A DNA stretch of 64,000 bases, from assembly GCF_011065895.1 (NCBI RefSeq), contig NZ_JAALCR010000015.1, positions 1-64,000 of the forward strand, read 5' to 3'. This DNA is from Paludisphaera rhizosphaerae (GTDB taxonomy: Bacteria > Planctomycetota > Planctomycetia > Isosphaerales > Isosphaeraceae). Positions within the stretch are counted from its first letter, which is position 1, and every line of letters begins with the position of its first letter. Shown piece after piece: positions 1 through 64,000 of the stretch. Under the pieces are notes generated by a model that did no database searches, was not told the origin of the DNA, and was given only the letters and a program-made list of their open reading frames with translations. The position numbers were made by a program, and so were the translations under genes.

Positions 1-1
1 A

Positions 2-1180
2 CCAGGCCCCCTCGCGAGTCTCGTCGCCGATGCCCGGAACGGCGTCGGAGCGGACGGCCTCCTGGCTCGGGTCCAACTGCTCGTCTGGCCCGACGCCGTG
101 CCGTACAAGCCTTGCGAGCGCTGGCCCGACCATGAAGCCAAACAGGAGGTCAGGAGGATCTTCCGCAAGATCGCCGAGGCCGACTACTCGTCTCGCGGCG
201 GCCACGTCGACCAGTTCGGCGGCCCCCCCGCCTTCAGGTTCGACGCCGCAGCCCAGGCAATCTTCGACTCCTGGTTCGAGGCCCTGGAGGTCCGGCTTCG
301 GAGCGGGGATATCGAAGATCCGGCGCTGAAGTCGGCCCTCAGCAAGTACCGCAGCCTGGTCCCGTCGCTGGCGTTGGTTTACCACCTGGTATCCCACGTC
401 GACTCCGAGAAGATCCCGCCCGTCGACGTCGCCGCCGTCGAATCCGCGATCGGCTGGGCGGTTTACCTGGAAGCCCATGCTCGTCGCGTCTATGGCTGCT
501 CCGGCGGCGCGTCGGTTTCGCCGGGAGCCAGGCTGGCCCGTCGCCTTTCGGAGCTCCCCGCCGGCTTCACGCGCCGGGACCTGCAGCGCAAGGGCTGGTC
601 CGGCCTGCGGGGGCCGGAGGAGCTTGACAGAGCGATCCATGCCGCCTGCGAACGGCGTTGGATTCTCGCCTATCAGGCGGAATCGGGGACAGGAGGAGGC
701 CGGCCGACCGTCCGCTACTGGCGCAACCCGCTCGAGTCGGTCTCCGCGGCATCGGCGGGCCCCCTGTTGGTCGCCTCCGACTTAGTCGGGGTCATGGCCG
801 AGTGGGCAGCAGCCTCCGACGACCGGTCGGCCCAGATCACTCCGAAGGCAGCCGGCCTCTACCAGCTGCAGGCCTCCTCAGCCAAGTGCCATCAGGTTCA
901 CCACGATTTCCCGCTTGGGATGCCCGAGACCGAGCTACTTGCGTTGCTCGCCGATATGGAGGCCGAGTCGCGACGGCTCGGCCCTCGTGACGTGCAGGCG
1001 GAACTGGCTGAGGTCCGACGACGGGGGGACGCCGCTTTCGCCGCCGCCTGCGCCGAGGCCGAGGCCCGAATGGACGCCCTGAAGGCGGCGGCGGTCGCCA
1101 GCGCGGCCGCTGGCGTCGTCGTCGTCTGCCCGCCGCCTCCTCCGCCACCGCCCCCTCCGGCACCCGTTCCCGTCGTTTGA
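2..1180 (+). CDS. DUF3987 (YfjI-type) primase/helicase-like protein, 5' truncated by the window
   Basis: The reading frame is open from the first base, so the start and the presumed nucleotide-binding core lie outside the window. The visible about 390 residues match the C-terminal half of DUF3987 proteins: a segment with G-A-D-G-L-L-A-R followed by V-W-P-D, then a helical block around SALSKYRSLVPSLALVYHL and a conserved helix ending YLEAHARRVYG. DUF3987 proteins are common in phages and integrative elements, where they sit in the replication slot beside integrase genes, as here. The C-terminus is odd: an Ala/Glu-rich helix followed by a run of about ten prolines (codons near 1129-1165). The role in element DNA replication is inferred from family and context. 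Confidence 0.75.
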   Translation, partial: PGPLASLVADARNGVGADGLLARVQLLVWPDAVPYKPCERWPDHEAKQEVRRIFRKIAEADYSSRGGHVDQFGGPPAFRFDAAAQAIFDSWFEALEVRLRSGDIEDPALKSALSKYRSLVPSLALVYHLVSHVDSEKIPPVDVAAVESAIGWAVYLEAHARRVYGCSGGASVSPGARLARRLSELPAGFTRRDLQRKGWSGLRGPEELDRAIHAACERRWILAYQAESGTGGGRPTVRYWRNPLESVSAASAGPLLVASDLVGVMAEWAAASDDRSAQITPKAAGLYQLQASSAKCHQVHHDFPLGMPETELLALLADMEAESRRLGPRDVQAELAEVRRRGDAAFAAACAEAEARMDALKAAAVASAAAGVVVVCPPPPPPPPPPAPVPVV

Positions 1181-1238
1181 CCCTCTTCACGTTCTCGGGC
1201 CGCCCGAAGGCGGCCCACCTCTAGGAAGGAGCAACAAG

Positions 1239-1556
1239 ATGAGCCCGTCCGAAGCCTATGAAGCTGAAGCCGCCGTGGTCTGGCGCCGCGTCGTCGACGA
1301 GATCTCCACGCGCTACCCCGACGTCGAAATCTACGCCGGGATCGACGATCACAATGGCGTAAAGGGTTACGCCCGCATTATTTACCGCTCCGGACCGACG
1401 CCGATCCGGTCCGAAGTCGAGGTCGGTTGCGGCTGCACTCGGGACTGGATGGTCCGGATCATGACCAAGGCCGTCGAGGATCTGCGGCGGCAGCCTATCG
1501 AGGTTCAGCCTCCCACGACCTCGACCAAGGCGATCCGCCGGCAACAACCCTTCTGA
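1239..1556 (+). CDS. Small hypothetical protein of the island
   Basis: This 105-residue protein has an excellent ribosome-binding site (AGGAAGGAG at 1223-1231, 7 nt before the ATG), which supports real translation. It has no signal peptide or membrane segment. The N-terminal half is predicted mixed alpha/beta with acidic surface residues; a G-C-G-C segment lies near residue 65, and the C-terminus is basic and Thr/Gln-rich. I do not recognise a family. It lies between the DUF3987 protein and the HNH endonuclease on the same strand, so it is probably part of the element's early or replication operon, but no function can be assigned. Confidence 0.6.
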   Translation: MSPSEAYEAEAAVVWRRVVDEISTRYPDVEIYAGIDDHNGVKGYARIIYRSGPTPIRSEVEVGCGCTRDWMVRIMTKAVEDLRRQPIEVQPPTTSTKAIRRQQPF

Positions 1557-1618
1557 TCTGCTCCGAGTTCCCAGCCGCCCCAGGACGGGGCGGCCCCTAC
1601 CGCACGGAGGCTATCCCA

Positions 1619-2164
1619 GTGATTTCCACGACTCGACTCCTGCCCACGACGTTCACCTTCCCCAAGCCCGCCGACGTCGAGACCTGGAAGCCGATCCCAT
1701 CGGCCCCCGGCTACAGCGCCAGCAGCGAGGGCCAAATCCGCAATGACAAGAGCGGCCGCCTGCTCAAGCAGACCCTCCGAAAGGACGGGTACGTGCATCT
1801 CGGCCTGCGGGTCGATGGAGTCACGCGCCTGGTCCTGGTCCATCGGGCCGTCGCCGAGGCGTTCATCGGCCCCTGCCCGGAGCGTCAGGAGGTGGATCAT
1901 CACAACGGCAACAAGGCCAACAACCGGCCCGACAATCTCAGCTACTGCACCCACAAGACCAACTTGAGACGGGCCGCCGCTCGGGGGCAACTCGCCCGTG
2001 GCGCCGAGAACCCTCGGTCCAAGCTGACCCCGGATGCCGCCCGGGAGATCAAGGCCGCCGCGATCTCTCCCGGCGACCTCACCAGGTTCGCCAACAAGTA
2101 CGGGGTCACGGTTACGGCCGTCCGGGCTGTGAGGGCCAATAAGACCTGGGCCTGGGTGGGTTGA
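1619..2164 (+). CDS. NUMOD4/HNH homing-type endonuclease
   Basis: A 181-residue protein starting at a GTG with GGAGG at 1606-1610. An upstream extension of the frame to 1427 overlaps the preceding gene and lacks a ribosome site, so I prefer 1619. Residues about 20-65 carry the NUMOD4 pattern (E-T-W-K-P-I-P, then G-Y-S-A-S-S-E-G-Q-I-R-N), and residues about 74-110 carry an HNH_3-type nuclease core (VHRAVAEAF, then DHHNGNKANNRPDNL). The C-terminal 60 residues contain a helix-turn-helix-like segment (KLTPDAAREIK), typical of DNA-binding tails in this group. Such free-standing HNH proteins occur in phages and islands as homing or packaging-associated nucleases; which role applies here is not determinable. 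Confidence 0.85.
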   Translation: MISTTRLLPTTFTFPKPADVETWKPIPSAPGYSASSEGQIRNDKSGRLLKQTLRKDGYVHLGLRVDGVTRLVLVHRAVAEAFIGPCPERQEVDHHNGNKANNRPDNLSYCTHKTNLRRAAARGQLARGAENPRSKLTPDAAREIKAAAISPGDLTRFANKYGVTVTAVRAVRANKTWAWVG

Positions 2165-2180
2165 TCCAGCTGTCATTTTC

Positions 2181-2202
2181 CCCCCGGCAATCGGGCCGGG
2201 GG
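2181..2202 (+). terminator. GC-rich hairpin behind the HNH gene
   Basis: An 8-bp perfect stem (CCCCCGGC, loop AATCGG, GCCGGGGG) begins 16 nt after the HNH stop codon. There is no T-run behind it on the plus strand, so it may be a weak or Rho-assisted terminator. Confidence 0.5.
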
Positions 2203-2478
2203 ATGATTAGCGGCAATCATCCTAACAGGATCCAAAGGTGAAAGCGCATGGCTTTCAATCCGTTGTTCCTCGGTTGCTGGCTTAGTCGTCAACCTGGCAA
2301 AGCACCAAGGTGACGATGTGAAGTTAGCGTCTTTAAAATTGCTAATGCTCCCGAATTTATATGGACATGACGCCTTAGGAGGTTCAATATCATCGACCGG
2401 TGTTCGCAAACGCCACTTAAAGTGGGTTCGCGGCGGCACTGTTGATTCGCAAGTCGTTTACAAACAGGGGAAAGCATC
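2203..2478. other. AT-richer intergenic stretch without a gene
   Basis: No open frame here has a plausible ribosome site or a recognisable product. The stretch is visibly less GC-rich than the flanking genes, as are the two secreted-protein genes that follow, which suggests a module of different origin inside the island. It probably holds the promoter of the gene at 2479, but I cannot place a convincing -35/-10 pair. Confidence 0.4.
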
Positions 2479-2937
2479 ATGCTTGCAACAACCCGGCCTG
2501 CGATCCTTCAGCACGTATTCGGTTTGGCGCTTGGGCTTGCCGTGGGTACTATGAGCGGCCCCGTCGCGTTGGCCTTCTACCCTGACTGTCCGGGCTCAGT
2601 CGGCGACCTTGATGCTGATACCACTTTCGATGCCACAAATGTTAAGTGTAAAAGTACTGCAAAGCTGACATGTCCTGCTGGGGACGGGGAACAGTGCTGC
2701 TTCTTCTTCAGGACCGCACTCCAGGGTCCTTTCGGTGCGGGCTATCCTATAGAGGACGACAACATCGACTTGTATTGCAATGAGGGGACCGACGCGACAC
2801 CACGCACAATTCGCGAAGTGTCGACCGCGAGAGTTTCCGGCAAATGGGAAGGACGTGTCCACTACTATACGGTCGACTGCACGAGTTACGACAAATCTTG
2901 GGAGTTCTCGGATAGCTCCGAGGTGACCATTCCGTGA
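2479..2937 (+). CDS. Secreted cysteine-rich hypothetical protein of the island
   Basis: A 152-residue protein with a plausible Sec signal peptide (hydrophobic residues about 12-33, ending near A-L-A) and a GGGGAAAG ribosome site just before the ATG. The mature part contains seven cysteines, including one Cys-Cys pair, and is rich in Asp, Thr and Ser, consistent with a small disulfide-bonded exported protein. No known domain is recognised. Base composition is visibly lower in GC than in neighbouring chromosomal genes. It is followed at a short distance (34 nt) by another secreted protein on the same strand, and the two probably form one transcription unit closed by the terminator at 3599-3636. 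Export is inferred; function is unknown. Confidence 0.65.
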   Translation: MLATTRPAILQHVFGLALGLAVGTMSGPVALAFYPDCPGSVGDLDADTTFDATNVKCKSTAKLTCPAGDGEQCCFFFRTALQGPFGAGYPIEDDNIDLYCNEGTDATPRTIREVSTARVSGKWEGRVHYYTVDCTSYDKSWEFSDSSEVTIP

Positions 2938-2971
2938 TCGGATTACGGACAGCAACACAGGAGGTTACACA

Positions 2972-3514
2972 ATGCGTCGATTCTCGAAGTCGTTGATGGT
3001 CACAGTTGCCGTCGGCCTAGTCATGGGGCTGGCGATTCACAGTACAATCCTTGCCGAGAAGCAACCTGCGGCGAAAGCCCTACACCGAAAGGTGACTTTC
3101 GACGTAACCAATTCGAACTCGGAAGAAGGTCGGACGCCTGCCGTGAGCGGCAAGGGGAAATTCCCGATCCGACTCGAGGTCAAGGACATCGGGAAGTCGG
3201 ACCGAGCACGGAGGTTGCAGGTCTTCGTCCAGATTTCTACCCCTGGCGGCGGCAAGCTTGCGTCGAAGGTCGGCGAGACGTTCTTTGTCGATGCCAACCC
3301 AAAGATCATGACGACGGGGCCGGATGAGGATCAAACCGCCCCTTTCGAATGGGACATTCCAATGTTGCCGGGCGACTATGTAGCCCGGGTATTCCTATGC
3401 GATCCTGACACGCCTTATGAAGGTCGAGAGCACGACGAGACTTTCCCAGATCCTGCCCTCTTCCCTGGCGCGCTCAAGGCGGGGAAAGCGGTCCTCGTCC
3501 ACGTGGCTCCTTGA
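2972..3514 (+). CDS. Secreted protein, paralogue of the product of 5612-6172
   Basis: A 180-residue protein with a signal peptide (about residues 1-28, ending L-A) and an AGGAGG-like ribosome site (caggaggtt, 2959-2967). Over about 130 residues it aligns with the protein at 5612-6172. Shared blocks are G-K-G-x-F-P-[IV]-R-L-E, A-R-R-L-Q-V, T-T-x-P-D-x-D, P-G-D-Y-V-A-x-V-F-x-C-D-P-D and F-P-G-x-L. The predicted fold is all-beta, resembling a small Ig- or fibronectin-like exported domain, but I do not recognise a named family. The location is notable: this copy is inside the integrated element by the attachment-site model, while its paralogue is the first gene outside it. It ends at a good terminator. 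Confidence 0.7.
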   Translation: MRRFSKSLMVTVAVGLVMGLAIHSTILAEKQPAAKALHRKVTFDVTNSNSEEGRTPAVSGKGKFPIRLEVKDIGKSDRARRLQVFVQISTPGGGKLASKVGETFFVDANPKIMTTGPDEDQTAPFEWDIPMLPGDYVARVFLCDPDTPYEGREHDETFPDPALFPGALKAGKAVLVHVAP

Positions 3515-3598
3515 TCGACTCTGCGCGGTATACGCTGTACCCGTAGCTTGGTTTTCGGAATCGATCCACAGGACCAACTCGCTAGTGCTGAATCAACA

Positions 3599-3636
3599 GC
3601 CCGGCCCCTCACCACGCGAGGAAGCCGGGCCTTTTC
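3599..3636 (+). terminator. Rho-independent terminator
   Basis: The stem GCCCGGC (3599-3605) pairs with GCCGGGC (3624-3630), with an inner CCTC/GAGG helix, followed by CTTTTC. It closes the two-gene secreted-protein unit. Confidence 0.75.
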
Positions 3637-3758
3637 ATGCGCCGATCCTGTGTCCCGTTCGACGGTGAGGCGAAGCAAATCGTGGGGGCCTGAGCGCGCA
3701 ATCGGGCCGCAGGCAGATAGTTTGGTAATGGAGAGTAATCACCTAGGAGGAGTAAGAG

Positions 3759-4037
3759 GTGGCGAACGACTTGCTACGGATCGAGGACCTGGCCAAACGC
3801 TGGGAGGTGACCATCCGGCAGGCCCGTCGGACTGTATTGGAGGGGGCGGTCCCGATGATCGAGTTGCGTCGGACGGGCCGTAACGTCAGTTGGTCGACGA
3901 CCCGATTCGACGCACGCGATGTTACGGCCTGGGAGGAGGCCCGGAAGAGGGCCAGGACGGCCGAGGTGGTCGAGGGCCCTCCCCCGCGTCGGGGCGTCGT
4001 CACTCGGCCCGCCCGTCGGTTCCTCGGCGACTATTGA
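3759..4037 (+). CDS. Excisionase-like / MerR-type helix-turn-helix DNA-binding protein
   Basis: A 92-residue basic protein starting at GTG, with AGGAGG about 8-10 nt upstream. Residues 5-60 fit a helix-turn-helix excisionase (Xis/AlpA-like, MerR superfamily) pattern: L-L-R-I-E-D-L-A-K-R-W-E-V-T, then I-R-Q-A-R-R, and an R-F-D-A-R-D-V-T-A-W motif typical of the wing/helix 3 region. Known: such small factors direct excision or regulate integrase. The gene converges on the recombinase and its last 38 nt overlap the 3' end of that gene, an arrangement that makes convergent-transcript interference possible. Xis function is inferred from family and position. Confidence 0.7.
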   Translation: MANDLLRIEDLAKRWEVTIRQARRTVLEGAVPMIELRRTGRNVSWSTTRFDARDVTAWEEARKRARTAEVVEGPPPRRGVVTRPARRFLGDY

Positions 4038-5223
4038 CCTTGAGGCGCTGGACCCTCGCCCCTCGCGCCGCCTCCGCCGCCGCCGCGAGGTGGTCCGTCG
4101 AAAGATGCAGGTAAGTCCTCGAGAGCATGGCCACGGACGTCCCCAACATTTCGGCTGCGGTCGCCGACTCCACTCCTCGTTCAATCAATCGGGTCGCGGC
4201 CAGATGCCGAAGCTGGTAGGCCCGTAACCTTCCCACCCCCTCCGCCGGGATCCGCCAGCCGGCCGCGATCGCGGCCCTCCGTAGATCCTTACCCGAGCAG
4301 ACCAACCGGTTCGACGTCCAGGGCCGGCCGCCCAGCGACGTAAATATCAGGTCCCCCGGCTCGGGTTGAACTCGGTCGAACAACCTTCGCAATGGGCGGA
4401 GCAGGGCGGGCCCCAGGACGATCCTCCTGGCCTTGCCGGTCTTCCCGGAGTTCTTCCACTTCCTACGGACCAACAGCCCGTAGGAGGCTCCGGAAGGCGT
4501 TTTGCCGACCGACCAGGCCACCTCTCCCCAGGTCGCGGTCGCGATCTCCGAGGGCCTGGCCCCGGTCGCCGCGATCAGACGCTGGAGGAGCAGGTAGTTG
4601 CGACGTTCAGGGCTTGTCGCCGTGGACCTGAGGTAGCGCAGCCAGTCGGCGACGGTTTTGACTGGCGGGATCTCGACCTCCGGCTCGACGACTTTGGGGC
4701 CACTGTAGTCTTCGAATGGGAACGACCGAATCAGGCCCGTCCTCTTGGCCCAGCGCCACGCGGTTTTGACCCGCCGGACGGCCGTCCCGACGTAGGAGGT
4801 CGAGGCCGGGCCGCGACCGTTGGGAGCGCCTCGACGAAGCCATTGCTCGGCGACCGACCGGAGATCTTGTTCCCTGGCCTGGTCCGCGAGCAAGTCCCCG
4901 AACTTGGCTCCGCACGCCCGGAATCCACAAGCCGTCGTCAGTAAGCGCGTCGTGACGTCGAGGGTGACCGAGTCCATCGTCCCGACCGCGACCCGCTCCT
5001 GACAGTCGCCGAGGTACGCGTCGAACAGGTCGGCGACCGACGGCCCCCGAGAGACCGCCGCAAGCCCCTCCTCGATCCGTTTGACCTCGGCCTCGTACCA
5101 GGTCCAGGCCGCCGCCCGTTCTTTGGGGCCAATCTCTCGAGGGGCGGTCAACTTGCTCCCCTGAATGTTGGCCGCCCACCTCGATCGAGCCGTCCACCAG
5201 TAGGGTCCTCCAGGTCTCGCCAT
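4000..5223 (-). CDS. int: Tyrosine recombinase (integrase)
   Basis: A 407-residue site-specific recombinase. The N-terminal about 180 residues form the arm and SAM-like core-binding domain. The catalytic domain shows the first Arg in A-A-T-G-A-R-P-S-E-I, a basic beta-hairpin (R-R-K-W-K-N-S-G-K), the Y-Q-L-R-H-L-A-A-T-R box and the nucleophile Tyr in L-S-R-T-Y-L-H-L-S. In the box the first position of the usual H-x-x-R motif is Tyr, a substitution also found in other active integrases. The gene starts 18 nt from a tandem repeat and 79 nt from the tRNA-Arg fragment, the standard arrangement of an integrase beside its att site. Its role is integration and excision of the island to the left. Confidence 0.92.
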   Translation of the reverse strand: MARPGGPYWWTARSRWAANIQGSKLTAPREIGPKERAAAWTWYEAEVKRIEEGLAAVSRGPSVADLFDAYLGDCQERVAVGTMDSVTLDVTTRLLTTACGFRACGAKFGDLLADQAREQDLRSVAEQWLRRGAPNGRGPASTSYVGTAVRRVKTAWRWAKRTGLIRSFPFEDYSGPKVVEPEVEIPPVKTVADWLRYLRSTATSPERRNYLLLQRLIAATGARPSEIATATWGEVAWSVGKTPSGASYGLLVRRKWKNSGKTGKARRIVLGPALLRPLRRLFDRVQPEPGDLIFTSLGGRPWTSNRLVCSGKDLRRAAIAAGWRIPAEGVGRLRAYQLRHLAATRLIERGVESATAAEMLGTSVAMLSRTYLHLSTDHLAAAAEAARGARVQRLKVNSRRGTDGRAE

Positions 5224-5240
5224 GTTATCTATCTTTCCAG

Positions 5241-5266
5241 GAATTCAGGAACAGAATTCAGGAACA
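5241..5266 (+). repeat. Perfect 13-bp tandem duplication upstream of int
   Basis: GAATTCAGGAACA occurs twice back to back (5241-5253 and 5254-5266), immediately upstream of the integrase start. Short direct repeats in this place are commonly integrase arm-type or excisionase binding sites; that role is inferred. Confidence 0.6.
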
Positions 5267-5277
5267 GACAGTCTGTT
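5263..5277. promoter_or_regulatory. Palindrome between int and the attachment site
   Basis: AACAGAC-A-GTCTGTT is a perfect inverted repeat with one central base and overlaps the end of the tandem repeat. It is a candidate operator for integrase autoregulation or an accessory recombination site. Confidence 0.5.
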
Positions 5278-5297
5278 TCCCTGCAAAAACAGCGTAT

Positions 5298-5347
5298 CAC
5301 GCGACCCTCCGAAGGTTGAAGACCAGGTTCGATTCCTGGCGAGGGCA
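5298..5347 (+). other. Displaced 3' fragment of tRNA-Arg(CCG), element border (att site)
   Basis: The stretch folds as a tRNA anticodon arm (CGACC, loop CTCCGAA, GGTTG), a T-arm (CCAGG, TTCGATT, CCTGG) and the acceptor 3' strand CGAGGGC with A after it. The loop gives anticodon CCG (Arg). No D-arm or 5' acceptor strand is present upstream, so it is a fragment, not a tRNA gene. Its orientation places the element on its left, in agreement with the adjacent integrase. Confidence 0.75.
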
Positions 5348-5398
5348 TGGGCGCACTCGCGCCCGGATTGCAGACGTCCCCGGGGTGTGACGGATTCG

Positions 5399-5448
5399 CA
5401 CGCGACTTTGCGAAGGTCGTAGACCAGGTTCGACTCCTGGCGAGGACG
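5399..5448 (+). other. Second tRNA-Arg-like 3' fragment (anticodon GCG)
   Basis: This repeats the previous fragment exactly 101 bp downstream, with 42 of 49 positions identical from CACGCGAC onward. It again forms an anticodon arm (CGACT, loop TTGCGAA, GGTCG) and a T-arm (CCAGG, TTCGACT, CCTGG), but with anticodon GCG. D-arm and 5' acceptor are missing. It is probably the scar of another integration event or an older element border. Confidence 0.65.
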
Positions 5449-5611
5449 CTTTCCTGGGCAGCGAAATCGCCGCATGGTGTTCGTCACGGGAGGTCGTCGG
5501 ACTGTGTCTTCGCGTTCTCACCTCGTTCGATTTGACGCTTGACCTCGGCTGCGACGCGAATCATCCTTGGGGGCGGCTGAACCGTCCCTATCAAGAGGAG
5601 AGGGGTGTCCC

Positions 5612-6172
5612 TTGCCGATCCGTCCTGCGATCCTGTTCGTGGTTGGCCTGATCTTAGTTCCGATCGTGGTTGATGGTCAGGACGGGGATAAAAAGCCTCC
5701 GCCGCAACGCAAGGTCTACAGCCGTCACGTCGATCTCAAATTCAGGAATTCGCCAGGCGATTTGGCTCCACACGCCGTCACCGGCAAGGGGGGATTCCCC
5801 GTTCGCCTTGAGATTAACGACGAAGGTCGTTCGCCGGCAGCCCGCCGACTTCAGGTTCTCGTGACCGTCTTCAAGAAGGCCGATCCCACGCCCCTCAGAG
5901 CCAAGACTGGTGAGCGGATTCTGATCAAGGCCGACCCCCGCATCCTGACGACGCCCCCAGATCAGGACAGAAAGCATTCATTCGACCTCGACCTCCCCCT
6001 ACCTCCAGGCGACTATGTCGCCCACGTCTTCATCTGCGATCCGGACCGACCTTATCGCGGTGGGAGAACCCATAAGACTTTTCCTGCCCCGGAGGAATTT
6101 CCGGGTGAGCTTCTGCACGCTACGTCGGTTGTGCTTCACGTCGACCCCGCCGACGAAGCGGCAAAGAAGTAA
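5612..6172 (+). CDS. Secreted protein, chromosomal paralogue of the product of 2972-3514
   Basis: A 186-residue exported protein starting at TTG (5612), chosen because AAGAGGAGAGGGG lies just upstream and a hydrophobic signal segment begins directly after it. An upstream in-frame TTG at 5567 has no ribosome site. The mature part shares with the island protein the blocks G-K-G-G-F-P-V-R-L-E, A-R-R-L-Q-V, T-T-P-P-D-Q-D, P-P-G-D-Y-V-A-H-V-F-I-C-D-P-D and F-P-G-E-L, and ends in a short Lys/Ala-rich tail. It is the first gene to the right of the second tRNA fragment. The beta-rich sequence suggests a small exported binding domain; the family and ligand are unknown. Confidence 0.75.
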   Translation: MPIRPAILFVVGLILVPIVVDGQDGDKKPPPQRKVYSRHVDLKFRNSPGDLAPHAVTGKGGFPVRLEINDEGRSPAARRLQVLVTVFKKADPTPLRAKTGERILIKADPRILTTPPDQDRKHSFDLDLPLPPGDYVAHVFICDPDRPYRGGRTHKTFPAPEEFPGELLHATSVVLHVDPADEAAKK

Positions 6173-6195
6173 CGACCTCCTTCAGCGGACGAGCC

Positions 6196-6687
6196 ATGCC
6201 GACGCCCAGGCTCGAACGAGTGGTCTCCGGCGGCCAGACCGGCGTCGACCAGGCCGCCCTGCGCGCGGCGAAGGCGGCTGGGTTGGCGACGGGGGGTTGG
6301 ATGCCGCTGGGCTTCCTCACGGAGGATGGACGCCGACCTGACATGGCGGACGCATACGGGATGAAGGCGGCGCGGACGCCGGATTCGCCGACACGGACGC
6401 GGATGAATGCGAAGGACTCCTCGGCCACGATCTGGCTGGGGCCGACGGGCTGCGCCGGGTGGGTGGCCACGGCGGCGGCGGTTCGTCGATATGGAAGGCC
6501 GATGCTCGTGGTCGAGCCCGGGGTGACGACGCCGAGGATGGTCGCCGACTTCCTGACAGCGAATCGCGTCCGGACTCTGAACATCGCCGGGCCTCGGGAG
6601 TCCACGAGTCCCGGCATCGGCGAGCGAGCCGAGGCGTTCCTGGCGCGACTGTTCCGGATGCTCGCCCAAGAGCCGACGTCGCTCTGA
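6196..6687 (+). CDS. Putative molybdenum carrier / SLOG-like Rossmann protein
   Basis: A 163-residue soluble protein with the N-terminal signature V-S-G-G-Q-T-G-V-D-Q-A-A-L-R-A-A, which characterises the putative molybdenum-carrier family (related to YpsA/DprA-like SLOG Rossmann folds). Further family marks are G-G-W-M-P-L-G-F, an N-A-K-D-S-S-A-T-I-W segment, and a C-terminal N-I-A-G-P-R-E-S-x-x-P-G-I block near a conserved glycine loop. Length is normal for the family. The molybdenum assignment comes from homologues and is not proven in general; a nucleotide-like ligand is an alternative. The molybdopterin genes of this window are far away (43706-46073), so context adds little. Confidence 0.8.
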   Translation: MPTPRLERVVSGGQTGVDQAALRAAKAAGLATGGWMPLGFLTEDGRRPDMADAYGMKAARTPDSPTRTRMNAKDSSATIWLGPTGCAGWVATAAAVRRYGRPMLVVEPGVTTPRMVADFLTANRVRTLNIAGPRESTSPGIGERAEAFLARLFRMLAQEPTSL

Positions 6688-6774
6688 CGCATCATGTCGC
6701 ATATCCGAGTCCGACGCAGGCTGGTATCCTGTCGAGTACACGCAATCTCGATGACGATCCGGCGAAGGACTCAC

Positions 6775-8532
6775 ATGGGGCATGCAACAACCGCGACATC
6801 CCCCCAGGGGACGCCGCGCAATCAGGTTGAGGACGCCGCCGCGGCGGCCCGCCGGGAACGTCGGCGCAACCGTCGCGAGACGATCGAGTCGTTCGTCGTC
6901 GTCGTCGTGGGCTTCCTGGTCTGGAGCATCGAGGCCGAGGGCTTCGTGATCCCGACCGGCTCCATGGCCCCGACGCTCATGGGCCGACACAAGGAGGTCG
7001 TCTGCCCGGAATGCGGCTGGACCTATCGCGTCAACGCCGACTGCGAGGTCGACGCCTCGGGGAGCGGCGGCAAGACCGGCATCCGCGTGAACTGGGGAGT
7101 CTGTGAAAACTGTCGACGACCGACGAAGGTCGACGACCAGCCCAGCTTCGCCGGCGACCGGATCTACACGCTCAAGACCGATGCCTCGGTCCCCTTCCTG
7201 CCGATGCTCGGGCGTCTTGAGCCGCAGAGGTGGGACGTCACCGTCTTCCGGCTTCCCGAAGACCCCTCCGTCCGCTACATCAAGCGGCTCGTGGGGATGC
7301 CCGGCGAGGTCCTACGCATTCAGCGGGGCAACCTGTGGCGGAGTGATACCGAAGACGGTCCGTTCGAGATCCTGCGCCGTCCCCCCGCGCAGTCGTTGCA
7401 GGTGAACATCCCCGTCTACGACGACGCGTTCCGCTCTCGGACGACGGCCGCCGACCCGACATGGCGACGGTGGACGGGCTGGGACGAACCCTCGCCGGGC
7501 TCCTACCGTGCAGAGGCGGGGCCCGACGTCTGGCAAGACCTCCGATACCACCATCTCGTCCCCTCGCCCGAACAGTGGGAAGCTCTCGCCGAGGGGCGTC
7601 GACTGGATGCGCCTCCTCGCCCGACGCTGATCACCGACTTCTGCTCGTTCAACACCGACCTCGCTCCCGAGAAGCTTCAGCAGGTCCGAATGGCCTCGCG
7701 GCCCTGGTTTCAGCCCCACTGGGTGGGCGACCTGGCCCTCTCGCTCCGGCTTCAGGCCTCGCGGCCGTCCGGCTCGTTCCGAATCGAGCTGATCGAGGGG
7801 GGCGTCTCGAATCGCTGCGAGATCGACCTGGAGACGGGGCAGGCCCAGATCTTCCGGGACGACGATCCGCTCGGACCTGCCGTGGAAACGGCCGTGAAGG
7901 GGGCGGGGGCTCACGACCTGACTTTCGCCAACATCGACGATCGACTGACCCTGTGGGTCGACGGCTCCCGTCCTTTCGGCGACGGACTGGCGTATGATTC
8001 GGGAGGAGCGGAAGCCCTGCCAGCGCCGACCGCCGCCGACCTGGAGCCGGCGCGCGTGGCCGTTCGGGGCTCGGAAGTCGCTGTCAGTCGATTGGTCCTG
8101 AAACGAGACGTGTATTACACCCAGGACCCTCGCGACCCGGACTCGGACGAGTTGGCGAGCTATCGGCTCCGTCCTCCCGTGGAATTGTTCGACCTCCTGG
8201 CCGATCCGGATCGCTACGCGACCCTCAAGTGGCGGAAGCCGCGCGAGTATCCGATCGAGGAGGGGAGGTACATGATGCTGGGGGACAACAGCCCCTGGAG
8301 CGCGGACGGCCGAGTCTGGACGCGGTCCGATCAGACGACGCCGACGGCTCCCAACCGCGGCTGGGACTCTTCAGGGCGTGAAAGCTGGGAAGTCCCGCGG
8401 TCGCTGGTTCTGGGACGGGCGTTCAGCGTTTACTGGCCGCATCTTCAGCCCATGTGGCCCAGGCTCCGGTTCAACCCCGACCTCATCCTGCCGGCGAGGC
8501 CTAACGTGGAGGCCGTTCGCTGGATATACTGA
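6775..8532 (+). CDS. lepB: Signal peptidase I with a large inserted domain
   Basis: A 585-residue S26 peptidase. The start at 6775 has GAAGGA 8 nt upstream. After a basic N-terminus there is one membrane segment (about 37-55), then the catalytic Ser63 in I-P-T-G-S-M-A-P-T-L and Lys170 in R-Y-I-K-R-L-V-G-M-P-G-E. The C-terminal box is M-M-L-G-D-N-S (about 500-507). The protein is far longer than typical bacterial enzymes. Between the Ser and Lys boxes lies a zinc-ribbon-like CPEC...CENC insertion (Cys77, 80, 110, 113). Between residues about 300 and 440 sits a beta-sandwich-like insertion resembling LamG/DUF1080 domains (F-R-I-E-L-I-E-G-G, T-L-W-V-D-G). It cleaves signal peptides of exported proteins at the cytoplasmic membrane; the role of the insertions is unknown. 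Confidence 0.88.
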   Translation: MGHATTATSPQGTPRNQVEDAAAAARRERRRNRRETIESFVVVVVGFLVWSIEAEGFVIPTGSMAPTLMGRHKEVVCPECGWTYRVNADCEVDASGSGGKTGIRVNWGVCENCRRPTKVDDQPSFAGDRIYTLKTDASVPFLPMLGRLEPQRWDVTVFRLPEDPSVRYIKRLVGMPGEVLRIQRGNLWRSDTEDGPFEILRRPPAQSLQVNIPVYDDAFRSRTTAADPTWRRWTGWDEPSPGSYRAEAGPDVWQDLRYHHLVPSPEQWEALAEGRRLDAPPRPTLITDFCSFNTDLAPEKLQQVRMASRPWFQPHWVGDLALSLRLQASRPSGSFRIELIEGGVSNRCEIDLETGQAQIFRDDDPLGPAVETAVKGAGAHDLTFANIDDRLTLWVDGSRPFGDGLAYDSGGAEALPAPTAADLEPARVAVRGSEVAVSRLVLKRDVYYTQDPRDPDSDELASYRLRPPVELFDLLADPDRYATLKWRKPREYPIEEGRYMMLGDNSPWSADGRVWTRSDQTTPTAPNRGWDSSGRESWEVPRSLVLGRAFSVYWPHLQPMWPRLRFNPDLILPARPNVEAVRWIY

Positions 8533-8625
8533 CGACGCCCAGCCGGCGAGGACGGTCCCTCCAAATTGAGAAGCTGGACGCCATCGGAAGTTCCTTCGAA
8601 CCAACGCTCGCGGCGGTGCGTAACC

Positions 8626-9270
8626 ATGGTTAAGGTCATCGGCATGGATACCACGCAGGGGCTCGCCCATCAAACGGACGAGGACCTGATGCGCCGGTAT
8701 CGCGACACCGGTGACGAGAAGGTCTACAACGAACTGGTCCATCGTTACGAACGCGAGCTCTACCGCTATCTGGCCCGCTACACGGGCGACCCGTCGACGG
8801 CGGAGGACGTGTTTCAGAACACGTTCCTCCAGATCCATTTAAAACGCGGATTATACGAAGACGATCGTCCGTTCCGCCCCTGGCTTTATGCGATCGCCAC
8901 GCATCAGGCCGTGGACGCCCTCCGGAAAGCGGGCCGACGCCCGACCGTAAGCCTGGATCAGAAGCTGTCTCCCTCTCAGGGGGAGTCGGACGCCGGTTCG
9001 TTGCTGGACATGCTCGTCAACGACGATACCGGGCCCCTGGCGGACCTGCAGGAACAGGAACGACGCGAATGGGTGCGGGAGAGTGTGGAAAAGCTTCCCG
9101 ACGCGTTGCGGCAGACCCTGATCCTCGCCTACCATCAAGATCTGAAGTATCGGGAAATCGCCGGTATCCTCAAGATTCCCGTGGGCACCGTGAAATCGCG
9201 GCTCCACGCGGCTCTCGCCAAGCTCCAGCAGATGGCGAAGGTCGCGCAGCGGGACGGGAAAGAAGATTGA
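8626..9270 (+). CDS. ECF-type RNA polymerase sigma factor
   Basis: A 214-residue sigma-70 family protein. Region 2 (about residues 20-95) is recognisable from L-M-R-R-Y-R-D-T-G-D, Y-R-Y-L-A-R-Y-T-G and A-E-D-V-F-Q-N-T-F-L, with the R-P-W-L-Y-A-I-A-T-H-Q-A-V-D box. Region 4 (about 150-205) carries L-P-D-A-L-R-Q-T-L-I-L-A-Y, K-Y-R-E-I-A-G-I-L and V-G-T-V-K-S-R-L-H-A-A-L. The ATG at 8626 is preferred, with ATG 8644 as an alternative; neither has a strong ribosome site. The next gene (9275) starts 4 nt after the stop codon and encodes an anti-sigma-like membrane protein, so the pair probably forms a sigma/anti-sigma switch. Confidence 0.92.
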   Translation: MVKVIGMDTTQGLAHQTDEDLMRRYRDTGDEKVYNELVHRYERELYRYLARYTGDPSTAEDVFQNTFLQIHLKRGLYEDDRPFRPWLYAIATHQAVDALRKAGRRPTVSLDQKLSPSQGESDAGSLLDMLVNDDTGPLADLQEQERREWVRESVEKLPDALRQTLILAYHQDLKYREIAGILKIPVGTVKSRLHAALAKLQQMAKVAQRDGKED

Positions 9271-9274
9271 CCCC

Positions 9275-10243
9275 ATGAACTCCGACGAACTGCTCGATTT
9301 CGCCCTCGGCCAGCTCGAAGACCCGCGGCGGAGGGCCTGCGAAGAGGCCTGCCGATGCGACCCGGACCTGGCGGCCCGGGTGCAGAAAACCCGCCGAGCC
9401 CTCGACCTGCTGGCCGATGACGGGGCGATGTTCAGCCCGCCTCCCGGGTTGGCGAACCGGACGCTGGCGTTCGTCGCGCAAAGCCCGTCGACTCACTCGA
9501 TCCTGGACTACGTCCCGGCTCGCGTCCCTTTTCGCTGGGCCGACTTCGCCGTGGCCGCCAGCATCTTCATCGCCGGCCTGCTGACGCTGATGCCGGCCGT
9601 GCAGCGGTCTCGCGAGCGGATGAACCAGGCTGGGTGCGTGTTCAACCTCCAGCAGATCGGCAGCAGCCTGGCCCAGTACGCCACGCTGCACCCGTCGTAT
9701 CCCGCTCCCCCAAGTCATCGCGCCGACGCTCAAAGCGGCCTGTTCGTCGCCCTTCTGCGCGACGCCGGCGTCCTGCCGGACGTTTCCGTGCTCGACTGCC
9801 CCTACAACGGCAAGTGCGACCTTCAGCACGCCCGCGGGCTCGCCTCGTTCGAGAAGGCCGACGACCTTCGCAAGACAGACCCCGCGGCGTACGCCAAGGC
9901 GGTTTGCTGGGACTACGGATACAACCCGGGCTACCGCCACGCCTCCGGCCAGTACGGCCCGATCGACGCGCGGCCAGCCTCCATGATTCCGGTGGTGGCC
10001 GATCAGCCTCCCGACGACGCTCTGCTGGGCGACGTGGACCACAACAGCCCGAACCACTACGGCGCGGGTCAGAACGTGCTGTACAGCGACGGCGCCGTCC
10101 GGTGGCATCGCAGCCGACTCGTTGGGCCGCACGACCATGACGTCTTCCTGAACAACAACCGCAAGATGGAGCCGGGCCTCGACGAGCGCGACTCCGTCAT
10201 CCTTCCCCGCGAAGTCCCCTTCAACAACTCCGAGGCACGTTGA
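9275..10243 (+). CDS. Anti-sigma-like membrane protein with a DUF1559-like outer domain
   Basis: A 322-residue protein, 4 nt behind the ECF sigma gene. Residues 1-85 are a soluble helical N-terminus (S-D-E-L-L-D-F-A-L-G-Q-L-E, C-E-E-A-C-R-C-D-P) of the type that binds sigma factors. One membrane segment follows at about 90-110. The region after it matches the start of DUF1559 pseudopilins: P-A-V-Q-R-S-R-E-R, then C-V-F-N-L-Q-Q-I-G-S-S-L-A-Q-Y. Near the C-terminus is a motif close to the pseudopilin H-X9-DG signature (H-Y-G-A-G-Q-N-V-L-Y-S-D-G, one residue longer), followed by V-R-W. Inference: an anti-sigma factor whose periplasmic sensor is derived from, or mimics, a DUF1559 protein. It probably shares an operon with the sigma factor. 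Confidence 0.75.
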   Translation: MNSDELLDFALGQLEDPRRRACEEACRCDPDLAARVQKTRRALDLLADDGAMFSPPPGLANRTLAFVAQSPSTHSILDYVPARVPFRWADFAVAASIFIAGLLTLMPAVQRSRERMNQAGCVFNLQQIGSSLAQYATLHPSYPAPPSHRADAQSGLFVALLRDAGVLPDVSVLDCPYNGKCDLQHARGLASFEKADDLRKTDPAAYAKAVCWDYGYNPGYRHASGQYGPIDARPASMIPVVADQPPDDALLGDVDHNSPNHYGAGQNVLYSDGAVRWHRSRLVGPHDHDVFLNNNRKMEPGLDERDSVILPREVPFNNSEAR

Positions 10244-10247
10244 CGCC

Positions 10248-11678
10248 ATGACGATCCGGCGATGGGTCCTCCTCCTCATGTGGGCGGCGGCCCTCGCCCC
10301 CTCGTCCCGGTTCGCGGCGACGTCCGCCTCGGCCGCGCCGCCGAACATCGTGATCGTCATGCCCGACGACGTCGGGTATGGCGATTTCAGCGTTAATGGC
10401 AGTCCGATCGTCAAGACGCCGCACGTCGACGCCTTCGCCCGCGAGGCTCTGCGGTTCCAGAGTTTTCACGTCAGCCCCACCTGCGCGCCGACTCGCGCCG
10501 CGTTGATGACCGGCCGCCACGAGTTCAAGTCGGGCGTGACCCACACGATCAACGAACGCGAGCGGCTCAACCTGGGTGCGACGACGCTCGCCCAGGTTTT
10601 GAAGACGAACGGCTACGCGACGGGGATCTTCGGCAAGTGGCACCTCGGCGATGAGGCCGACCACCAGCCCGAGCGCCGCGGCTTCGATGAGGTCTTCATC
10701 CACGGCGCGGGCGGAATCGGTCAGAGCTATCCCGGCAGTTGCGGCGACGCCCCGGGCAACAGCTACTTCAGCCCGGCCATCCGCCACAACGGCGTCTTCG
10801 AGAAGACCCAGGGCTACTGCACCGACGTCTTCTTCAACCACGCGATCGAGTGGATCGACGCCCGGCGCAAGGCTGGGCCCTTCTTCGCCTACATCACCCC
10901 CAACGCCGCTCACGTCCCGCTCCAGTGCCCCGAGGGCTACGCCAATCGCCACGCCGGCGAAGTGCCGGAGGACGTCGCCAAGTTCTACGGGATGATCGAG
11001 AACATCGATGACAACTTCGGCCGACTCCTCGACGCCTTGAAGCGGTGGGATCTCGAACGCGACACGCTCGTCCTGTTCCTGACCGACAACGGGGGAACGC
11101 TGGGTGTGAAGACCTTCAACGCCGGCATGCGGGGTCAGAAGGTCACGCCGTACGATGGCGGCACCCGCGTACCCGCCTTCTGGCGATGGCCCGCCGGCAT
11201 TCAGGGGAACCGCGTCGTCCCGGCCCTCGCGGCGCACGTCGACGTCTTCCCGACCCTGGCCGAAGTCATCGGCGCGAAGCTCAACGAGCCCGTAAAGGAC
11301 CAGGTCGAGGGCCGCAGCCTGGTCACGTTCTTCCGCGAGCAGCCCGTCGAATGGCCGAACCGCGTGCTCGTCACGCACGTCGGCCGCTGGCCTCACGGTC
11401 AACGAGACGCCTTCAAGTACAAGGGCGTCTCGATCCGCGACGAGCGTTTCGCCCTGGTTAACAACGCCGAGCTGTTCGACCTCCAGGCCGACCCCGGCCA
11501 AAAGACCAACGTCATCGCCGCCCACCCCGACGTCGTCGACCGGCTCCGTCGCGAATACGAGGCGTGGTGGCAGTCGATCCTGCCCGCTCTTCCCGAGAAC
11601 GAGGACGCCATCGGTCCCAAGGTGAACCCGTACCACGAGTGGTACTGGAAGCAGTTCGGAGGCGGGCCGCAGGGCTAA
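10248..11678 (+). CDS. Sulfatase (arylsulfatase family), secreted
   Basis: A 476-residue sulfatase with a signal peptide (about 1-30). The metal-binding pair Asp40-Asp41 lies in I-V-M-P-D-D-V-G-Y-G. The formylglycine site is Cys79 in S-P-T-C-A-P-T-R-A-A, the canonical C-x-P-x-R, so the enzyme needs conversion of Cys79 by a formylglycine-generating enzyme that is not in this window. Further motifs are G-K-W-H-L-G-D and L-F-L-T-D-N-G-G-T. Length and architecture are normal for planctomycete sulfatases, which hydrolyse sulfate esters of polysaccharides outside the cytoplasm. The gene starts 4 nt after the anti-sigma-like gene, so it may be co-transcribed with the sigma switch. Substrate specificity cannot be read from the sequence. 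Confidence 0.92.
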   Translation: MTIRRWVLLLMWAAALAPSSRFAATSASAAPPNIVIVMPDDVGYGDFSVNGSPIVKTPHVDAFAREALRFQSFHVSPTCAPTRAALMTGRHEFKSGVTHTINERERLNLGATTLAQVLKTNGYATGIFGKWHLGDEADHQPERRGFDEVFIHGAGGIGQSYPGSCGDAPGNSYFSPAIRHNGVFEKTQGYCTDVFFNHAIEWIDARRKAGPFFAYITPNAAHVPLQCPEGYANRHAGEVPEDVAKFYGMIENIDDNFGRLLDALKRWDLERDTLVLFLTDNGGTLGVKTFNAGMRGQKVTPYDGGTRVPAFWRWPAGIQGNRVVPALAAHVDVFPTLAEVIGAKLNEPVKDQVEGRSLVTFFREQPVEWPNRVLVTHVGRWPHGQRDAFKYKGVSIRDERFALVNNAELFDLQADPGQKTNVIAAHPDVVDRLRREYEAWWQSILPALPENEDAIGPKVNPYHEWYWKQFGGGPQG

Positions 11679-11792
11679 CGTTCCTCGGTATGTCGACTTC
11701 AACTGGAAATCTTCGTAGAACGGCAGAACCTTCTCCATATCGTCCTTGTCTCTGTCATGTGGTCCAAGTGGACGATTGAATAGAGGTGGGAT

Positions 11793-12377
11793 GTGGATAG
11801 TTTGAAGAAGCGACTCGAATACCTTGGTATGGCCGATTTCGACTATCTGGCTGCCCGCTTGCTTATGATTCACGGGCTTGTGACGGTGGCTTTACCGAAG
11901 GCTGCTGAGGCAGTCGAGAAGCTCATGAAATTGTTCCTCGTTCTTGAGGCCAAAATTAGCCGCAACGAAAACCTGACGGCTAAGGATTTGAAGGGATATG
12001 GGCACGACCTCGAGCGGCTTTTTGCTCAGTTCAAGACCAAAGTCCCAGTTACCTTCGGTGGCGAATGGGACGATTATGTCAAGTGTCTCCAGGAGTCCTA
12101 TACATATCGGTATCCGGAGCACTGGACTCAGTATCGAGCGGAACTAGACCTCGACAAGCTCGATTTTGTGTATGTACACATGAGAAACAATATTATTCTT
12201 AATTTCCCATTAGAGGAGCGTCAGAGGGTGCGTCACTTCGGCACCTTCCTCTACGACGCTTACACCGCTGAAGCTTTCGACCTTATAGGTCGCCTTGGCG
12301 GCAAGAATCCTGGTGAGATCCTTCGTCTATCCAATCAACAGTTCGCGTTATTGGATATTGATGCTAGCAGGATTTAG
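11793..12377 (+). CDS. HEPN-like hypothetical protein in an AT-richer island
   Basis: A 194-residue protein starting at GTG with GAGGTGGG upstream. The N-terminal 60 residues (Y-L-G-M-A-D-F-D-Y-L-A-A-R-L-L, then P-K-A-A-E-A-V-E-K-L-M-K) resemble the all-helical HEPN domain, and the rest is predicted helical with no signal peptide. I see no clear R-x4-6-H RNase motif, so an active ribonuclease is uncertain. Codon use and base composition are visibly AT-richer than in neighbours. The gene is bracketed by imperfect copies of GCTAAC-N5/6-TCGRTATGTC (11674 and 12391). This looks like a recently acquired single-gene insertion. No adjacent minimal nucleotidyltransferase partner is present. Confidence 0.6.
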   Translation: MDSLKKRLEYLGMADFDYLAARLLMIHGLVTVALPKAAEAVEKLMKLFLVLEAKISRNENLTAKDLKGYGHDLERLFAQFKTKVPVTFGGEWDDYVKCLQESYTYRYPEHWTQYRAELDLDKLDFVYVHMRNNIILNFPLEERQRVRHFGTFLYDAYTAEAFDLIGRLGGKNPGEILRLSNQQFALLDIDASRI

Positions 12378-12396
12378 AATTGTCTCGTGAGCTAAC

Positions 12397-12954
12397 CTAT
12401 CTTCGATATGTCCGTCGCAGGTGGTCGCAGAAGAGGATCGACAGCATCGATTTGGCGTCGCGGATGTGGCCGTCGTGGACCATGGCGACGGCGTCCTTCC
12501 AGGGGACGATCTTGGTTTCCAGGCGTTCGTCGGGCTGGTGGTCGGTGGGGCCGGGGGTGAGTTCCTCGCAGAGGTAGAGGAACATCCGCTCGGTCATGAC
12601 GCCGGGGGTGACGTGCCACCAGCGGAGGAAGGTGATCCTGCCGGCGCGGAAGCCGGTTTCCTCGGCCAGTTCGCGAGGGGCGGTCTGGTCGGGGGTCTCG
12701 CCCTCGTCGATCGTGCCGGCGGGGACCTCCAGCAGCGTCTCGCCGATGGCGTGGCGGTAGTTGTAGACCAGGCAGACGTGATCGGCGTCGACCATCGGCA
12801 CGAGCGCCACCGCGCCCCGATGGAGGACGACCTCGCGCTCGGAAAGCCCGCCATCCGAGAGGCGGACGGGCTGCATGGCCAGGTCGAGCTTGGTCCCGCG
12901 ATAGATGACCCGTCGCGGGGGGAGCGGCTCGGCGTCGTCGGCTGCTTCCGACAT
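12397..12954 (-). CDS. Nudix hydrolase, ADP-ribose pyrophosphatase type
   Basis: A 185-residue Nudix enzyme. The Nudix box occupies residues 80-102 (G80, E86, R94-E95, E98-E99, G101) and fits G-x5-E-x7-R-E-x-x-E-E-x-G. Preceding family marks are V-Y-N-Y-R-H-A-I-G and L-E-V-P-A-G-T, typical of ADP-ribose pyrophosphatases, which hydrolyse ADP-ribose to AMP and ribose 5-phosphate in the cytoplasm. The ATG lies 1 nt after the stop codon of the universal stress protein gene, so the two are translated from one transcript. Substrate choice among nucleoside diphosphate derivatives is inferred from the L-E-V-P-A-G motif and is not certain. Confidence 0.88.
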   Translation of the reverse strand: MSEAADDAEPLPPRRVIYRGTKLDLAMQPVRLSDGGLSEREVVLHRGAVALVPMVDADHVCLVYNYRHAIGETLLEVPAGTIDEGETPDQTAPRELAEETGFRAGRITFLRWWHVTPGVMTERMFLYLCEELTPGPTDHQPDERLETKIVPWKDAVAMVHDGHIRDAKSMLSILFCDHLRRTYRR

Positions 12955-12955
12955 G

Positions 12956-13417
12956 TCAGGAGGACTCCGCCGGGGCGGATCGTATCGAGAGCACGGGGCA
13001 GGGGGCTTCCCGGACGATCCGTTCGGCCACCGAGCCGAGCAGGACGTGGCTTAACCCCGTCCGGCCGTGGGTTGCGATGACGATCAGGTCGACCTGGTTC
13101 TCGGCCGCGTAGTCGACGACGGCCTCGGCCGGCGCTCCCCAGCAGACGGCGGTCGTGACGCTCTTGGGCGTTCCCCACTCCGGCTTGATCTGATTCTTGA
13201 GCGTCTCCGCCGCCCGCTTCTCGTCTTCCTCGTAGAACTGGGGAGGCATGACGGGCATCAGGAGCGGGTCGGGCCCGGTGGGGACGATCTCGGAGAGGAC
13301 GTGGATGACGTGCAACTCCGCCCCGAAGCGCTCCGCCAGCCCGCAGGCGTACCGTAAGGCTTCATGAGAGTGGGAGCTGAAGTCAGACGGCGCAAGGATG
13401 CGGGTGAAGCCGATCAT
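12956..13417 (-). CDS. Universal stress protein (UspA family)
   Basis: A 153-residue single-domain Usp. The N-terminus has the usual I-L-A-P-S-D-F-S strand with the Asp of the ATP site, followed by S-H-E-A-L-R-Y-A. The C-terminal ATP-binding signature G-x2-G-x9-G-[ST] is visible in A-T-H-G-R-T-G-L-S-H-V-L-L-G-S-V, followed by A-P-C-P-V-L-S-I. These features indicate the ATP-binding type. Known: such proteins are cytoplasmic stress-response factors whose exact actions vary. It is the middle gene of an apparent aminotransferase, Usp, Nudix operon on the minus strand. Confidence 0.92.
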   Translation of the reverse strand: MIGFTRILAPSDFSSHSHEALRYACGLAERFGAELHVIHVLSEIVPTGPDPLLMPVMPPQFYEEDEKRAAETLKNQIKPEWGTPKSVTTAVCWGAPAEAVVDYAAENQVDLIVIATHGRTGLSHVLLGSVAERIVREAPCPVLSIRSAPAESS

Positions 13418-13483
13418 GCGACGGTTTCCGGCGAGGATTGACCGAGCGCCGCCCCCCTCCGTAGAGGGGCGGCCGTCGGTGAT

Positions 13484-14386
13484 TCAAACGCGGCCGGCGC
13501 CGTTGCCGACCTCGACGTACTGGTCTCGCCCCTCGTGGACGAGGCTGACGAACCGCTGGCGAAGCTCGCGGAAGACGGGGCCGGGCTTGCCCGTGCCGAT
13601 CGGGCGGGCGTCGCACTCGACGACGGGGATCAGCTCGGCGGCGGTTCCGGTCAGGAAGCACTCATCGGCCGTGTAGACGTCGTATCGGTCCATCGTCCGT
13701 TCGACGACCCGATAGCCAGCCTGACGGGCCAGCTCGATGACGGCCTCGCGGGTGATCCCTTCAAGGATGCCGGAGTCGACCGAGGGCGTGTGGATCTCAG
13801 CGTTTCGGACGACGAAGATGTTGTCGCCCGTGCACTCGGCGACCTCGCCCTTGTGGTTGAGCATCAGGGCTTCCAGGCAGCCGGCCTGGGCGCCCTCCAT
13901 CTTGGCGAGGATGTTGTTCAGATAGTTGAGCGACTTCACCCGCGGATTGACCGTGTTCGGGTGGCTGCGGATGGTCGCCGCGGTGACGATCTTCAGCCCA
14001 TGCTCGTAGAGCTCCTCCGGGTACAGGCTGATGGCGTCGGTGATGATGATGATCTGGGGATCCGTCGTCTTGCGCGGGTCCAGACCGAGGCTGCCGGAGC
14101 CCCGGGTGACGACGACCCGGATATAGGCGTCGGTCAGCTTGTTCGCAGCCAGCGTATCGACGATGGCTGCGGCCATCGCCTCGCGACTCATCGGGATCCG
14201 TAGGTGGATCGCCGTCGCCGAGGCGTAGAGCCGATCGACGTGGTCCTTGAGCCGGAAGACGCGACCGGAATAGGACCGGATCCCCTCGAACACGCCGTCG
14301 CCGTAGAGGAGACCGTGATCGAAGACGCTGATCTTCGCGTCTGCCTTATCGTATAGCTTGCCGCCGATGTAAACCTTGGGGCTCAT
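13484..14386 (-). CDS. ilvE: Branched-chain-amino-acid aminotransferase
   Basis: A 300-residue fold-type IV PLP aminotransferase. The start at 14386 has GGAGGG upstream; a 13-residue upstream extension is less likely. Marks are D-H-G-L-L-Y-G-D-G-V-F-E-G-I-R, the PLP-binding Lys151 in V-K-S-L-N-Y-L-N-N, the E-V-A-E-C-T-G-D-N-I-F box with the PLP-contacting Glu, and a late F-L-T-G-T-A-A-E-L-I-P. It catalyses the last transamination in Leu, Ile and Val synthesis, or the first step of their breakdown, with 2-oxoglutarate/Glu. Length is normal. It is the first gene of the minus-strand unit continuing with the Usp gene 66 nt downstream. D-amino-acid aminotransferase is a less likely alternative, given the strong ilvE motifs. 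Confidence 0.9.
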   Translation of the reverse strand: MSPKVYIGGKLYDKADAKISVFDHGLLYGDGVFEGIRSYSGRVFRLKDHVDRLYASATAIHLRIPMSREAMAAAIVDTLAANKLTDAYIRVVVTRGSGSLGLDPRKTTDPQIIIITDAISLYPEELYEHGLKIVTAATIRSHPNTVNPRVKSLNYLNNILAKMEGAQAGCLEALMLNHKGEVAECTGDNIFVVRNAEIHTPSVDSGILEGITREAVIELARQAGYRVVERTMDRYDVYTADECFLTGTAAELIPVVECDARPIGTGKPGPVFRELRQRFVSLVHEGRDQYVEVGNGAGRV

Positions 14387-14452
14387 ACGGCCCTCCGCAC
14401 CCGCGCCGCGTCGGGGCCGCGACAACCACGCACCCTGGTATCGGTTTTGGTC

Positions 14453-15163
14453 TCAGACCAGCGCGGGAACCCACTCCTCGATGCGCCCCTCGGCAAGCCT
14501 CACGACCCGGTCGGCCTGGTGGGCGATCTGTTGATCATGCGTGACCAATATCATAGTCAGCCCCCGCTCTCGGTTCAAGTCGCGGAGGAGTTCCAACACG
14601 CCGTGACCGGTGGCGGCGTCAAGATTGCCGGTCGGCTCGTCCGCGAGGAGGACCTCGGGTTTGCCGACGAGCGCCCGGGCGATGGCCGCACGCTGCATTT
14701 CGCCGCCGGAAAGCTCGGTCGGCTTGTGGGTTAGGCGATGGCCCAGGCCCACTCGCTCAAGCATTTCCTGCGCGTCGCGGCGGATCGTTTTCCGTTGCCG
14801 AAAGTATGCTAGCACACCATTCCTGATGAGGTGCGGCATCATCACATTTTCGAGGGCCGAAAGCTCGGGCAGCAGGTGGTAGAACTGGAAGATGAACCCG
14901 AACGTCCGGTTGCGGAGCTGGTCGCGCTCGCGGTCGGGGCGATCGTCGATCCGGCGGCCGTCCAGAACGACCTCGCCGGCGTCGGGCTGGTCGAGCAGGC
15001 CGAGCAGGTGCAGCATGGTGCTCTTGCCCGAGCCGCTGGCCCCGATCACCGCCACAAGCTCCCCGCGCTCCGCCTCGACGTCGACGCCGTGGAGAACGGG
15101 GACCTCCAACTTGCCCTTCCGATAGCTCTTGGACAGGCCGTAAGCCGCGATATGAGTCGTCAT
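14453..15163 (-). CDS. lolD: LolD-like lipoprotein-export ABC ATPase
   Basis: A 236-residue ATP-binding subunit; start 15163 has GGAAGA upstream. Walker A is G-A-S-G-S-G-K-S-T (residues 41-49), the signature L-S-G-G-E-M-Q-R, Walker B V-L-L-A-D-E-P-T-G-N-L-D and the switch His in V-T-H-D. The E-P-T-G-N-L-D sequence is typical of the LolD/MacB group. The gene follows 56 nt behind a LolC/E-type permease (15220-16641). Together they would form a complex that releases outer-membrane lipoproteins from the cytoplasmic membrane. No LolA or LolB is visible nearby. Confidence 0.88.
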   Translation of the reverse strand: MTTHIAAYGLSKSYRKGKLEVPVLHGVDVEAERGELVAVIGASGSGKSTMLHLLGLLDQPDAGEVVLDGRRIDDRPDRERDQLRNRTFGFIFQFYHLLPELSALENVMMPHLIRNGVLAYFRQRKTIRRDAQEMLERVGLGHRLTHKPTELSGGEMQRAAIARALVGKPEVLLADEPTGNLDAATGHGVLELLRDLNRERGLTMILVTHDQQIAHQADRVVRLAEGRIEEWVPALV

Positions 15164-15219
15164 CGTCCGGGTCTTCCGTGTGGGACGTGAAGGGTCGGGT
15201 AAGGGACGCCTCGAACGGG

Positions 15220-16641
15220 TCACTCGTAGCGGAGGGCTCGGACGGGGTGCATCTTCGCCGCTCGTCGGGCCGGCCAGATGCTCGCGCCGACGGCGATCAG
15301 CATGGCCCCGGCGACGATCGCGGCGACGGTGTGGGGCTCGACCAGCGTCGGGATCCGGTCGAAGTAGTAGATCGAGTCGTCGAACACCTTGTGCTTGAGG
15401 ATGATGCTCAGGAGTTTCTCGATCTCATTGATGTACGCGACGAACAGCAGGCCGCCGATCATCCCCACGCCGCTCCCCACGGCCCCTAGCAGCAGGCCGT
15501 AGCCGAGGAAGATGTTCCGGACGCCCGAGGTCGACGCCCCCAGCGCCTTCATGATGCCGATGTCGCGGGTCTTCTCCACCACGATCATCGAGAAGATCGC
15601 CAGGATGCCGAAGCCCGCGACGGCGATGATGAAGAACAGCAGGATGTTCAGGATGCTCTGCTCCACGGCCACCGCCGCCAGCAGCGGCCCCTGCTTCTGC
15701 TCCCAGGTCGAGACGTGGAAGTACGCGCTCGGCGAGAGCTTGTGGAGGCTGAGCTGGAGCTTGTCCGCCAGGGCGTCGATGTCGGCGCCGTCGCGAACCT
15801 TCACCTGGATCGAGTTGACCGCTCCCCGGCCGTCGGCGCGGATCAGGTTCCGAGCGCGCTGAAGGTCGCGGATCGGGACGTAGACGTGGGTTGAGTCGTA
15901 TTCGCTCATCCCGCTCTTGAAGTAGCCGACGACCGTGAAGGCGTCCATTCCCGGCTCGGGCACCTTGCCCTGCTTGGGGAAGGCGAGGGAGATCTTGGAG
16001 CCCTCCGCCGCCAGGTAGAGATCCTGCTTGCCGTGGCCGAGGTGATAGGTCGCGATTGCGTAACCGACGATGGCCCCCTGCATTGGAACCTGGTCGGCCT
16101 GTTCCTTCTCAATGAGTTGCCTCATGAAGGCGTCGTCCGGCTCGCTCTGGAGGGCGCGGAGCCGCTGGCCGGCCGGCGACTTCGCGCGGACCTCCTCGGT
16201 GACCTCGAACGATGGGGGAATTTGCCGACCCTCCTCATTGAAGAGGTGCTCGGCGAAGTCCCCCGTCTTGGCCCGCTCCGTCGGCTCGACGCCGATGATC
16301 TGGACGGGGTGGGTGCGCACGTCCTGCGAGCCGGGGCCGAACCGGTAGGAGAGCATCCCGGGGGTCTCGACCGTCGGGGCCGTCGCCAGGACGTCCTTGC
16401 CGCCGACCTCCTTGATCCGGGCCATGACCTCCTCAAAGTTGTAGAACCCGTCGAAGGAGGCGGATTCCACGATGAGGTCGGCCAGAACGCCGTGGAGGCG
16501 GTCGCGCATCTTGTCGGCGAACCCGGCCATGACCGAGTTCACCACGATCATCGTGGCCACGCCCAGCATGACGCTGATGACGCTCGCCAGCGCGATGTAT
16601 CGGGTTCGGAGATACCGCCAGCAGAGCAGGTACTTGTACAC
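15220..16641 (-). CDS. LolC/LolE-family ABC transporter permease
   Basis: A 473-residue permease starting at GTG with GGAG 7 nt upstream. Topology is that of the MacB/LolC family: one N-terminal membrane helix (about 15-40), a large periplasmic domain (about 45-320) with an FtsX-like core, and three C-terminal helices (about 330-360, 385-410, 440-460). E-K-T-R-D-I-G-I-M-K-A-L-G-A between helices 2 and 3 is the coupling motif that contacts the ATPase. The periplasmic domain is longer than in E. coli LolC (about 400 residues in total). With only one permease gene, the complex is probably a homodimer. It forms an operon with the LolD-like gene downstream. Confidence 0.88.
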   Translation of the reverse strand: MYKYLLCWRYLRTRYIALASVISVMLGVATMIVVNSVMAGFADKMRDRLHGVLADLIVESASFDGFYNFEEVMARIKEVGGKDVLATAPTVETPGMLSYRFGPGSQDVRTHPVQIIGVEPTERAKTGDFAEHLFNEEGRQIPPSFEVTEEVRAKSPAGQRLRALQSEPDDAFMRQLIEKEQADQVPMQGAIVGYAIATYHLGHGKQDLYLAAEGSKISLAFPKQGKVPEPGMDAFTVVGYFKSGMSEYDSTHVYVPIRDLQRARNLIRADGRGAVNSIQVKVRDGADIDALADKLQLSLHKLSPSAYFHVSTWEQKQGPLLAAVAVEQSILNILLFFIIAVAGFGILAIFSMIVVEKTRDIGIMKALGASTSGVRNIFLGYGLLLGAVGSGVGMIGGLLFVAYINEIEKLLSIILKHKVFDDSIYYFDRIPTLVEPHTVAAIVAGAMLIAVGASIWPARRAAKMHPVRALRYE

Positions 16642-16698
16642 GAGGCTACTCCTTCCTGGAACCAGCCTGTCGCGCGGGGCTTGGACGATCGTGAGCGG

Positions 16699-18273
16699 TC
16701 AGATCTCAGACGAATCCTCTTCGAGTTCGTCCGCTGGCCGGGTTACAGAGCCTGTGCCGTGGGCCGTGGTCTTACCCGCCACAATTTCCGCACCCCCCGC
16801 AACAATCGGGCGCATCAGCGGGAAGAGGACCACGTCGCGGATGCTCGCCTTGTTCAGGAGGAGCATGCAGAGCCGGTCGATGCCGATCCCCAGGCCGCCG
16901 GCCGGGGGCATCGCATTTTTGAGGGCCTGCACGAAGTCCTCGTCCATCTTGGCCATCGAGTCCTCTTCCTTCTGCCCGGCGAGCTGGCTGCGGAAGAGAT
17001 CCTCTTGCAGGTACGGGTCGTTCAACTCGGTGTAGGCGTTGGCCAGCTCGATGCCGTCGACGAACAGCTCGAACCGCTCGGCCAGCCGCGGGTCGGACGC
17101 CTTCCGCTTGGTCAGCGGGCAGATCGCCGCCGGGTAGTCGATGACGAAGACCGGGCCGATCAGGGCGTCCTCGACGGTCGCCTCGAACAGGTCGCTGATG
17201 ATCACGTCTCGGTCGCGGCCGTTGGTCTCGATCCCCTTCTCGGCGGCGCGAGCCTTCACGGCCTCGAAGTCCTCGGGGTCGACCTGGGCGTGTTCCTTCA
17301 GGAGGTCCAGATACGCGCGGCGAGGCCAGGGGGGGGTGAAGTCGATGGTCTTCTCACCCCACGACCGCTGATAGCCGCCGCCGACCGCCTGGATCGCGGC
17401 GCAGATGAGACCTTCGGTCAGGTCCATCATCGAGTGATAGTCGCCGTACGCCTGGTAGGCTTCCATCATCGTGAATTCGGGGTTGTGCTTGGGGCTGATC
17501 CCCTCGTTGCGGTAGACGCGGCCGATCTCGAAGACCCGTTCCATGCCGCCGACGAGGAGCCGCTTGAGGTACAGCTCCGGGGCGATCCGCATGAAGAGAT
17601 CGATGTCGAGCGTGTTGTGGTGCGTCACGAACGGCCGGGCCGCGGCGCCGCCGGCGATGGACTGCATCGTCGGGGTCTCGACCTCGATGAACCCACGCTC
17701 CTCCATCACCTTGCGGAAGGTGCGGACGATCGTCGACCGGCCCAGGAAGGTCTGGAGCGACTCCGGGTTGGTGAAGAGGTCGACGTACCGCTGGCGATAC
17801 CGCCGCTCCTGGTCGGTCAACCCGTGCCACTTCTCCGGAGGGGGGGCCAGGCTCTTACCCAGGAAGGTGAGGTCGGTCGCGAAGACCGTCAACTCGCCCG
17901 TCTTGGTGTAGCCGAGCGTGCCGTCGACGCCGATCAGGTCGCCGAGGTCCAGCAGGTCGACGAGGGCCCAGCAGGCGTCGCCGACCTGCTTCTTGCCGAT
18001 GAAGACCTGGATGCGTTCGGTCCAGTCGCGAACTTCGAGGAAGACGACCTTCCCCTGTCCGCGCCTGAGCATGATCCGGCCGGCGACCCGGACGGCCGGG
18101 CCGGGCTCGGGCGTCTCGCCCTCGGCGGGTTTCGGCGGATCGATGGCGCGTACGGACGCAATGGACCTATGGTCGTCGAACCGGCGACCCCAGGGATCGA
18201 TCCCCAGGTCGGCGATCTTCCGCAACTTCTCGGCCCGCACCGCTTCCAGGCCGTCCCGCGACTCTTCGGACAT
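16699..18273 (-). CDS. lysS: Lysyl-tRNA synthetase, class II
   Basis: A 524-residue enzyme that charges tRNA-Lys. The N-terminal OB-fold anticodon-binding domain occupies about residues 50-180 (V-A-G-R-I-M-L-R-R-G-Q-G-K, F-L-E-V-R-D). The class II catalytic core follows, with motif 1 (R-K-V-M-E-E-R-G-F-I-E-V-E-T-P), motif 2 (F-E-I-G-R-V-Y-R-N-E-G-I-S-P-K-H-N-P-E-F) and motif 3 (G-I-G-I-D-R-L-C-M-L). Length is normal, with a short Ser/Glu-rich C-terminal tail. It is upstream of the lol genes but separated from the permease by 57 nt, so co-transcription is possible. Confidence 0.96.
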   Translation of the reverse strand: MSEESRDGLEAVRAEKLRKIADLGIDPWGRRFDDHRSIASVRAIDPPKPAEGETPEPGPAVRVAGRIMLRRGQGKVVFLEVRDWTERIQVFIGKKQVGDACWALVDLLDLGDLIGVDGTLGYTKTGELTVFATDLTFLGKSLAPPPEKWHGLTDQERRYRQRYVDLFTNPESLQTFLGRSTIVRTFRKVMEERGFIEVETPTMQSIAGGAAARPFVTHHNTLDIDLFMRIAPELYLKRLLVGGMERVFEIGRVYRNEGISPKHNPEFTMMEAYQAYGDYHSMMDLTEGLICAAIQAVGGGYQRSWGEKTIDFTPPWPRRAYLDLLKEHAQVDPEDFEAVKARAAEKGIETNGRDRDVIISDLFEATVEDALIGPVFVIDYPAAICPLTKRKASDPRLAERFELFVDGIELANAYTELNDPYLQEDLFRSQLAGQKEEDSMAKMDEDFVQALKNAMPPAGGLGIGIDRLCMLLLNKASIRDVVLFPLMRPIVAGGAEIVAGKTTAHGTGSVTRPADELEEDSSEI

Positions 18274-19175
18274 CTCGACGCCTTAACCCTTCGCTTTTTT
18301 CGACTTCGGAAAACTTGAGGCAAATTGTAGTGATTGGGCCGATCGGGTCAATCGCAACCGTCGTCCGGGGAGGCCCAGGCGCCGCTGGCGGAACGCCCGG
18401 GAATGCTCCTGGCGTCGAACTCCCTGGCCTCGTTCGGCTTCGTTCGCGGGCAGTGGGGAGACCCGGTGAGAAACGTAATCGATGTGTCGGACGAGATTTG
18501 CGCTGTGGGGTCGCCGTTCGAGAATTGGCTTTGTTCGCTCACTTTCTTCGCCCGTCTCAGGCATCCCTGAGGCGACGGGCCGACTCCGCCCATGGGTTGC
18601 GATCCGACAGGATCCTGAGCGACCGCTACGGTTCGTAACCCTCGAACTCCGAGCCGTCGACCACGGTTGAAATCATCCCGTTGGATCCCGCGAGCCGCGA
18701 TGCGAACGGCCGAACTCGCGATCGGGTCCGTTTCGGCTTCGTTCGCCGTGGTCGCCCAGACGGTCATGGATGAGTAAAGCCTTTGATTCATGGTGTTTAT
18801 GTTGACGTTGCCGATGACGGCGGCGGCTTCGTTCGACTGAAACCCGAGACACGGGCGCTCCGGTTCGACACCCCGCGCTGTTCCCGAGGTTCGCTTGGAC
18901 CCGTCGACCCCTACAGCCTGCGAATCGAGGTCCTTCCGATAGGTATCATGGTTCCAAAATCGATTTCGTGTTCGGGAACTCGGAGCCGGAACGCATTCAA
19001 CGAGGCCGCCTCTGTCTGTGAACCTGGGAGCGATCAAGCAATGTTGGACAAAATTCTAAAAGTAGTGAAAACGAACTTGTTGTGAGTGGAAATAGCTGCC
19101 TCGCGGTGTTAGTTTCCATGCAAAGGCCGCCCGCTCACTTCCCACAGCGGGGCCTTTCCTTCGGCGAGCCAGTCG
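18274..19175. other. Intergenic region without a convincing gene
   Basis: About 900 bp between divergently oriented lysS and the metallophosphoesterase gene. Open frames here lack ribosome sites and recognisable products. It contains a hairpin (18550-18580), three copies of CGGCTTCGTTCG (18435, 18734, 18824) and an AT-rich end near 19040-19085. It may hold long leaders or decayed genes; nothing more can be supported. Confidence 0.4.
18550..18580. terminator. Stable hairpin upstream of lysS
   Basis: GCCCGTC-TCAGG pairs with CCTGA-(GGC)-GACGGGC around the loop CATC. It may be a terminator or a leader structure about 280 bp upstream of lysS; no T-run is present. Confidence 0.35.
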
Positions 19176-20306
19176 ATGGACGCAACGGAACTCGAGAGAT
19201 TCTTCTTCCGCCCCCCGGCCGAGAGCGCCGTGGTCAGGACGGCGCAACGTCGCCTGAGCAGCGACCTCTTCCGCGCTCCCAGGCTTCAGACGGACCGGTC
19301 GCCCTACCATCTCGATCTTGCCGACGTGCTGCCGACCCGCGCGCGGGCCGTCGCCGAGGCGAAGAAGCTTGTGTTCCACACGGTCGGAGACACGGGCGGC
19401 GTGAACGGCAACGGCGCGCAGATCAACGTCGCCGATCACATGGCGCATCAGATCAACAATTCGACCCTGCCCGATCAACCGTCGTTCCTCTTTCATCTCG
19501 GGGACGTCGTCTACTACCACGGGCAGGACGAGGCCTATCACGACCAGTTCTACAATCCGTACCAGGACTATCCCGCGCCGATCTTTGCGATCCCTGGGAA
19601 TCACGACGGCGACACCGAGGATCCCGAAGAGACGCTCGGGCCGTTCCTCAAGCACTTTTGCGCGCGGACGCCCAGCCATGAGCCGGAAGCCGGCCATTCG
19701 GACCGTCCGACGATGATCCAGCCGAACTGCTACTGGCGGCTCAACACCCCCGTCGCCACGATCGTCGGCCTCTACTCAAACGTCTCGGGCGAGCTCGACA
19801 ACACCGACAAGGGGGAGACGACGCAGCGAGACTGGCTCGTCGACCAACTCCGCACGGCCCCGGCCGACCGCTGTCTCATCGTCGCCGTGCATCACCCGGT
19901 GTACTCCTTCGGCAAGCATGGCAGCACGCTTCGGGTGCGTCAGGCTCTTGAGTTCGCCATCACAACGAGTGGACGGCCGCCGGACGCGGTGCTGACGGGC
20001 CACGATCATTGCTACCAGCGTTTCACCCTGAAACGCGACGGCCGGCGCATCCCCTTCATCGTCGCCGGGGCGGGGGGCTTCGCGACTTACAGCGACCTGA
20101 CCAAGGTTCGCGAGGACACCGACCCTCCGCCGGGCGTCAAGCTCGAAGCCTTCGACGACGACCACCCGGGCTTCCTCCGGATCACCGTGGAGGCCGACAG
20201 TCTCATCGGCGAGTACTTCACGGTGCCCAAGGCCGGCAAGGAGAAGGATCCGGAGAAGCTTCGGGACAGCTTCAAGCTCGACCTCAGGACGCACAAGTTC
20301 GTATGA
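19176..20306 (+). CDS. Calcineurin-like metallophosphoesterase
   Basis: A 376-residue protein with the metallophosphoesterase motif series: H-T-V-G-D-T-G-G, F-H-L-G-D-V-V-Y-Y, I-P-G-N-H-D-G-D, V-H-H-P-V-Y-S and T-G-H-D-H-C-Y-Q-R, which together provide the two-metal site. No signal peptide is apparent at the N-terminus, so a cytoplasmic location or an unusual export route is likely. Known: this superfamily hydrolyses phosphomonoesters, diesters or cyclic nucleotides; the substrate cannot be read here. Its stop codon overlaps the putative start of the DUF1559 gene as ATGA (20303-20306), which indicates translational coupling with a pseudopilin-like protein. Confidence 0.88.
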   Translation: MDATELERFFFRPPAESAVVRTAQRRLSSDLFRAPRLQTDRSPYHLDLADVLPTRARAVAEAKKLVFHTVGDTGGVNGNGAQINVADHMAHQINNSTLPDQPSFLFHLGDVVYYHGQDEAYHDQFYNPYQDYPAPIFAIPGNHDGDTEDPEETLGPFLKHFCARTPSHEPEAGHSDRPTMIQPNCYWRLNTPVATIVGLYSNVSGELDNTDKGETTQRDWLVDQLRTAPADRCLIVAVHHPVYSFGKHGSTLRVRQALEFAITTSGRPPDAVLTGHDHCYQRFTLKRDGRRIPFIVAGAGGFATYSDLTKVREDTDPPPGVKLEAFDDDHPGFLRITVEADSLIGEYFTVPKAGKEKDPEKLRDSFKLDLRTHKFV

Positions 20307-21416
20307 AACTCGGTCCGTTCCTCATGTCCGCAGTCAGGCGGGCCCGCTCGCAGCGGCTTTACGCTGATTGAGTTGCTAGTCGTGATCGCCATCATTGCGG
20401 TCCTGATCGCCCTTCTTCTCCCGGCCGTCCAGGCTGCACGCGAGGCTGCTCGACGCGCTCAGTGCGTCAACAACCTCAAGCAGATCGGCCTTGGGCTGCA
20501 CAACTACGTGTCGCAGCAGAACTGCTTCCCGCCGCTTTGCGGCAACATGTGGGCTCAAGGCATCAGCGCCAGCCCCGGCTGGGGCAACTGGCCGTTGGGT
20601 TGGGGTGTCATGCTGATGCCCATGATGGAGGGCCAGACCCTCGCTAATGCGGCGAACTTCTGCTACGGGGCCGACCAGCAGGAGAACTATCAGACGGTCT
20701 GTCGGGCGCGGGTGGCGACGTTCATCTGCCCGTCGGAGAGCCAGGCCGCGGGCCCGTGGCAGTCGCAGACGTGGACGAACTACTGCGCCAACGTCGGCGG
20801 CCCTGGGGCGCTGGGCACCTGGAGTGGCGTGATCGTGCCGATGCGGGAGACCGCCACGGACAAGATCGGGACCAACTACCCCACCAAGGCCGGGACGGTC
20901 ACCATCGCCGCCCTGACCGACGGTACGTCGAACACCGTGGCCATCAGCGAACGGCTGATCGGACTTTCCTCGGGCAACTACACCGTCAACTCACCCCAGG
21001 CGAAGCGGGTCGTTTTCGGCCCCGTGACCGCAGGCACGGCCGACTCGGGCAATCTCGCCCAGGCCCAGGCCTTCGTCCAGAGCTGCCGGTCGTTGCCGGG
21101 CAGCAGCACCACGGCCGGCACGACGAACAATGTTTGGATTGCCGGGGCGGTCTGGTCGGCCTCGCACGGCAACACCTTGCGGTTCAACGCTTTCACTCAT
21201 GTGAACACGCCGAACGGGCTCTCCTGCATGGCCGAGAACTACCCCCCGGGCCAGGCCATCGACGCCATGACCCCCAGCAGCAACCACTCCGGCGGCGTCA
21301 ACGCCTGCCTGGCGGACGGCTCGGTCCGCTTCATCAAGGACTCGATCAGCATCCCGACCTGGTGGGCCCTGGGCTCGCGGTCGGGCGGCGAGGTCATCAG
21401 CGCCGACGCGTATTGA
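20303..21416 (+). CDS. DUF1559 pseudopilin-like protein with an apparent frameshift in the leader
   Basis: The body is a typical DUF1559 protein: [17 protein letters not shown] prepilin-type segment, [21 protein letters not shown], and the C-terminal H-X9-DG motif in [17 protein letters not shown]. The natural start should be ATG 20303 (overlapping the upstream stop as ATGA), giving [17 protein letters not shown]. That frame hits a stop at 20369-20371, while G-F-T-L-I-E is in another frame from 20355. The frame of the body has no ATG, GTG or TTG between its preceding stop (20304) and TTG 20373, which lies inside the prepilin motif. A 2-nt deletion, an assembly error or programmed frameshifting could explain this. 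Its role is in cell-surface or pilus-like structures. Confidence 0.8.
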
Positions 21417-21428
21417 CAGCGGATTGAG

Positions 21429-21464
21429 GCGTGTGGAGAGCCGGCCGGGTCCGGTTCTCCACGC
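21429..21464 (+). terminator. Hairpin behind the DUF1559 gene
   Basis: GCGTG-(TG)-GAGAGCCGG pairs with CCGGTTCTCCACGC around CCGGGT, 12 nt after the stop codon. Likely a transcription terminator or attenuator before the lipoprotein gene. Confidence 0.5.
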
Positions 21465-21496
21465 TTCGTAGACATCTAATCATGAGGATTTGCTTG

Positions 21497-21691
21497 ATGT
21501 CTCTCGTGCGTATTGCGACGGTGGGCTGCCTGTTCCTGGCGGCCGGCATCTGCGGCTGCGGCGACGGCACGAACTCCGGCGGTCAGCCCGCCCCTGCCGC
21601 CGACGCGCCCAACGCCGGCGTGGAGGCGTCCAAGAGCATCATGAACATGCAGCCTCCTTCGCCCGCCAAGGCCGGCAAGAAGGCTCACTGA
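21497..21691 (+). CDS. Small secreted lipoprotein paired with DUF1559
   Basis: A 64-residue protein with a short signal peptide (M-S-L-V-R-I-A-T-V-G-C-L-F-L-A-A-G) ending at a lipobox-like I-C-G-C, followed by a Gly/Pro/Ala-rich mature part and a K-K-A-H end. I chose ATG 21497 because GAGGA lies 8 nt upstream; ATG 21482, five codons earlier, is the alternative. Small lipoproteins of this kind regularly follow DUF1559 genes in planctomycetes, so it is probably an accessory of the pseudopilin-like protein. The lipobox is weak (Cys at -2), so a plain secreted peptide is possible. Confidence 0.6.
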   Translation: MSLVRIATVGCLFLAAGICGCGDGTNSGGQPAPAADAPNAGVEASKSIMNMQPPSPAKAGKKAH

Positions 21692-21727
21692 CGGAAGCCC
21701 GCCCCCTGTGGGCGGTTCGTCGTCGAA

Positions 21728-21760
21728 CTCGGCGAGGCGGTGCTTTTCCGCCTCGCCGAG
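21728..21760 (+). terminator. Strong hairpin terminator
   Basis: A 13-bp perfect stem (CTCGGCGAGGCGG / CCGCCTCGCCGAG) with loop TGCTTTT, 36 nt behind the lipoprotein stop codon and before the leucine-rich-repeat gene. Confidence 0.7.
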
Positions 21761-21786
21761 ACTCGCGCGCGAAGGTTGCAAGCAAC

Positions 21787-22716
21787 ATGATGCTTGAGCA
21801 CCGCCAGCCGACCTCGGGGCCCGATATGGACGATGGCCAGCCCCCGCCGAAACGTCGCCTTCGACTCAGCGTCCGGGCTCTGCTCCTTGTGGTCGTCCTC
21901 GTGGGAGGCGCGCTCGGTTGGCTTGCGTTCAAGATTCGCGAGGCCCGCGCCCAGGCCGCGATTGTAGCCGCAATCCATAGGGCTGGAGGAGGCGCGGGAT
22001 ACGGCTGGAGACGGGACGTCGGGGGATATTACTACGACGACTCGACTTTCTGCGTGCCGCGCTGGCTGGTCGACCTGATCGGCGAGGATTACTTCGCGGA
22101 CGTGACTCTCGTGAGCTTCAGGAGATGGTCCAGCCTCAACGGCCCTCCCCGTGATCTCGAGCCGGTCATGGCCGAGATCGGCCGACTCCAGCGACTTGAA
22201 ATCCTGGACCTAACGAATTCCGGCGTCAGCGACGAGGCCCTCTCACATCTTAAGGGTCTGCCGAATCTCCAGATTCTGTGGCTCGAAGGGACGGGGGTCG
22301 GGGACGCCGGCCTGTCGCACCTTGCCGATTTGATCCATCTGCGTTCGCTCTCGCTGGATAAAACGAGCATCCGCGGGCCCGAACTGGCGCATCTCTCGAG
22401 CCTCAGGGAACTCGAACTGCTCACCCTGAGAGATTCGGCCCTCACCGATCAGGGGATGCCCCACCTGGCGGTTCTGACAGGGTTGAAGCGTCTCGACCTG
22501 GAACAGACTGCCGTCACCGACGCCGGGGTCTCACTCCTTGTCGATCTGCCGCTCCTGCAATGGCTCATCGTTCGACAAACCCAGGTGGGAGAAGCGGGCC
22601 TTCTGGAGCTGAAGGAATCGCGCTCGCTGCTCGGCGTGACCGTGAATCCCGCGCTTTTTCTGGGCGGAAACGAGGAGCGACTGAGGGAAGCCGTCTCGCC
22701 GTTGCTCATCAATTGA
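21787..22716 (+). CDS. Leucine-rich-repeat membrane-anchored protein
   Basis: A 309-residue protein starting at ATG 21787 or 21790. After a basic N-terminus it has one membrane anchor (about 38-56, L-L-L-V-V-V-L-V-G-G-A-L-G). Residues about 135-285 contain at least six leucine-rich repeats of the planctomycete type, with cores such as L-E-I-L-D-L-T-N-S-G-V-S-D-E-A-L, L-S-L-D-K-T-S-I and L-D-L-E-Q-T-A-V-T-D-A-G-V. A short C-terminal cap follows. Such proteins are thought to mediate protein-protein contacts on the outer face of the cytoplasmic membrane or in the periplasm. Partner and function are unknown. The gene stands alone between terminators. Confidence 0.82.
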   Translation: MMLEHRQPTSGPDMDDGQPPPKRRLRLSVRALLLVVVLVGGALGWLAFKIREARAQAAIVAAIHRAGGGAGYGWRRDVGGYYYDDSTFCVPRWLVDLIGEDYFADVTLVSFRRWSSLNGPPRDLEPVMAEIGRLQRLEILDLTNSGVSDEALSHLKGLPNLQILWLEGTGVGDAGLSHLADLIHLRSLSLDKTSIRGPELAHLSSLRELELLTLRDSALTDQGMPHLAVLTGLKRLDLEQTAVTDAGVSLLVDLPLLQWLIVRQTQVGEAGLLELKESRSLLGVTVNPALFLGGNEERLREAVSPLLIN

Positions 22717-22922
22717 CCGCCTTCGAGGTGCTTCGCCTCAAACCGCTGAGGGAGCCAGTTATTCCCCTCAACGGCGAATCATACGGCTTCCTGCAATCGT
22801 CGACTGAGGTTGGGGCTTGAACTCTCCGTGTCCAGGCATTACAGTTGTCGAAGTACATCTGTCGGAGAGTCGGTCCCCTCATCTTGACGCCCGTTCGGGC
22901 GAGACGTGTTGGGAGGGTTGCG

Positions 22923-24260
22923 ATGCACGAGTCGTCGTTGGCGCGAACCCGCCGTCGGGTTGGGGTGGGTATGTTCTGGCTGGGCGCGCTCGCGGTCGCC
23001 TGGATGGCGACGCCGGGGGTGCCTGTGATCTTCGCCCCGCGAGCCTCGGCCGAGATCCGGGCGGCGGGCCTGGAGTTGTTCGCGCACGAGTGGCAGCCTC
23101 ACGATCCGCTGGCCCAGGGCGACGGGCTCGGGCCGGTCTTCAACGCCCGGTCGTGCGTCGAGTGCCACTTTCAGGGGGGCGCCGGAGGAGGAGGCGACAA
23201 CCAGCATAACGTCATGGGATTCGAGGCGTTCCCGACCCAGGATCGGCCCGAGGTTAAAGGGGGCCTGATCCATCGCTTCGCCGTCGCCAACAACCTCCTC
23301 GACAGCCAAACCGAGTTGAGCAAGTGCTTCCCTGTCATCCCCAACGGGATTCGGGTCGAGGGCGGGTGCCAGGTCTTCACCCGGGACTTCGACCCGGTCC
23401 ACACCGAGGCCGTGAACTCCACCGCGCTCTTCGGGGCGGGTTGGATCGACCGGATCTCCGGCAAGACGATCCGCTACCAGAACCTGAAGGCCGCGACGGC
23501 GGCGATCGGCAACGAGGTCCGTGGCCAGCTCGGAGGGATCGGCACGGGGAGGCCGCGAGTGCTCGCCGACGGTCGCGTGGGCAAGTTCGGCTGGAAGGCC
23601 CAATTCGCCACGCTGGAGGAGTTCGTGGCGGCCGCCTGCGCCAATGAGATCGGCCTGGGGAGCCCCCACATGGCACAGGCGAAACCGATGGTCAGCCTGA
23701 AGTATCCGGAGGTCGAGCGCGACCTGACCGACGGCCAGTTCCGTTCGCTGGTCGCCTTCGTCGATACGATCCCTCGCCCGGTCGAGATCGCACCTGAAGG
23801 TCGTCCCCAGCAGCTTCGAGCCGAGCGTGGCAAGGCTCTATTCGGCGAGATCGGCTGCGCGGTCTGCCACATCCCAGACATGGCGGGCGTCCCGGGAGTC
23901 TACACCGACTTCCTGCTGCACCGGCTCGACGACCGATCCAGGTCGAGCGGGTATCGCGAGACGCCCCCGGTCCCGCTGCCGGAGGACTATCCGCTCCCCG
24001 CGGAGTGGAAGACGCCCGCCCTGTGGGGCGTGGCCGACTCCGCCCCCTATTTCCACGACGGCGGCTCGCCGACCCTGGATGCCGCCATCCAGCGCCATCA
24101 CGGCGACGCCGAACCGGTCACTGTGGCGTACCGGAATCTCTCCGACGTCGATCGAGCTGCTCTGATCGGCTTCCTCAAGACGCTCCGCGCCCCGACCGAC
24201 GCCGAGCCGGCCCTCATCCCGCCGACGGCGGCGAAGCCGCAACTGGCCTCGAACCGCTGA
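22923..24260 (+). CDS. Di-haem c-type oxidoreductase (DHOR family)
   Basis: A 445-residue exported protein starting at ATG 22923 with GGGAGGG upstream and a signal anchor at about residues 18-42. Two haem c sites are visible: C-V-E-C-H (after S-C, near residue 80) and C-A-V-C-H (near residue 320, in a segment G-K-A-L-F-G-E-I-G-C). The segment T-P-A-L-W-G-V-A-D-S-A-P-Y-F-H-D-G-G completes the second cytochrome domain. This matches the di-haem oxidoreductase (thiol-oxidoreductase-like) family, periplasmic enzymes often linked to metal or peroxide metabolism. Which redox partner it uses is not evident from its neighbours. Confidence 0.85.
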   Translation: MHESSLARTRRRVGVGMFWLGALAVAWMATPGVPVIFAPRASAEIRAAGLELFAHEWQPHDPLAQGDGLGPVFNARSCVECHFQGGAGGGGDNQHNVMGFEAFPTQDRPEVKGGLIHRFAVANNLLDSQTELSKCFPVIPNGIRVEGGCQVFTRDFDPVHTEAVNSTALFGAGWIDRISGKTIRYQNLKAATAAIGNEVRGQLGGIGTGRPRVLADGRVGKFGWKAQFATLEEFVAAACANEIGLGSPHMAQAKPMVSLKYPEVERDLTDGQFRSLVAFVDTIPRPVEIAPEGRPQQLRAERGKALFGEIGCAVCHIPDMAGVPGVYTDFLLHRLDDRSRSSGYRETPPVPLPEDYPLPAEWKTPALWGVADSAPYFHDGGSPTLDAAIQRHHGDAEPVTVAYRNLSDVDRAALIGFLKTLRAPTDAEPALIPPTAAKPQLASNR

Positions 24261-24280
24261 TCAGCCCATCCGAGGGGCAT

Positions 24281-24313
24281 CATCCGAGGGGAGTCGCCTG
24301 GCTCCCTCGGATG
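24281..24313 (+). terminator. Hairpin terminator behind the di-haem gene
   Basis: CATCCGAGGGGAG pairs with CTCCCTCGGATG (one bulge). A second copy of CATCCGAGGGG at 24267 could pair alternatively with the same 3' arm. Confidence 0.65.
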
Positions 24314-24453
24314 CGTTGGAGAAAGACCCCGCGCACGGGGGGAATTCGGCAAAGCCCAACGCATGTTCTAGTGTTGAACTAGACCCTGTCGAGGGCTTTC
24401 CTATTTCCACGCCCGTTCGCGGCGATGTCTCCATACACCCCAGGATGTCTCCC

Positions 24454-25290
24454 ATGAGAAGCCTGCCCAGAACTCGCAAGCCCCGCATCTCCGTGGAGTC
24501 GCTGGAAGGACGCGCCCTCCTCAGCGGCTTCGACTCGATCTTCGCTGAACTGGCCCGCTCGAAGGCGGCCATCGTGCAGAGGATTGCAACATCGGGTGTG
24601 AAGGTGGACACGGGGGCGGCGGCCGGGATCATGAGCGCCCTGGGGGGCGGCGCCGGCAGTGAGTGGGCGACCCTGATCAAGCGACAGGTCCGGAATTCTC
24701 AGGCGGTCGTCCGGCAGTTCGTGTCGGGTCAACTGACGGCCTACTCGACGACCGGGATCACGTTTCGAACGCCGCACGAGCAGTCCCAGTTCACCGGCCA
24801 GCCCTACGACCAACTCCTGCCGCTGGCGGCCGGCGGGGCGGTCTTCCGGGGGAACGTGCTGGAGTTCGCCACGATCCTGCGTGGGGAGTTCCGCGACCCG
24901 AACACCTCGTACTACGTCTTCGCCGTCGACCGCGGCGCGGGGGCCTCGCGTGGTGCGGTCTTCGCATCACGCCCCGGCATCACGCCCGACGCCCTGGTGA
25001 CGATCACCGTCGGCCCTTACGGCTCATCCGCCTCAGGCCAGATCCAGGACCTGACCGACGGTTCGGTCCAGACGATCGATCCGTCGCGGATCGCCATCCG
25101 GGGGGCGACGCTCCGGGTCTTCCTTGACGCCGGCCAACTCCCGACGCGTGGGGCCCAGCTCAACCGCTATCGGTTCGCCATGTGGACCCAGACTCAGCCC
25201 GGTTCCGACATCGCCAACGTCGCCAGCTTCGCTCCCGACGCGTCCATGATCCCGATCGCCGTTCTCAAGAACGTCTCCGTCCGTCGCTGA
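24454..25290 (+). CDS. Surface protein with a VESLEGR-type N-terminal motif
   Basis: A 278-residue protein. The start at ATG 24454 is preferred because AGGA lies 8 nt upstream; ATG 24445 is in frame too. The N-terminus has R-K-P-R-I-S-V-E-S-L-E-G-R-A-L-L-S, the motif found at the N-terminus of many large planctomycete surface proteins (LEPR-XLL-like), thought to act in export or sorting. The rest is Gly/Ser/Thr-rich and beta-prone, with T-I-T-V-G-P-Y-G and a long stretch without cysteines. No enzymatic motif is visible. It converges with the type III PKS gene. Confidence 0.65.
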   Translation: MRSLPRTRKPRISVESLEGRALLSGFDSIFAELARSKAAIVQRIATSGVKVDTGAAAGIMSALGGGAGSEWATLIKRQVRNSQAVVRQFVSGQLTAYSTTGITFRTPHEQSQFTGQPYDQLLPLAAGGAVFRGNVLEFATILRGEFRDPNTSYYVFAVDRGAGASRGAVFASRPGITPDALVTITVGPYGSSASGQIQDLTDGSVQTIDPSRIAIRGATLRVFLDAGQLPTRGAQLNRYRFAMWTQTQPGSDIANVASFAPDASMIPIAVLKNVSVRR

Positions 25291-25316
25291 CCGCTCCATA
25301 CCGCCGAGGGGCCCGT

Positions 25317-26423
25317 TCAGACGAGCAGGGCTCCCTCGGCCGCCAGGCCCGGCCCGAACCCCAGCGCCACGCAGGGCCGGGGGGCGTCGCGACGGATCAA
25401 CTCGTCGAGGATGAACAGGACCGTCGCCGACGACATGTTGCCGTGACGGGCGAGGACCGACCGCGAGGCATCGGTGGCGTCCGCCTCCAATCCGAGCGCC
25501 TCCTGCACGCCGACGAGGACGCGCGGCCCCCCGGGGTGGACGGCCCACGAGGCCACATCTTTTATCGCCAGCCCGCGCCCTTGGAGCCACGTCTCCAACC
25601 ATGGGGCGAGGTGTTTCTGGATCAGGCCCGGGACGCGCGTCGAGAGGACCATCTCGAAGCCGTGGTCGCGGACGAACCATGACATCGCCTGCTCGGAGTT
25701 CGGGAACAGGCAGGCGGCGTTGGCGGCCACGCGCCATCGCCGCGATCGATCGCCGCCCAGCGAGCCCGCCAGCACGGCGGCCGCGGAGCCGTCGGCGAAG
25801 AGGGCGTTTCCGACCATCCGCTTGGGGTTCCAGCCGTAGGAGTAATGGAGGCTGCAGAGTTCCACGGAGCAGAGGAGCACGCGAGCCTCGGGCTCGGCCG
25901 CGATCAGGCCCCGCGCCACGCGGAGCGCGTTCAACGCCCCGTGGCAGCCCATGAATCCGACGTTGGTTCGCTCCACCGTCGCCGGCAGTCCGAGCGCCTT
26001 CATGAGCCCGAAATCGACCCCCGGCGCGGCCATGCCCGTGCAGGAAACGGTGATCAAATGCGTGATTGACCCCGGGTCGACGCCGGATCGCTCCAGCGCC
26101 TGGCGGCTCGACTCGGTCGCCAGCGGCAGGGCCTCGACCTCGAACCGTTCCATGCGGCAGGCCGTCGAGGGCCCCGGGTCGCCGATCCCCTTGGAGATGA
26201 ACGGCGAGTCGTATTCGCCTTCGCCGTAGACGATCCGCCGGAATTCCTCGGGTCGGTAGACGACCTGCCGCGTTTCGACCCCCGATTGGCGGTAGAGCGA
26301 AACCAGCAGCTCGCCCTGGTCGTCGTCCTCCGCACAGAGGGCGCGGGCGGCGTCGACCGACTCGGATCGAGTGATATTCAGGGCGGGAGTCGCGGTCCCG
26401 ATCGCGAGTAGCTCGATATGCAT
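25317..26423 (-). CDS. Type III polyketide synthase (chalcone synthase-like)
   Basis: A 368-residue thiolase-fold enzyme. I chose ATG 26423 (GAGG 5 nt upstream); an upstream ATG at 26453 is possible, and the frame runs back into the preceding gene. The catalytic triad can be placed: Cys in V-G-F-M-G-C-H-G-A, His in V-H-P-G-G-P-R and Asn in H-G-N-M-S-S-A-T-V. The C-terminal G-F-G-P-G-L-A-A-E-G is also typical. Known: such enzymes extend a starter CoA with malonyl-CoA and cyclise it, often to pyrones, resorcinols or quinone precursors. Starter and product cannot be read from sequence. It ends an operon with the FAD oxidoreductase and the methyltransferase upstream. Confidence 0.93.
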   Translation of the reverse strand: MHIELLAIGTATPALNITRSESVDAARALCAEDDDQGELLVSLYRQSGVETRQVVYRPEEFRRIVYGEGEYDSPFISKGIGDPGPSTACRMERFEVEALPLATESSRQALERSGVDPGSITHLITVSCTGMAAPGVDFGLMKALGLPATVERTNVGFMGCHGALNALRVARGLIAAEPEARVLLCSVELCSLHYSYGWNPKRMVGNALFADGSAAAVLAGSLGGDRSRRWRVAANAACLFPNSEQAMSWFVRDHGFEMVLSTRVPGLIQKHLAPWLETWLQGRGLAIKDVASWAVHPGGPRVLVGVQEALGLEADATDASRSVLARHGNMSSATVLFILDELIRRDAPRPCVALGFGPGLAAEGALLV

Positions 26424-26467
26424 GGCGACCTCGGCGGGGCTTTCGAACGGCATGTCGAAGGCGATGT

Positions 26468-27601
26468 TCAGGGGGCTTTGTGCATAACCGATAGCAAGGG
26501 CCGCGCGAGCGACGGCCGGTATTCCAGGCACCGGACCAGGGTCCGCGTCATCCAGGGCGTGCGGAGGGCTCGGGAAGCGGCCCGGCAGACGAGTTGTCGA
26601 CGCGCGATCCGCGTCCGATAAACGTGGGACCAGCGGGCTGCCGGGGAGTCCTCGAGGCCGGAGATGGACTCGGCGAGAATCGTCGCGAGCGCCTCGCCGC
26701 CGGTTAGGGCCCAGGCCATCCCCTCGCCGGTGAACGGCTCGACGTAGCCGGCGGAGTCGCCGACTCGCAGCACGCCCGATTCGACGAGCCGATCGGGCGA
26801 CCGAGTCAGCAGCGCCGTCCCCTTCCAGGGCAGGGCGTCGACCCGCGGCACGGCGGGGAACCGGCTCTTTCCCAGGATCGACGCGGCGAGCGCCCCAATG
26901 CCGCCGGCCTCACGCACGGCGACCGGATTGAGCGCCGCCGCCAGGTCCAGCCGACCGTCTTCCAGGACGACCAGTCCCACGTACCCCTCGCGGCCGCAGG
27001 CCATGTAGATCCGGCCAGGTTGGAACCCCGCGGGGGGATGCGCGACGATCGCTCCGGCCCCGAGCTTGGCCTTTGGCGAAGCGGAGGTCCGGCTTCCAGC
27101 CGCGAAAAGACTGTCGGCCAATCCCGTCGCCGAGACGACGAACCGAGCGGCGACCTCGAACGACCGGCCCTCGCCGTTGAGGCGAAGGCGACTGCACCCC
27201 GGTGACGATCCGACGATCAGCCGTGCCGAGGTCCTTGGCTGAAACTCGGCCCCCGCCGCGACGGCCGCGTCCACCAACGCGGCGTCGAACGATTCGCGCG
27301 AGACGGCGACGCCGAGGTCGTGATCGACTGCGGCGCGGCGGTGACACGTCGCCAGCTCGATGCCCGTCAGAGGAACTGCGCGGAGGCGCGCGGTCAGCTC
27401 GCCCAGGCCTGTCCTGCCGAGCGCCGCCAGGGCGCGGGGATTGAGGCAGCAGCCGCAGACCTTGGTCCGGGGAAACTCGGCCCGATCGACGAGGAGTACG
27501 CGAACGCCGCGTCGCGCGAGTTCGCGCGCGGTCATCGCACCGGCTGGGCCGGCTCCAGCGACGACCACATCATAAGAGGGGAGGCCCGCGCCAATCGTCA
27601 T
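26468..27601 (-). CDS. FAD-dependent oxidoreductase, geranylgeranyl-reductase/halogenase-like family
   Basis: A 377-residue flavoprotein. The N-terminal dinucleotide-binding fold is V-V-A-G-A-G-P-A-G-A-M-T-A-R-E-L-A-R-R-G, with the acidic end of strand 2 in L-L-V-D-R. A C-G-C-C-L-N-P motif follows near residue 50. The second FAD motif is in V-G-D-S-A-G-Y-V-E-P-F-T-G-E-G-M, as in geranylgeranyl reductases and related monooxygenases. The gene starts one base inside the stop codon of the methyltransferase (TGATG overlap at 27599-27603), so translation is coupled. In the operon it probably oxidises or hydroxylates the type III PKS product; this is inferred. Confidence 0.88.
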   Translation of the reverse strand: MTIGAGLPSYDVVVAGAGPAGAMTARELARRGVRVLLVDRAEFPRTKVCGCCLNPRALAALGRTGLGELTARLRAVPLTGIELATCHRRAAVDHDLGVAVSRESFDAALVDAAVAAGAEFQPRTSARLIVGSSPGCSRLRLNGEGRSFEVAARFVVSATGLADSLFAAGSRTSASPKAKLGAGAIVAHPPAGFQPGRIYMACGREGYVGLVVLEDGRLDLAAALNPVAVREAGGIGALAASILGKSRFPAVPRVDALPWKGTALLTRSPDRLVESGVLRVGDSAGYVEPFTGEGMAWALTGGEALATILAESISGLEDSPAARWSHVYRTRIARRQLVCRAASRALRTPWMTRTLVRCLEYRPSLARPLLSVMHKAP

Positions 27602-28323
27602 CAGGACCGTCCCACCAGGAGAAAGCGGCAGGGCCAGCGGGGGATGACTTCGGGAGCCGACCAGCCAGCCTCCAGAGCCATCCGGCGGACCTCGTCGCGG
27701 GTGAACGCTCCCTCCACGGACAGAGGGCCGTCGACGTGGGCGACGGTCGATCGCGAGAGGATTCGGATGCCCGCATACGCCAGCAGCCAGCCGAGCCGTC
27801 CGCGCTCCAGGTCGTCGACCAGGACCAGCGATCCCGCCTCACGCATGGCCCGGAGCAAGGCGACGGCTGCCGGCGGGTCCAGGTGGTGGAGGAAGAGGGA
27901 GCACGTCAGGACGTCGAAGCCGGCAGGGAGCGGACCTGTCAGAGCGTCGTGTCGAAAGAAAGAAGCCTCGACCCCGGCGCGGCTCGCCTGTTCCGAGGCG
28001 TGCTGGATCGCGAACGGGCTCACGTCGCAGCCAGAGACCTCCAGCGGCAGGCCCTCGCGGCGAGCCCGGCGAGCGATCCGGACGGCGAAGTCGCCGCCGC
28101 CGCTCGCCACGTCGAGCAGCCGCACGGCCTCTCCGGGAGACATAGCAGCGCGCTGCCGGCAGAAGGCCTGGACCTGCGGCCAAACCGCCCGACTTCCCAG
28201 GCTGAAAGCGTTGACTCGACGAAGCGCCTCCAGGGCCTGCCGATGCTCCGCTGGGTCGAGGCCCGGTTGGTCCATCAATTCGGGCTGACGACGCCGCGTT
28301 CGGAGGTCGGGAGGGAGCGTCAT
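27601..28323 (-). CDS. Class I SAM-dependent methyltransferase
   Basis: A 240-residue methyltransferase. Motif I is R-L-L-D-V-A-S-G-G-G-D-F-A-V, motif II lies around V-S-G-C-D-V-S-P-F-A, and F-D-V-L-T-C-S-L-F-L-H-H-L-D is the post-motif region typical of small-molecule methyltransferases (UbiE/COQ5-like). I chose ATG 28323; ATG 28332, three codons earlier, is equally possible, as neither has a strong ribosome site. It heads the three-gene unit with the FAD oxidoreductase and the type III PKS. O- or C-methylation of the polyketide is the likely role, inferred from context. Confidence 0.88.
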   Translation of the reverse strand: MTLPPDLRTRRRQPELMDQPGLDPAEHRQALEALRRVNAFSLGSRAVWPQVQAFCRQRAAMSPGEAVRLLDVASGGGDFAVRIARRARREGLPLEVSGCDVSPFAIQHASEQASRAGVEASFFRHDALTGPLPAGFDVLTCSLFLHHLDPPAAVALLRAMREAGSLVLVDDLERGRLGWLLAYAGIRILSRSTVAHVDGPLSVEGAFTRDEVRRMALEAGWSAPEVIPRWPCRFLLVGRS

Positions 28324-28492
28324 GGCTGCCATGCTCACAGATGGATCGGGCCTTCTGAGAACCCTAGTATGGGGCACGGAGCAAGCCCCCGACAGAGGGA
28401 CGCGAAGTCCCAGTCCTCTGGGTCTTGCGCATCGCTCCGGCGACCGGGCCGGGTGTGAGAAAGCGAGGCTGGAATGGCTGTGGCTGCGGTCG

Positions 28493-29041
28493 TCACCCGG
28501 TTGTTCCTCTTCCCCACCGCCGCTCGGCCGCTCTCACAATTCCTCTGGCCATCCGTTGAAAGACCAGCCAGTGAGCAGGGTATGAGGCGAAGTAATAGAG
28601 CTGTCCCCAGAAGGGGATGGGCCGGAAGTAGACGGCCAGCCGCAGTTCCGACCTGTCGCCGTCGGGGTACACCAGGAATTCCAGCCAGGCCGTCCCTGGA
28701 TTCCTCATCTCGGCCCTGAGGAGCAGCCTTCCAGGACCGGTCCTCTCGACGCGCCAGAAGTCGACCGGGTCTCCGAGACGCAAGTCGACCGGACTACGAC
28801 GGCCTTTGCGCATACCCACGCCGCCGAGCAGGCGGTCGATCGCGCCGCGAAAGCGCCAGAGGGCGTCTGTGCCGTGCCATCCAGTCTCGCCCCCGAGACG
28901 CCGAACGCAATCGAACAGGATCTTGGATGGGGCGGAGCAGGGGATACGGTGCACGTCCTTGAGCGGAATCGCCGACGGATCGAACCGCCGAGAACGCGTT
29001 TCTTCCCGACGAGTCGTCGAGGGGTCTTCGGTCGTGGTCAT
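28493..29041 (-). CDS. DUF2867 domain protein
   Basis: A 182-residue protein. The central part matches DUF2867: A-L-W-R-F-R-G-A-I-D-R-L-L-G-G-V-G, then L-R-L-G-D-P-V-D-F-W-R-V-E, A-E-M-R-N-P-G-T-A-W-L-E-F, and a C-terminal Y-F-R-P-I-P-F-W-G-Q-L-Y-Y. Known: DUF2867 is often the C-terminal domain of short-chain dehydrogenase-like proteins and is related to the SRPBCC ligand-binding folds; here it stands alone. The frame continues upstream across the oppositely oriented dehydrogenase gene, but that extension is an antisense shadow. The ATG at 29041 is a natural start. It lies 170 bp upstream of the polyketide operon on the same strand and may belong to it. Confidence 0.8.
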   Translation of the reverse strand: MTTTEDPSTTRREETRSRRFDPSAIPLKDVHRIPCSAPSKILFDCVRRLGGETGWHGTDALWRFRGAIDRLLGGVGMRKGRRSPVDLRLGDPVDFWRVERTGPGRLLLRAEMRNPGTAWLEFLVYPDGDRSELRLAVYFRPIPFWGQLYYFASYPAHWLVFQRMARGIVRAAERRWGRGTTG

Positions 29042-29332
29042 GCCTGGGCTCTCCTCGCCGCGCGATTCGGCGGCGGTGGAGAGCGTTGCAGATCTGGGGC
29101 CGCGATCTCCGATGATCTGGAAAAGCAACGGCTGAAACGACGAAGCCCCAGAGGCCTGAATCCCGGACTCGCTTTGCCTCGACCGTCCACGTCCTTCCTC
29201 GGGCGCTGGGAGGAGGGTGACTCGTCCGAAGGCTTGCGGCCCCTTGATTTCCGTCGTCGGTTGGTCATGCTGGAGGGCGATTTCGACGGCTGTCGCCCAC
29301 CACCTTGTCCCTCCCCGCGTCGGAGCGTCGTG

Positions 29333-32300
29333 ATGTCGCAATTGAGGAAGTTCGGTCCCATGTGCATGGGGCTGGCGATCGCCGTTTGGGGGACGTCGCG
29401 CGTCGACGCCCAGCAGCCCGCCCCGGTCGAGAACGTGTCGACCTTCCCCCACCGATCGCCCCAGGACGAGCGCAAGGCGCTCCACGTCCCGCCGGGGTTC
29501 GAGATTCAGTTGGTGGCCGCCGAGCCCGACATCCAGAAGCCCCTCAACCTGGCGTTCGACGACAAGGGGAGGCTCTGGATTACCGACACGATCGAGTACC
29601 CCTGGCCGGCCAAGGACGGCGACAAGCCCCGAGACACGGTCAAGATCCTCTCCGACTTCGGACCGGACGGCCGCGCGCGCAAGATCGAGACCTTCGCCGA
29701 TGGGCTGAACATCCCCATCGGCCTTCTGCCGAAGCCCTCGGCGCGCGAGGCGCTCGTCCACAGCATCCCCAACATCTACCTGCTGAAGGACGCCGACGGC
29801 GACGGCAAGGCCGAGATCAAGGAACCGCTGTACGGGATCTTCGGCAACCGCGACACCCACGGCATGACCAACGCTTTCAGCTGGGGATACGACGGCTGGA
29901 TCTACGCCTGCCACGGGTTCTCGAACACCTCGGAGGTCTCGGGAGCCGACAAGAAGGCGATCACGATGAACTCGGGCAACACCTACCGGATGCGGCCCGA
30001 CGGCTCCCACGCCGAGTACGTCACCCACGGCCAGGTCAACCCGTTCGGCCTGGCGTTCGACGAAAGGGGCTACCTCTACTCGTGCGACTGCCACAGCAAG
30101 CCGCTCTATCAACTGATCCGGGGCGGCTACTACCCGAGCTTCGGCAAGCCCCATGACGGCCTCGGCTTCGCGCCTGAAATGGTCACCCACGACCACGGCT
30201 CGACGGCCATCTCGGGGATCGTCTACTACGCCTCGGACCAGTTCCCCGAGGCCTACCGCGGCACCACGTTCATCGGCAACGTGGTCACCAATCGGATCAA
30301 CCACGACAAGCTCGAGTGGACCGGCACCAGCCCGAAGGGGATCGAACAGCCCGACTTCGTCTGGAGCGAGGACAACTGGTTCCGCCCCGTCGACCTGGAA
30401 CTGGGCCCCGACGGCGATCTGTATGTGGCCGACTTCTACAACCGGATCATCGGCCATTACGAGGTGCCGTTGACTCACCCCGGCCGCGACCGCGACAGCG
30501 GCCGCGTCTGGAGGATCGTCTATAAGGGGGACGGCTCCAAACCCGTCTCCTCGCCTCAGGCCGTCGACCGGACCACGGCCGGCGTCGATTCGCTGATCGC
30601 CGACCTCGCCAGCCCGACGCTCCCCGTCCGCACGTCGGCGACGAATCAACTGGTCGAACGGGGCGGTGCCGAGGCGGCTGGGAAGCTCCGTGGGCTGGTC
30701 TCCCAACCCGGCGCGCCGGCGCAGCAGGTGGTCCACGCCCTCTGGGCCCTCGAACGGCTGGGCAAGCTGGACGACGAGCTATTGGTCAAGATTTGGAAGG
30801 GCTTCAGCGACCAGGCCATCCGGATTCACGTCCTCCGAGTCCTGGCTGATCGACCGTCCCTCTCCCCGATCGCTCGGGCGATCGCCCTGGAGTCGACCGA
30901 CGACGCCCACATCACGCGAGCGAGGGCCGAGGTTCTCGGAGCGCACCCGAATCCGGCCTTCGTCGCCGAGCTCCTTGGCCTCTGGCGGAAGACCGATCCG
31001 AAAGACACGCATCTAATCCACGTCATTCGGATCGCCTTGCGTGATCAATTGATCGATCCTGCCGTCTGGCCGCAGATCGCCGCAGCGCCGTTGGACGATC
31101 GCGATCGGGCCGACCTGGCCGACGTGGCGGTGGGGACGCCGAACGCAGCGGCCGCATCGTTCCTGCTCGCTCACCTAAGGAGTTTTGCGGAGAGTCCGGG
31201 GAACGTCTCCCGCTATTTGCATCACGTGGCCCGCTACGGGGAAGAAGCGGTCATTCCCTCGGTCTCGTCGTGGGTCCTCGCCGATCAAGCCTCGGCTCCG
31301 CGAAAGCTGGACCTCATCAAGGAGGTTCAGCAGGGACTGCAGGAGCGTGGCGCGGGCCTTCCCGATGAACTTCGGAAGGCCGCGGTCTCGATCGTGACGA
31401 AGGCTTTGACCGGGGCGAACGCCGGGCAGATCAAGCGTGGGATCGCGGCCATCGGGGATTTCCAGCTTAAGGAGTGCATCCCCTCTCTGGAGTCGGCCTT
31501 CGCTCGAACCGATCTTGCCGACGACGTGCGGGCCTCCACCCTGGCGGGGATCGCGGCGCTCGACATGCCGCTGGGCCTGGCGAAGTTGAAGAAGGCTCTC
31601 GACGACGGGACGCTCTCGCCTTCACTCCGTGAGGCGACCGCGATCTCGCTGGCGAATATCGACAAGCCCGAGGCGCGGGCCGCCGTTCTCGGCTCTCTGG
31701 CGACGGCGCCCGAGCGGATCCAGTCGACGGCCGCCGCGGCGCTCGTGCGTCGCAAGGACGGAGCTGCGGCTCTGCTTGAGGCGATCGCCGCCGGCAAGGC
31801 GTCGGCCCGGTTGCTCCAGCAGCGTCCGATCGTCATCGGACTGGAGAATGCGGGGATCGCGGACGTCGGCGACCGGATCGCCAAGCTCCTCGCCGGCCTT
31901 CCGCCAGCCGACGCCCAGGTCCGCGACCTGCTCGACAAGCGTCGCGAAGGCTTCCAGAAGGCGGCCTGCGACTCGACCGCCGGGGCCAAGACCTTCGAGG
32001 TCCGTTGCGGCGTCTGCCATCAGGTCGAGGGGAAGGGGGCGAAGGTCGGCCCGCAACTCGACGGCGTCGGCGGCCGGGGACTGGAGCGTCTGCTGGAGGA
32101 TGTGCTCGACCCGAACCGTAACGTCGACCAGATGTTCAGGACCACCGTCCTGGCCCTGAAGGACGGCCGGGTCGTCTCCGGGATGCTGCTCCGCGAAGAA
32201 GGAAAGGTCCTCGTCATCGCCGACTCCCAGGGGAAGGAGACCCGCGTCCCGGCTGATGAAGTCGAGGAGCGCAAGATCGTCCAACTCTCCCCCATGCCGG

Positions 32301-32389
32301 GCGACCTCGCCCAGCAGATCCCCGAGGCTGAGTTCTACAACCTGATCTCTTACCTTCTAGGTCGACGCGAGGACAAGCCGGCGAAGTGA
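29333..32389 (+). CDS. PVC-type membrane-bound dehydrogenase with HEAT repeats and C-terminal haem domain
   Basis: A 1018-residue exported protein starting at ATG 29333 (GGAG upstream) with a signal peptide (residues about 1-27, ending V-D-A). Residues about 35-410 form a beta-propeller-like dehydrogenase domain (V-P-P-G-F-E-I-Q-L-V-A-A-E-P-D, L-W-I-T-D-T-I-E-Y-P, G-P-D-G-D-L-Y-V-A-D-F-Y-N). A long helical HEAT-repeat region follows (about 430-860). The C-terminus is a cytochrome-like domain with F-E-V-R-C-G-V-C-H-Q-V-E-G-K-G and a late L-I-S-Y-L-L. This three-part build is characteristic of Planctomycetes and related phyla. The substrate is unknown; sugars or sugar derivatives are usually suspected. 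It is followed by an aldo/keto reductase on the same strand. Confidence 0.92.
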   Translation: MSQLRKFGPMCMGLAIAVWGTSRVDAQQPAPVENVSTFPHRSPQDERKALHVPPGFEIQLVAAEPDIQKPLNLAFDDKGRLWITDTIEYPWPAKDGDKPRDTVKILSDFGPDGRARKIETFADGLNIPIGLLPKPSAREALVHSIPNIYLLKDADGDGKAEIKEPLYGIFGNRDTHGMTNAFSWGYDGWIYACHGFSNTSEVSGADKKAITMNSGNTYRMRPDGSHAEYVTHGQVNPFGLAFDERGYLYSCDCHSKPLYQLIRGGYYPSFGKPHDGLGFAPEMVTHDHGSTAISGIVYYASDQFPEAYRGTTFIGNVVTNRINHDKLEWTGTSPKGIEQPDFVWSEDNWFRPVDLELGPDGDLYVADFYNRIIGHYEVPLTHPGRDRDSGRVWRIVYKGDGSKPVSSPQAVDRTTAGVDSLIADLASPTLPVRTSATNQLVERGGAEAAGKLRGLVSQPGAPAQQVVHALWALERLGKLDDELLVKIWKGFSDQAIRIHVLRVLADRPSLSPIARAIALESTDDAHITRARAEVLGAHPNPAFVAELLGLWRKTDPKDTHLIHVIRIALRDQLIDPAVWPQIAAAPLDDRDRADLADVAVGTPNAAAASFLLAHLRSFAESPGNVSRYLHHVARYGEEAVIPSVSSWVLADQASAPRKLDLIKEVQQGLQERGAGLPDELRKAAVSIVTKALTGANAGQIKRGIAAIGDFQLKECIPSLESAFARTDLADDVRASTLAGIAALDMPLGLAKLKKALDDGTLSPSLREATAISLANIDKPEARAAVLGSLATAPERIQSTAAAALVRRKDGAAALLEAIAAGKASARLLQQRPIVIGLENAGIADVGDRIAKLLAGLPPADAQVRDLLDKRREGFQKAACDSTAGAKTFEVRCGVCHQVEGKGAKVGPQLDGVGGRGLERLLEDVLDPNRNVDQMFRTTVLALKDGRVVSGMLLREEGKVLVIADSQGKETRVPADEVEERKIVQLSPMPGDLAQQIPEAEFYNLISYLLGRREDKPAK

Positions 32390-32546
32390 CGGGGGGGCTG
32401 GATCGCCTCCGTAGAATCGTCGAAAGGCGTTCGACCGCGCGTCGGCGGTGCAGGAGTTGCACTCATCGAGCCGGTCGGACGCGTCGGGCTTGAGAAACCG
32501 GGTGGAATCCACTCGATCGCGAATTACGGGAAAAGGAGTCGACGTG

Positions 32547-33554
32547 ATGTCTTCCAACCAACCCAACCGTCGGGACGTGCTTCAGGTCGGGGCCGCGGGG
32601 CTCGCCGCGCTTTCGCTCGGCGGAGCCTCGATGGGGGCTCAGGAGAAGAACGAGCAGGGGGTGCCGCTTCGTCCCCTGGGCAAGACGGGTGTGAAGGTGT
32701 CGCTCCTGGGGCTCGGCGGCCACCACTCGACGCGGGCGAAGGAGGAGAAGGACTCGCTGCGACTCATCCAGCGCGCCGTGGACGAGGGAGTGACGTTCCT
32801 CGACAACGCCTGGGACTACCACAACGGCGGCGCCGAGGAGCGGATGGGCAAGGCCCTGGAAGAGGGGAAGATCCGCGACAAGGTCTTCCTCATGACCAAG
32901 GTCTGCGGACGCACCGCCAAGGAGGCCCAGTCGAACCTGGAAGACAGCCTTCGAAGGCTTCGGACTGACCACATCGACCTCTGGCAGTTCCACGAGATCA
33001 ACTACGAGAACGACCCGGACCGCATCTTCGCGGCCGAGGCCGCCATCGAAGTCGCGCTCAAGGCGAAGGAGCAGGGGAAGGTCCGGTTCATCGGATTCAC
33101 CGGCCATCGGAACCCGGAAGTCCACCTCAAGATGCTTCAGAAGCCCTACGATTGGGCCACCGTCCAGATGCCGCTGAACGTCCTGGACGGCACGTTCCGA
33201 AGCTTCCAGAAGCAGGTTCTGCCCGTGCTGGTCGAGCGCGGCATCGGCGCGATCGCGATGAAGACCCTGGGCGGCAACGGCGGGATCGTCAGCAATGCCA
33301 AGGTGCCCGTCGAGCGGGCCCTTGGCTATGTGTTCTCAATGCCGATCTCGACGCTCGTCTCGGGGATGGAGTCGGAGAAGATCCTGGAGCAAAACCTCAA
33401 GATCGTCCGTAGCTACCAGCCGATGTCGCACGACGAGATGATCGCCCTGGAGACCGAATACAAAGCGGCCGCCGCCGACGGCCGCTACGAGGGCTTCAAG
33501 ACGACCAAGAACTACGACGGCCCCGTCCACAAGAAGCAGCAGCAAGAGGCGTGA
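32547..33554 (+). CDS. Aldo/keto reductase with a Tat-type signal
   Basis: A 335-residue protein starting at ATG 32547 with AAAAGGAG 8 nt upstream. The N-terminus holds a twin-arginine motif (N-R-R-D-V-L-Q-V) and a hydrophobic stretch, so export as a folded, cofactor-loaded protein is likely. The body is an aldo/keto reductase: R-P-L-G-K-T-G-V-K-V-S-L-L-G-L-G, catalytic Asp and Tyr in F-L-D-N-A-W-D-Y-H-N-G, Lys in F-L-M-T-K-V, and His in L-W-Q-F-H-E-I. It reduces carbonyl groups with NADPH in the known family. Its place behind a PVC dehydrogenase suggests a joint periplasmic oxidoreductase pathway. Confidence 0.9.
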   Translation: MSSNQPNRRDVLQVGAAGLAALSLGGASMGAQEKNEQGVPLRPLGKTGVKVSLLGLGGHHSTRAKEEKDSLRLIQRAVDEGVTFLDNAWDYHNGGAEERMGKALEEGKIRDKVFLMTKVCGRTAKEAQSNLEDSLRRLRTDHIDLWQFHEINYENDPDRIFAAEAAIEVALKAKEQGKVRFIGFTGHRNPEVHLKMLQKPYDWATVQMPLNVLDGTFRSFQKQVLPVLVERGIGAIAMKTLGGNGGIVSNAKVPVERALGYVFSMPISTLVSGMESEKILEQNLKIVRSYQPMSHDEMIALETEYKAAAADGRYEGFKTTKNYDGPVHKKQQQEA

Positions 33555-33581
33555 GCCCACCGGCTCAACCTCCGGCCGGGT

Positions 33582-35030
33582 TCAGGCGAGGAGACCCGTC
33601 AGGACCCGGCCGCCGACGTCCGTCAGGCGTTCGTCGCGACCGCCGTGCAAGTAGGTTAGCTTCAGGTGGTCGATCCCCATCAGGTGGAGGATCGTCGCGT
33701 GCAGGTCGTTGACGTGGGCGCGCTCCGAGATCGCCTTCAGGCCGACCTCATCCGTCTCCCCCACGATCGACCCACCCTTCACGCCCCCGCCGGCCATCCA
33801 CATGGAGAAGCCGGCGGCGTTGTGGTCGCGGCCTCGCCCTCCGCCCTGTCGGACCGGGGTGCGGCCGAATTCGCCCCCCCAGATGACGAGCGTTTCGTCG
33901 AGCAGACCTCGTGACTTGAGATCGGTCAACAGGGCGGCGACCGGCTGATCGGTCATGCCGCACATCTTTTCATGGTTGGCGTCGACGTCGTCGTGTGCGT
34001 CCCACTGCACGGCGACCGGACCGCCTCCTGAGTAGAGTTGGACGAATCGCACCCCGCGCTCGACGAGTCGCCGGGCCAGCAGGCAGCGGGCGCCGAAATC
34101 GGCGGTTCGCTCGTTGTCGAGTCCGTACATGGACTTGGTCAGCTCCGATTCGCGCGAGAGGTCGACGGCCTCGGGCGCGGCGCTCTGCATGCGGAAGGCG
34201 AGTTCGTAGGAAGCCATCCGGGCTGAAAGCTCGTCGTCGGCCGGGTCGAGGCCTCGCTCGTTCATGCCTTTCAGCAGGTCCAGCATCCGGCGTCGGCGAC
34301 TCGGGTCGAACCCGTCCGAAGGCTTGAGGTTGACGATCGGCGCGGGGCCGCTGCGGAAGAGGGTCCCCTGATGATGGGCCGGGAGGAAGCCCGCCCCCCA
34401 GCAAGGAGCGCCCCCTTCGGGAGTCCCCTCGGGCTGGGTCATGACGACGTACGACGGCAGGTCGTCGCTTTCCGACCCGAGGCCGTACGTGACCCAACTC
34501 CCCAGGCTGGGGAAGCCGGTCAGCACGCGGCCGGTCATCATCTGGTACATGGCCGGGGCGTGGACGACGCTGTCGGCGACGCAGGATCGGATCAGGGCGA
34601 TGTCGTCGGCGTGCTTGTGGAGGTTCGGCACGAGGTCCGACATGTCCATCCCCGACTCACCGTACCGCCCCCACTTCCGCTTCGAGGCCAGGCAGAGCGG
34701 GTCGTTCTCTAGGAACTGGCCACGGACCTTGCCGAAGCTCGGCGGCAGCGGCTGGCCGTCCAGCTTCGCGAGCGCCGGCTTGGGATCAAAGAGATCCATC
34801 TGGCTCGGCCCGCCGGTCATGTACAGGAAGATGCAGCGCTTCGCCGTCGCCGGCCGTCGCGCCTCCAGGACGGCGGACGGAATCGCCGCGTCGCCCGCCT
34901 TCGCCTCACGCTCTAGCAACGAGGCCATCGCCAGCATCCCGAAGCCGCCCCCCGCGCGCCGGAGCCATTCGCGGCGGTCGAGCGTCGGCGAGGCCCAGGG
35001 GCCGGGGCATTGGTTGAGGTTGCTGGGCAT
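33582..35030 (-). CDS. DUF1501 domain protein (secreted sulfatase-like)
   Basis: A 482-residue protein with a twin-arginine N-terminus ([16 protein letters not shown]) and the DUF1501 signatures [48 protein letters not shown] and a C-terminal L-H-G-G-R-D. The fold is related to the alkaline phosphatase superfamily. DUF1501 genes in planctomycetes are normally adjacent to PSD1 (DUF1549/DUF1553) genes. Here the PSD1 gene is 757 bp upstream on the same strand, with a Uma2 gene between. The biochemical activity is unknown; haem-linked polysaccharide or redox metabolism is suspected. Confidence 0.92.
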
Positions 35031-35068
35031 GGGATCGAGTCTCGAGGAGTAGTGGAAACGGGCTTGTC

Positions 35069-35743
35069 TCAGGAAACAGCAGGGCCGTTTTGAAACTCAT
35101 CAATTTCGCCGAAGAGTTCGGCCAGCGACAGGCGGAAGCCAGGGAGGATCTCAGCCAGCTCGATCACGTCGTTCTCCGCGTAGACCCGAGGAGTTTCCGG
35201 CTCATCTCGATCATAAACGGCGATCGATCGCCGCTCAGGGTCAACGATCCATACCGAGAGCGTCCCGCCGTCGAAGTACAGCCCGCGTTTTCGCTCCATC
35301 TCCGCTTTCGTGTTGCTGATGCTGAGGATCTCTACGGCGAGGTCGGGAGCGACCGCCATGATCGGTCCGCTGCCCGTGGGACATCGGGCCCAACTCAGGA
35401 AGGCGACGTCAGGGATTAGGACGACTTCAGGGGCGAGGAGATAAGGGCCGTCGGATCCCGAGACGATGCCGAGTCGTCCAGCCCTGGCAAACGCTCTCAT
35501 CATCGCGGCGATTGCGACGCCGAGGAAGGACTCAATGTATCCCATTCCCTTCTCCACCAGCACGCCGTCGATCAGTTCGCAGAGAATCCGTCCTCGTCCG
35601 AGAACGGCGATCGCGTCGTCTTCGGTGGCCGTTCCGGGAGTCGGCGTCATCAGGATGCGTGCGGGGGGAACGTCGTGCAGGCCGTCCAGGGCTTGCAGGA
35701 CGTCTTCCAGCCTCGTCACTCGTGTTTCCAGGTCGATGGACAT
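35069..35743 (-). CDS. Uma2 family (DUF820) putative restriction-endonuclease-fold protein
   Basis: A 224-residue protein with the Uma2/DUF820 pattern: [10 protein letters not shown] near residue 57, [12 protein letters not shown], then [19 protein letters not shown] and V-W-I-V-D-P-E-R-R. The P-D..E-I-L..K arrangement corresponds to the PD-(D/E)xK nuclease core. These genes are amplified in cyanobacteria and planctomycetes, and their function is unclear. This copy lies between the DUF1501 and PSD1 genes in the same orientation and separates an otherwise standard pair, which suggests insertion. Confidence 0.88.
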
Positions 35744-35787
35744 GGCGGTCTCTTCTTGGTGGCCATGCAGAGCCGTCGAGAAATCGA

Positions 35788-38040
35788 TCAGGGGATATAC
35801 AGGAACTCGTTGCAGTTCATCAGCGCCAGGGCGAGGTCCTCCCAGGCGGCGGCCTCTCCGTGGACGGCGGCTTGCTCGGAGATGAACGCCAGAGCTTGGG
35901 CGGTCTCATCCTCGGTCGGGAAGCGGAGGAGGGTTCGCGTGTAGGCCTGGCGGACACGGGCCGGCCGATCGGTCGAGGCCTCGCACGATAGACGCTGAGC
36001 CAGGGCTCGGGCGCGGCCTCGGGCCATCTCGCTGTTGAGCAGGTTGAGGGCCTGGAGGGCGTGGGTGCTGGAATCGCGGCGCGGGCAGGCGGTCTGGTTG
36101 TCGGGCGCGTCGAAGGATTCGAGCAGAGGGGGGCGGACGTTGCGCTTCTTGTAGAGGTAGATCGACCGTCGAACGTGCTGGGCCGGGTCGGGGTCGACGG
36201 GCCAGAGGTCGACCTCCTCGGCTTCAGTGAAGATCAGGTCCTTCACTTCCTTTTCCAGCGGCGCGAGGACGCCGGGGCCGCCCATCTTGAGATTCAACTC
36301 GCCGGAGGCCGCGAGCATGGCGTCGCGGAGGGCCTCGGCGTCGATCCGACGGCGGTTCATGCGGCCGAGAAGAGAGTTCTCCTCGTCCTGTTCGGTGAGT
36401 ATGGCGATCGGCCGGCTGGACTGACGGTAGGCCGCTGACGTGACCATCAGCCGATGGATCGGCTTGAGTCGCCAACCCTCGGCGATCAGACGCTCGGCCA
36501 GCCAGTCGAGCAGCTCGGGGTGTGAGGGGGGCTCGCCTCGGACGCCGAAGTCGCTGGGCGTCGATACCAGTCCCTGGCCGAAGTGGTTCTGCCAGAGCCG
36601 GTTGACGATCACCCGCGCGACCAGAGGGTTGCCCGTCTCGCTCAGCCATTTCGCCAACGCCGCGCGTCGGCCGGTCGTCTTCTCGCCGGGGTGGATCGAG
36701 TCCGAGTCGAAGGAGGCTTCTTCCTGGCAAGCCAGAATCACGCCCGGGGGCCGAGGCTCGACGCGCGGGCCCTTGACGAGCGGATCGCCGCGACGGAGGA
36801 CGAACGAGTCTGGGGCCTTCGCCGAGCCGTCGGTCAACGCCAGCGCGTGGGCGGGGGGACGGGGAAGCGTGCGCGCGATCTCATGGATTCGGATCTTGAG
36901 CGACTCGCGCCGGGCGTGGTCGGCAGGGTTCTTCGCGACCGCGGCGGCGACGTCCTCCCAGGTCACTCGAATCGAGTTCGCGAGGCCCGAGGCCCGCCGT
37001 TTCTGGGCCGGCGTCCGATCCTTCTCCGGGATCGCCAGGATGGCTCGTTCCTCGTCCGAGAGCATGGCCTTTCGCTGGGCTGCGATCGCGGCGCGGTAGG
37101 GGGCTTCGAGCTCGGCCTTCTCCTTGGTCAGCGGCGCGGTCTTTTCATCGACGGCCTTCTTCGCCTCCTCAAAGGCCTTAACCTCGTCGGGGGAGGCGAT
37201 TGACGGCTCGGAAAGCTCGCCGGCGGCGAAAAACGCCTGGAGGCGGTAGTAGTCGGTGCTGGGGATGGCATCGAACTTGTGGTCGTGGCAGCGGGCGCAG
37301 GCGACCGTCAGGCCCAGGACGACCGATCCGACGGTGGAGGTGATCTCCGTGAGTTCATTCTGCCTGCGGACTTCGGGGACGATGTTTCCCCCGACGACCT
37401 CGCGAGGTCCGGCGCGGAGGAAACCCGTGGCGATCAACGCATGGTGATCGCCGGGCGCGATCTCGTCGCCCGCGATCTGCAGGGAGATGAATCGGTCGTA
37501 GGGCATGTCCGCGTTGATCGCCGCGATCAGCCAGTCGCGGTAGCGCCAGGCGTCGGGACGCTCGGCGTCCAACTCGAAGCCGTTCGTGTCCGCATAGTGG
37601 GCCAGGTCCAGCCAGTGCTGGGCCCAACGTTCGCCGAATCGGGGGCTGGACAACAGGCGGTCGACGACTTTTTCGTAGGCATCCGGCTGGTCGTCGCCCA
37701 GGAAGGACGCGACGTCCTCCGGCGTCGGCGGCAGGCCGGTCAAGTCATGGAAGAGGCGGCGGAGCAGCGCGACGCGGCCGGCTTCGGGGGAATGCGGGAG
37801 TTCGGCCGTTTCGAGGTCGGCGAGGATGTATCGGTCAATCGGGTTGCGAACCCAGCCGTTCTCCTTAACCTCCGGCGGCGTTCCCGGCTCCAGGGGCTGG
37901 TAGGCCCAGTGGTCGCGCTGGTCGGCGCGGTACTTCTCGATCTTCGCCAGCGGAGCAGGGGGTTCGGGCTCGTCGCCCAGGGCGAAACCGACGATCGCCA
38001 GTCCCAGGACAGAGGGGATCCAGACTCTTCGACGCGGCAT
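35788..38040 (-). CDS. PSD1 cytochrome-like protein (DUF1549/DUF1553)
   Basis: A 750-residue exported protein. I chose ATG 38040 because a CGGAG/GGAGG ribosome region lies upstream and a signal peptide (about 1-22) follows directly. Residues about 65-280 form DUF1549 (R-N-P-I-D-R-Y-I-L-A-D-L-E, L-T-G-L-P-P-T-P-E-D-V, W-L-D-L-A-H-Y-A-D-T-N-G) and end with a haem-like C-A-R-C-H-D-H-K-F-D. A coiled-coil linker follows. Residues about 460-720 form DUF1553 (N-P-L-V-A-R-V-I-V-N-R-L-W-Q-N-H-F-G, T-P-S-D-F-G, Y-R-Q-S-S). A separate N-terminal cytochrome domain, common in longer relatives, is absent. Function is thought to be electron transfer with DUF1501 partners. Confidence 0.92.
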   Translation of the reverse strand: MPRRRVWIPSVLGLAIVGFALGDEPEPPAPLAKIEKYRADQRDHWAYQPLEPGTPPEVKENGWVRNPIDRYILADLETAELPHSPEAGRVALLRRLFHDLTGLPPTPEDVASFLGDDQPDAYEKVVDRLLSSPRFGERWAQHWLDLAHYADTNGFELDAERPDAWRYRDWLIAAINADMPYDRFISLQIAGDEIAPGDHHALIATGFLRAGPREVVGGNIVPEVRRQNELTEITSTVGSVVLGLTVACARCHDHKFDAIPSTDYYRLQAFFAAGELSEPSIASPDEVKAFEEAKKAVDEKTAPLTKEKAELEAPYRAAIAAQRKAMLSDEERAILAIPEKDRTPAQKRRASGLANSIRVTWEDVAAAVAKNPADHARRESLKIRIHEIARTLPRPPAHALALTDGSAKAPDSFVLRRGDPLVKGPRVEPRPPGVILACQEEASFDSDSIHPGEKTTGRRAALAKWLSETGNPLVARVIVNRLWQNHFGQGLVSTPSDFGVRGEPPSHPELLDWLAERLIAEGWRLKPIHRLMVTSAAYRQSSRPIAILTEQDEENSLLGRMNRRRIDAEALRDAMLAASGELNLKMGGPGVLAPLEKEVKDLIFTEAEEVDLWPVDPDPAQHVRRSIYLYKKRNVRPPLLESFDAPDNQTACPRRDSSTHALQALNLLNSEMARGRARALAQRLSCEASTDRPARVRQAYTRTLLRFPTEDETAQALAFISEQAAVHGEAAAWEDLALALMNCNEFLYIP

Positions 38041-38164
38041 CACTCCGACCTCCGGTTCAACTCTTCCCCTCGGCATCATGGTATTGTGAGAGACGGTCGC
38101 CGGCCGGGCAAGCAACAAATGTTGAACGATGCGCCGGCCAGCGCTCGGACGGGTGGAGTCGGAC

Positions 38165-39253
38165 ATGGCGTCGATTGAATTTCGCGAAGTCTCGCGGCGC
38201 TATGGGGCGAACCCCCCGGCGGTCGACTCCCTCGCCTTCGACGTCGCCGATGGTGAACGTCTGGTAATCTTGGGGCCTTCGGGATCCGGGAAGACGACGC
38301 TTCTCCGCCTGATCGCCGGACTGGATCAGCCGACGACCGGGGAGATCCTTTTCGACGGCAAACGGATCGACGGCGTCCCCCCGCATCGCCGCGACGTCGG
38401 CATGGTCTTTCAGGAGCCTTCGCTCCATCCGTTCCTGGACGTGGCCGGGAACCTGGAGTTCGGCCTGCGGGCTCGGGGCGTCCCGCGTGAGGAGCGTCGC
38501 CGGCGGGTTGCGGAGGTCGCCTCCATGCTCCGCCTTGATGGACTGCTGAACCGCCGTCCCGCAGCGCTTTCGGGGGGGGAGCGTCAGCGAGCGGCCATCG
38601 GCCGGGCCGTTGTGCGACGTCCGGCCGTCCTGTTGCTGGACGAGCCGTTCTCGAGTCTCGACTTGCCCCTCCGCACGGCGCTGAGACGCGACCTCGTCGA
38701 CCTCCACGATCGCCTGGGAATGACCCTGATCCACGTCACCCACGATCAGGGAGAAGCCCTGACCCTGGGGCGTAGGATCGCCGTGATGAACCACGGCCGA
38801 CTGATCCAGACGGGAACCCCGAACGAGGTCTACGATCGCCCCGCGTCTCCGTTCGTCGCCCGTTTCGTCGGCGACCCTCCCATGAATCTGATCCCCACCG
38901 AGGTCGCCGTCGACTCGACGACCGGGATGCGGCGGGTCAGGTTCCTCCCGGGGGCCGCTCCATCGTCGACCGACGCGATGACGAACGTCGAAGAGGGCCG
39001 GATCCTGATGGGGATTCGGCCCGAACTCATCTCCGTGCTGAGGGGCGGCGACGAAGGTTCCTCCCTCCCGGACCGGGCGACGTTCGACGCCGTGGTGGGT
39101 CGGTTGGAATACCGGGGCGACTCCGTGCTGGCCACGCTCGACCTCTCCGGAATCCCGGTGGTCGCCCGGGTTTCCAGAGATGGCGAGTTCCGAGAGGGCG
39201 ATCGAGTGGTCGCGATCGTCGATCTGGACCGGGTCTGCCTGTTTTCCGAGTGA
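38165..39253 (+). CDS. ABC transporter ATP-binding protein, UgpC/MalK type
   Basis: A 362-residue ATPase starting at ATG 38165 (GGTGGAG upstream). Walker A is G-P-S-G-S-G-K-T-T, the signature L-S-G-G-E-R-Q-R, Walker B V-L-L-L-D-E-P-F and the switch V-T-H-D-Q. The C-terminal 120 residues form a TOBE/MalK-like regulatory domain (F-V-A-R-F-V-G-D-P-P-M-N-L, G-I-R-P-E). This build belongs to importers of sugars and glycerol phosphate. No permease or binding-protein gene lies nearby, so it may be the shared ATPase of dispersed transporters. It diverges from the PSD1 gene. Confidence 0.9.
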   Translation: MASIEFREVSRRYGANPPAVDSLAFDVADGERLVILGPSGSGKTTLLRLIAGLDQPTTGEILFDGKRIDGVPPHRRDVGMVFQEPSLHPFLDVAGNLEFGLRARGVPREERRRRVAEVASMLRLDGLLNRRPAALSGGERQRAAIGRAVVRRPAVLLLDEPFSSLDLPLRTALRRDLVDLHDRLGMTLIHVTHDQGEALTLGRRIAVMNHGRLIQTGTPNEVYDRPASPFVARFVGDPPMNLIPTEVAVDSTTGMRRVRFLPGAAPSSTDAMTNVEEGRILMGIRPELISVLRGGDEGSSLPDRATFDAVVGRLEYRGDSVLATLDLSGIPVVARVSRDGEFREGDRVVAIVDLDRVCLFSE

Positions 39254-39264
39254 CGTCGAGTGGG

Positions 39265-40368
39265 CTACTTCGCGGCGGCGGACCAGGCGTCGTGGGCGGC
39301 CTTCTGGAGCGGGTTGGAGCCGTCGGGAAGGCGGTCGCCGTCGACTTGCCAGAAGAAGACGCCGCGGAAGCCCTTGGACATGGCCCACTCGGTCTTGATC
39401 CGCATCGATTCGGGGTCGTCGTAGCCGGCGACCTTGGTTCCGTCGGGCGAGGTCAGCCAGGGAACCTTGGTCTCGTCGTCCCAGGTGCGGGTCCAGCCTT
39501 CCTGGAGCCGCTTCGGCACGTCCTTGTAGGTGACGTCGAAGGGCCGAGGAGCGTCCTTGGCGCGGGGGGAGTACGGCTCGGGGGTCGGGAAGCCGCGGCC
39601 GTAGAGGGCCAGGCCGACGGCCAATCGGTCGGCGGGAACTCCGCGCTTCTCCAGGAAGTAGAGCATCGAACGCTCGGTCGACCGGCCGTTGGGGCCTTCC
39701 TTGGAGGAGGCGAAGAGGGGCGAGTTATGGCCGGCTCGCGGCGACCAGGCGCCGGCGTAGTCGTAGGTCATCACGTTGATCCAGTCCATCGTCTCCAGCA
39801 GGAAGGCCGTGTCGAGCTTGTCGATGGTTCCGTAGTTCGAGGACGCCGCCATCGTGACGAACATCTTCCGCCCCTTCGTGGCCCCGATCGCGTCGAGTCG
39901 CTTGCGGAAGGTCCGGGTCATCCGCTCAAAACCAGGTGTCTCGGAAGGGGCGTCGGGGTATTCCCAGTCCAGGTCGATCCCGTCGTAGTCGTACTCATCC
40001 ACCAACTTCAAGACGGCCTCGACGTAGCGGGATTCGGCCTCGGGGTTGGCCACGATTTGACGGAACTGGTCGTCCCATCCCCAACCGCCGAGCGAGACCA
40101 GAACCTTCACGCCGGCCGCGTGGGCGTCTCGCGTGAGGTCGTGGCTAGGGACCCCTCGGCGATTGGCGTTGATCCGGCCCTCGCCGTCGGCGGTGACGAA
40201 GGCGTGGCAGATGTGGGTGTAGAGCTTGTAATCCGGATTCTTGGGGTTTCCGTACAGATAGCCGACGAACACCTTGTCCCGTCGTGCTTCCTCAGCGCGG
40301 GTCGATTGGGGGGCGAGGGCGGGACCAAGCAGGGCGAGGAATGCGAGGCCGGACGTGAAGCGGGTCAT
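39265..40368 (-). CDS. GH18 family glycosidase (chitinase-like)
   Basis: A 367-residue secreted protein with a signal peptide (about 1-25, ending A-E). The GH18 barrel is marked by K-V-L-V-S-L-G-G-W-G-W and by the catalytic D-x-x-D-x-D-x-E motif in Y-D-G-I-D-L-D-W-E-Y-P. Later marks are M-T-Y-D-Y-A-G-A-W and a C-terminal G-V-F-F-W-Q-V-D-G-D. The catalytic acid Glu is intact, so activity on chitin or another beta-1,4-N-acetylglucosaminide is likely. There is no carbohydrate-binding module. The rhomboid gene is 27 bp upstream on the same strand. Confidence 0.9.
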   Translation of the reverse strand: MTRFTSGLAFLALLGPALAPQSTRAEEARRDKVFVGYLYGNPKNPDYKLYTHICHAFVTADGEGRINANRRGVPSHDLTRDAHAAGVKVLVSLGGWGWDDQFRQIVANPEAESRYVEAVLKLVDEYDYDGIDLDWEYPDAPSETPGFERMTRTFRKRLDAIGATKGRKMFVTMAASSNYGTIDKLDTAFLLETMDWINVMTYDYAGAWSPRAGHNSPLFASSKEGPNGRSTERSMLYFLEKRGVPADRLAVGLALYGRGFPTPEPYSPRAKDAPRPFDVTYKDVPKRLQEGWTRTWDDETKVPWLTSPDGTKVAGYDDPESMRIKTEWAMSKGFRGVFFWQVDGDRLPDGSNPLQKAAHDAWSAAAK

Positions 40369-40395
40369 CGGCGCGTCTCCAGGGGGGCGTCGGGA

Positions 40396-41217
40396 TCAAC
40401 GAAGTCGCGGCAGAAAGTAGACAGCGGTCGAGATGAGGACGGTCAGGGCCGTGATCCACTCGAGGCGGCCGATCGTCGACCGCTCGTGCTCGAGACGATC
40501 CACGAGGATCGCCGGCGGCAGGATCGCGCCCAGGACGAACCCCCCCAGCAGGCCGCCGAGGTGGCAGGAGTTCGAGACGACCTGGCTGAGAAGCCCGAGC
40601 GTCAGAGTGTAGACCGACCAGATCCCCAGCACCACGCCGACCCGGCGGTCGCGGATCTCGATCTTGTCGCGATGCGCCCAGGCCAGAGCGATGATCGCTC
40701 CCGCCAGGCCGAAGATCGCGCCGGAGGCTCCCACGGTGGGCGTGGGCGTCATCATCGTGAGCAGGGACCCGGTCACGCAGCAGGCCGTGTAGAGGAACAG
40801 GTAGGACCGTCGGCCGAAGGCGTGCTCGCAGGCCATCCCCAGGATGAACAGCATCGCCATGTTGCCGAAGAGGTGGTCGCCGCTCGCGTGCATGAACCCG
40901 GAGGAGACCAGCCGCCAGAACTCGCCCTTCAGGACGGCGTCGCGCTGCATGGCCCCGGTCTCGACGACGCGCTGGACGTTGTCCAGGCCCCCGATCTGGA
41001 TCTGCCTCCCGAAGATCAGCGCGCAGGCCAGGATGATCAGGATCGTCGCCGGCGGCATGGGGCTCATGCCGGCCTCCAGGTCGATCCTCTCGCGATGGAG
41101 CATGTCCTCGCTGAGGTCGAGGATCTCCCCATCGTCGTCGACCGCGGGGGCCTCGTCGTCGTCGAAGGCGGGGGGCGTCTCGTCCGGCTCCTGCGGGAGG
41201 GCGTCTTCGGGCGTCAT
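40396..41217 (-). CDS. Rhomboid family intramembrane serine protease
   Basis: A 273-residue protein; ATG 41217 is chosen because AGGAG lies about 10 nt upstream. An acidic N-terminal cytoplasmic tail (about 1-55) precedes six or seven membrane helices. The catalytic Ser is in V-G-A-S-G-A-I-F-G and the His in S-N-S-C-H-L-G-G-L-L-G-G. H-A-S-G-D-H-L-F-G-N-M matches the conserved HxxxN loop. It cleaves membrane-spanning substrates, which are unknown. It starts 20 nt behind the stop codon of the zinc-ribbon/scramblase-like gene and probably shares its transcript. Confidence 0.92.
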   Translation of the reverse strand: MTPEDALPQEPDETPPAFDDDEAPAVDDDGEILDLSEDMLHRERIDLEAGMSPMPPATILIILACALIFGRQIQIGGLDNVQRVVETGAMQRDAVLKGEFWRLVSSGFMHASGDHLFGNMAMLFILGMACEHAFGRRSYLFLYTACCVTGSLLTMMTPTPTVGASGAIFGLAGAIIALAWAHRDKIEIRDRRVGVVLGIWSVYTLTLGLLSQVVSNSCHLGGLLGGFVLGAILPPAILVDRLEHERSTIGRLEWITALTVLISTAVYFLPRLR

Positions 41218-41237
41218 CGCGGCTCGGCTCCTCTGGA

Positions 41238-42185
41238 TCAACGGCGTTCGCCGGTGTCGAGGAGCACGCCGAGGGCGATACCGATGCGGCGGTCCAGTTG
41301 CGGCGGCCGATCGCGGGACATGTCCAGGACGTAGCTGTCGACCAGGGTGAACTTGCGATTGAATTCGCCCCGGACCTGCTCATTCCCGTCGGGCGTTTGC
41401 ACCACGAAGATGAAGTTCGTCCGAAGCGCCCCGAAGAGCGGGCCGAGGAACCGCCGGAGAAGCGAGAGGATCAGGGAGTCCTCTCGGGCGATGAAGAGCG
41501 GTCGACCGTCGGCGTCGGAGACGGACCACTTTTTGCGGAAGATGTTGGAAAGCTGATTCTTGCGCACCCGGGCCAGGATCCTGGCGTCGGGCCGCTGGAC
41601 GGTGAACGTCGTGGTGAAGACCTCGAACTTGTGGTCCTGCAAAACGTCGAGCAGGGGCTCCGCTTTGGTCTCGTCGGAATAGAAGTGGATGTGTCGCTTG
41701 GGGGTGATCCGAAACGCCAACACGAATGTGAGGATGGCGCCGATGATCCCGACCAGAATTCCGACCGGGCCTCCGACCCAGCGCACGCCCGTCGCCTGGG
41801 CCAGGCCGATCGCGCATGCCGCCGCCAGAGCCGCGGAGACGATCAGGAGGATCGCCGCAATCAACGCGGCCCCAATCTGCCTGAGCAGGTGGGCTGGACG
41901 CTCCACATAGAGGATCGGCCGCTTGGATTCGTCGCTGATCACGTACTTCGAGGAGATCGCCATCACCTTCTGACGCATCAGGAACCGGTCGCGCTGGAAC
42001 GCCGGGTGCAGGGCGATCCGCTCGCCCCCCTCCTCGTCGAACGGCTCGGCGGAGGCGTAAACCACCTCCTCGATGGGGACGACCATCACGTTGTCGCAGT
42101 CCGGGCAGCGGAGCTTCTTGCCGGCGAACTCATCCTTAAGAGTGTAGGACCGCTCGCAATCGGAACACGTCACGGTGATGGGCAC
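41238..42185 (-). CDS. Zinc-ribbon and scramblase/LURP-one-like membrane protein
   Basis: A 315-residue protein starting at GTG with GGAG 9 nt upstream. Residues 1-35 form a zinc-ribbon (C-S-D-C, then C-P-D-C). Two adjacent membrane helices follow (about 105-130 and 140-160). The flanking regions are beta-rich (R-F-L-M-R-Q-K-V-M-A-I-S-S-K-Y, and a late N-F-I-F-V-V-Q-T-P-D-G), which resembles the tubby/scramblase/LURP-one-related barrel interrupted by the helices. Known: this barrel family includes phospholipid scramblase-like proteins; activity here is unproven. It is the first gene of a unit with rhomboid and perhaps the GH18 gene. Confidence 0.65.
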   Translation of the reverse strand: MPITVTCSDCERSYTLKDEFAGKKLRCPDCDNVMVVPIEEVVYASAEPFDEEGGERIALHPAFQRDRFLMRQKVMAISSKYVISDESKRPILYVERPAHLLRQIGAALIAAILLIVSAALAAACAIGLAQATGVRWVGGPVGILVGIIGAILTFVLAFRITPKRHIHFYSDETKAEPLLDVLQDHKFEVFTTTFTVQRPDARILARVRKNQLSNIFRKKWSVSDADGRPLFIAREDSLILSLLRRFLGPLFGALRTNFIFVVQTPDGNEQVRGEFNRKFTLVDSYVLDMSRDRPPQLDRRIGIALGVLLDTGERR

Positions 42186-42327
42186 GGCTTCGGCTCCGCG
42201 GGGGTGAGGCGATCACGAACCGCCCTATGCTGTGGGTCGAAACCGCCGAGGGTTGATGATGTTCCCGGAATGCAACAGATGCAAGTCGTCACCCACGATG
42301 CGATTTTTGGGAGGGACTGCGATCCTT

Positions 42328-42355
42328 TTGACCTCGACCTCGGGTTCATTAAGAT
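42328..42355 (+). promoter_or_regulatory. Candidate sigma-70 promoter
   Basis: TTGACC (42328-42333) and TAAGAT (42350-42355) with 16 nt spacing, 50 nt upstream of the coiled-coil protein start, in a locally AT-rich stretch. Confidence 0.4.
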
Positions 42356-42405
42356 ATAGTTAGAAAAGACGGCTCGAGCCGGGCTTTCTCTCGGAGGGGA
42401 CGATC

Positions 42406-43203
42406 ATGCGTGTCGGCGGTTCCATCGGGTGGCTGCGGGCGCTGGCGGTCGGTTTCATCGTGGCGTTCGCGCCGACGGTTCAGGCGGACGAACCCAAGAA
42501 GAAGGCGGAAGGCATCCTGTCCGACCTTGGGGTCGTGCTGGAGAAGACGCGTTACATCTACGCCGACGACGAGAAGGCGCTGATGGAGAAGTACGAAGAA
42601 GCCAAGGCCGCCCGTGAACAGGCCCGCGTCGCCATGGGCAAGATCGAGCAGGGGCAGATGATCCAGCAGGGGATTCTCGCCCTTCAGGCGGAGGAGCAGC
42701 AGATTCAGGCGGAGATCGGCGCGATCCGGGCGCAGTCGGCCGGTATGAGCTACGGGCGACGTCGCGGCGGCAATTACTACCGCAACGAGGCGAACGCGAT
42801 GATCCGTGAAGAAGAGGCGATGCGCAACCAGATCAAGTCCCAGATCACGCAGGCCAACAAGCAAAAACCCTCCGCCAAGCAGCAACAGTCCGATCAGATC
42901 GCGGCCCGAGCCGCCATGGAGCGGGCCCAGCAAGTTCTGAAGGACGTCAACGACGCCTACGATTCCCTGGAGGAACGCTACAATCAGGCCCGCGCCAAGC
43001 CGGGCGTGATTCAGGCCCTTGAGGACGCCGGTTACGCCAAGAAGGTGAGCCTGCGGCTTGGGCCCTCCGAGGAGTCGGATAAGATCGGCAAGTGGGTCAA
43101 GGGGATCTTGAAGATCCGCCCGAAGAGGTCGACGGTTCCAGCCGCGAAGCCGGCCGCCGACAAGCCAGCCGCCGAGGCGGGGAAGTCCACGAAAAGCGAA
43201 TAA
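42406..43203 (+). CDS. Secreted coiled-coil protein of unknown function
   Basis: A 265-residue protein with GGAGGGG upstream, a signal peptide (about 1-27, ending V-Q-A) and a long helical region (about 30-205) rich in Glu, Lys, Gln and Ala with heptad-like spacing, which predicts coiled coil. A short R-R-R-G-G-N-Y-Y interruption lies near residue 120. The C-terminus is Lys/Pro/Ala-rich (P-A-A-K-P-A-A-D-K-P-A-A-E-A), similar to periplasmic linker tails. No enzymatic motif is seen. A structural role in the periplasm is plausible but unproven. Confidence 0.7.
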   Translation: MRVGGSIGWLRALAVGFIVAFAPTVQADEPKKKAEGILSDLGVVLEKTRYIYADDEKALMEKYEEAKAAREQARVAMGKIEQGQMIQQGILALQAEEQQIQAEIGAIRAQSAGMSYGRRRGGNYYRNEANAMIREEEAMRNQIKSQITQANKQKPSAKQQQSDQIAARAAMERAQQVLKDVNDAYDSLEERYNQARAKPGVIQALEDAGYAKKVSLRLGPSEESDKIGKWVKGILKIRPKRSTVPAAKPAADKPAAEAGKSTKSE

Positions 43204-43336
43204 GCGCTTCGAGACTCCCGGCGTCTTGGCGAGCGTGAGCCGACGTGCAGGCGATTCAGACCCGCAGGCGACTCGACCTTCCATCGAGGAGCCTGCGGCG
43301 TCGCGTTCGAACCGTGAGGCCGATGGCGCCGAGCTC

Positions 43337-43661
43337 TTACAGCAGAAAGCTCTGAGGTTCGGGCGCGACCGTGCTGTGGTAGCGGCATTCGACGTCGCCC
43401 AGGATGGGGCTCCTCAGTGGTCACGGAGAGGAGATACTCTCCTACGGGTCGAGGACGCGGGATCGCGCCGATGCCAGGGGCGAAAAGGACCGACGTCGCG
43501 TAGACTGTCGTGCCGTCGTCCAGATCGAAGCGGTACTCGGGCGTCGAATAGACGATCGGCGTGCTGAAGTAAGTCGGCCCGTACCTGTACGCGGCTCGCT
43601 CCGTTCTTTTGAGGCCTTTCTTTGAGGCGTTATTGATGCGGGGGCCTTGGAACGGCAGCAT
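43337..43661 (-). pseudogene. Probable decayed small gene with a frameshift
   Basis: The minus-strand frame from 43661 encodes a protein-like stretch (Y-R-Y-G-P-T-Y-F-S-T-P-I-V-Y-S-T-P, then R-F-D-L-D-D-G-T-T-V-Y-A-T-S and F-A-P-G-I-G). It then runs into low-complexity Arg/Pro sequence near 43430. In a different frame the sense resumes as S-P-I-L-G-D-V-E-C-R-Y-H-S-T-V-A-P-E-P and ends at a TAA (43337-43339). Two meaningful pieces in different frames suggest a small gene disrupted by an indel. No family is assigned. The rest of 43204-43705 holds nothing else I can support. Confidence 0.4.
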
Positions 43662-43705
43662 CGAGTGGGTCGAGGGTTCGTCGACTTCGGACGGAAGGAG
43701 GGCTT

Positions 43706-44560
43706 TTGAGCGACGTGACAGTAGCAGCGATCATCCCCGCGGCCGGCGAGAGTCGCCGCATGGGCCGGGCGAAGCTTCTGATCGAGTTCGGAGGGCGACC
43801 CCTCATCGCTCGCGTCGTCAACGCCTTGCGCGAAGGAGGAGCGGGGCCGATCGTGGTCGTCACGCCGCCGTTCGAGGCCCCCGAAGGGCCGCCGATCGCC
43901 GAGGCTGCGGCACAAGTCGGCGCGAGGGTGCTGACGCCCGAGAGGCGTCCTGGCGACATGCGCGAGTCGGTCGAGTTGGCACTGGCCGCCCTGAATGAAC
44001 TCCGGGACAAGGCCCCCGGAGGGGTGCTCCTCGCGCCGGCCGATAGTCCGAGGCTCAAGGCGGCGACGGTCGGGCGGCTCATCGACGCCTGGCTAGGCCG
44101 TCCGGAATCCATCTTCATCCCCACGTTCGGCGGTCGACGCGGGCATCCGATCGTCCTCCCATGGCGAATCGCGATCTCGATCCCGAACCTCCCCGGCGGG
44201 GTCGGCGTCAACGCCCTGATCTCAGAGCACGCCGCCGACGTTCAGGAGATCCCGTTCGACGACGATGCGGTTCTCGTCGATCTGGATACCCCCGACGACC
44301 TGGACCGCCTTCGCCGGACGAGATCGGTTCGACTCTTCGCGATCGCCCGCCAACTGGCCGGAGTTCCGGAAGTCGTCGTCGAGTTGCCGGAGTCGGCGAC
44401 GGTCGTCGACCTGCGCCGGGCGCTGATTCAGCAGCATCCCGCCCTGGCGGGGATCGCGGAGCGGGTGCGGATCGCGGTCGGCGATGAGTATGCTGGAGAC
44501 GACGCCGTCATTCCAGCCGACGTTCCGCTGGCCCTGATCCCCCCCGTCAGCGGCGGCTAG
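43706..44560 (+). CDS. Fusion: MobA/MocA-like nucleotidyltransferase and MoaD
   Basis: A 284-residue protein starting at TTG with GGAGGG upstream. Residues 1-205 form an NTP-transferase domain of the MocA/MobA type: I-I-P-A-A-G-E-S-R-R-M-G-R-A-K-L, then L-A-P-A-D-S-P-R and G-R-R-G-H-P-I-V-L-P. Residues about 208-284 form a ubiquitin-like MoaD domain (V-R-L-F-A-I-A-R-Q-L-A-G, L-P-E-S-A-T-V-V-D-L-R-R-A-L) with the essential C-terminal Gly-Gly (P-P-V-S-G-G). Known: MoaD donates sulfur to make molybdopterin with MoaE, and MocA/MobA attach nucleotides to the cofactor. Here early and late steps sit on one chain. MoaE follows at 22 nt. Confidence 0.88.
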   Translation: MSDVTVAAIIPAAGESRRMGRAKLLIEFGGRPLIARVVNALREGGAGPIVVVTPPFEAPEGPPIAEAAAQVGARVLTPERRPGDMRESVELALAALNELRDKAPGGVLLAPADSPRLKAATVGRLIDAWLGRPESIFIPTFGGRRGHPIVLPWRIAISIPNLPGGVGVNALISEHAADVQEIPFDDDAVLVDLDTPDDLDRLRRTRSVRLFAIARQLAGVPEVVVELPESATVVDLRRALIQQHPALAGIAERVRIAVGDEYAGDDAVIPADVPLALIPPVSGG

Positions 44561-44581
44561 TCGTTATCGTCCGAGGTCGCC

Positions 44582-44998
44582 GTGGTTGAGATCACCAAAT
44601 TGCCGTTGGACTGCGCCAGGATCACCGAGAGCGTCCGGCACCCCAACGCCGGGGCCGTCTGCACCTTTCTGGGAACCGTTCGCGAGATGACGGGAGACCT
44701 TCGTACGGTTCATCTCGAGTACGAGGCGTATCCCGAGATGGCTGCGAAGAAGCTCGCCGAATTGGAAGCTGAGGCCCGCCGTAAATGGCCGGTGATCGGT
44801 CTGGCCCTTTCGCATCGGGTCGGGCGACTGGAGTTGGGGGACGTCAGCGTGGTCGTCGCCGTGAGCTGCCCCCATCGGGGGGACGCCTTTGAGGCATGTC
44901 GTTGGCTCATCGACACGCTCAAGGAAGTCGTCCCCATCTGGAAGCGGGAAAAATGGGACGACGGTCGCGAGGAATGGATCCATCCCGGAATGAGCTGA
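44582..44998 (+). CDS. moaE: Molybdopterin synthase catalytic subunit MoaE
   Basis: A 138-residue protein starting at GTG with GAGG upstream. MoaE marks are G-A-V-C-T-F-L-G-T-V-R near residue 25, L-E-Y-E-A-Y-P-E-M-A, S-H-R-V-G-R-L-E-L-G-D and P-I-W-K-R-E-K-W near the end, with the catalytic Lys residues of the K-K-E-x-W-x-like region present. It makes molybdopterin from precursor Z using the thiocarboxylate of MoaD. Its partner is the C-terminal domain of the preceding fusion protein, 22 nt upstream. Confidence 0.95.
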   Translation: MVEITKLPLDCARITESVRHPNAGAVCTFLGTVREMTGDLRTVHLEYEAYPEMAAKKLAELEAEARRKWPVIGLALSHRVGRLELGDVSVVVAVSCPHRGDAFEACRWLIDTLKEVVPIWKREKWDDGREEWIHPGMS

Positions 44999-45074
44999 TC
45001 GCGACTCTCAGCTTGTCGGTGCGTTACAATGGGGCGACGGCACCTTGTCATCCCCTTCCGAGACGCGACCGATC

Positions 45075-46073
45075 ATGAGCTTGAAGCCCCGCCTGATCGA
45101 TTCCTTCGGTCGCGTGCACAACAACCTGCGCGTCAGCGTGACCGACCGCTGCAACCTGCGGTGCGTCTACTGCATGCCGGAGCAGGTCGAGTTCATGCCG
45201 CGGGAACGACTCCTGAGCTTCGAGGAAATCGCTCGCTTCGTCGCGGTCGTCGCCCCGCTGGGCGTTGACAAGATCCGGCTCACGGGGGGCGAACCCCTGC
45301 TGAGGAAGGATCTGGACGTCCTGGTCCGGATGCTGGTCGCGATCGAGGGCGTCTCCGACGTCGGCATGACGACCAACGGCATGCTCCTGGCGCCAATCGC
45401 CGGAAGGCTCCGGGAAGCCGGGCTGGAGCGTCTCAACATCAGCCTGGACACCCTCGATTCCGTCCGCTTCGAGCGACTCGCGCGCCGGCGCGGCCTGGAC
45501 GACGCCATCGCCGGCGTTCACGCCGCCAAACGCGAGGGGTTCGACCCGATCAAGCTGAACGCCGTCGTGATCCGCGGCTTCAACGAGGACGACGTCGCGC
45601 CGCTCGCCCGGTTCGCCCGCGAGCTTGGCGTGGAGATGCGATTCATCGAGTACATGCCGCTGGACGCAGGCCACCTCTGGGAGCGTGAGAAGGTCTTCTA
45701 CGCTCAGGAGATCCTCGACGTCATCGCTCGCGAGGTCGCTCCGCTCGCCCCGGCCGCCGATCAGGACCCCCGCGCGCCGGCCCTGGCGTACGACTATCTC
45801 GACGGCGGCGGTCGAGTCGGCCTGATCTCGTCGGTGAGCCGTCCCTTCTGCGGGAGCTGCAACCGGCTCCGGCTGACCTCCGACGGCAAGCTTCGCAACT
45901 GCCTGTTCGCGCTGGAGGAGACGGACGTCCGGGAGATGCTCCGCTCAGAGGCGCCCGAGGAGGCTGTCGCGCAGGCCGTCGCCGCCTCGGTCGCCGCCAA
46001 GTGGGAAGGGCACGAGATCAACACGGCCCGCTTCATCCAGCCTGACCGACCGATGTACTCGATCGGCGGCTAG
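45075..46073 (+). CDS. moaA: GTP 3',8-cyclase MoaA
   Basis: A 332-residue radical SAM enzyme; start ATG 45075, chosen because the family begins shortly before the first cluster. The SAM cluster is in C-N-L-R-C-V-Y-C, the glycine motif in L-T-G-G-E-P-L-L, and the C-terminal second cluster in C-G-S-C-N-R-L-R and C-L-F-A. The last residues are G-G, which is essential in MoaA. It converts GTP to 3',8-cyclo-GTP, the first step of molybdopterin synthesis; its partner MoaC is not in the window. It follows MoaE by 76 nt in the same direction and completes a three-gene moa cluster. Confidence 0.96.
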   Translation: MSLKPRLIDSFGRVHNNLRVSVTDRCNLRCVYCMPEQVEFMPRERLLSFEEIARFVAVVAPLGVDKIRLTGGEPLLRKDLDVLVRMLVAIEGVSDVGMTTNGMLLAPIAGRLREAGLERLNISLDTLDSVRFERLARRRGLDDAIAGVHAAKREGFDPIKLNAVVIRGFNEDDVAPLARFARELGVEMRFIEYMPLDAGHLWEREKVFYAQEILDVIAREVAPLAPAADQDPRAPALAYDYLDGGGRVGLISSVSRPFCGSCNRLRLTSDGKLRNCLFALEETDVREMLRSEAPEEAVAQAVAASVAAKWEGHEINTARFIQPDRPMYSIGG

Positions 46074-46081
46074 AGACGGGC

Positions 46082-47005
46082 TCAAGAGAGCCGGTAGGCC
46101 CGAATCGCGTTGTCGTGGAACAGCTTCCGCCGGCGGTCTTCGGGAAGGTCGGCGACGATCTGGGTGAGGGCGTTCACCCAGTCCTTGAGCGGTGCGCCAA
46201 TCGTGCAGACGGGCCAGTCGCCGCCGAAGAGGACGCGGTCGGGTCCGAAGGCCTCCAGCATGTGGCGGACGACGGGGGCCAGGTCGTCCGGCTTCCAGGG
46301 CCGATCCTTGGCCTGAGAGACGATCCCGGACACCTTGCCCACCACGTTCGGGAAAGCAGCGATGCGGTCGATATCGCGCTTCCAGGTCGTGAGGTCGCCG
46401 AAAACCGGCGGATTGCCGCAATGGTCCAGGACGAACGGCGTCCCCGGCGCGGCCTGGATCAATTTGGCCCCGTCGGCAAGGTCGGCGTGCCTCATGCAGA
46501 GATCGAAGCTCAGGCCCAGTTCGCCCAGCTTCTGGATTCCTCGGACGAAGGCGTCCTGAAGGCAGTAGCCGGCCGGGGTCGACCCGTGCAGCACCTGGCG
46601 CAGACCCTTGACGGCCGGATCTTTCGACAGGGGTTCGATGTAGGCGGCGAAGCCCTCGTCAGCCGGCCGTCCTCCGATCACCGCGCCGGTGATGGCGTTC
46701 CCCGGATCTCGGCAGAGATCGATCGCCAGCTTGGCTTCCAGAGGATGATCGGCCGGGGCCACGTCGACCTCAAGGTAGACGGCTTTGACGACGTCGAGAC
46801 CCGCGGCGGCTTCTCGATACTCGGCCCAACGCGCGTTGTGGTTGAGTGTGGTGTTGTTCTTGAGCCAGGGGAGTCGGATCTTTTCCAGGTCCCAGATGTG
46901 GACGTGCGAGTCGACGAGGGGCAGGGGGGCTGAAGCCCCCGAGGCCAGGGCGGCGGTTGCGACGGCTGCTGCGCCGGCGAGGAACTCGCGACGAGTGCTC
47001 TGCAT
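46082..47005 (-). CDS. Amidohydrolase_2 family protein with a Tat-type signal
   Basis: A 307-residue protein; ATG 47005 is preferred because it directly precedes a twin-arginine signal (T-R-R-E-F-L-A-G-A-A-A). The body is an amidohydrolase-2 barrel: V-D-S-H-V-H-I-W-D metal motif, V-L-D-H-C-G-N-P-P, and a C-terminal F-G-G-D-W-P-V-C-T with the conserved Asp. Known members hydrolyse lactones or decarboxylate small aromatics. L-fucono-lactonase-like activity is a reasonable guess but unproven. It lies 20 nt behind the enolase-superfamily gene, and both could act in the catabolism of a sugar acid. Confidence 0.85.
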   Translation of the reverse strand: MQSTRREFLAGAAAVATAALASGASAPLPLVDSHVHIWDLEKIRLPWLKNNTTLNHNARWAEYREAAAGLDVVKAVYLEVDVAPADHPLEAKLAIDLCRDPGNAITGAVIGGRPADEGFAAYIEPLSKDPAVKGLRQVLHGSTPAGYCLQDAFVRGIQKLGELGLSFDLCMRHADLADGAKLIQAAPGTPFVLDHCGNPPVFGDLTTWKRDIDRIAAFPNVVGKVSGIVSQAKDRPWKPDDLAPVVRHMLEAFGPDRVLFGGDWPVCTIGAPLKDWVNALTQIVADLPEDRRRKLFHDNAIRAYRLS

Positions 47006-47025
47006 GGAACGGGCTCCCGATCGTC

Positions 47026-48165
47026 TCAAGCGGTTGTCGTACGGGTGAATTCGCGGCGGTCGACCTGATAGCGGCGGATTTTCTGTGGATCCACCTGCAC
47101 GCCGACGCCGGGTCGGGCGGGGACCGTGAAGACGCCGGGAGACGACATCTCGAACGGCGGCGCCGCGTAGTCGTCGACGAACCAGCGGGCGCTGGGTTGC
47201 ACGTCGGACGGATACTTGCAGTTGGCCAGCGTCCCCAGATGGACGTTGAACGTCTGGCCGAGTCCGAACTCAGCCGTCGAGCCGACCCAGCAGGCCACGC
47301 CGTGCTGGAAGCAGAGGTCGTGCATCGCCCTGGCGGCGCCAAGTCCGCCGGTGCGCTGGACCTTCAGGTTGACGATCCTGCAGGCCCCGAGCCGAATCGC
47401 CTCAGCCGTCCGTTCCGGGGTGTCCGCCGATTCGTCGAGGCAGATCGGCGTGGTCAGCGACTTCTGGAGGTCCGCCATCTCGGCGAGCGCCTCGGTCGCG
47501 AACGGCTGTTCGATCATGAGCAGGTCAAGCTCGTCAAGCTCACGAAAGAGTTCGGCGTCGGCCGGGGAGTATTCTCCCCCGCAGTCGACCATCAGCTCGA
47601 CATCCTCGAAGTGCCGTCGGACCGCCTTGACGAACTCCAGGTCGCGGCCGGGGGAGATGCGCAGCTTCACCCGGCGGTATCCCTCCGCGAGATGGGCCTC
47701 GACGGCCCCCAGCAGATCAACGACCGAGGGATAGAGTCCCAGCGCCAGCCCGGACTCAACCCCCATGCTGATCTGGGTTTCGTCCGCGCCCAGGAGCTGG
47801 GCGACGGTGACTCGGTGCTCCTGCCCCAGGAGATCCCAGAGGGCGGTTTCCGCGCCCGCCGTCGCGATCGGCCCGACCCCCCAGGAGCCGGCGATTTCGC
47901 CGATCCGTTCGGTGCAATCCACCGACGCGCCGAGAAGCTTAGGAGCCACGACGTTCGTCAACTCGTTCCAGGAGGAGTCGACCAGATGGGGCTGGCTCGG
48001 GGCGGGAGAGCTCTCGCCATGGGCAAGGCCTCCGGCGGACTCCAGCGTCACCAGGACGGCTTCCTTCACACCCGCCTCGACCATCGCTTCAGGCCAGGAC
48101 GACTTCAGCGGAATCTGGATCCGCGTCACGACGACGCGTTCGATCGGGCTGGTGGATGTGAACAC
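47026..48165 (-). CDS. Enolase-superfamily enzyme (OSBS/N-acylamino-acid racemase-like), Lys to Arg in KxK
   Basis: A 379-residue enzyme of the muconate-lactonising subgroup. Metal ligands are visible: Asp in L-M-V-D-C-G-G-E, Glu in L-M-I-E-Q-P and Asp in I-C-L-D-E-S. The acid/base Lys of the far side is in I-V-N-L-K-V-Q-R-T-G-G. The near-side motif, normally K-x-K, reads V-K-L-R-I-S-P-G-R-D here, so the second Lys is Arg. In related o-succinylbenzoate synthases and N-succinylamino-acid racemases this Lys is the general base. The enzyme may thus have a different specificity or altered activity. It precedes an amidohydrolase gene by 20 nt. A menaquinone role (menC) is possible but not supported by neighbours. 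Confidence 0.8.
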   Translation of the reverse strand: MFTSTSPIERVVVTRIQIPLKSSWPEAMVEAGVKEAVLVTLESAGGLAHGESSPAPSQPHLVDSSWNELTNVVAPKLLGASVDCTERIGEIAGSWGVGPIATAGAETALWDLLGQEHRVTVAQLLGADETQISMGVESGLALGLYPSVVDLLGAVEAHLAEGYRRVKLRISPGRDLEFVKAVRRHFEDVELMVDCGGEYSPADAELFRELDELDLLMIEQPFATEALAEMADLQKSLTTPICLDESADTPERTAEAIRLGACRIVNLKVQRTGGLGAARAMHDLCFQHGVACWVGSTAEFGLGQTFNVHLGTLANCKYPSDVQPSARWFVDDYAAPPFEMSSPGVFTVPARPGVGVQVDPQKIRRYQVDRREFTRTTTA

Positions 48166-48353
48166 AGGGATCCTCCGTCTAGTCCGAAAGCCGTCGGGGC
48201 TGGCCGCCGGTCCCGCACGGGACCTGTCAGCTTATCACAACCCCTGCCTTTTCATACCCTTGGACACGTAGGAATTGCCCGTAGGACGGGCGGTCGGTAC
48301 ACTGTGCAGATGAATCGCCAGGGCGACGGAAACCTCAGAGACCAGGACTTTTC

Positions 48354-48779
48354 ATGAGCAGCCGTCGAGCCAAAGAACCCTGGTACAAGGACGGCCTCTC
48401 CTTCGAGTGCACCAAATGCGGCGCATGTTGCACCGGCGCGCCCGGATACGTCTGGGTGACGCCTGAAGAGATCGCCGCGTTGGCGGAACATCGGGGCGAA
48501 ACGCTCGACGAATTCTCGATGCAGTTCGTGCGCAAGGTCGGTCGCCGCTACAGTTTGATCGAGCGGCCGGGCGGTGATTGCATCTTCTGGGAGCGTGGGG
48601 TCGGCTGCACCGTCTATCCGGCTCGCCCGGTTCAATGCCGGACCTGGCCGTTCTGGCCTGAGAACGTCGAGACTCCGGAGGACTGGCGGCACGTCACCGA
48701 GATCTGCCCTGGATCCGGCAAGGGGCGTCATTACTCGGCCGACGAGATCATCACGTCCATCGGGATGGTCCGGACATGA
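48354..48779 (+). CDS. YkgJ-type cysteine-cluster protein 1
   Basis: A 141-residue cytoplasmic protein of the YkgJ/CxxCxxCC family: E-C-T-K-C-G-A-C-C near residue 20, then C-I-F-W, G-C-T-V-Y-P-A-R-P-V-Q-C-R-T-W-P-F-W and a final I-C-P-G-S-G. Eight cysteines in this arrangement are thought to bind zinc or an iron-sulfur cluster. Its stop codon overlaps the next gene's start (ATGA, 48776-48779), and the neighbour is of the same family, so the two are translationally coupled. Function in the family is poorly known. Confidence 0.9.
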   Translation: MSSRRAKEPWYKDGLSFECTKCGACCTGAPGYVWVTPEEIAALAEHRGETLDEFSMQFVRKVGRRYSLIERPGGDCIFWERGVGCTVYPARPVQCRTWPFWPENVETPEDWRHVTEICPGSGKGRHYSADEIITSIGMVRT

Positions 48780-49273
48780 GCCCAGAAGACCTCAATCCCC
48801 AATCCGAGGCGTCGTCGCTCGCGGCGGAGGCTCGGGGGCCGCTGGCGATCCTCTATGGGGAGCTGGACGCAGCCGTCGCCCGACTCGGCCCGACCTGCGC
48901 GGTCAGCGGGCGTTGCTGTCGGTTCGAGGAGTACGGCCACACCCTCTTTCTCTCCTCGCCCGAGGCGGCGGTGCTCATCGCCGACGCCCCGGCTCCCGTT
49001 CGGGCTCTTGACGCGGGCCTAACCTGTCCCTGGCAGGATGAAAAGGGGCGTTGCACGGCGAGGGAGGCCCGCCCGCTGGGGTGTCGGGTCTATTTCTGCG
49101 ACCCCGTTTTTCAGGAACACGCCCCGCGCCTGTCCGAGGAATTTCTGAGTCGCCTCAAGGCGATCGTCGACCAGCACGAGTGGCCCTGGGGGTACGCCCC
49201 GCTCCACCGTCACCTCGCCCTGGCCGTGGACTGCGGCGAGTTGTCCCCGCCGGTCCCTTCCGAACACGCGTGA
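48776..49273 (+). CDS. YkgJ-type cysteine-cluster protein 2
   Basis: A 165-residue protein that repeats the cysteine-cluster design in diverged form: S-G-R-C-C-R-F-E-E-Y-G near residue 45, then L-T-C-P-W, G-R-C-T-A-R-E-A-R-P-L-G-C-R-V-Y-F-C, and a late V-D-C. A helical C-terminal extension (S-E-E-F-L-S-R-L-K-A-I) distinguishes it from the first copy. Translation is coupled to that gene. The tandem pair could form a heterodimer around one or two metal sites; this is inferred. Confidence 0.85.
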   Translation: MSPEDLNPQSEASSLAAEARGPLAILYGELDAAVARLGPTCAVSGRCCRFEEYGHTLFLSSPEAAVLIADAPAPVRALDAGLTCPWQDEKGRCTAREARPLGCRVYFCDPVFQEHAPRLSEEFLSRLKAIVDQHEWPWGYAPLHRHLALAVDCGELSPPVPSEHA

Positions 49274-49331
49274 AATGGGCCGAGCCGACGTCGTCAGAGT
49301 CGGCCTGCGCAGGTGTTCGGATTGTTTTTTC

Positions 49332-49360
49332 TTGACACTACTCCATACGGCCAATACAGT
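49332..49360 (+). promoter_or_regulatory. Sigma-70 promoter of the HU-like gene
   Basis: TTGACA (49332-49337), 17 nt spacing, TACAGT (49355-49360), preceded by an AT-rich UP-like tract ending at 49330. This is the best consensus promoter in the window and lies 54 bp upstream of the HU-like start. Confidence 0.75.
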
Positions 49361-49413
49361 TGAGACGCTCTGGGCCGCCCCGCGACCGACCGCGCCCCGT
49401 GGAGATCGCCATC

Positions 49414-49797
49414 GTGACGAAAAAAGAGATTGTGAAGAGAATCTCCGAGGACATCGGGCTTACGCAGCTCAAAACCAAGGACATCGTCCAGCGCACCCTG
49501 GACGCCATCATCCAGACTCTTGTCACCGAGGGCCGGATCGAGCTGCGGAATTTCGGCGTTTTCGAGGTTAAGCGTCGGGCTCCCCGCAAGGCGCGCAACC
49601 CTCGCACCGGCGACAAGGTGTACGTCCCCTCCAAGAACGTCGTCACCTTCAAGCCGGGCAAAGAGATGGAAGAATTGGTGCGAAAGATGAATCCGGACAA
49701 TCTTCCCCTGTTGGAAGAAGGTGCGGATGCCGATCTAGAAGGCAACGGAACCGTCGAACCGGTTTCCGAGCCCCAGGCGCGTAGCTCGAAGGAGTGA
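49414..49797 (+). CDS. HU/IHF-family DNA-binding protein
   Basis: A 127-residue protein starting at GTG with GGAG 9 nt upstream. Residues 1-92 are a complete HU fold ([27 protein letters not shown] and K-P-G-K-E). A 35-residue acidic, Ser/Glu-rich tail follows, which is not part of the standard 90-residue HU. The DNA-intercalating region, usually R-N-P-x-T-G, is present. It bends DNA and compacts the nucleoid. The strong promoter at 49332 supports abundant expression. Confidence 0.93.
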
Positions 49798-50061
49798 GGC
49801 CAACGCCTCCCGCCCCCGTCGCACGCGTCGTCCATTCCTCCCTCGTTTCACGCGGGTTTGGGGAATTCCAGGACGATCCAGGGTCTCGGAGCCGATGAAC
49901 GGTACCAGGGTGGACTTACGGTCCCCCTCGACACTCTGAGCGAACGGGATGATAGGCTCGCCCCGCGGGAGGAACCCGGCGGCGAGCCCACGGATCAGAA
50001 CCATGCAAGGATTGTGTGGAGCGACTGGTCCGCGCGTTACCGTAGGCGGGAGGATCCCGAC

Positions 50062-50295
50062 ATGCGAAAACTTCTGGCGGCCATGGCTATTCTGGTCGCC
50101 TCCCTCGCCCTTTTCGAGGGCTGTGCGCCGGTGCCGCTGCCACGGTATGCGGCCTATAAACCTCGGCGCGTGGAGCAACTCCTCAACGAGTCCGAGAACC
50201 TCCGCCAAGCGGGCGACGACTGGGAGCGCTTCTGGATGCTCGACCAGCCGTCGCACATGACGCCGTTCCGGACCCACGGCGGCCTTGGGCCCTGA
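50062..50295 (+). CDS. Small exported protein, possible lipoprotein
   Basis: A 77-residue protein with GGGAGGA just before the ATG and a hydrophobic signal (L-L-A-A-M-A-I-L-V-A-S-L-A-L-F-E-G-C). The Cys at about residue 21 has a weak lipobox (F-E-G-C). The mature part contains a basic Tyr/Arg stretch, a W-E-R-F-W motif and the end H-G-G-L-G-P. Such very short exported proteins are frequent in planctomycetes; no function is known. It is closed by the bidirectional terminator at 50330-50367. Confidence 0.65.
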   Translation: MRKLLAAMAILVASLALFEGCAPVPLPRYAAYKPRRVEQLLNESENLRQAGDDWERFWMLDQPSHMTPFRTHGGLGP

Positions 50296-50329
50296 TCCAA
50301 CGCCTGACCTCCTGAACGCAATCGCATAA

Positions 50330-50367
50330 CCGAGGCCGACTCCTCCAACCGGGGGAGTCGGCCTCGG
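50330..50367. terminator. Strong bidirectional terminator
   Basis: A 14-bp perfect stem (CCGAGGCCGACTCC / GGAGTCGGCCTCGG) separates the convergent small exported protein gene and the alpha/beta hydrolase gene. Confidence 0.8.
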
Positions 50368-50378
50368 TCGCGCGCGGA

Positions 50379-51284
50379 TCAGGGAGCCAAATGCCTACGG
50401 AAAAACTGGCCAACCTGCTCTACATAGTTCTCCGGGTCGGTCTCATAGGCTTTGACGTGTTCGACGCCGGGCAAGATCGTGGTCGCGCAAGCCGCCCCAA
50501 GAGATCGGCTCAGTGAAAGGGCCTGTTCAACGGGGACGATCGAGTCCGACTCGCCGTGGATCAGAAACACCGGCCGGTTCCCCCATGCCGACGCCGCCTC
50601 GGTCGGGACGAGTTCTTCCGCACGAAGGCCGTACAGCATTCGTGCGCAGGCGAGGATTCCCGGGTTGAACCATCGGGGAAGTCCGCTGTGCAAGGGGAGT
50701 TGCGTGTCGAGCAGGCCGGGGAGGTCGCCGTAAGGGCTGTCCACCACGGCGGTCCGAATCGACGGATTGTCGGCCGCCTCCAGGAGCAGCGTCGCGGCTC
50801 CCATCGAGTAGCCCAGCCAGCCGATCCGGTTCTCGGCGTATCCCATGCGCCGGGCCCATGCGAGAACGGCCCGTAAATCCAGGCGCTCTTGAATTCCCAG
50901 AGTCAGCCGCGACGGGTCGCTTTCGCCGTGGCCGCGGAAGTCGAAGAGCAAGACGTCGAATCCCAGCGTGTGGAGATCGCGGCCGAGTTCGGCCACCTCC
51001 AGTCGGCTGTTCCACATCCCATGGACGAGCACGATCAACGGCTGCCGCTCGCCCGACGTCAACCGCCAGCCGCGCAAGGTGAGGCCGTCCTGGGTTCGAG
51101 TCGACCAGGGTTCGGCGTCGTCGCTGAGTCGGCAGACGTCGACGTCCAGAAGGTGATTCGTCGGTCTCGTCAGCCGCTCGGCCGTGATCCAGCAGATCGA
51201 TATGTAGAGACTGATCAGGAGTAGCACCGTTGCGGGGACCACGGTGACGAAGATTCGTCTCCGCAAGCTCTTCGCCGTCGCCAT
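50379..51284 (-). CDS. Membrane-anchored alpha/beta hydrolase
   Basis: A 301-residue protein; ATG 51284 has GGAGGG 7 nt upstream. An N-terminal membrane anchor (about 8-32) precedes an alpha/beta hydrolase: V-L-V-H-G-M-W-N-S, the F-D-F-R-G-H-G-E-S-D box, nucleophile Ser in L-G-Y-S-M-G-A-A, Asp in H-G-E-S-D-S-I-V and His in G-V-E-H-V-K. The catalytic triad is complete. The family includes lysophospholipases and esterases; the substrate is not evident. It converges with the preceding gene and diverges from lpxA. Confidence 0.87.
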   Translation of the reverse strand: MATAKSLRRRIFVTVVPATVLLLISLYISICWITAERLTRPTNHLLDVDVCRLSDDAEPWSTRTQDGLTLRGWRLTSGERQPLIVLVHGMWNSRLEVAELGRDLHTLGFDVLLFDFRGHGESDPSRLTLGIQERLDLRAVLAWARRMGYAENRIGWLGYSMGAATLLLEAADNPSIRTAVVDSPYGDLPGLLDTQLPLHSGLPRWFNPGILACARMLYGLRAEELVPTEAASAWGNRPVFLIHGESDSIVPVEQALSLSRSLGAACATTILPGVEHVKAYETDPENYVEQVGQFFRRHLAP

Positions 51285-51579
51285 ATCAGTCCCTCCGTGC
51301 ATGACTCCGGTCTGAGGGTGCGACGCGGGCCGACTCGCGCTTAAGCCTAACGGCGACACAACTTGCAAGCCAGGCGAATCCATCGGCGCCAGGCTCGTGG
51401 GGGCGTCGCAGTTCGGATTCCCGGACTTCCAGAAATCGGGTACGTTTCCACCCTCACTTCGCGAGGCGTCGTCACGCCCGGTGCATTTATATCAAGGCCT
51501 ACAACTCCGACGACCGATGATGACGGTGGTCGACGCAATGCGATGGGACTTGGTGGACGCCGAGGAGCAGGAGGCGGGC

Positions 51580-52404
51580 ATGGCGCTGATCGAATCGGAA
51601 TTGGTTCATGCAACGGCTATCATCGACCCTGAGGCCGTCCTCGCGCCGGACGTCCAGGTCGGCCCCTACGCCATAATCGAGGGGCCTGTCCGCATCGGAG
51701 CCGGATGCGTCATCGAGGCCCACGCCTGTCTCAGCGGGCCGTTGACGATGGGGCGGAACAACTTTGTGGGGCATGGCGCCGTGCTGGGCAAGAGCCCTCA
51801 GCATCGCGGTTACCGCGACGAGCCCACGAGTGTCCGGATTGGTAGCCACAACGTCTTCCGCGAATTCGTCACGGTTCACCGCGGCACGGTGCAGGGGAAT
51901 GGCCAGACGATCATCGGCGACCATAACCTGTTCATGTGCAGTTCCCACCTTGGCCACGACGTCCAGGTCGCCGACGGTTGCACGATCGTCAACAATGCGC
52001 TGATCGCGGGGCACGCGGTTCTGTTCGACGCCTGCATCCTGTCCGGCAACACGGCCGTCCAGCAGCGAGTTCGCGTGGGACGCCTGGCGATGCTCGGCGG
52101 GATGGGGGCCTCCTCGAAGGACATCCCTCCCTTCGTGCTCCAGCAGGGCTACAACTGCGTGACCGGGCTCAACCTTGTGGGGCTCCGTCGCGCCGGGGTC
52201 ACGAATCAGGCGATCAACGCCCTTCGGCAGGCCTACCGGATCCTCTATCGCGAGGGACGCCCGATCTCCGCGGCCCTGGAGCGAATCGGCCAGGACCTTG
52301 GCGAGTTCGCCGAGGTCGCCGAGTTCGTCGAGTTCATCCGCGAATCCAAAATCGGGATCAACCCGGCTCGCTCCAGCGATCGCGAGAACTACGACGTCAG
52401 TTGA
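51580..52404 (+). CDS. lpxA: Acyl-ACP-UDP-N-acetylglucosamine O-acyltransferase LpxA
   Basis: A 274-residue protein; ATG 51580 is chosen (GGAGG 5 nt upstream), giving the family's usual start M-A-L-I. Left-handed beta-helix hexapeptides run over about residues 15-190 (for example I-G-A-G-C-V-I-E-A-H). The catalytic His lies in S-H-L-G-H-D, and the C-terminal helical domain contains N-L-V-G-L-R-R. It adds the first acyl chain in lipid A synthesis. Its presence supports a Gram-negative type outer membrane with lipid A. The gene stands alone here, without lpxD, fabZ or lpxB next to it. Confidence 0.93.
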   Translation: MALIESELVHATAIIDPEAVLAPDVQVGPYAIIEGPVRIGAGCVIEAHACLSGPLTMGRNNFVGHGAVLGKSPQHRGYRDEPTSVRIGSHNVFREFVTVHRGTVQGNGQTIIGDHNLFMCSSHLGHDVQVADGCTIVNNALIAGHAVLFDACILSGNTAVQQRVRVGRLAMLGGMGASSKDIPPFVLQQGYNCVTGLNLVGLRRAGVTNQAINALRQAYRILYREGRPISAALERIGQDLGEFAEVAEFVEFIRESKIGINPARSSDRENYDVS

Positions 52405-52711
52405 CTCCGCCCGTCGGCCGTCGCCGCGGCCGTTCGGCCTCGCCGGGGGCCTGACTGGACTCGATCCGGCTTCGGATTCGGGCGAGCTCCTGGTCATCCA
52501 GCTCGCCCTCGAGTCGGGCTTGCTGGAAGGCCTCCATCAGCTCGTCCTTGGTGGCCGGATCGAGTTCCTCGTGGGCTTCCTCCCACGAGCGATAGGCCCA
52601 GACGGCGGCGACTGCCATCGCCACCACCAGTCCCGCCAGCCCCGCGTAGTAGTAGGACGGGGTCGCGGCTTGCGTCCCTAAAGTCGACGCCGCAAGAATC
52701 CAGTTGGCCAC
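52397..52711 (-). CDS. Small single-pass membrane protein
   Basis: A 104-residue protein with one membrane helix (about 20-42, Y-A-G-L-A-G-L-V-V-A-M-A-V-A-A-V-W) and a helical, acidic cytoplasmic or periplasmic part with S-H-O-C-T-like charge pattern (A-T-K-D-E-L-M-E-A-F-Q-Q-A, then E-L-D-D-Q-E-L-A-R-I). Its 3' end overlaps lpxA by 8 nt on the opposite strand. No family is recognised; a role in membrane protein assembly or electron transport would be speculative. Confidence 0.6.
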   Translation of the reverse strand: MANWILAASTLGTQAATPSYYYAGLAGLVVAMAVAAVWAYRSWEEAHEELDPATKDELMEAFQQARLEGELDDQELARIRSRIESSQAPGEAERPRRRPTGGVN

Positions 52712-52951
52712 GGCCTTTCCTCCTCGTCGAGATCAGCTTGCGCCGACCTGGGCGGTCGATCTTCCTGTTTCGAGGAATCACCCCTGCTTGTCCAGCCGGC
52801 GAGTCCGATTATACTAGAGAGAAGCCCTGGCGCGGGGGCCCTTGCGCCTCACGCGGGGTTCGACTCCGGCCTGGTCCGGCCGTTGGTCGATTACGGAACT
52901 TCAGGAAGAGGATTCGCACGGTCCGTCGACCCGAAGGAATAGAGGTGCCCC

Positions 52952-53551
52952 ATGGTTCACCCTCGACATCGCCGGTTCGCCCTGCTGCTCCTGGTGTTGG
53001 GGGCGGCTCTCGTCCCCACGTCAACCCGAGCGCAGAGCACCTTCGGAAACATCTCGGCCGACCCGTTCGCATTCTACTACGCCTACTATCTGCCCAACCA
53101 GCAGATGCAGGCGATGAGGCCTCGCCCCGACGACTCCATCAACCAGGCGGTCCAGCAGCGCCAGTACTACGCTGCCTCGCAAAAGCCGTCGCTCTACGAT
53201 CCGATCTCTCCGTATACCTCGGAGCCCTACGACCCGACCAAGCCCTACTCTCGCGACAAGAGCAGGGAACGGGTCGCGAATCCCTACCGGTTCGCCACCA
53301 ATCCGTCGAACGCCAACGGGACTGGGCCGTCGCTCTACTATGGTAGGGCCTCGCAGTATTTCCCCACGATGCGAGCGGGTTTCGGTCCGAATTCAAGCGT
53401 CCCGTCCGGCTCCCGTCGTCTTGGCGGCGGTGGACGCCCTCAGGTCTCCGGGTTCAGTGCGATCCCCGGCGGCGCTGGGGCCACCAACGCGGGCATGGGC
53501 GGCATGGGTGGGTTCGGCGGCATGGGCGGCGGGATGGGCTTCCCAGGCTGA
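52952..53551 (+). CDS. Secreted Gly/Met-rich repeat protein
   Basis: A 199-residue protein with AGAGG upstream and a signal peptide (about 1-27, ending R-A). The mature N-terminal part is rich in Tyr, Gln, Pro and Asn with repeated S-P-Y/P-Y-D and T-K-P-Y-S segments. The C-terminal 40 residues are almost only Gly, Met and Phe (G-M-G-G-M-G-G-F-G-G-M-G-G-G). This low-complexity composition suggests a flexible surface or matrix protein. It precedes the anti-sigma-like gene by 48 nt in the same direction. Confidence 0.65.
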   Translation: MVHPRHRRFALLLLVLGAALVPTSTRAQSTFGNISADPFAFYYAYYLPNQQMQAMRPRPDDSINQAVQQRQYYAASQKPSLYDPISPYTSEPYDPTKPYSRDKSRERVANPYRFATNPSNANGTGPSLYYGRASQYFPTMRAGFGPNSSVPSGSRRLGGGGRPQVSGFSAIPGGAGATNAGMGGMGGFGGMGGGMGFPG

Positions 53552-53599
53552 CGGCCTGGGGCGCCGTGGACGACGCCTTTCGCATCTGAGAGCCGCAGC

Positions 53600-54112
53600 A
53601 TGAGTTCAGGCCATGACCAGCAACGCCTACGGCCCGAAGACCGGGCCAACCTCGTCGCGTACATCGACGGCGAGTTGACGGAAGCCGAGTCTCGCAACCT
53701 CTCGACCAAGCTGACGCACAGTCCGACCGCTCGGCGAGAGGTTGACCTGCTCAAGAAGACCTGGGACGCTCTCGACAAATTGGAGCGGCCCCAGGTCTCT
53801 GAGCAGTTCCACGATCGAACGCTCACGTACATTCGGTCCCTCGAAGTCAAGAAGGCGACGCGTTTCGCGCCCCTTGCGGCGCCAGCCGCCGCCATCCTGA
53901 AGTTGGCGGCGTGCGTCCTGCTCGCCGGAGCGGCTGGGGTTGGCGGCTATCTCGCGGCGTGCAATCTGTGGCCCGATCCTGACGCCCGAGTGATTCGCGA
54001 CTTGACGCTGGCCGAGCACCTGGACGAATACCTGGAGGTCGGTGGTTTCGAGATGCTCGACGCCCTCAAGAACTCTCCCGATTTCGGCACCAACCGCGCG
54101 AGTGTTCCATGA
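53600..54112 (+). CDS. Anti-sigma-factor-like membrane protein
   Basis: A 170-residue protein. Residues 8-60 contain an anti-sigma-like helical zone with D-R-A-N-L-V-A-Y-I-D-G-E-L-T-E-A-E-S, matching the start of zf-HC2/RskA-type anti-sigma domains, although the zinc-binding Cys-His set is missing. One membrane helix lies at about 97-120. The short outer tail ends in N-S-P-D-F-G-T-N. There is no sigma factor gene adjacent, so it may be an orphan regulator. Its stop codon overlaps the next gene as ATGA (54109-54112). Confidence 0.6.
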   Translation: MSSGHDQQRLRPEDRANLVAYIDGELTEAESRNLSTKLTHSPTARREVDLLKKTWDALDKLERPQVSEQFHDRTLTYIRSLEVKKATRFAPLAAPAAAILKLAACVLLAGAAGVGGYLAACNLWPDPDARVIRDLTLAEHLDEYLEVGGFEMLDALKNSPDFGTNRASVP

Positions 54113-55173
54113 GCGGCGAAGCCAGGGATTCCATCCCGTTCCGTCTCGCTGCAATGGCTCTGGGCTTCGTTGTGGTGGTGCTCGTGGGGGCGTCGAACCT
54201 TGAGCTTGATCGCTCGTGGTTTTTGCGCAAGTCCCCGGCCGAGCGTGATCGGCTTCGCGAATCTCTTCGTCGCTTCGACATGATGCTGAACAACGACGAG
54301 CAACGCGCCGTCCGCTCGATCGATGAACGGCTCAACAATCTGCCCGAAGACGAGCGCGACGATTATCTGATCGTCCTTCGCCGCTACCACAACTGGTTGA
54401 AGAGCCTCCCTGAACGCGACCGAGACGCCCTGCTGGCCATGCCCGCGGACGTGCGGCTCAAGCGAATCCAGGAGCTGACGGCCAAGTATCCACCTCCCGG
54501 CGGCGGCTCAAACGCGTCGCTGGACTTCATCCAGATCGGCGGCACCGGTGCGTTCGAGGTGGCGGCGCTCTGCAAGGTCTGGCTGTCGTTGAATGCGACC
54601 GAGCGCGCTCGAATCGACGGGATGACCGCGGGGGTCCGTAAGGACGAACTCATCAAGAAGCGGAAAGAACTCAAGATCCCTCGGGAATTGAAGCCCGCCG
54701 ACTTCGACGAGGACCACTGGATCGCCGAGACCGAGACGCGCTTCCGCGAACTTCGCGGCTTGAACGTCGGTCCCAAGGACTGGTTGAGCAAGATCGAGAG
54801 CAAACTCGAGCAGGCCGAGGCCAACACGCCTGAGAACACCACGCGGCCCCGGCCCTATCTCCACCGGTTCGCCGTCAACCTGTACGTCCAGGAACACAAG
54901 CTCCAACACCCGGTGGATCCGACTCGACTGGCGCAGTTCTTCGACGCCGTTCCGCCATGGATCCGTTCGACGTTCGTTCCCTTCTCCGGAGACGACGTCC
55001 GCCGTCGGCTGTCCATCCTCTACCGGATCCTCTATCCGTATCCCGAGGAATTCCGCGCGCTCGGTCCGCCCCAGCCGGTGCAGCCGCCGAAGCCTTCGAC
55101 GCCGGCCACGCAGTCCAAGGCGGCGCCTACGCCGCCGCCGGCTCCCAAACCGGCCAACCAGGCTCCTTTCTAA
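54109..55173 (+). CDS. Membrane-anchored helical protein of unknown function
   Basis: A 354-residue protein coupled to the anti-sigma-like gene by an ATGA overlap. One membrane helix lies at about 12-30, followed by a mainly helical domain with several Leu-Pro-x-x-x-R-D elements (L-P-E-D-E-R-D-D-Y-L, L-P-E-R-D-R-D-A-L-L), resembling the DUF3106 type of Asp/Arg-rich repeats. The C-terminus is a Pro/Ala/Lys-rich tail. The RibD gene starts 4 nt after its stop codon. No enzymatic motif is visible. It may act with the anti-sigma-like protein in signal transduction across the membrane. Confidence 0.6.
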   Translation: MSGEARDSIPFRLAAMALGFVVVVLVGASNLELDRSWFLRKSPAERDRLRESLRRFDMMLNNDEQRAVRSIDERLNNLPEDERDDYLIVLRRYHNWLKSLPERDRDALLAMPADVRLKRIQELTAKYPPPGGGSNASLDFIQIGGTGAFEVAALCKVWLSLNATERARIDGMTAGVRKDELIKKRKELKIPRELKPADFDEDHWIAETETRFRELRGLNVGPKDWLSKIESKLEQAEANTPENTTRPRPYLHRFAVNLYVQEHKLQHPVDPTRLAQFFDAVPPWIRSTFVPFSGDDVRRRLSILYRILYPYPEEFRALGPPQPVQPPKPSTPATQSKAAPTPPPAPKPANQAPF

Positions 55174-55177
55174 CGCC

Positions 55178-56353
55178 ATGCAAGCTGATTTGGAGACCGG
55201 CGATCCTGACATGCTCTGGATGACGCGGGCCGTGCGCGAGGCGGTTCGCGGTCGGGGGGCCGTCGAGCCTAACCCGATGGTCGGGGCCGCCGTGGTCCGC
55301 GACGGGCAGTTGGTCTCCGTTGGACATCATCGCCGGTTCGGGGGGCCACATGCGGAAGTCGATGCGCTGGAGGAGGCCGGCGCAGCGGCGCGGGGAGCGA
55401 CGCTCTACGTCACTCTCGAACCTTGCTGCCATCAGGGTAAGACGCCTCCTTGTACGGACGCGATCCTCCGCGCCGGGATTGCACGAGTCGTCGCCGCTCA
55501 TCGAGATCCCTTCCCGAAGGTCGCCGGCGGTGGATTCGCCCGTCTACGCGACGCCGGCATTGAGGTCAGGGTCGGTGTCGGTCAGGAACAGGCCATCGAC
55601 CTGAATCGGCCCTATTTGAAGCGAGTGGTCACCGGCCTCCCCTACGTCATCGCCAAATGGGCCATGACGCTGGACGGAAAAACGGCCGTGGCCGGAGGCG
55701 ACAGCCGCTGGATCTCCTCGGCGGAGTCACGGGCTCTGGTCCACAAGGTTCGCGGGTGTATGGACGCGATCCTCATCGGCGTCGGGACCGCGATCACCGA
55801 CGACCCGCAACTGACCGTCCGTCCGCCCGGCCCGAGGACTCCGACGCGAATCGTTCTCGACTCCCACTGTCGGCTTCCCGTCGACTCGGTCCTCGTCCGC
55901 ACCGCTCGCGAGACGCCCACGCTCGTCGTAACCGGGGCTTCGGCCGACGTTGAGGCGATCGACCGACTCCGCGGCCTGGGATGCGAGGTGCTTTCGTTCC
56001 CCAACGTCGAGCGTCCGCCCGTGGGTGAACTTCTCGCCGAACTTGGCTCACGAGGAATGACGAACGTCCTCGTCGAGGGGGGAGGGACCGTCATGGGGGC
56101 GTTCTTCGAGGCGGGAGCGGTCGACGAGGTGGACGTGTTCATCGCGCCCTTGATCGAGGGAGGCGATCACCCCCGGACCGCGGTTCGAGGCGTGGGACGC
56201 ACCTTGATGGAGCAGGCCATGCGCCTGAACAACGTCCGAAGGACGATCACAACCCCTGACGTTCGCATCCAGGGGGAAACTCATGCCGTCTGGCGGGATG
56301 AGGTCCAAAGGATTCTGGGGAGTCCGCCAGAAGGCGAGGCCAAGCCGGCTTGA
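55178..56353 (+). CDS. ribD: Bifunctional riboflavin biosynthesis protein RibD
   Basis: A 391-residue protein with both functions. The N-terminal deaminase (about 1-150) shows P-N-P-M-V-G-A-A-V-V, the zinc motif H-A-E-V-D-A-L and P-C-C-H-Q-G-K-T-P-P-C. The C-terminal reductase (about 155-380) shows A-K-W-A-M-T-L-D-G-K, S-R-W-I-S-S, D-A-I-L-I-G-V-G-T and V-E-G-G-G-T-V-M-G. It deaminates and reduces the pyrimidine intermediate of riboflavin synthesis. Length is normal. It starts 4 nt after a membrane protein gene, so co-transcription is likely, although the two are functionally unrelated. Confidence 0.95.
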   Translation: MQADLETGDPDMLWMTRAVREAVRGRGAVEPNPMVGAAVVRDGQLVSVGHHRRFGGPHAEVDALEEAGAAARGATLYVTLEPCCHQGKTPPCTDAILRAGIARVVAAHRDPFPKVAGGGFARLRDAGIEVRVGVGQEQAIDLNRPYLKRVVTGLPYVIAKWAMTLDGKTAVAGGDSRWISSAESRALVHKVRGCMDAILIGVGTAITDDPQLTVRPPGPRTPTRIVLDSHCRLPVDSVLVRTARETPTLVVTGASADVEAIDRLRGLGCEVLSFPNVERPPVGELLAELGSRGMTNVLVEGGGTVMGAFFEAGAVDEVDVFIAPLIEGGDHPRTAVRGVGRTLMEQAMRLNNVRRTITTPDVRIQGETHAVWRDEVQRILGSPPEGEAKPA

Positions 56354-56444
56354 CCCCGATAGGGGATAAGCCCTAGAATCTCCAAAGGCGATGGCATGGA
56401 TTTTGCCAAAGTGTCGGGTCAGTCTTCTCTCGGAGATGCACCTC

Positions 56445-57119
56445 GTGGATTCCTCACGAAACGGGCATCCCAATGCGAAGCCGGCCCCGAAGGCCGTGGT
56501 CGGTCGCGTAAGCCTTTACCTTCGTCAGCTTGAGACGCTCCAGCGTCAGGGGCAGACGAAGACATCCAGCGACCAGCTCGGCGAGCCGTTCGGAATCAAG
56601 AACGCCCAGGTTCGGAAGGATCTCGCATTCTTCGGCCAGTTTGGGCGGCCCGGCATCGGCTACCACATCGACGACCTCATCCTCGTTCTGCGTAGGATTC
56701 TGGGGGTCGACAAGGACTGGCCTCTGCTGCTGGTGGGGCTCGGCAATCTCGGCCGGGCGCTGCTGCGTTACCGGGGCTTTCAGTCCCGGCGCTTCCACAT
56801 CGTCGCGATCTTCGACTCCGACCCGAAGAAGATCGGTCAGACTCACCAGGGGATCGTCGTCGAGCCGCTGGACGCCATCCGCAAAAGCGTTGCCACGCAT
56901 AAGGCCGCGCTCGCGCTTCTCTGCGTTCCGGCCGATTCCGCGCAGCGCGTGGCGGAGTTGATGATCGCCGCCGGGGTGCGCGGCATCCTCAATTTCGCAC
57001 CGGTACCTCTGGCCGTTCCGCCTCACGTGAGCGTGGTCGCCGTGGATCTGAGCATCCAGCTCGAGAACCTGGCCTACAAGGTTCAGGGCTCGCTCGACGG
57101 CGTCTCGTGGGCGGGATGA
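56445..57119 (+). CDS. rex: Redox-sensing transcriptional repressor Rex
   Basis: A 224-residue protein in this start choice: GTG 56445 has GGAG 9 nt upstream, and the resulting N-terminus matches family length. ATG 56436 and ATG 56391 are in-frame alternatives. The winged helix lies at about residues 15-75 (V-G-R-V-S-L-Y-L-R-Q-L, S-S-D-Q-L-G-E, V-R-K-D-L-A-F-F-G-Q-F-G). The Rossmann domain starts with V-G-L-G-N-L-G-R-A-L and ends with the domain-swapped helix L-S-I-Q-L-E-N-L-A-Y. Rex binds DNA at low NADH/NAD+ ratio and represses fermentation and respiration genes. Its own regulon cannot be read from this window. Confidence 0.94.
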   Translation: MDSSRNGHPNAKPAPKAVVGRVSLYLRQLETLQRQGQTKTSSDQLGEPFGIKNAQVRKDLAFFGQFGRPGIGYHIDDLILVLRRILGVDKDWPLLLVGLGNLGRALLRYRGFQSRRFHIVAIFDSDPKKIGQTHQGIVVEPLDAIRKSVATHKAALALLCVPADSAQRVAELMIAAGVRGILNFAPVPLAVPPHVSVVAVDLSIQLENLAYKVQGSLDGVSWAG

Positions 57120-57143
57120 GGTCGCCGCGGCGACCGACTCGTC

Positions 57144-57172
57144 TTCCCGAACGCCTCGGCCGTCGCTAGAAT
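57144..57172 (+). promoter_or_regulatory. Candidate promoter of tRNA-Gln
   Basis: TTCCCG (57144-57149) and TAGAAT (57167-57172) with 17 nt spacing; the -10 element ends 11 nt before the tRNA. Confidence 0.5.
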
Positions 57173-57183
57173 GCCTGGACGAT

Positions 57184-57254
57184 TACCCGGTGGTGAAACG
57201 GTATCACAACAGGTTTTGGTCCTGTTTTTCCAGGTTCGAATCCTGGCCGGGTAG
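57184..57254 (+). tRNA. tRNA-Gln (anticodon TTG)
   Basis: A complete cloverleaf of 71 nt: acceptor TACCCGG/CCGGGTA, D-stem GTGA/TCAC, anticodon stem ACAGG/CCTGT with loop TTTTGGT, T-stem CCAGG/CCTGG with TTCGAAT, discriminator G. The loop gives anticodon TTG (Gln). CCA is not encoded. Confidence 0.95.
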
Positions 57255-57259
57255 CTTCT

Positions 57260-58843
57260 TCACGGCGATCGCACCTCCGCCAGGAGGGCCGTGAGTTGGT
57301 CGAAGTCGACCGGTTTGGTGAAGTGATGATCGAAGCCCGCCTGCCGGGCGCGTGTGCGATCGGTCTCTTGCCCATAGCCGGTGACGGCGATGAGCGTGAC
57401 GGCCTTGCACCCTTGGTCCTCACGGAGCTTGCCGGCGACTTCGTAGCCGTTCATGCCCGGGAGGCCGATGTCGAGCAGCACGACGTCGGGCTGACGCTCG
57501 CGCGCCGTCGCCACCGCCGCCGGGCCGTCGCCGGCGACGACCACTTCATATCCGTGAAGTTGGAGTAGACGCGACATTCCCCAGGCTGTGTCGGCGTTGT
57601 CGTCGACGACCAGAACGACCAACCCGCCCCGATTGACGCCGGACGGAGCCTCGCCGTTCGACGTGATCGACTCGGGAGTATTCTGGGAGAGGGGGAGTCG
57701 AATCGTGAACGTACTGCCGTGACCCAGTCCTGGACTCTCCGCCTCAATCGTCCCGCCGTGTAATTCGACGAGCGATTTGACGAGCGTCAGGCCGATTCCC
57801 AGGCCTCCCTCGGATCGCGCGATCGAGCGGTCTCCCTGCGCGAACAACTCGAACATCCGCGGAAGCTGTTCGGGAGCGATGCCAAGGCCGGTGTCCTTCA
57901 CTCGGATGACGAGTTCCGGCGTCTCGACTTGCGTCGAGAGGCGGATCTGCGAACCATCCTCGGAATACTTGGCGGCGTTGGTCAGGAGATTGACGACGAT
58001 CTGTTCAAGTCGGGTCGCATCAACGTCGACCTGGGCGTCGCCGTGCGCCATCTCGACTTTCAGGACGTGTCCTCGTTCCTCGACCAGCGGCGCAACCGCC
58101 GCCAGTGCCTGATTCAGAATCGGCTCCGGATTCAGGGTCTGCTTTTGCACGCGGATCTTGCCGTGGTTGATCCGCGAGACGTCCAACAAATCGTCGATCA
58201 GGCGTGAGAACGTTTTCATTTGGTTCTCAATCACCTGCCGGGCCCACTCGTGGTGTTCCAGACGGTCGCTGCGCTTCCAGACCTGAACGGCGTTCGAGGT
58301 CGCGGAGAGGGGGTTCCTCAACTCGTGGGCGAGCATCGCCAGGAACTCGTCCTTGAGTCGGTCGGCGTTCTTGAGAGCCGCGGCGTGCAGGCGCGTTTCC
58401 GCGAGCAAGCGGGCGTTCTCCGTGAGTGCGGCCTTCAATTCGTCCCGTTGGCGGGCCAACTCGAAGAAGACGTCGACCTTGCTTCGTAAGACGTCGGGCT
58501 CCAGAGGCTTTCCCAGGAAGTCGACGGCTCCCGCCCCATAGCCGCGGAATCGTCGCTTCTGGTCCGCGACCCCGGCCGTGAGGAAGATGATCGGTACGCG
58601 CCGCGTTCGCTCGGCCCCACGCATCAGTTCGGCCAGTTCGAAGCCGTCCATCCCTGGCATCTGAACGTCCACCAGGGCCAGCGCCACCTCGTGTTTCAGG
58701 AGAAGTTCCAGGGCTTCGGCGCCGGATCGGGCCGACAGGAGGACGAGACCGTCACGGCGCAGCAAGGCTTCAAGGGCCGTGAGATTCTCCTCACGGTCGT
58801 CGACCATCAGGAAGTAGACCGGGGCGTGGGACGCGTCGTTCAT
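57260..58843 (-). CDS. Hybrid sensor histidine kinase (REC-HisKA-HATPase-REC)
   Basis: A 527-residue protein without membrane segments. Domains in order: receiver 1 (about 8-125, V-D-D-R-E-E-N, phospho-Asp in A-L-V-D-V-Q-M-P-G-M-D-G, K-P-L); a coiled-coil; HisKA with the phospho-His in A-M-L-A-H-E-L-R-N-P-L; HATPase (N-L-L-T-N-A-A-K-Y, D-T-G-L-G-I, G-L-G-I-G-L-T-L); and receiver 2 (about 405-520, V-V-D-D-N-A-D-T, D-I-G-L-P-G-M-N-G, K-P-V). It is the last gene of the CheR-CheB-kinase unit, coupled to CheB by an ATGA overlap. It is probably the soluble kinase of a chemosensory-like or methylation-linked pathway. The input signal is unknown. Confidence 0.92.
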   Translation of the reverse strand: MNDASHAPVYFLMVDDREENLTALEALLRRDGLVLLSARSGAEALELLLKHEVALALVDVQMPGMDGFELAELMRGAERTRRVPIIFLTAGVADQKRRFRGYGAGAVDFLGKPLEPDVLRSKVDVFFELARQRDELKAALTENARLLAETRLHAAALKNADRLKDEFLAMLAHELRNPLSATSNAVQVWKRSDRLEHHEWARQVIENQMKTFSRLIDDLLDVSRINHGKIRVQKQTLNPEPILNQALAAVAPLVEERGHVLKVEMAHGDAQVDVDATRLEQIVVNLLTNAAKYSEDGSQIRLSTQVETPELVIRVKDTGLGIAPEQLPRMFELFAQGDRSIARSEGGLGIGLTLVKSLVELHGGTIEAESPGLGHGSTFTIRLPLSQNTPESITSNGEAPSGVNRGGLVVLVVDDNADTAWGMSRLLQLHGYEVVVAGDGPAAVATARERQPDVVLLDIGLPGMNGYEVAGKLREDQGCKAVTLIAVTGYGQETDRTRARQAGFDHHFTKPVDFDQLTALLAEVRSP

Positions 58844-59418
58844 CTCGATTCCACCATATCACGAAGGGCCGCGGCGATCTCCGCGAGGTCGAGCGCGAGA
58901 GCCTTGGGGCATGCGGCCAGTGCGGACGTCGGCATGGTCTGGGCGAGGGCGGTGTCCGGGCGCTGCACCATGCCGACGCCTCCGGCGTTCATGATCGCTC
59001 GCAAACCGCGTGCGCCGTCGCTGTTCGCGCCGGAGAGAATCACCCCCGCCAACCCGGGGCCGTAGGTTTCCGCCGCGGTCTCGAACAGCACGTCGATCGA
59101 GGGGCGTGAGAAGAGGACGGGCTCCTCGCCGGAGAGCGACAGCCGGCGGTCGGGCTCGACCATAAGATGATAGTCAGGAGGCGCGAGGTAAACGGTTCCA
59201 GGCTCGGCGGGTTCCTTGTCCTCGGCCTCTCGGACGCTCAATCGACAGCGGTCTCCCAGGAGACCGGCCATGAGGCTCTTGCGGTCGGGAGGAAGGTGGA
59301 CGACCACGAGAATGGGGAGAGGGAAATCGGGCGGCAGAGCCGGCAGCACGACCGACAAGGCCTCCAACGCGCCGGCCGACGCTCCGACCGCCACGGCCTC
59401 AAGCTGCGGTCGAGTCAT
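58840..59418 (-). CDS. cheB: CheB-type protein-glutamate methylesterase, catalytic domain only
   Basis: A 192-residue protein containing only the methylesterase domain. The catalytic residues are visible: Ser in V-G-A-S-A-G-A-L, His in V-V-V-H-L-P-P-D and Asp in L-S-G-A-N-S-D-G. The N-terminal receiver domain of classic CheB is missing, so activation by direct phosphorylation is not possible. ATGA overlaps link it to CheR upstream (59415-59418) and to the hybrid kinase downstream. It removes methyl groups that CheR attaches to Glu residues of receptors; no receptor gene is present in the window. Confidence 0.92.
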   Translation of the reverse strand: MTRPQLEAVAVGASAGALEALSVVLPALPPDFPLPILVVVHLPPDRKSLMAGLLGDRCRLSVREAEDKEPAEPGTVYLAPPDYHLMVEPDRRLSLSGEEPVLFSRPSIDVLFETAAETYGPGLAGVILSGANSDGARGLRAIMNAGGVGMVQRPDTALAQTMPTSALAACPKALALDLAEIAAALRDMVESR

Positions 59419-60242
59419 CGGTCGCCTCGCTTCCGGTAGATCCGCTCTTCTCGGTCGAATTCCTCGAAGGACTCGGCGTGCTCGGTGAACCTCAGACTCT
59501 CTCTGGCGCCGAGGCCCAGAAATCCCTTGTGAGACAGCGAGTCGTGGAACAGGCCGATCGCTCGGTTTTGAAGCTCGCGGTCGAAGTAGATGAGGACGTT
59601 TCGACAGGAGACGAACTGAACCTCGGCGAACACCTCGTCCGCCGCGAGGCTGTGGTCCGAGAAGACGGCTCGCCGGCGCAGGCTCTTGTCGAACACGGCT
59701 CCGCCGTAAGCCGCCGTATAGTAGTCGGACAGCGACGACTTGCCGCCCGACTTGCGATGGTTCTCCGTGAACAGCGGGATGCGATCGAGATCGTAGACCC
59801 CGGCCTCGGCCTTGCGGAGCGCCTCGGGATTGATGTCCGTGCCGTAGATCATCGTCCGATCCTCGACTCCCTCCTCACGGAACAGGATCGCCAGCGAATA
59901 AACCTCCTCGCCGGTCGAGCACCCCGCAACCCAGACCTTCAGCGAGGGGTAGGTCCTGAGGTAAGGAACGACCTGCTCCCGGACGGCCCGAAAGTACGCG
60001 GGGTCCCGGAATAACTCGCTGACCTGGACCGTCAGGTACGAGAGCAAGGTGGGAAAGACCGACGAGTCGTGCAGAACGCAGTCCTGCAATTGAGAGAACG
60101 TTCGACACCCGAGTCGCTCGCGCGCCTGCCGGAGGCGACGCCTGAGCGAAGCGATCGAATAGCCCCGGAAGTCGTAATGATACTTCCGTAGGACGGCTTC
60201 TAACAGGAGCCGAAACTCAATGTCCTCAACAGTTTCAGGCAC
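59415..60242 (-). CDS. cheR: CheR-type protein-glutamate O-methyltransferase
   Basis: A 275-residue protein in this start choice: GTG 60242 has GAGGAAGG upstream. TTG 60284 would add 14 residues but has poor spacing. The N-terminal CheR helical domain (about 1-75: Y-D-F-R-G-Y-S-I-A-S-L-R-R-R) is followed by the SAM-binding domain with V-A-G-C-S-T-G-E-E-V-Y-S-L, T-D-I-N-P-E-A-L and S-C-R-N-V-L-I-Y-F. It uses SAM to methylate Glu residues of receptor proteins. First gene of the CheR-CheB-kinase operon, with CheB coupled by ATGA. Confidence 0.92.
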   Translation of the reverse strand: MPETVEDIEFRLLLEAVLRKYHYDFRGYSIASLRRRLRQARERLGCRTFSQLQDCVLHDSSVFPTLLSYLTVQVSELFRDPAYFRAVREQVVPYLRTYPSLKVWVAGCSTGEEVYSLAILFREEGVEDRTMIYGTDINPEALRKAEAGVYDLDRIPLFTENHRKSGGKSSLSDYYTAAYGGAVFDKSLRRRAVFSDHSLAADEVFAEVQFVSCRNVLIYFDRELQNRAIGLFHDSLSHKGFLGLGARESLRFTEHAESFEEFDREERIYRKRGDR

Positions 60243-60313
60243 GATCAGCGGCCTTCCTCGCCGAATAGCAGTCCCTTGATTCAACCTCGATCCGATCCAA
60301 AGGACCCTGGTGG

Positions 60314-61495
60314 TCAGCTACGGATCGGGACGACCGCTTGCTGAAGTCCCCCTGTTACGTGGACCACCTTCCGGGCGTCGATGAAAACGTTGATCTCGCT
60401 TCGGATTCCGAACTCCTCGAAGTAGATTCCGGGCTCGATCGAGAAACACGTCCGAGGAAGGACCAGTCGCTCCTCGTGGGTTTCTAGGTTATCCATATGC
60501 GCCCCATTGCCGTGGACCTCCTGCCCGATGCTGTGCCCTGTCCGGTGCGTAAAGTGCGATTCGTAGCCGGCTTGCTGAATGACCGAACGGGCGGCGTCGT
60601 CGACCTCGAAGCTCTGGAGCGGTCGACCTGCGGCGTAAGCCTCTCGTACGCAGGCCACGGCCGCGTCACGGGAGTCGGCGACGATCCGGAAGATCGCTTC
60701 GTATTTCTCAGGGACAGTTGATCCAACGAACCCCACGCGGGTCAAGTCGCTGTAGATCGATCGAGGCTTCTTAAGCTTGCCCCAGAGATCGATCAGAACG
60801 AAATCACCCTCTCGGATGACTCCATCGCCGCCAGCGCCAGGCTCGTAGTGAGGGTCGCCGCTGTGGGGACCGACCGAGACATTGGGGGGGCTGTATGTGG
60901 TCAGGTCATTCTTTTCGAAGTGGTCGAGGATCGCCGCCTGCACCTCGGTTTCACGAACCGTCCCGCCATTTCGCGTCCTGTCGGCGATAAATCTCCAGGC
61001 GAGGTCGAACGAGGTGGTGGTCACCCTCTCCGCGTCGAGGTGCATCTGCAACTGTTCGTCATCCAGGGCCGCCTCATAGAGCTGAATCAGATCGCCCGAG
61101 GAAACGACATCGACACCTAGCTTGCGCACAGCTTCGATCGTACCGCCGTCAACCCTCGATATGTAAGGATTCGAAAGATCCGGCGCGTATTCCATGGCGA
61201 TGCGACGATTGCGGCCGATCATGCTGGCCAGCCCCTCCTCCAGGCCGGCCCAGGATCGGTAGATGATCCGTTCGCCCGGAAGATGGTCCAGAGCCTTGGG
61301 CTCGATGGCATGCACCAGCTTTTGGGGTTCGCCGGAAGCTGGGATTAGATAGAAGAAGCGACGGGAGCCGGCGGGCTTGTCATCCAGTCCCAGAACGCGA
61401 CGGGCCGGGCCGTTGAGTCCTCGAAAGTCATACATGAGCCAGGCATTGAAGCCGAATTCCTTGAGGCTCTCCTGGATCGACGGGAGATCGAACAT
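60314..61495 (-). CDS. M24 family metallopeptidase (Xaa-Pro aminopeptidase type)
   Basis: A 393-residue protein. The N-terminal creatinase-like domain (about 1-150) precedes the pita-bread catalytic domain. The metal ligands are recognisable: the first Asp in F-V-L-I-D-L-W-G, the second in S-D-L-T-R-V, His in R-T-G-H-S-I-G and H-G-N-G-A, Glu in S-I-E-P-G-I-Y and a final Glu in R-S-E-I-N-V. It cleaves N-terminal residues before proline or acts as a related dipeptidase. No signal peptide is present. It lies 72 bp upstream of the cheR start on the same strand. Confidence 0.9.
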   Translation of the reverse strand: MFDLPSIQESLKEFGFNAWLMYDFRGLNGPARRVLGLDDKPAGSRRFFYLIPASGEPQKLVHAIEPKALDHLPGERIIYRSWAGLEEGLASMIGRNRRIAMEYAPDLSNPYISRVDGGTIEAVRKLGVDVVSSGDLIQLYEAALDDEQLQMHLDAERVTTTSFDLAWRFIADRTRNGGTVRETEVQAAILDHFEKNDLTTYSPPNVSVGPHSGDPHYEPGAGGDGVIREGDFVLIDLWGKLKKPRSIYSDLTRVGFVGSTVPEKYEAIFRIVADSRDAAVACVREAYAAGRPLQSFEVDDAARSVIQQAGYESHFTHRTGHSIGQEVHGNGAHMDNLETHEERLVLPRTCFSIEPGIYFEEFGIRSEINVFIDARKVVHVTGGLQQAVVPIRS

Positions 61496-61921
61496 GACAG
61501 GCTCCTGAGACGATGAAGTCGGCGAGACGAAACGGCTTGCAACTCACCCGGTCGTTCTTGGCCGTCACTCTAATGGATCAAAACCAGGCTCGCCAAGAGC
61601 CCTGAAGTTGATCGCATAGGACGAGCCAGGACGTGAAGTCGCCAGGCGTTGGTCCACCACTCGGTCGGAGCCCCATCACTCTGAAGAGGCGACCTGATAT
61701 CGGGGAATCCCATACTGGCGCTGGGAGTCGCTGGTTTTTAGGTCTAATTAATGGGCGTTCGTTCAGGCCGGGAGAGCCGAGAAAATTGGGCAGGAAGTTC
61801 GCGATCGGAAGACTAACCGCGGTTATCCGCCTGACTCTTTTACAGTTCTGCTCACGAAGCGCGCACAGGAGAGTTCGCCAGAGTCGGTTCTCTTAATGAA
61901 TTCGGTCGTCTTCAAACGAAC
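61496..61921. other. Intergenic region without a gene
   Basis: About 425 bp between the M24 gene and the PEP-CTERM terminator. It contains AT-richer segments near 61725-61880, but no frame with a ribosome site or recognisable product. It may hold promoters for the minus-strand M24 gene; none can be placed with confidence. Confidence 0.4.
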
Positions 61922-61953
61922 AGAGCGTCCGATCCATGGGGATCGGACGCTCT
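61922..61953. terminator. Strong terminator of the PEP-CTERM gene
   Basis: A 14-bp perfect stem (AGAGCGTCCGATCC / GGATCGGACGCTCT) with loop ATGG, 33 bp behind the stop codon of the minus-strand PEP-CTERM gene. Confidence 0.8.
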
Positions 61954-61986
61954 TGGATTTTCAGGTCGATCAGGCTCTCAGGCCAG

Positions 61987-62556
61987 TCACTTGGCGAAGC
62001 GCTTCCGAAGGCCGAAGAGGCCGGCGGCGGCGACGCCGATCCCGGCCAGGGCGATCGAGCTCGGTTCGGGCACGGGAACAGCCAGCAGCGAGCCCGAGCC
62101 GGAGACCAGGCTGCCCGGATCGGTGGAGGTCGCCTGGAACTGCATCGTGAGGATCACGTCGGTGGGATCAAACCCAGCGATGGACGGAGCGATCTTACCC
62201 TTCAAGGTCAGGTAAAGGGTGGTCGAGGTGGCGCTGGTGATCGAGATGCTGGTGGACGTGAAGACGCCCTTGCCGTCGATCGTCAGGGTGTAGGGGCCGG
62301 CGCCAGGAGCGGTGAACGGGGAGGTTCCGGCGCTGACCGTCGTCGCCCCGGAGAAGAAGGTGCCGCTGGTGGCGGTCACCACGCCGCCGGTGGCACCGGT
62401 GACGGTGATCGGGCTCGTGGTGAAGTTGGACGAACTCATCGTGATGTTGGTGGTGAAGCTGAAGGCCAACTGACCGCTGATCAGCGCGGCCTGGCTGGAC
62501 GAGCTGGCAGCAACCAGCAGGGCCGCGGCCATCAGCGTGCGGTGAAGCTTGAACAC
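61987..62556 (-). CDS. PEP-CTERM sorting-domain protein
   Basis: A 189-residue exported protein starting at GTG with AAAAGGAG 9 nt upstream. A signal peptide (about 1-23, ending S-Q-A) precedes a Thr/Ser/Gly-rich beta-type mature region. The C-terminus is a standard PEP-CTERM signal: V-P-E-P-S-S followed by a hydrophobic helix (I-A-L-A-G-I-G-V-A-A-A-G-L-F-G-L) and R-K-R-F. Known: such proteins are processed by exosortase and delivered to the cell surface or extracellular matrix. No exosortase gene lies in the window. The mature part may be an extracellular matrix or polysaccharide-binding protein. Confidence 0.9.
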   Translation of the reverse strand: MFKLHRTLMAAALLVAASSSSQAALISGQLAFSFTTNITMSSSNFTTSPITVTGATGGVVTATSGTFFSGATTVSAGTSPFTAPGAGPYTLTIDGKGVFTSTSISITSATSTTLYLTLKGKIAPSIAGFDPTDVILTMQFQATSTDPGSLVSGSGSLLAVPVPEPSSIALAGIGVAAAGLFGLRKRFAK

Positions 62557-63412
62557 GCAAGGTCTCCTTTTGCTCTTCTCGAGGGTGACGGTCGGAAACG
62601 AGAACGAATCGACCTGCTATTCCGAACAAGTGACGTAAGCTAACGAATCGGGACATCGGAAGTCAAGTGTCTCGGCCCCATTCCTGGAGGGGGGCTGAGA
62701 GAGTCTCGTCGGGTGTTGATTCATGGAAACATTTCAGGCTCGACGAGTGGTTTCTGGGGTCTTCTCCGTCATACCGCCGCTTCGACTTCCGGCGGGAGAC
62801 GCTGTCTCAAAATCGCATACGAACTGATTTGAGGACTGAGAGGGCCCCTGGGCGGCACAGCAAAAAGCGCGCCGTTCTCCTTTTGCTCAAGCTCTCCATG
62901 GCGGCCAACCAGTTTTACAATGCGTCACCTATATCGACGAAAGCGATTCGATCACCGTCGTTCTGAGACGCATTGCGTGGAGGAGCGAGCGGCTGGTTCC
63001 ACTGATGAAGGCGCGTGGGGTCACCGTCCGAGTTAAGGGCCGCGCCGTGACTTGGTTTGCGGTCGGCATTCCTGCTCAGGGTGCCGTGGATGGCTTCCAA
63101 CTCATTGAGCCAGGGGGAGACACACTCATCGGTGATGTGGCCGAATCCCTTTGAGCGGGCCGGCAGGCACGTGTCGACCGGAAAGAGTCGACCGGGGGGC
63201 AAGGGCGGACTGACAACCAGGGTTCGGCCGGGACATCCACGGCCATCGCATCCCTGGGCTGCAAGCTCAGGCTGACGTCTGGCTATCGCCGCTCCGCAGT
63301 ACTCGGCCCGACCGACTGCCGAGTCTTGAGTTTCTGGCCGGAACCGCAGGCGGATGGAGAGGCCGCAGCAGGGATTCCAGAACAGGGAGGGGAAGAGTGG
63401 GGAAGGGGAAAC
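62557..63412. other. Intergenic region with no supportable gene
   Basis: About 850 bp of mixed composition. A minus-strand frame near 62950-63260 has some protein-like stretches but no ribosome site and no recognisable family, so it may be an old relic. No tRNA or other RNA was recognised before 63413. Confidence 0.35.
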
Positions 63413-63464
63413 TACCGGGGTGGGGACTCGAACCCCAGACCTGCGGATTATGAGTCCGCTGCTC
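63413..63464 (-). other. Displaced 3' fragment of tRNA-Met/Ile(CAU), border of a second element
   Basis: Read on the minus strand: the 3' strand of a D-stem (GAGC), an anticodon arm (GCGGA, loop CTCATAA, TCCGC; anticodon CAT), the T-arm (TGGGG, TTCGAGT, CCCCA) and the acceptor 3' strand CCCCGGT with A. The matching 5' acceptor ACCGGGG and a proper D-loop are absent, so it is a fragment. Its orientation places the element to the right, where an integrase begins. Confidence 0.75.
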
Positions 63465-63470
63465 GACTGA

Positions 63471-63499
63471 AGAGCGGCGGCTGTCAGATCCGCCGCTCT
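63471..63499. promoter_or_regulatory. Inverted repeat between the tRNA fragment and the integrase
   Basis: A 10-bp perfect stem AGAGCGGCGG / CCGCCGCTCT with loop CTGTCAGAT. It could be an integrase or excisionase binding site or a transcription stop; its position parallels the palindrome at 5263-5277 in the other element. Confidence 0.5.
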
Positions 63500-63558
63500 G
63501 ACCGTCGTAGGGTACCGTGAGTTGATCACAACTCATTGCCTTACAACGGGTAACAGTC

Positions 63559-64000
63559 ATGCGGCCTGTATCGATCACACGGTTTCGCGCCGAAATCGAC
63601 ACGCTCTACTCGCCCCCTCGGCGGGCCAAGGCGACGCGTAAGCAGATCGCCCAGGTTCTTCGGGAGTTCGCCGAGCTGCCGGGCGTCAAACGCACGTCCG
63701 ACCTGAATCCGGCGACGATAGCCCGGTGGATGGACGCGCATCCCGGGCGGACCGTCGTGCGGACGAAGTCGCTGCTGGCCACTTTCCGAGCCGCGTGCAA
63801 GTACGCGGTCTCGCAGAACTACATCTCCACCAACCCGTTCGACTTCTGGAAGCCGAACGAGTGGATCCGCGACGACGCCGAAGACCGGCCCCGGTCGACT
63901 CGGCCCGTCCGGCACAAGTCGGCCGCCGACCTCGGTCGCGTCCTCGACCAGGCCGACCGCGAGGCTGTGCGGGGTTGGGAGCAACGTCGGCTGCAGGCGC
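63559..64000 (+). CDS. int: Tyrosine recombinase (integrase), 3' truncated by the window
   Basis: An ATG at 63559 opens a frame that runs to the window end (147 codons). The N-terminus (M-R-P-V-S-I-T-R-F-R-A-E-I) is followed by a core-binding domain with P-R-R-A-K-A-T-R-K-Q-I, a S-D-L-N-P-A-T-I-A-R-W motif and S-L-L-A-T-F-R-A-A-C-K-Y-A, the SAM-like integrase fold typical of planctomycete tyrosine recombinases. The catalytic domain (Arg, His-x-x-Arg, Tyr) lies beyond the window. It is a different subfamily from the recombinase at 4000-5223, to which I see no close similarity. Role: integration at the adjacent tRNA-Met site. Confidence 0.8.
   Translation, partial: MRPVSITRFRAEIDTLYSPPRRAKATRKQIAQVLREFAELPGVKRTSDLNPATIARWMDAHPGRTVVRTKSLLATFRAACKYAVSQNYISTNPFDFWKPNEWIRDDAEDRPRSTRPVRHKSAADLGRVLDQADREAVRGWEQRRLQA

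Follow-up and report, generated by a model that had tools for sequence, protein, structure and literature searches.

Genes at the locus

Four genes lie on the minus strand at positions 25317 to 29041 of the window, the 64,000-nucleotide stretch of Paludisphaera rhizosphaerae DNA that was analysed. In the direction of transcription, a gene for a free-standing, START/SRPBCC-like protein of the DUF2867 family (29041-28493; PF11066, 97.2 bits) is followed by three head-to-tail genes expected to form an operon. The first operon gene encodes a class I SAM-dependent methyltransferase (MT, 28377-27601; PF13649, 51.4 bits), the second an FAD-dependent oxidoreductase of the geranylgeranyl-reductase/monooxygenase superfamily in the position of HidB (27601-26468; PF01494, 70.4 bits), and the third a type III polyketide synthase (PKS) that is probably an alkylresorcinol synthase (26423-25317; PF00195, 88.5 bits, and PF02797, 78 bits). 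The Pfam matches of all four gene products exceeded the curated cut-offs. The gene names and coordinates of the initial annotation, which had placed the PKS, FAD oxidoreductase and MT genes in a tight arrangement with DUF2867 upstream, were right.

An overlap of the MT and FAD genes as TGATG, also reported there, was seen at 27603-27599; the MT stop codon occupies 27603-27601 and the ATG of the FAD gene 27601-27599. The MT frame reaches a GTG at 28377, and the likely start is an ATG at 28323 or 28332. The gap to DUF2867, which has the same orientation, is 169 bases from the ATG at 28323 or 115 bases from the GTG at 28377. The open frame of the PKS extends to a GTG at 26531 (404 codons). Its start, as judged from relatives, is most likely the ATG at 26423 (368 aa), since at L036 and L053 the frame is closed by a stop codon only shortly (a few codons) before the corresponding Met. 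With this start, the PKS gene would begin 44 bases past the FAD stop codon, without overlap.

The catalytic Cys, His and Asn, which had been described as all present in the PKS, correspond to residues 196, 332 and 365 of the 404-codon frame and were retained in all 59 aligned PKSs, that of the window included. The window PKS is the sole PF00195 match of the host genome. Against the NCBIfam models, the FAD protein scored 117.2 bits with TIGR02032 (cut-off 158.8) and the MT 220.2 bits with NF004851 (cut-off 243). The best model for the PKS was DpgA (144.3 of 425 bits); no model passed its cut-off, and hence no product is named by NCBIfam for the PKS. When the region 25000-29500 was scanned, no promoter-like site was found. 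The terminator scan of the same region gave two terminator-like sites, where 1.4 are expected by chance, and none was within the gap between DUF2867 and MT.

On the other side of the PKS, the window gene at 24316-25290 encodes a protein without a Pfam match that has the stretch VESLEGRALLSG near its N-terminus. A relative of this protein at locus L046 (73%) also adjoins a PKS and carries VESLEGRQLLSG. The protein encoded at 22845-24260 gave Pfam matches to a di-haem oxidoreductase and cytochrome c.

Conservation of the three genes and phylogeny of the PKS

Subsequently, the arrangement in relatives was examined. Among 45 Isosphaeraceae genomes, the window's included, a PF00195 match was found in 34. 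The 38 matches listed gave 37 loci other than the window's, all of which were fetched; several of these stop at contig ends (e.g. L039, L044 and L055). Six loci (L064-L069) resembled the window PKS weakly or not at all and were set aside, and 31 loci with a close PKS were left, whose PKSs were 40-80% identical to that of the window over the best segments. MT, FAD and PKS genes were found on one strand and in the window order at 28 of these 31 loci, and the operon was present in all five other genomes of the genus. The earlier proposal of a small polyketide operon is supported by this; of the two outcomes named there as jointly refuting it, an inactive PKS in vitro and a gene order not conserved in relatives, the second did not occur. 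The full arrangement was missing from L033, L034 and L050 (3/31), and no MT was found at the L050 PKS locus. At L033, which is a 4.8-kb contig, and L034, sisters in the PKS tree, an FAD match follows the PKS instead of preceding it and there is no MT match.

Across the phylum, a PKS search with a threshold of E 1e-40 gave matches in 102 of 392 genomes, the window's included. Of the best 29 phylum loci besides the window's, 23 had matches to each of the three proteins in the vicinity of the PKS and six had no MT or FAD match in the short stretches read, both counts referring to presence near the PKS, gene order aside.

A tree was built from 59 PKSs; L049 and L205 of the 60 loci, which had no PKS segment longer than 300 residues, were dropped. 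The window PKS fell in a clade of eight Isosphaeraceae rows (support 100/99) that comprises the window, four genus genomes and three other family members. To our knowledge, no member of this clade has been assayed. The fifth other member of the genus, Paludisphaera borealis (G028), belonged to another clade, made up of 20 family rows (support 100/99), and L033, L034 and L041 fell outside both main family clades.

The P. borealis operon lies on plasmid PALBO1 (NZ_CP019083.1, 87177-90144; L054/L207), and its annotation there shows the three genes in the window order with 4-base overlaps. This plasmid is listed in a genome paper on P. borealis from 2017. The three proteins of the P. borealis operon were 49% (PKS), 43% (FAD) and 50% (MT) identical to those of the window; the corresponding values for the four other genus genomes were 72-80%, 64-68% and 68-73%. 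Because the PKSs of the window and of P. borealis fall in separate clades and the P. borealis copy is on a plasmid, the sequences point to two diverged operon versions within one genus, one of them plasmid-borne. Horizontal replacement would be a simple reading of this pattern.

The DUF2867 neighbour

Since DUF2867 lies on the operon strand, 115-169 bases upstream, it could be a fourth pathway protein, whose START-like domain would bind the alkyl product or help to cyclise it; the initial annotation had likewise suggested a fourth function. The distribution of the family, however, did not support this. DUF2867 was found in 13 of the 45 family genomes; the window's was the only genome of the genus among them, the five others giving no match. 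No DUF2867 match was present in the 37 fetched family PKS loci, some of which stop at contig ends. In other family genomes with both DUF2867 and PF00195, the two are listed on separate contigs, except in G001, where a distance of at least about 2 Mb lies between them. In genome G029, a 73%-identical relative of the window gene at 24316-25290 is kept beside the PKS, yet no DUF2867 was found in that genome. Furthermore, no PKS, FAD or MT match at E 1e-5 was observed around 106 DUF2867 relatives, of which 29 were phylum loci read with short flanking stretches and 77 were genome loci read with at most 6 kb. Among phylum genomes with both DUF2867 and PKS matches (about 45 by eye, the window's included), the two genes came closest, apart from the window, in G404 and G068, at distances of approximately 13 and 17 kb, and this proximity was taken as chance.

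The domain architecture was also compared. An NmrA-like dehydrogenase part precedes DUF2867 in 104 of the 106 relatives, as judged by phmmer with the dehydrogenase part of Geothrix limicola L126 (E 1e-5 or better, the L126 query itself counted). Pfam names this part NAD_binding_10/NmrA in all four proteins scanned (L126, L085, L128 and L158), and finds DUF2867 alone in the exceptions L112 and L165. With the L126 part as the query, phmmer gave no match to the window's frame upstream of DUF2867; this lack of homology indicates that the window protein is free-standing, unlike those 104 relatives. The frame of DUF2867 stays open upstream as far as 30736, and a fused dehydrogenase in this stretch was considered and rejected: Pfam finds only DUF2867 there, the frame is antisense to a DUF7133 gene, and the L126 part has no phmmer match in it. 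A long open upstream frame is no valid sign of fusion in such G+C-rich DNA, where even the window gene is preceded by 579 open codons.

The AlphaFold2 model of DUF2867 (mean pLDDT 85.4, pTM 0.79) is predicted to have a helix-grip fold, and polyketide aromatase/cyclases are among its structural matches. The model aligned with the aromatase/cyclase ZhuI with a Z of 13.5 (rmsd 2.7 over 136 residues); however, the plant hormone receptor PYL10 gave the same Z of 13.5, and other ligand-binding proteins were matched too. With Foldseek, the best match had an E of 1.9e-05 and a polyketide aromatase/cyclase an E of 4.7e-05, and TM-scores were only about 0.5. No solved structure matched DUF2867 by sequence at E up to 1. 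The modelled fold is common and points to no specific function.

A gene for a lipid/isoprenoid-binding protein is mentioned in the 'Saltatorellus ferox' operon (PMC10896814), which would suit a fourth protein of this kind, but planctomycete PKSs expressed singly formed the ring without a DUF2867-type partner (PMC10896814). As DUF2867 did not recur beside a PKS in the loci examined, we consider it very unlikely to be a fourth enzyme of the operon. It is likewise very unlikely that DUF2867, nearly always the tail of an NmrA-like dehydrogenase, became free-standing in this lineage and was co-opted by the alkylresorcinol operon to assist the PKS in binding lipid or shaping the ring. From its distribution, DUF2867 was taken as an unrelated, non-conserved neighbour.

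Proposed function and comparison with known systems

The window operon fits the published three-gene description in order, strand, domains and catalytic residues: MT, FAD oxidoreductase and type III PKS lie on one strand with the PKS last, and the PKS has both N- and C-terminal chalcone/stilbene synthase domains together with Cys-His-Asn. In 2024, Milke et al. reported an MT-oxidoreductase-PKS operon for 58 of 96 planctomycete type III PKS genes (PMC10896814), a finding repeated in a review. In Corynebacterium glutamicum, 5-alkylresorcinols were formed by the PKSs of Gimesia maris and Rhodopirellula baltica, both from three-gene operons, by that of Stieleria maiorica, from a two-gene operon without the oxidoreductase, and by that of 'Saltatorellus ferox', from a different, five-gene operon (PMC10896814). 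Two planctomycete PKSs outside such operons gave no product in this host and the Saltatorellus ferox PKS alone also gave methylated products; hence, products vary among planctomycete type III PKSs (PMC10896814). Co-expression of the G. maris MT and oxidoreductase resulted in one extra methyl group, probably on carbon, and the role of the FAD enzyme was left open by Milke et al. (PMC10896814). The initial annotation had regarded the product of such clusters as not established. This holds from the sequence alone, but not for the operon type, whose products in other planctomycetes were published in that work.

Taken together, the window genes very likely represent the planctomycete MT-FAD oxidoreductase-type III PKS operon, a relative of hidABC that probably makes alkylresorcinols, with DUF2867 as an unrelated neighbour. 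For this copy, we infer the alkylresorcinol product and the FAD step by analogy. The PKS would most likely take up a long-chain acyl starter of about C16-C18 at its Cys and extend it with three malonyl-CoA units to a tetraketide, which would close by C2-C7 aldol condensation with loss of the carboxyl group to form a 5-alkylresorcinol. MT would then most likely methylate this ring, and a hydroxylation or oxidation by the FAD enzyme would probably take it towards a hydroquinone or quinone.

The PKS might also be an alkylpyrone synthase, which would release tri- or tetraketide lactones without closing a resorcinol ring. PKS18 of Mycobacterium makes alkylpyrones and was the second-best solved relative of the window PKS (phmmer E 9.3e-49), but the top solved chain, 4b0n, is another type III PKS (phmmer E 1.2e-49). 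Since the two are nearly tied, this ranking does not discriminate. Resorcinols are made by planctomycete enzymes of the same operon type (PMC10896814), and the pyrone product is considered unlikely.

As a probable alkylresorcinol operon, the window genes add a further example to a published operon type, beside a neighbour that is not conserved; the finding is real but ordinary. Alkylresorcinols are oily phenolic molecules, and three-gene sets of this type had already been described in the phylum; knowledge of the pathway itself is unchanged by the window operon. Isosphaeraceae examples are added to the phenolic-lipid pathway, namely a distinct clade and the plasmid-borne copy of Paludisphaera borealis. 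The natural role of this pathway in planctomycetes has been described as unclear (PMC10896814; PMC12078418).

Among known systems, the Planctomycetota mtr-fdo-t3pks operon resembles the window operon in having three genes in equal order with the PKS last, and in belonging to the same phylum (PMC10896814). The six expressed PKSs described for it came from Planctopirus, Rhodopirellula, Gimesia, Stieleria, Alienimonas and Saltatorellus, and none from the genus of the window (PMC10896814), whereas the DUF2867 gene upstream is a feature of the window. Milke et al. related the planctomycete operon to cyanobacterial hidABC (PMC10896814), the genes of the hierridins, which by description comprise MT, oxidoreductase and type III PKS in the window order (PMC8086630, PMC10896814). 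HidA methylates oxygen atoms, whereas the G. maris MT probably methylates carbon (PMC10896814). In the srs and ftp alkylquinone pathways, likened here likewise by description, a type III PKS makes alkylresorcinols, which are oxidised later (PMC10896814).
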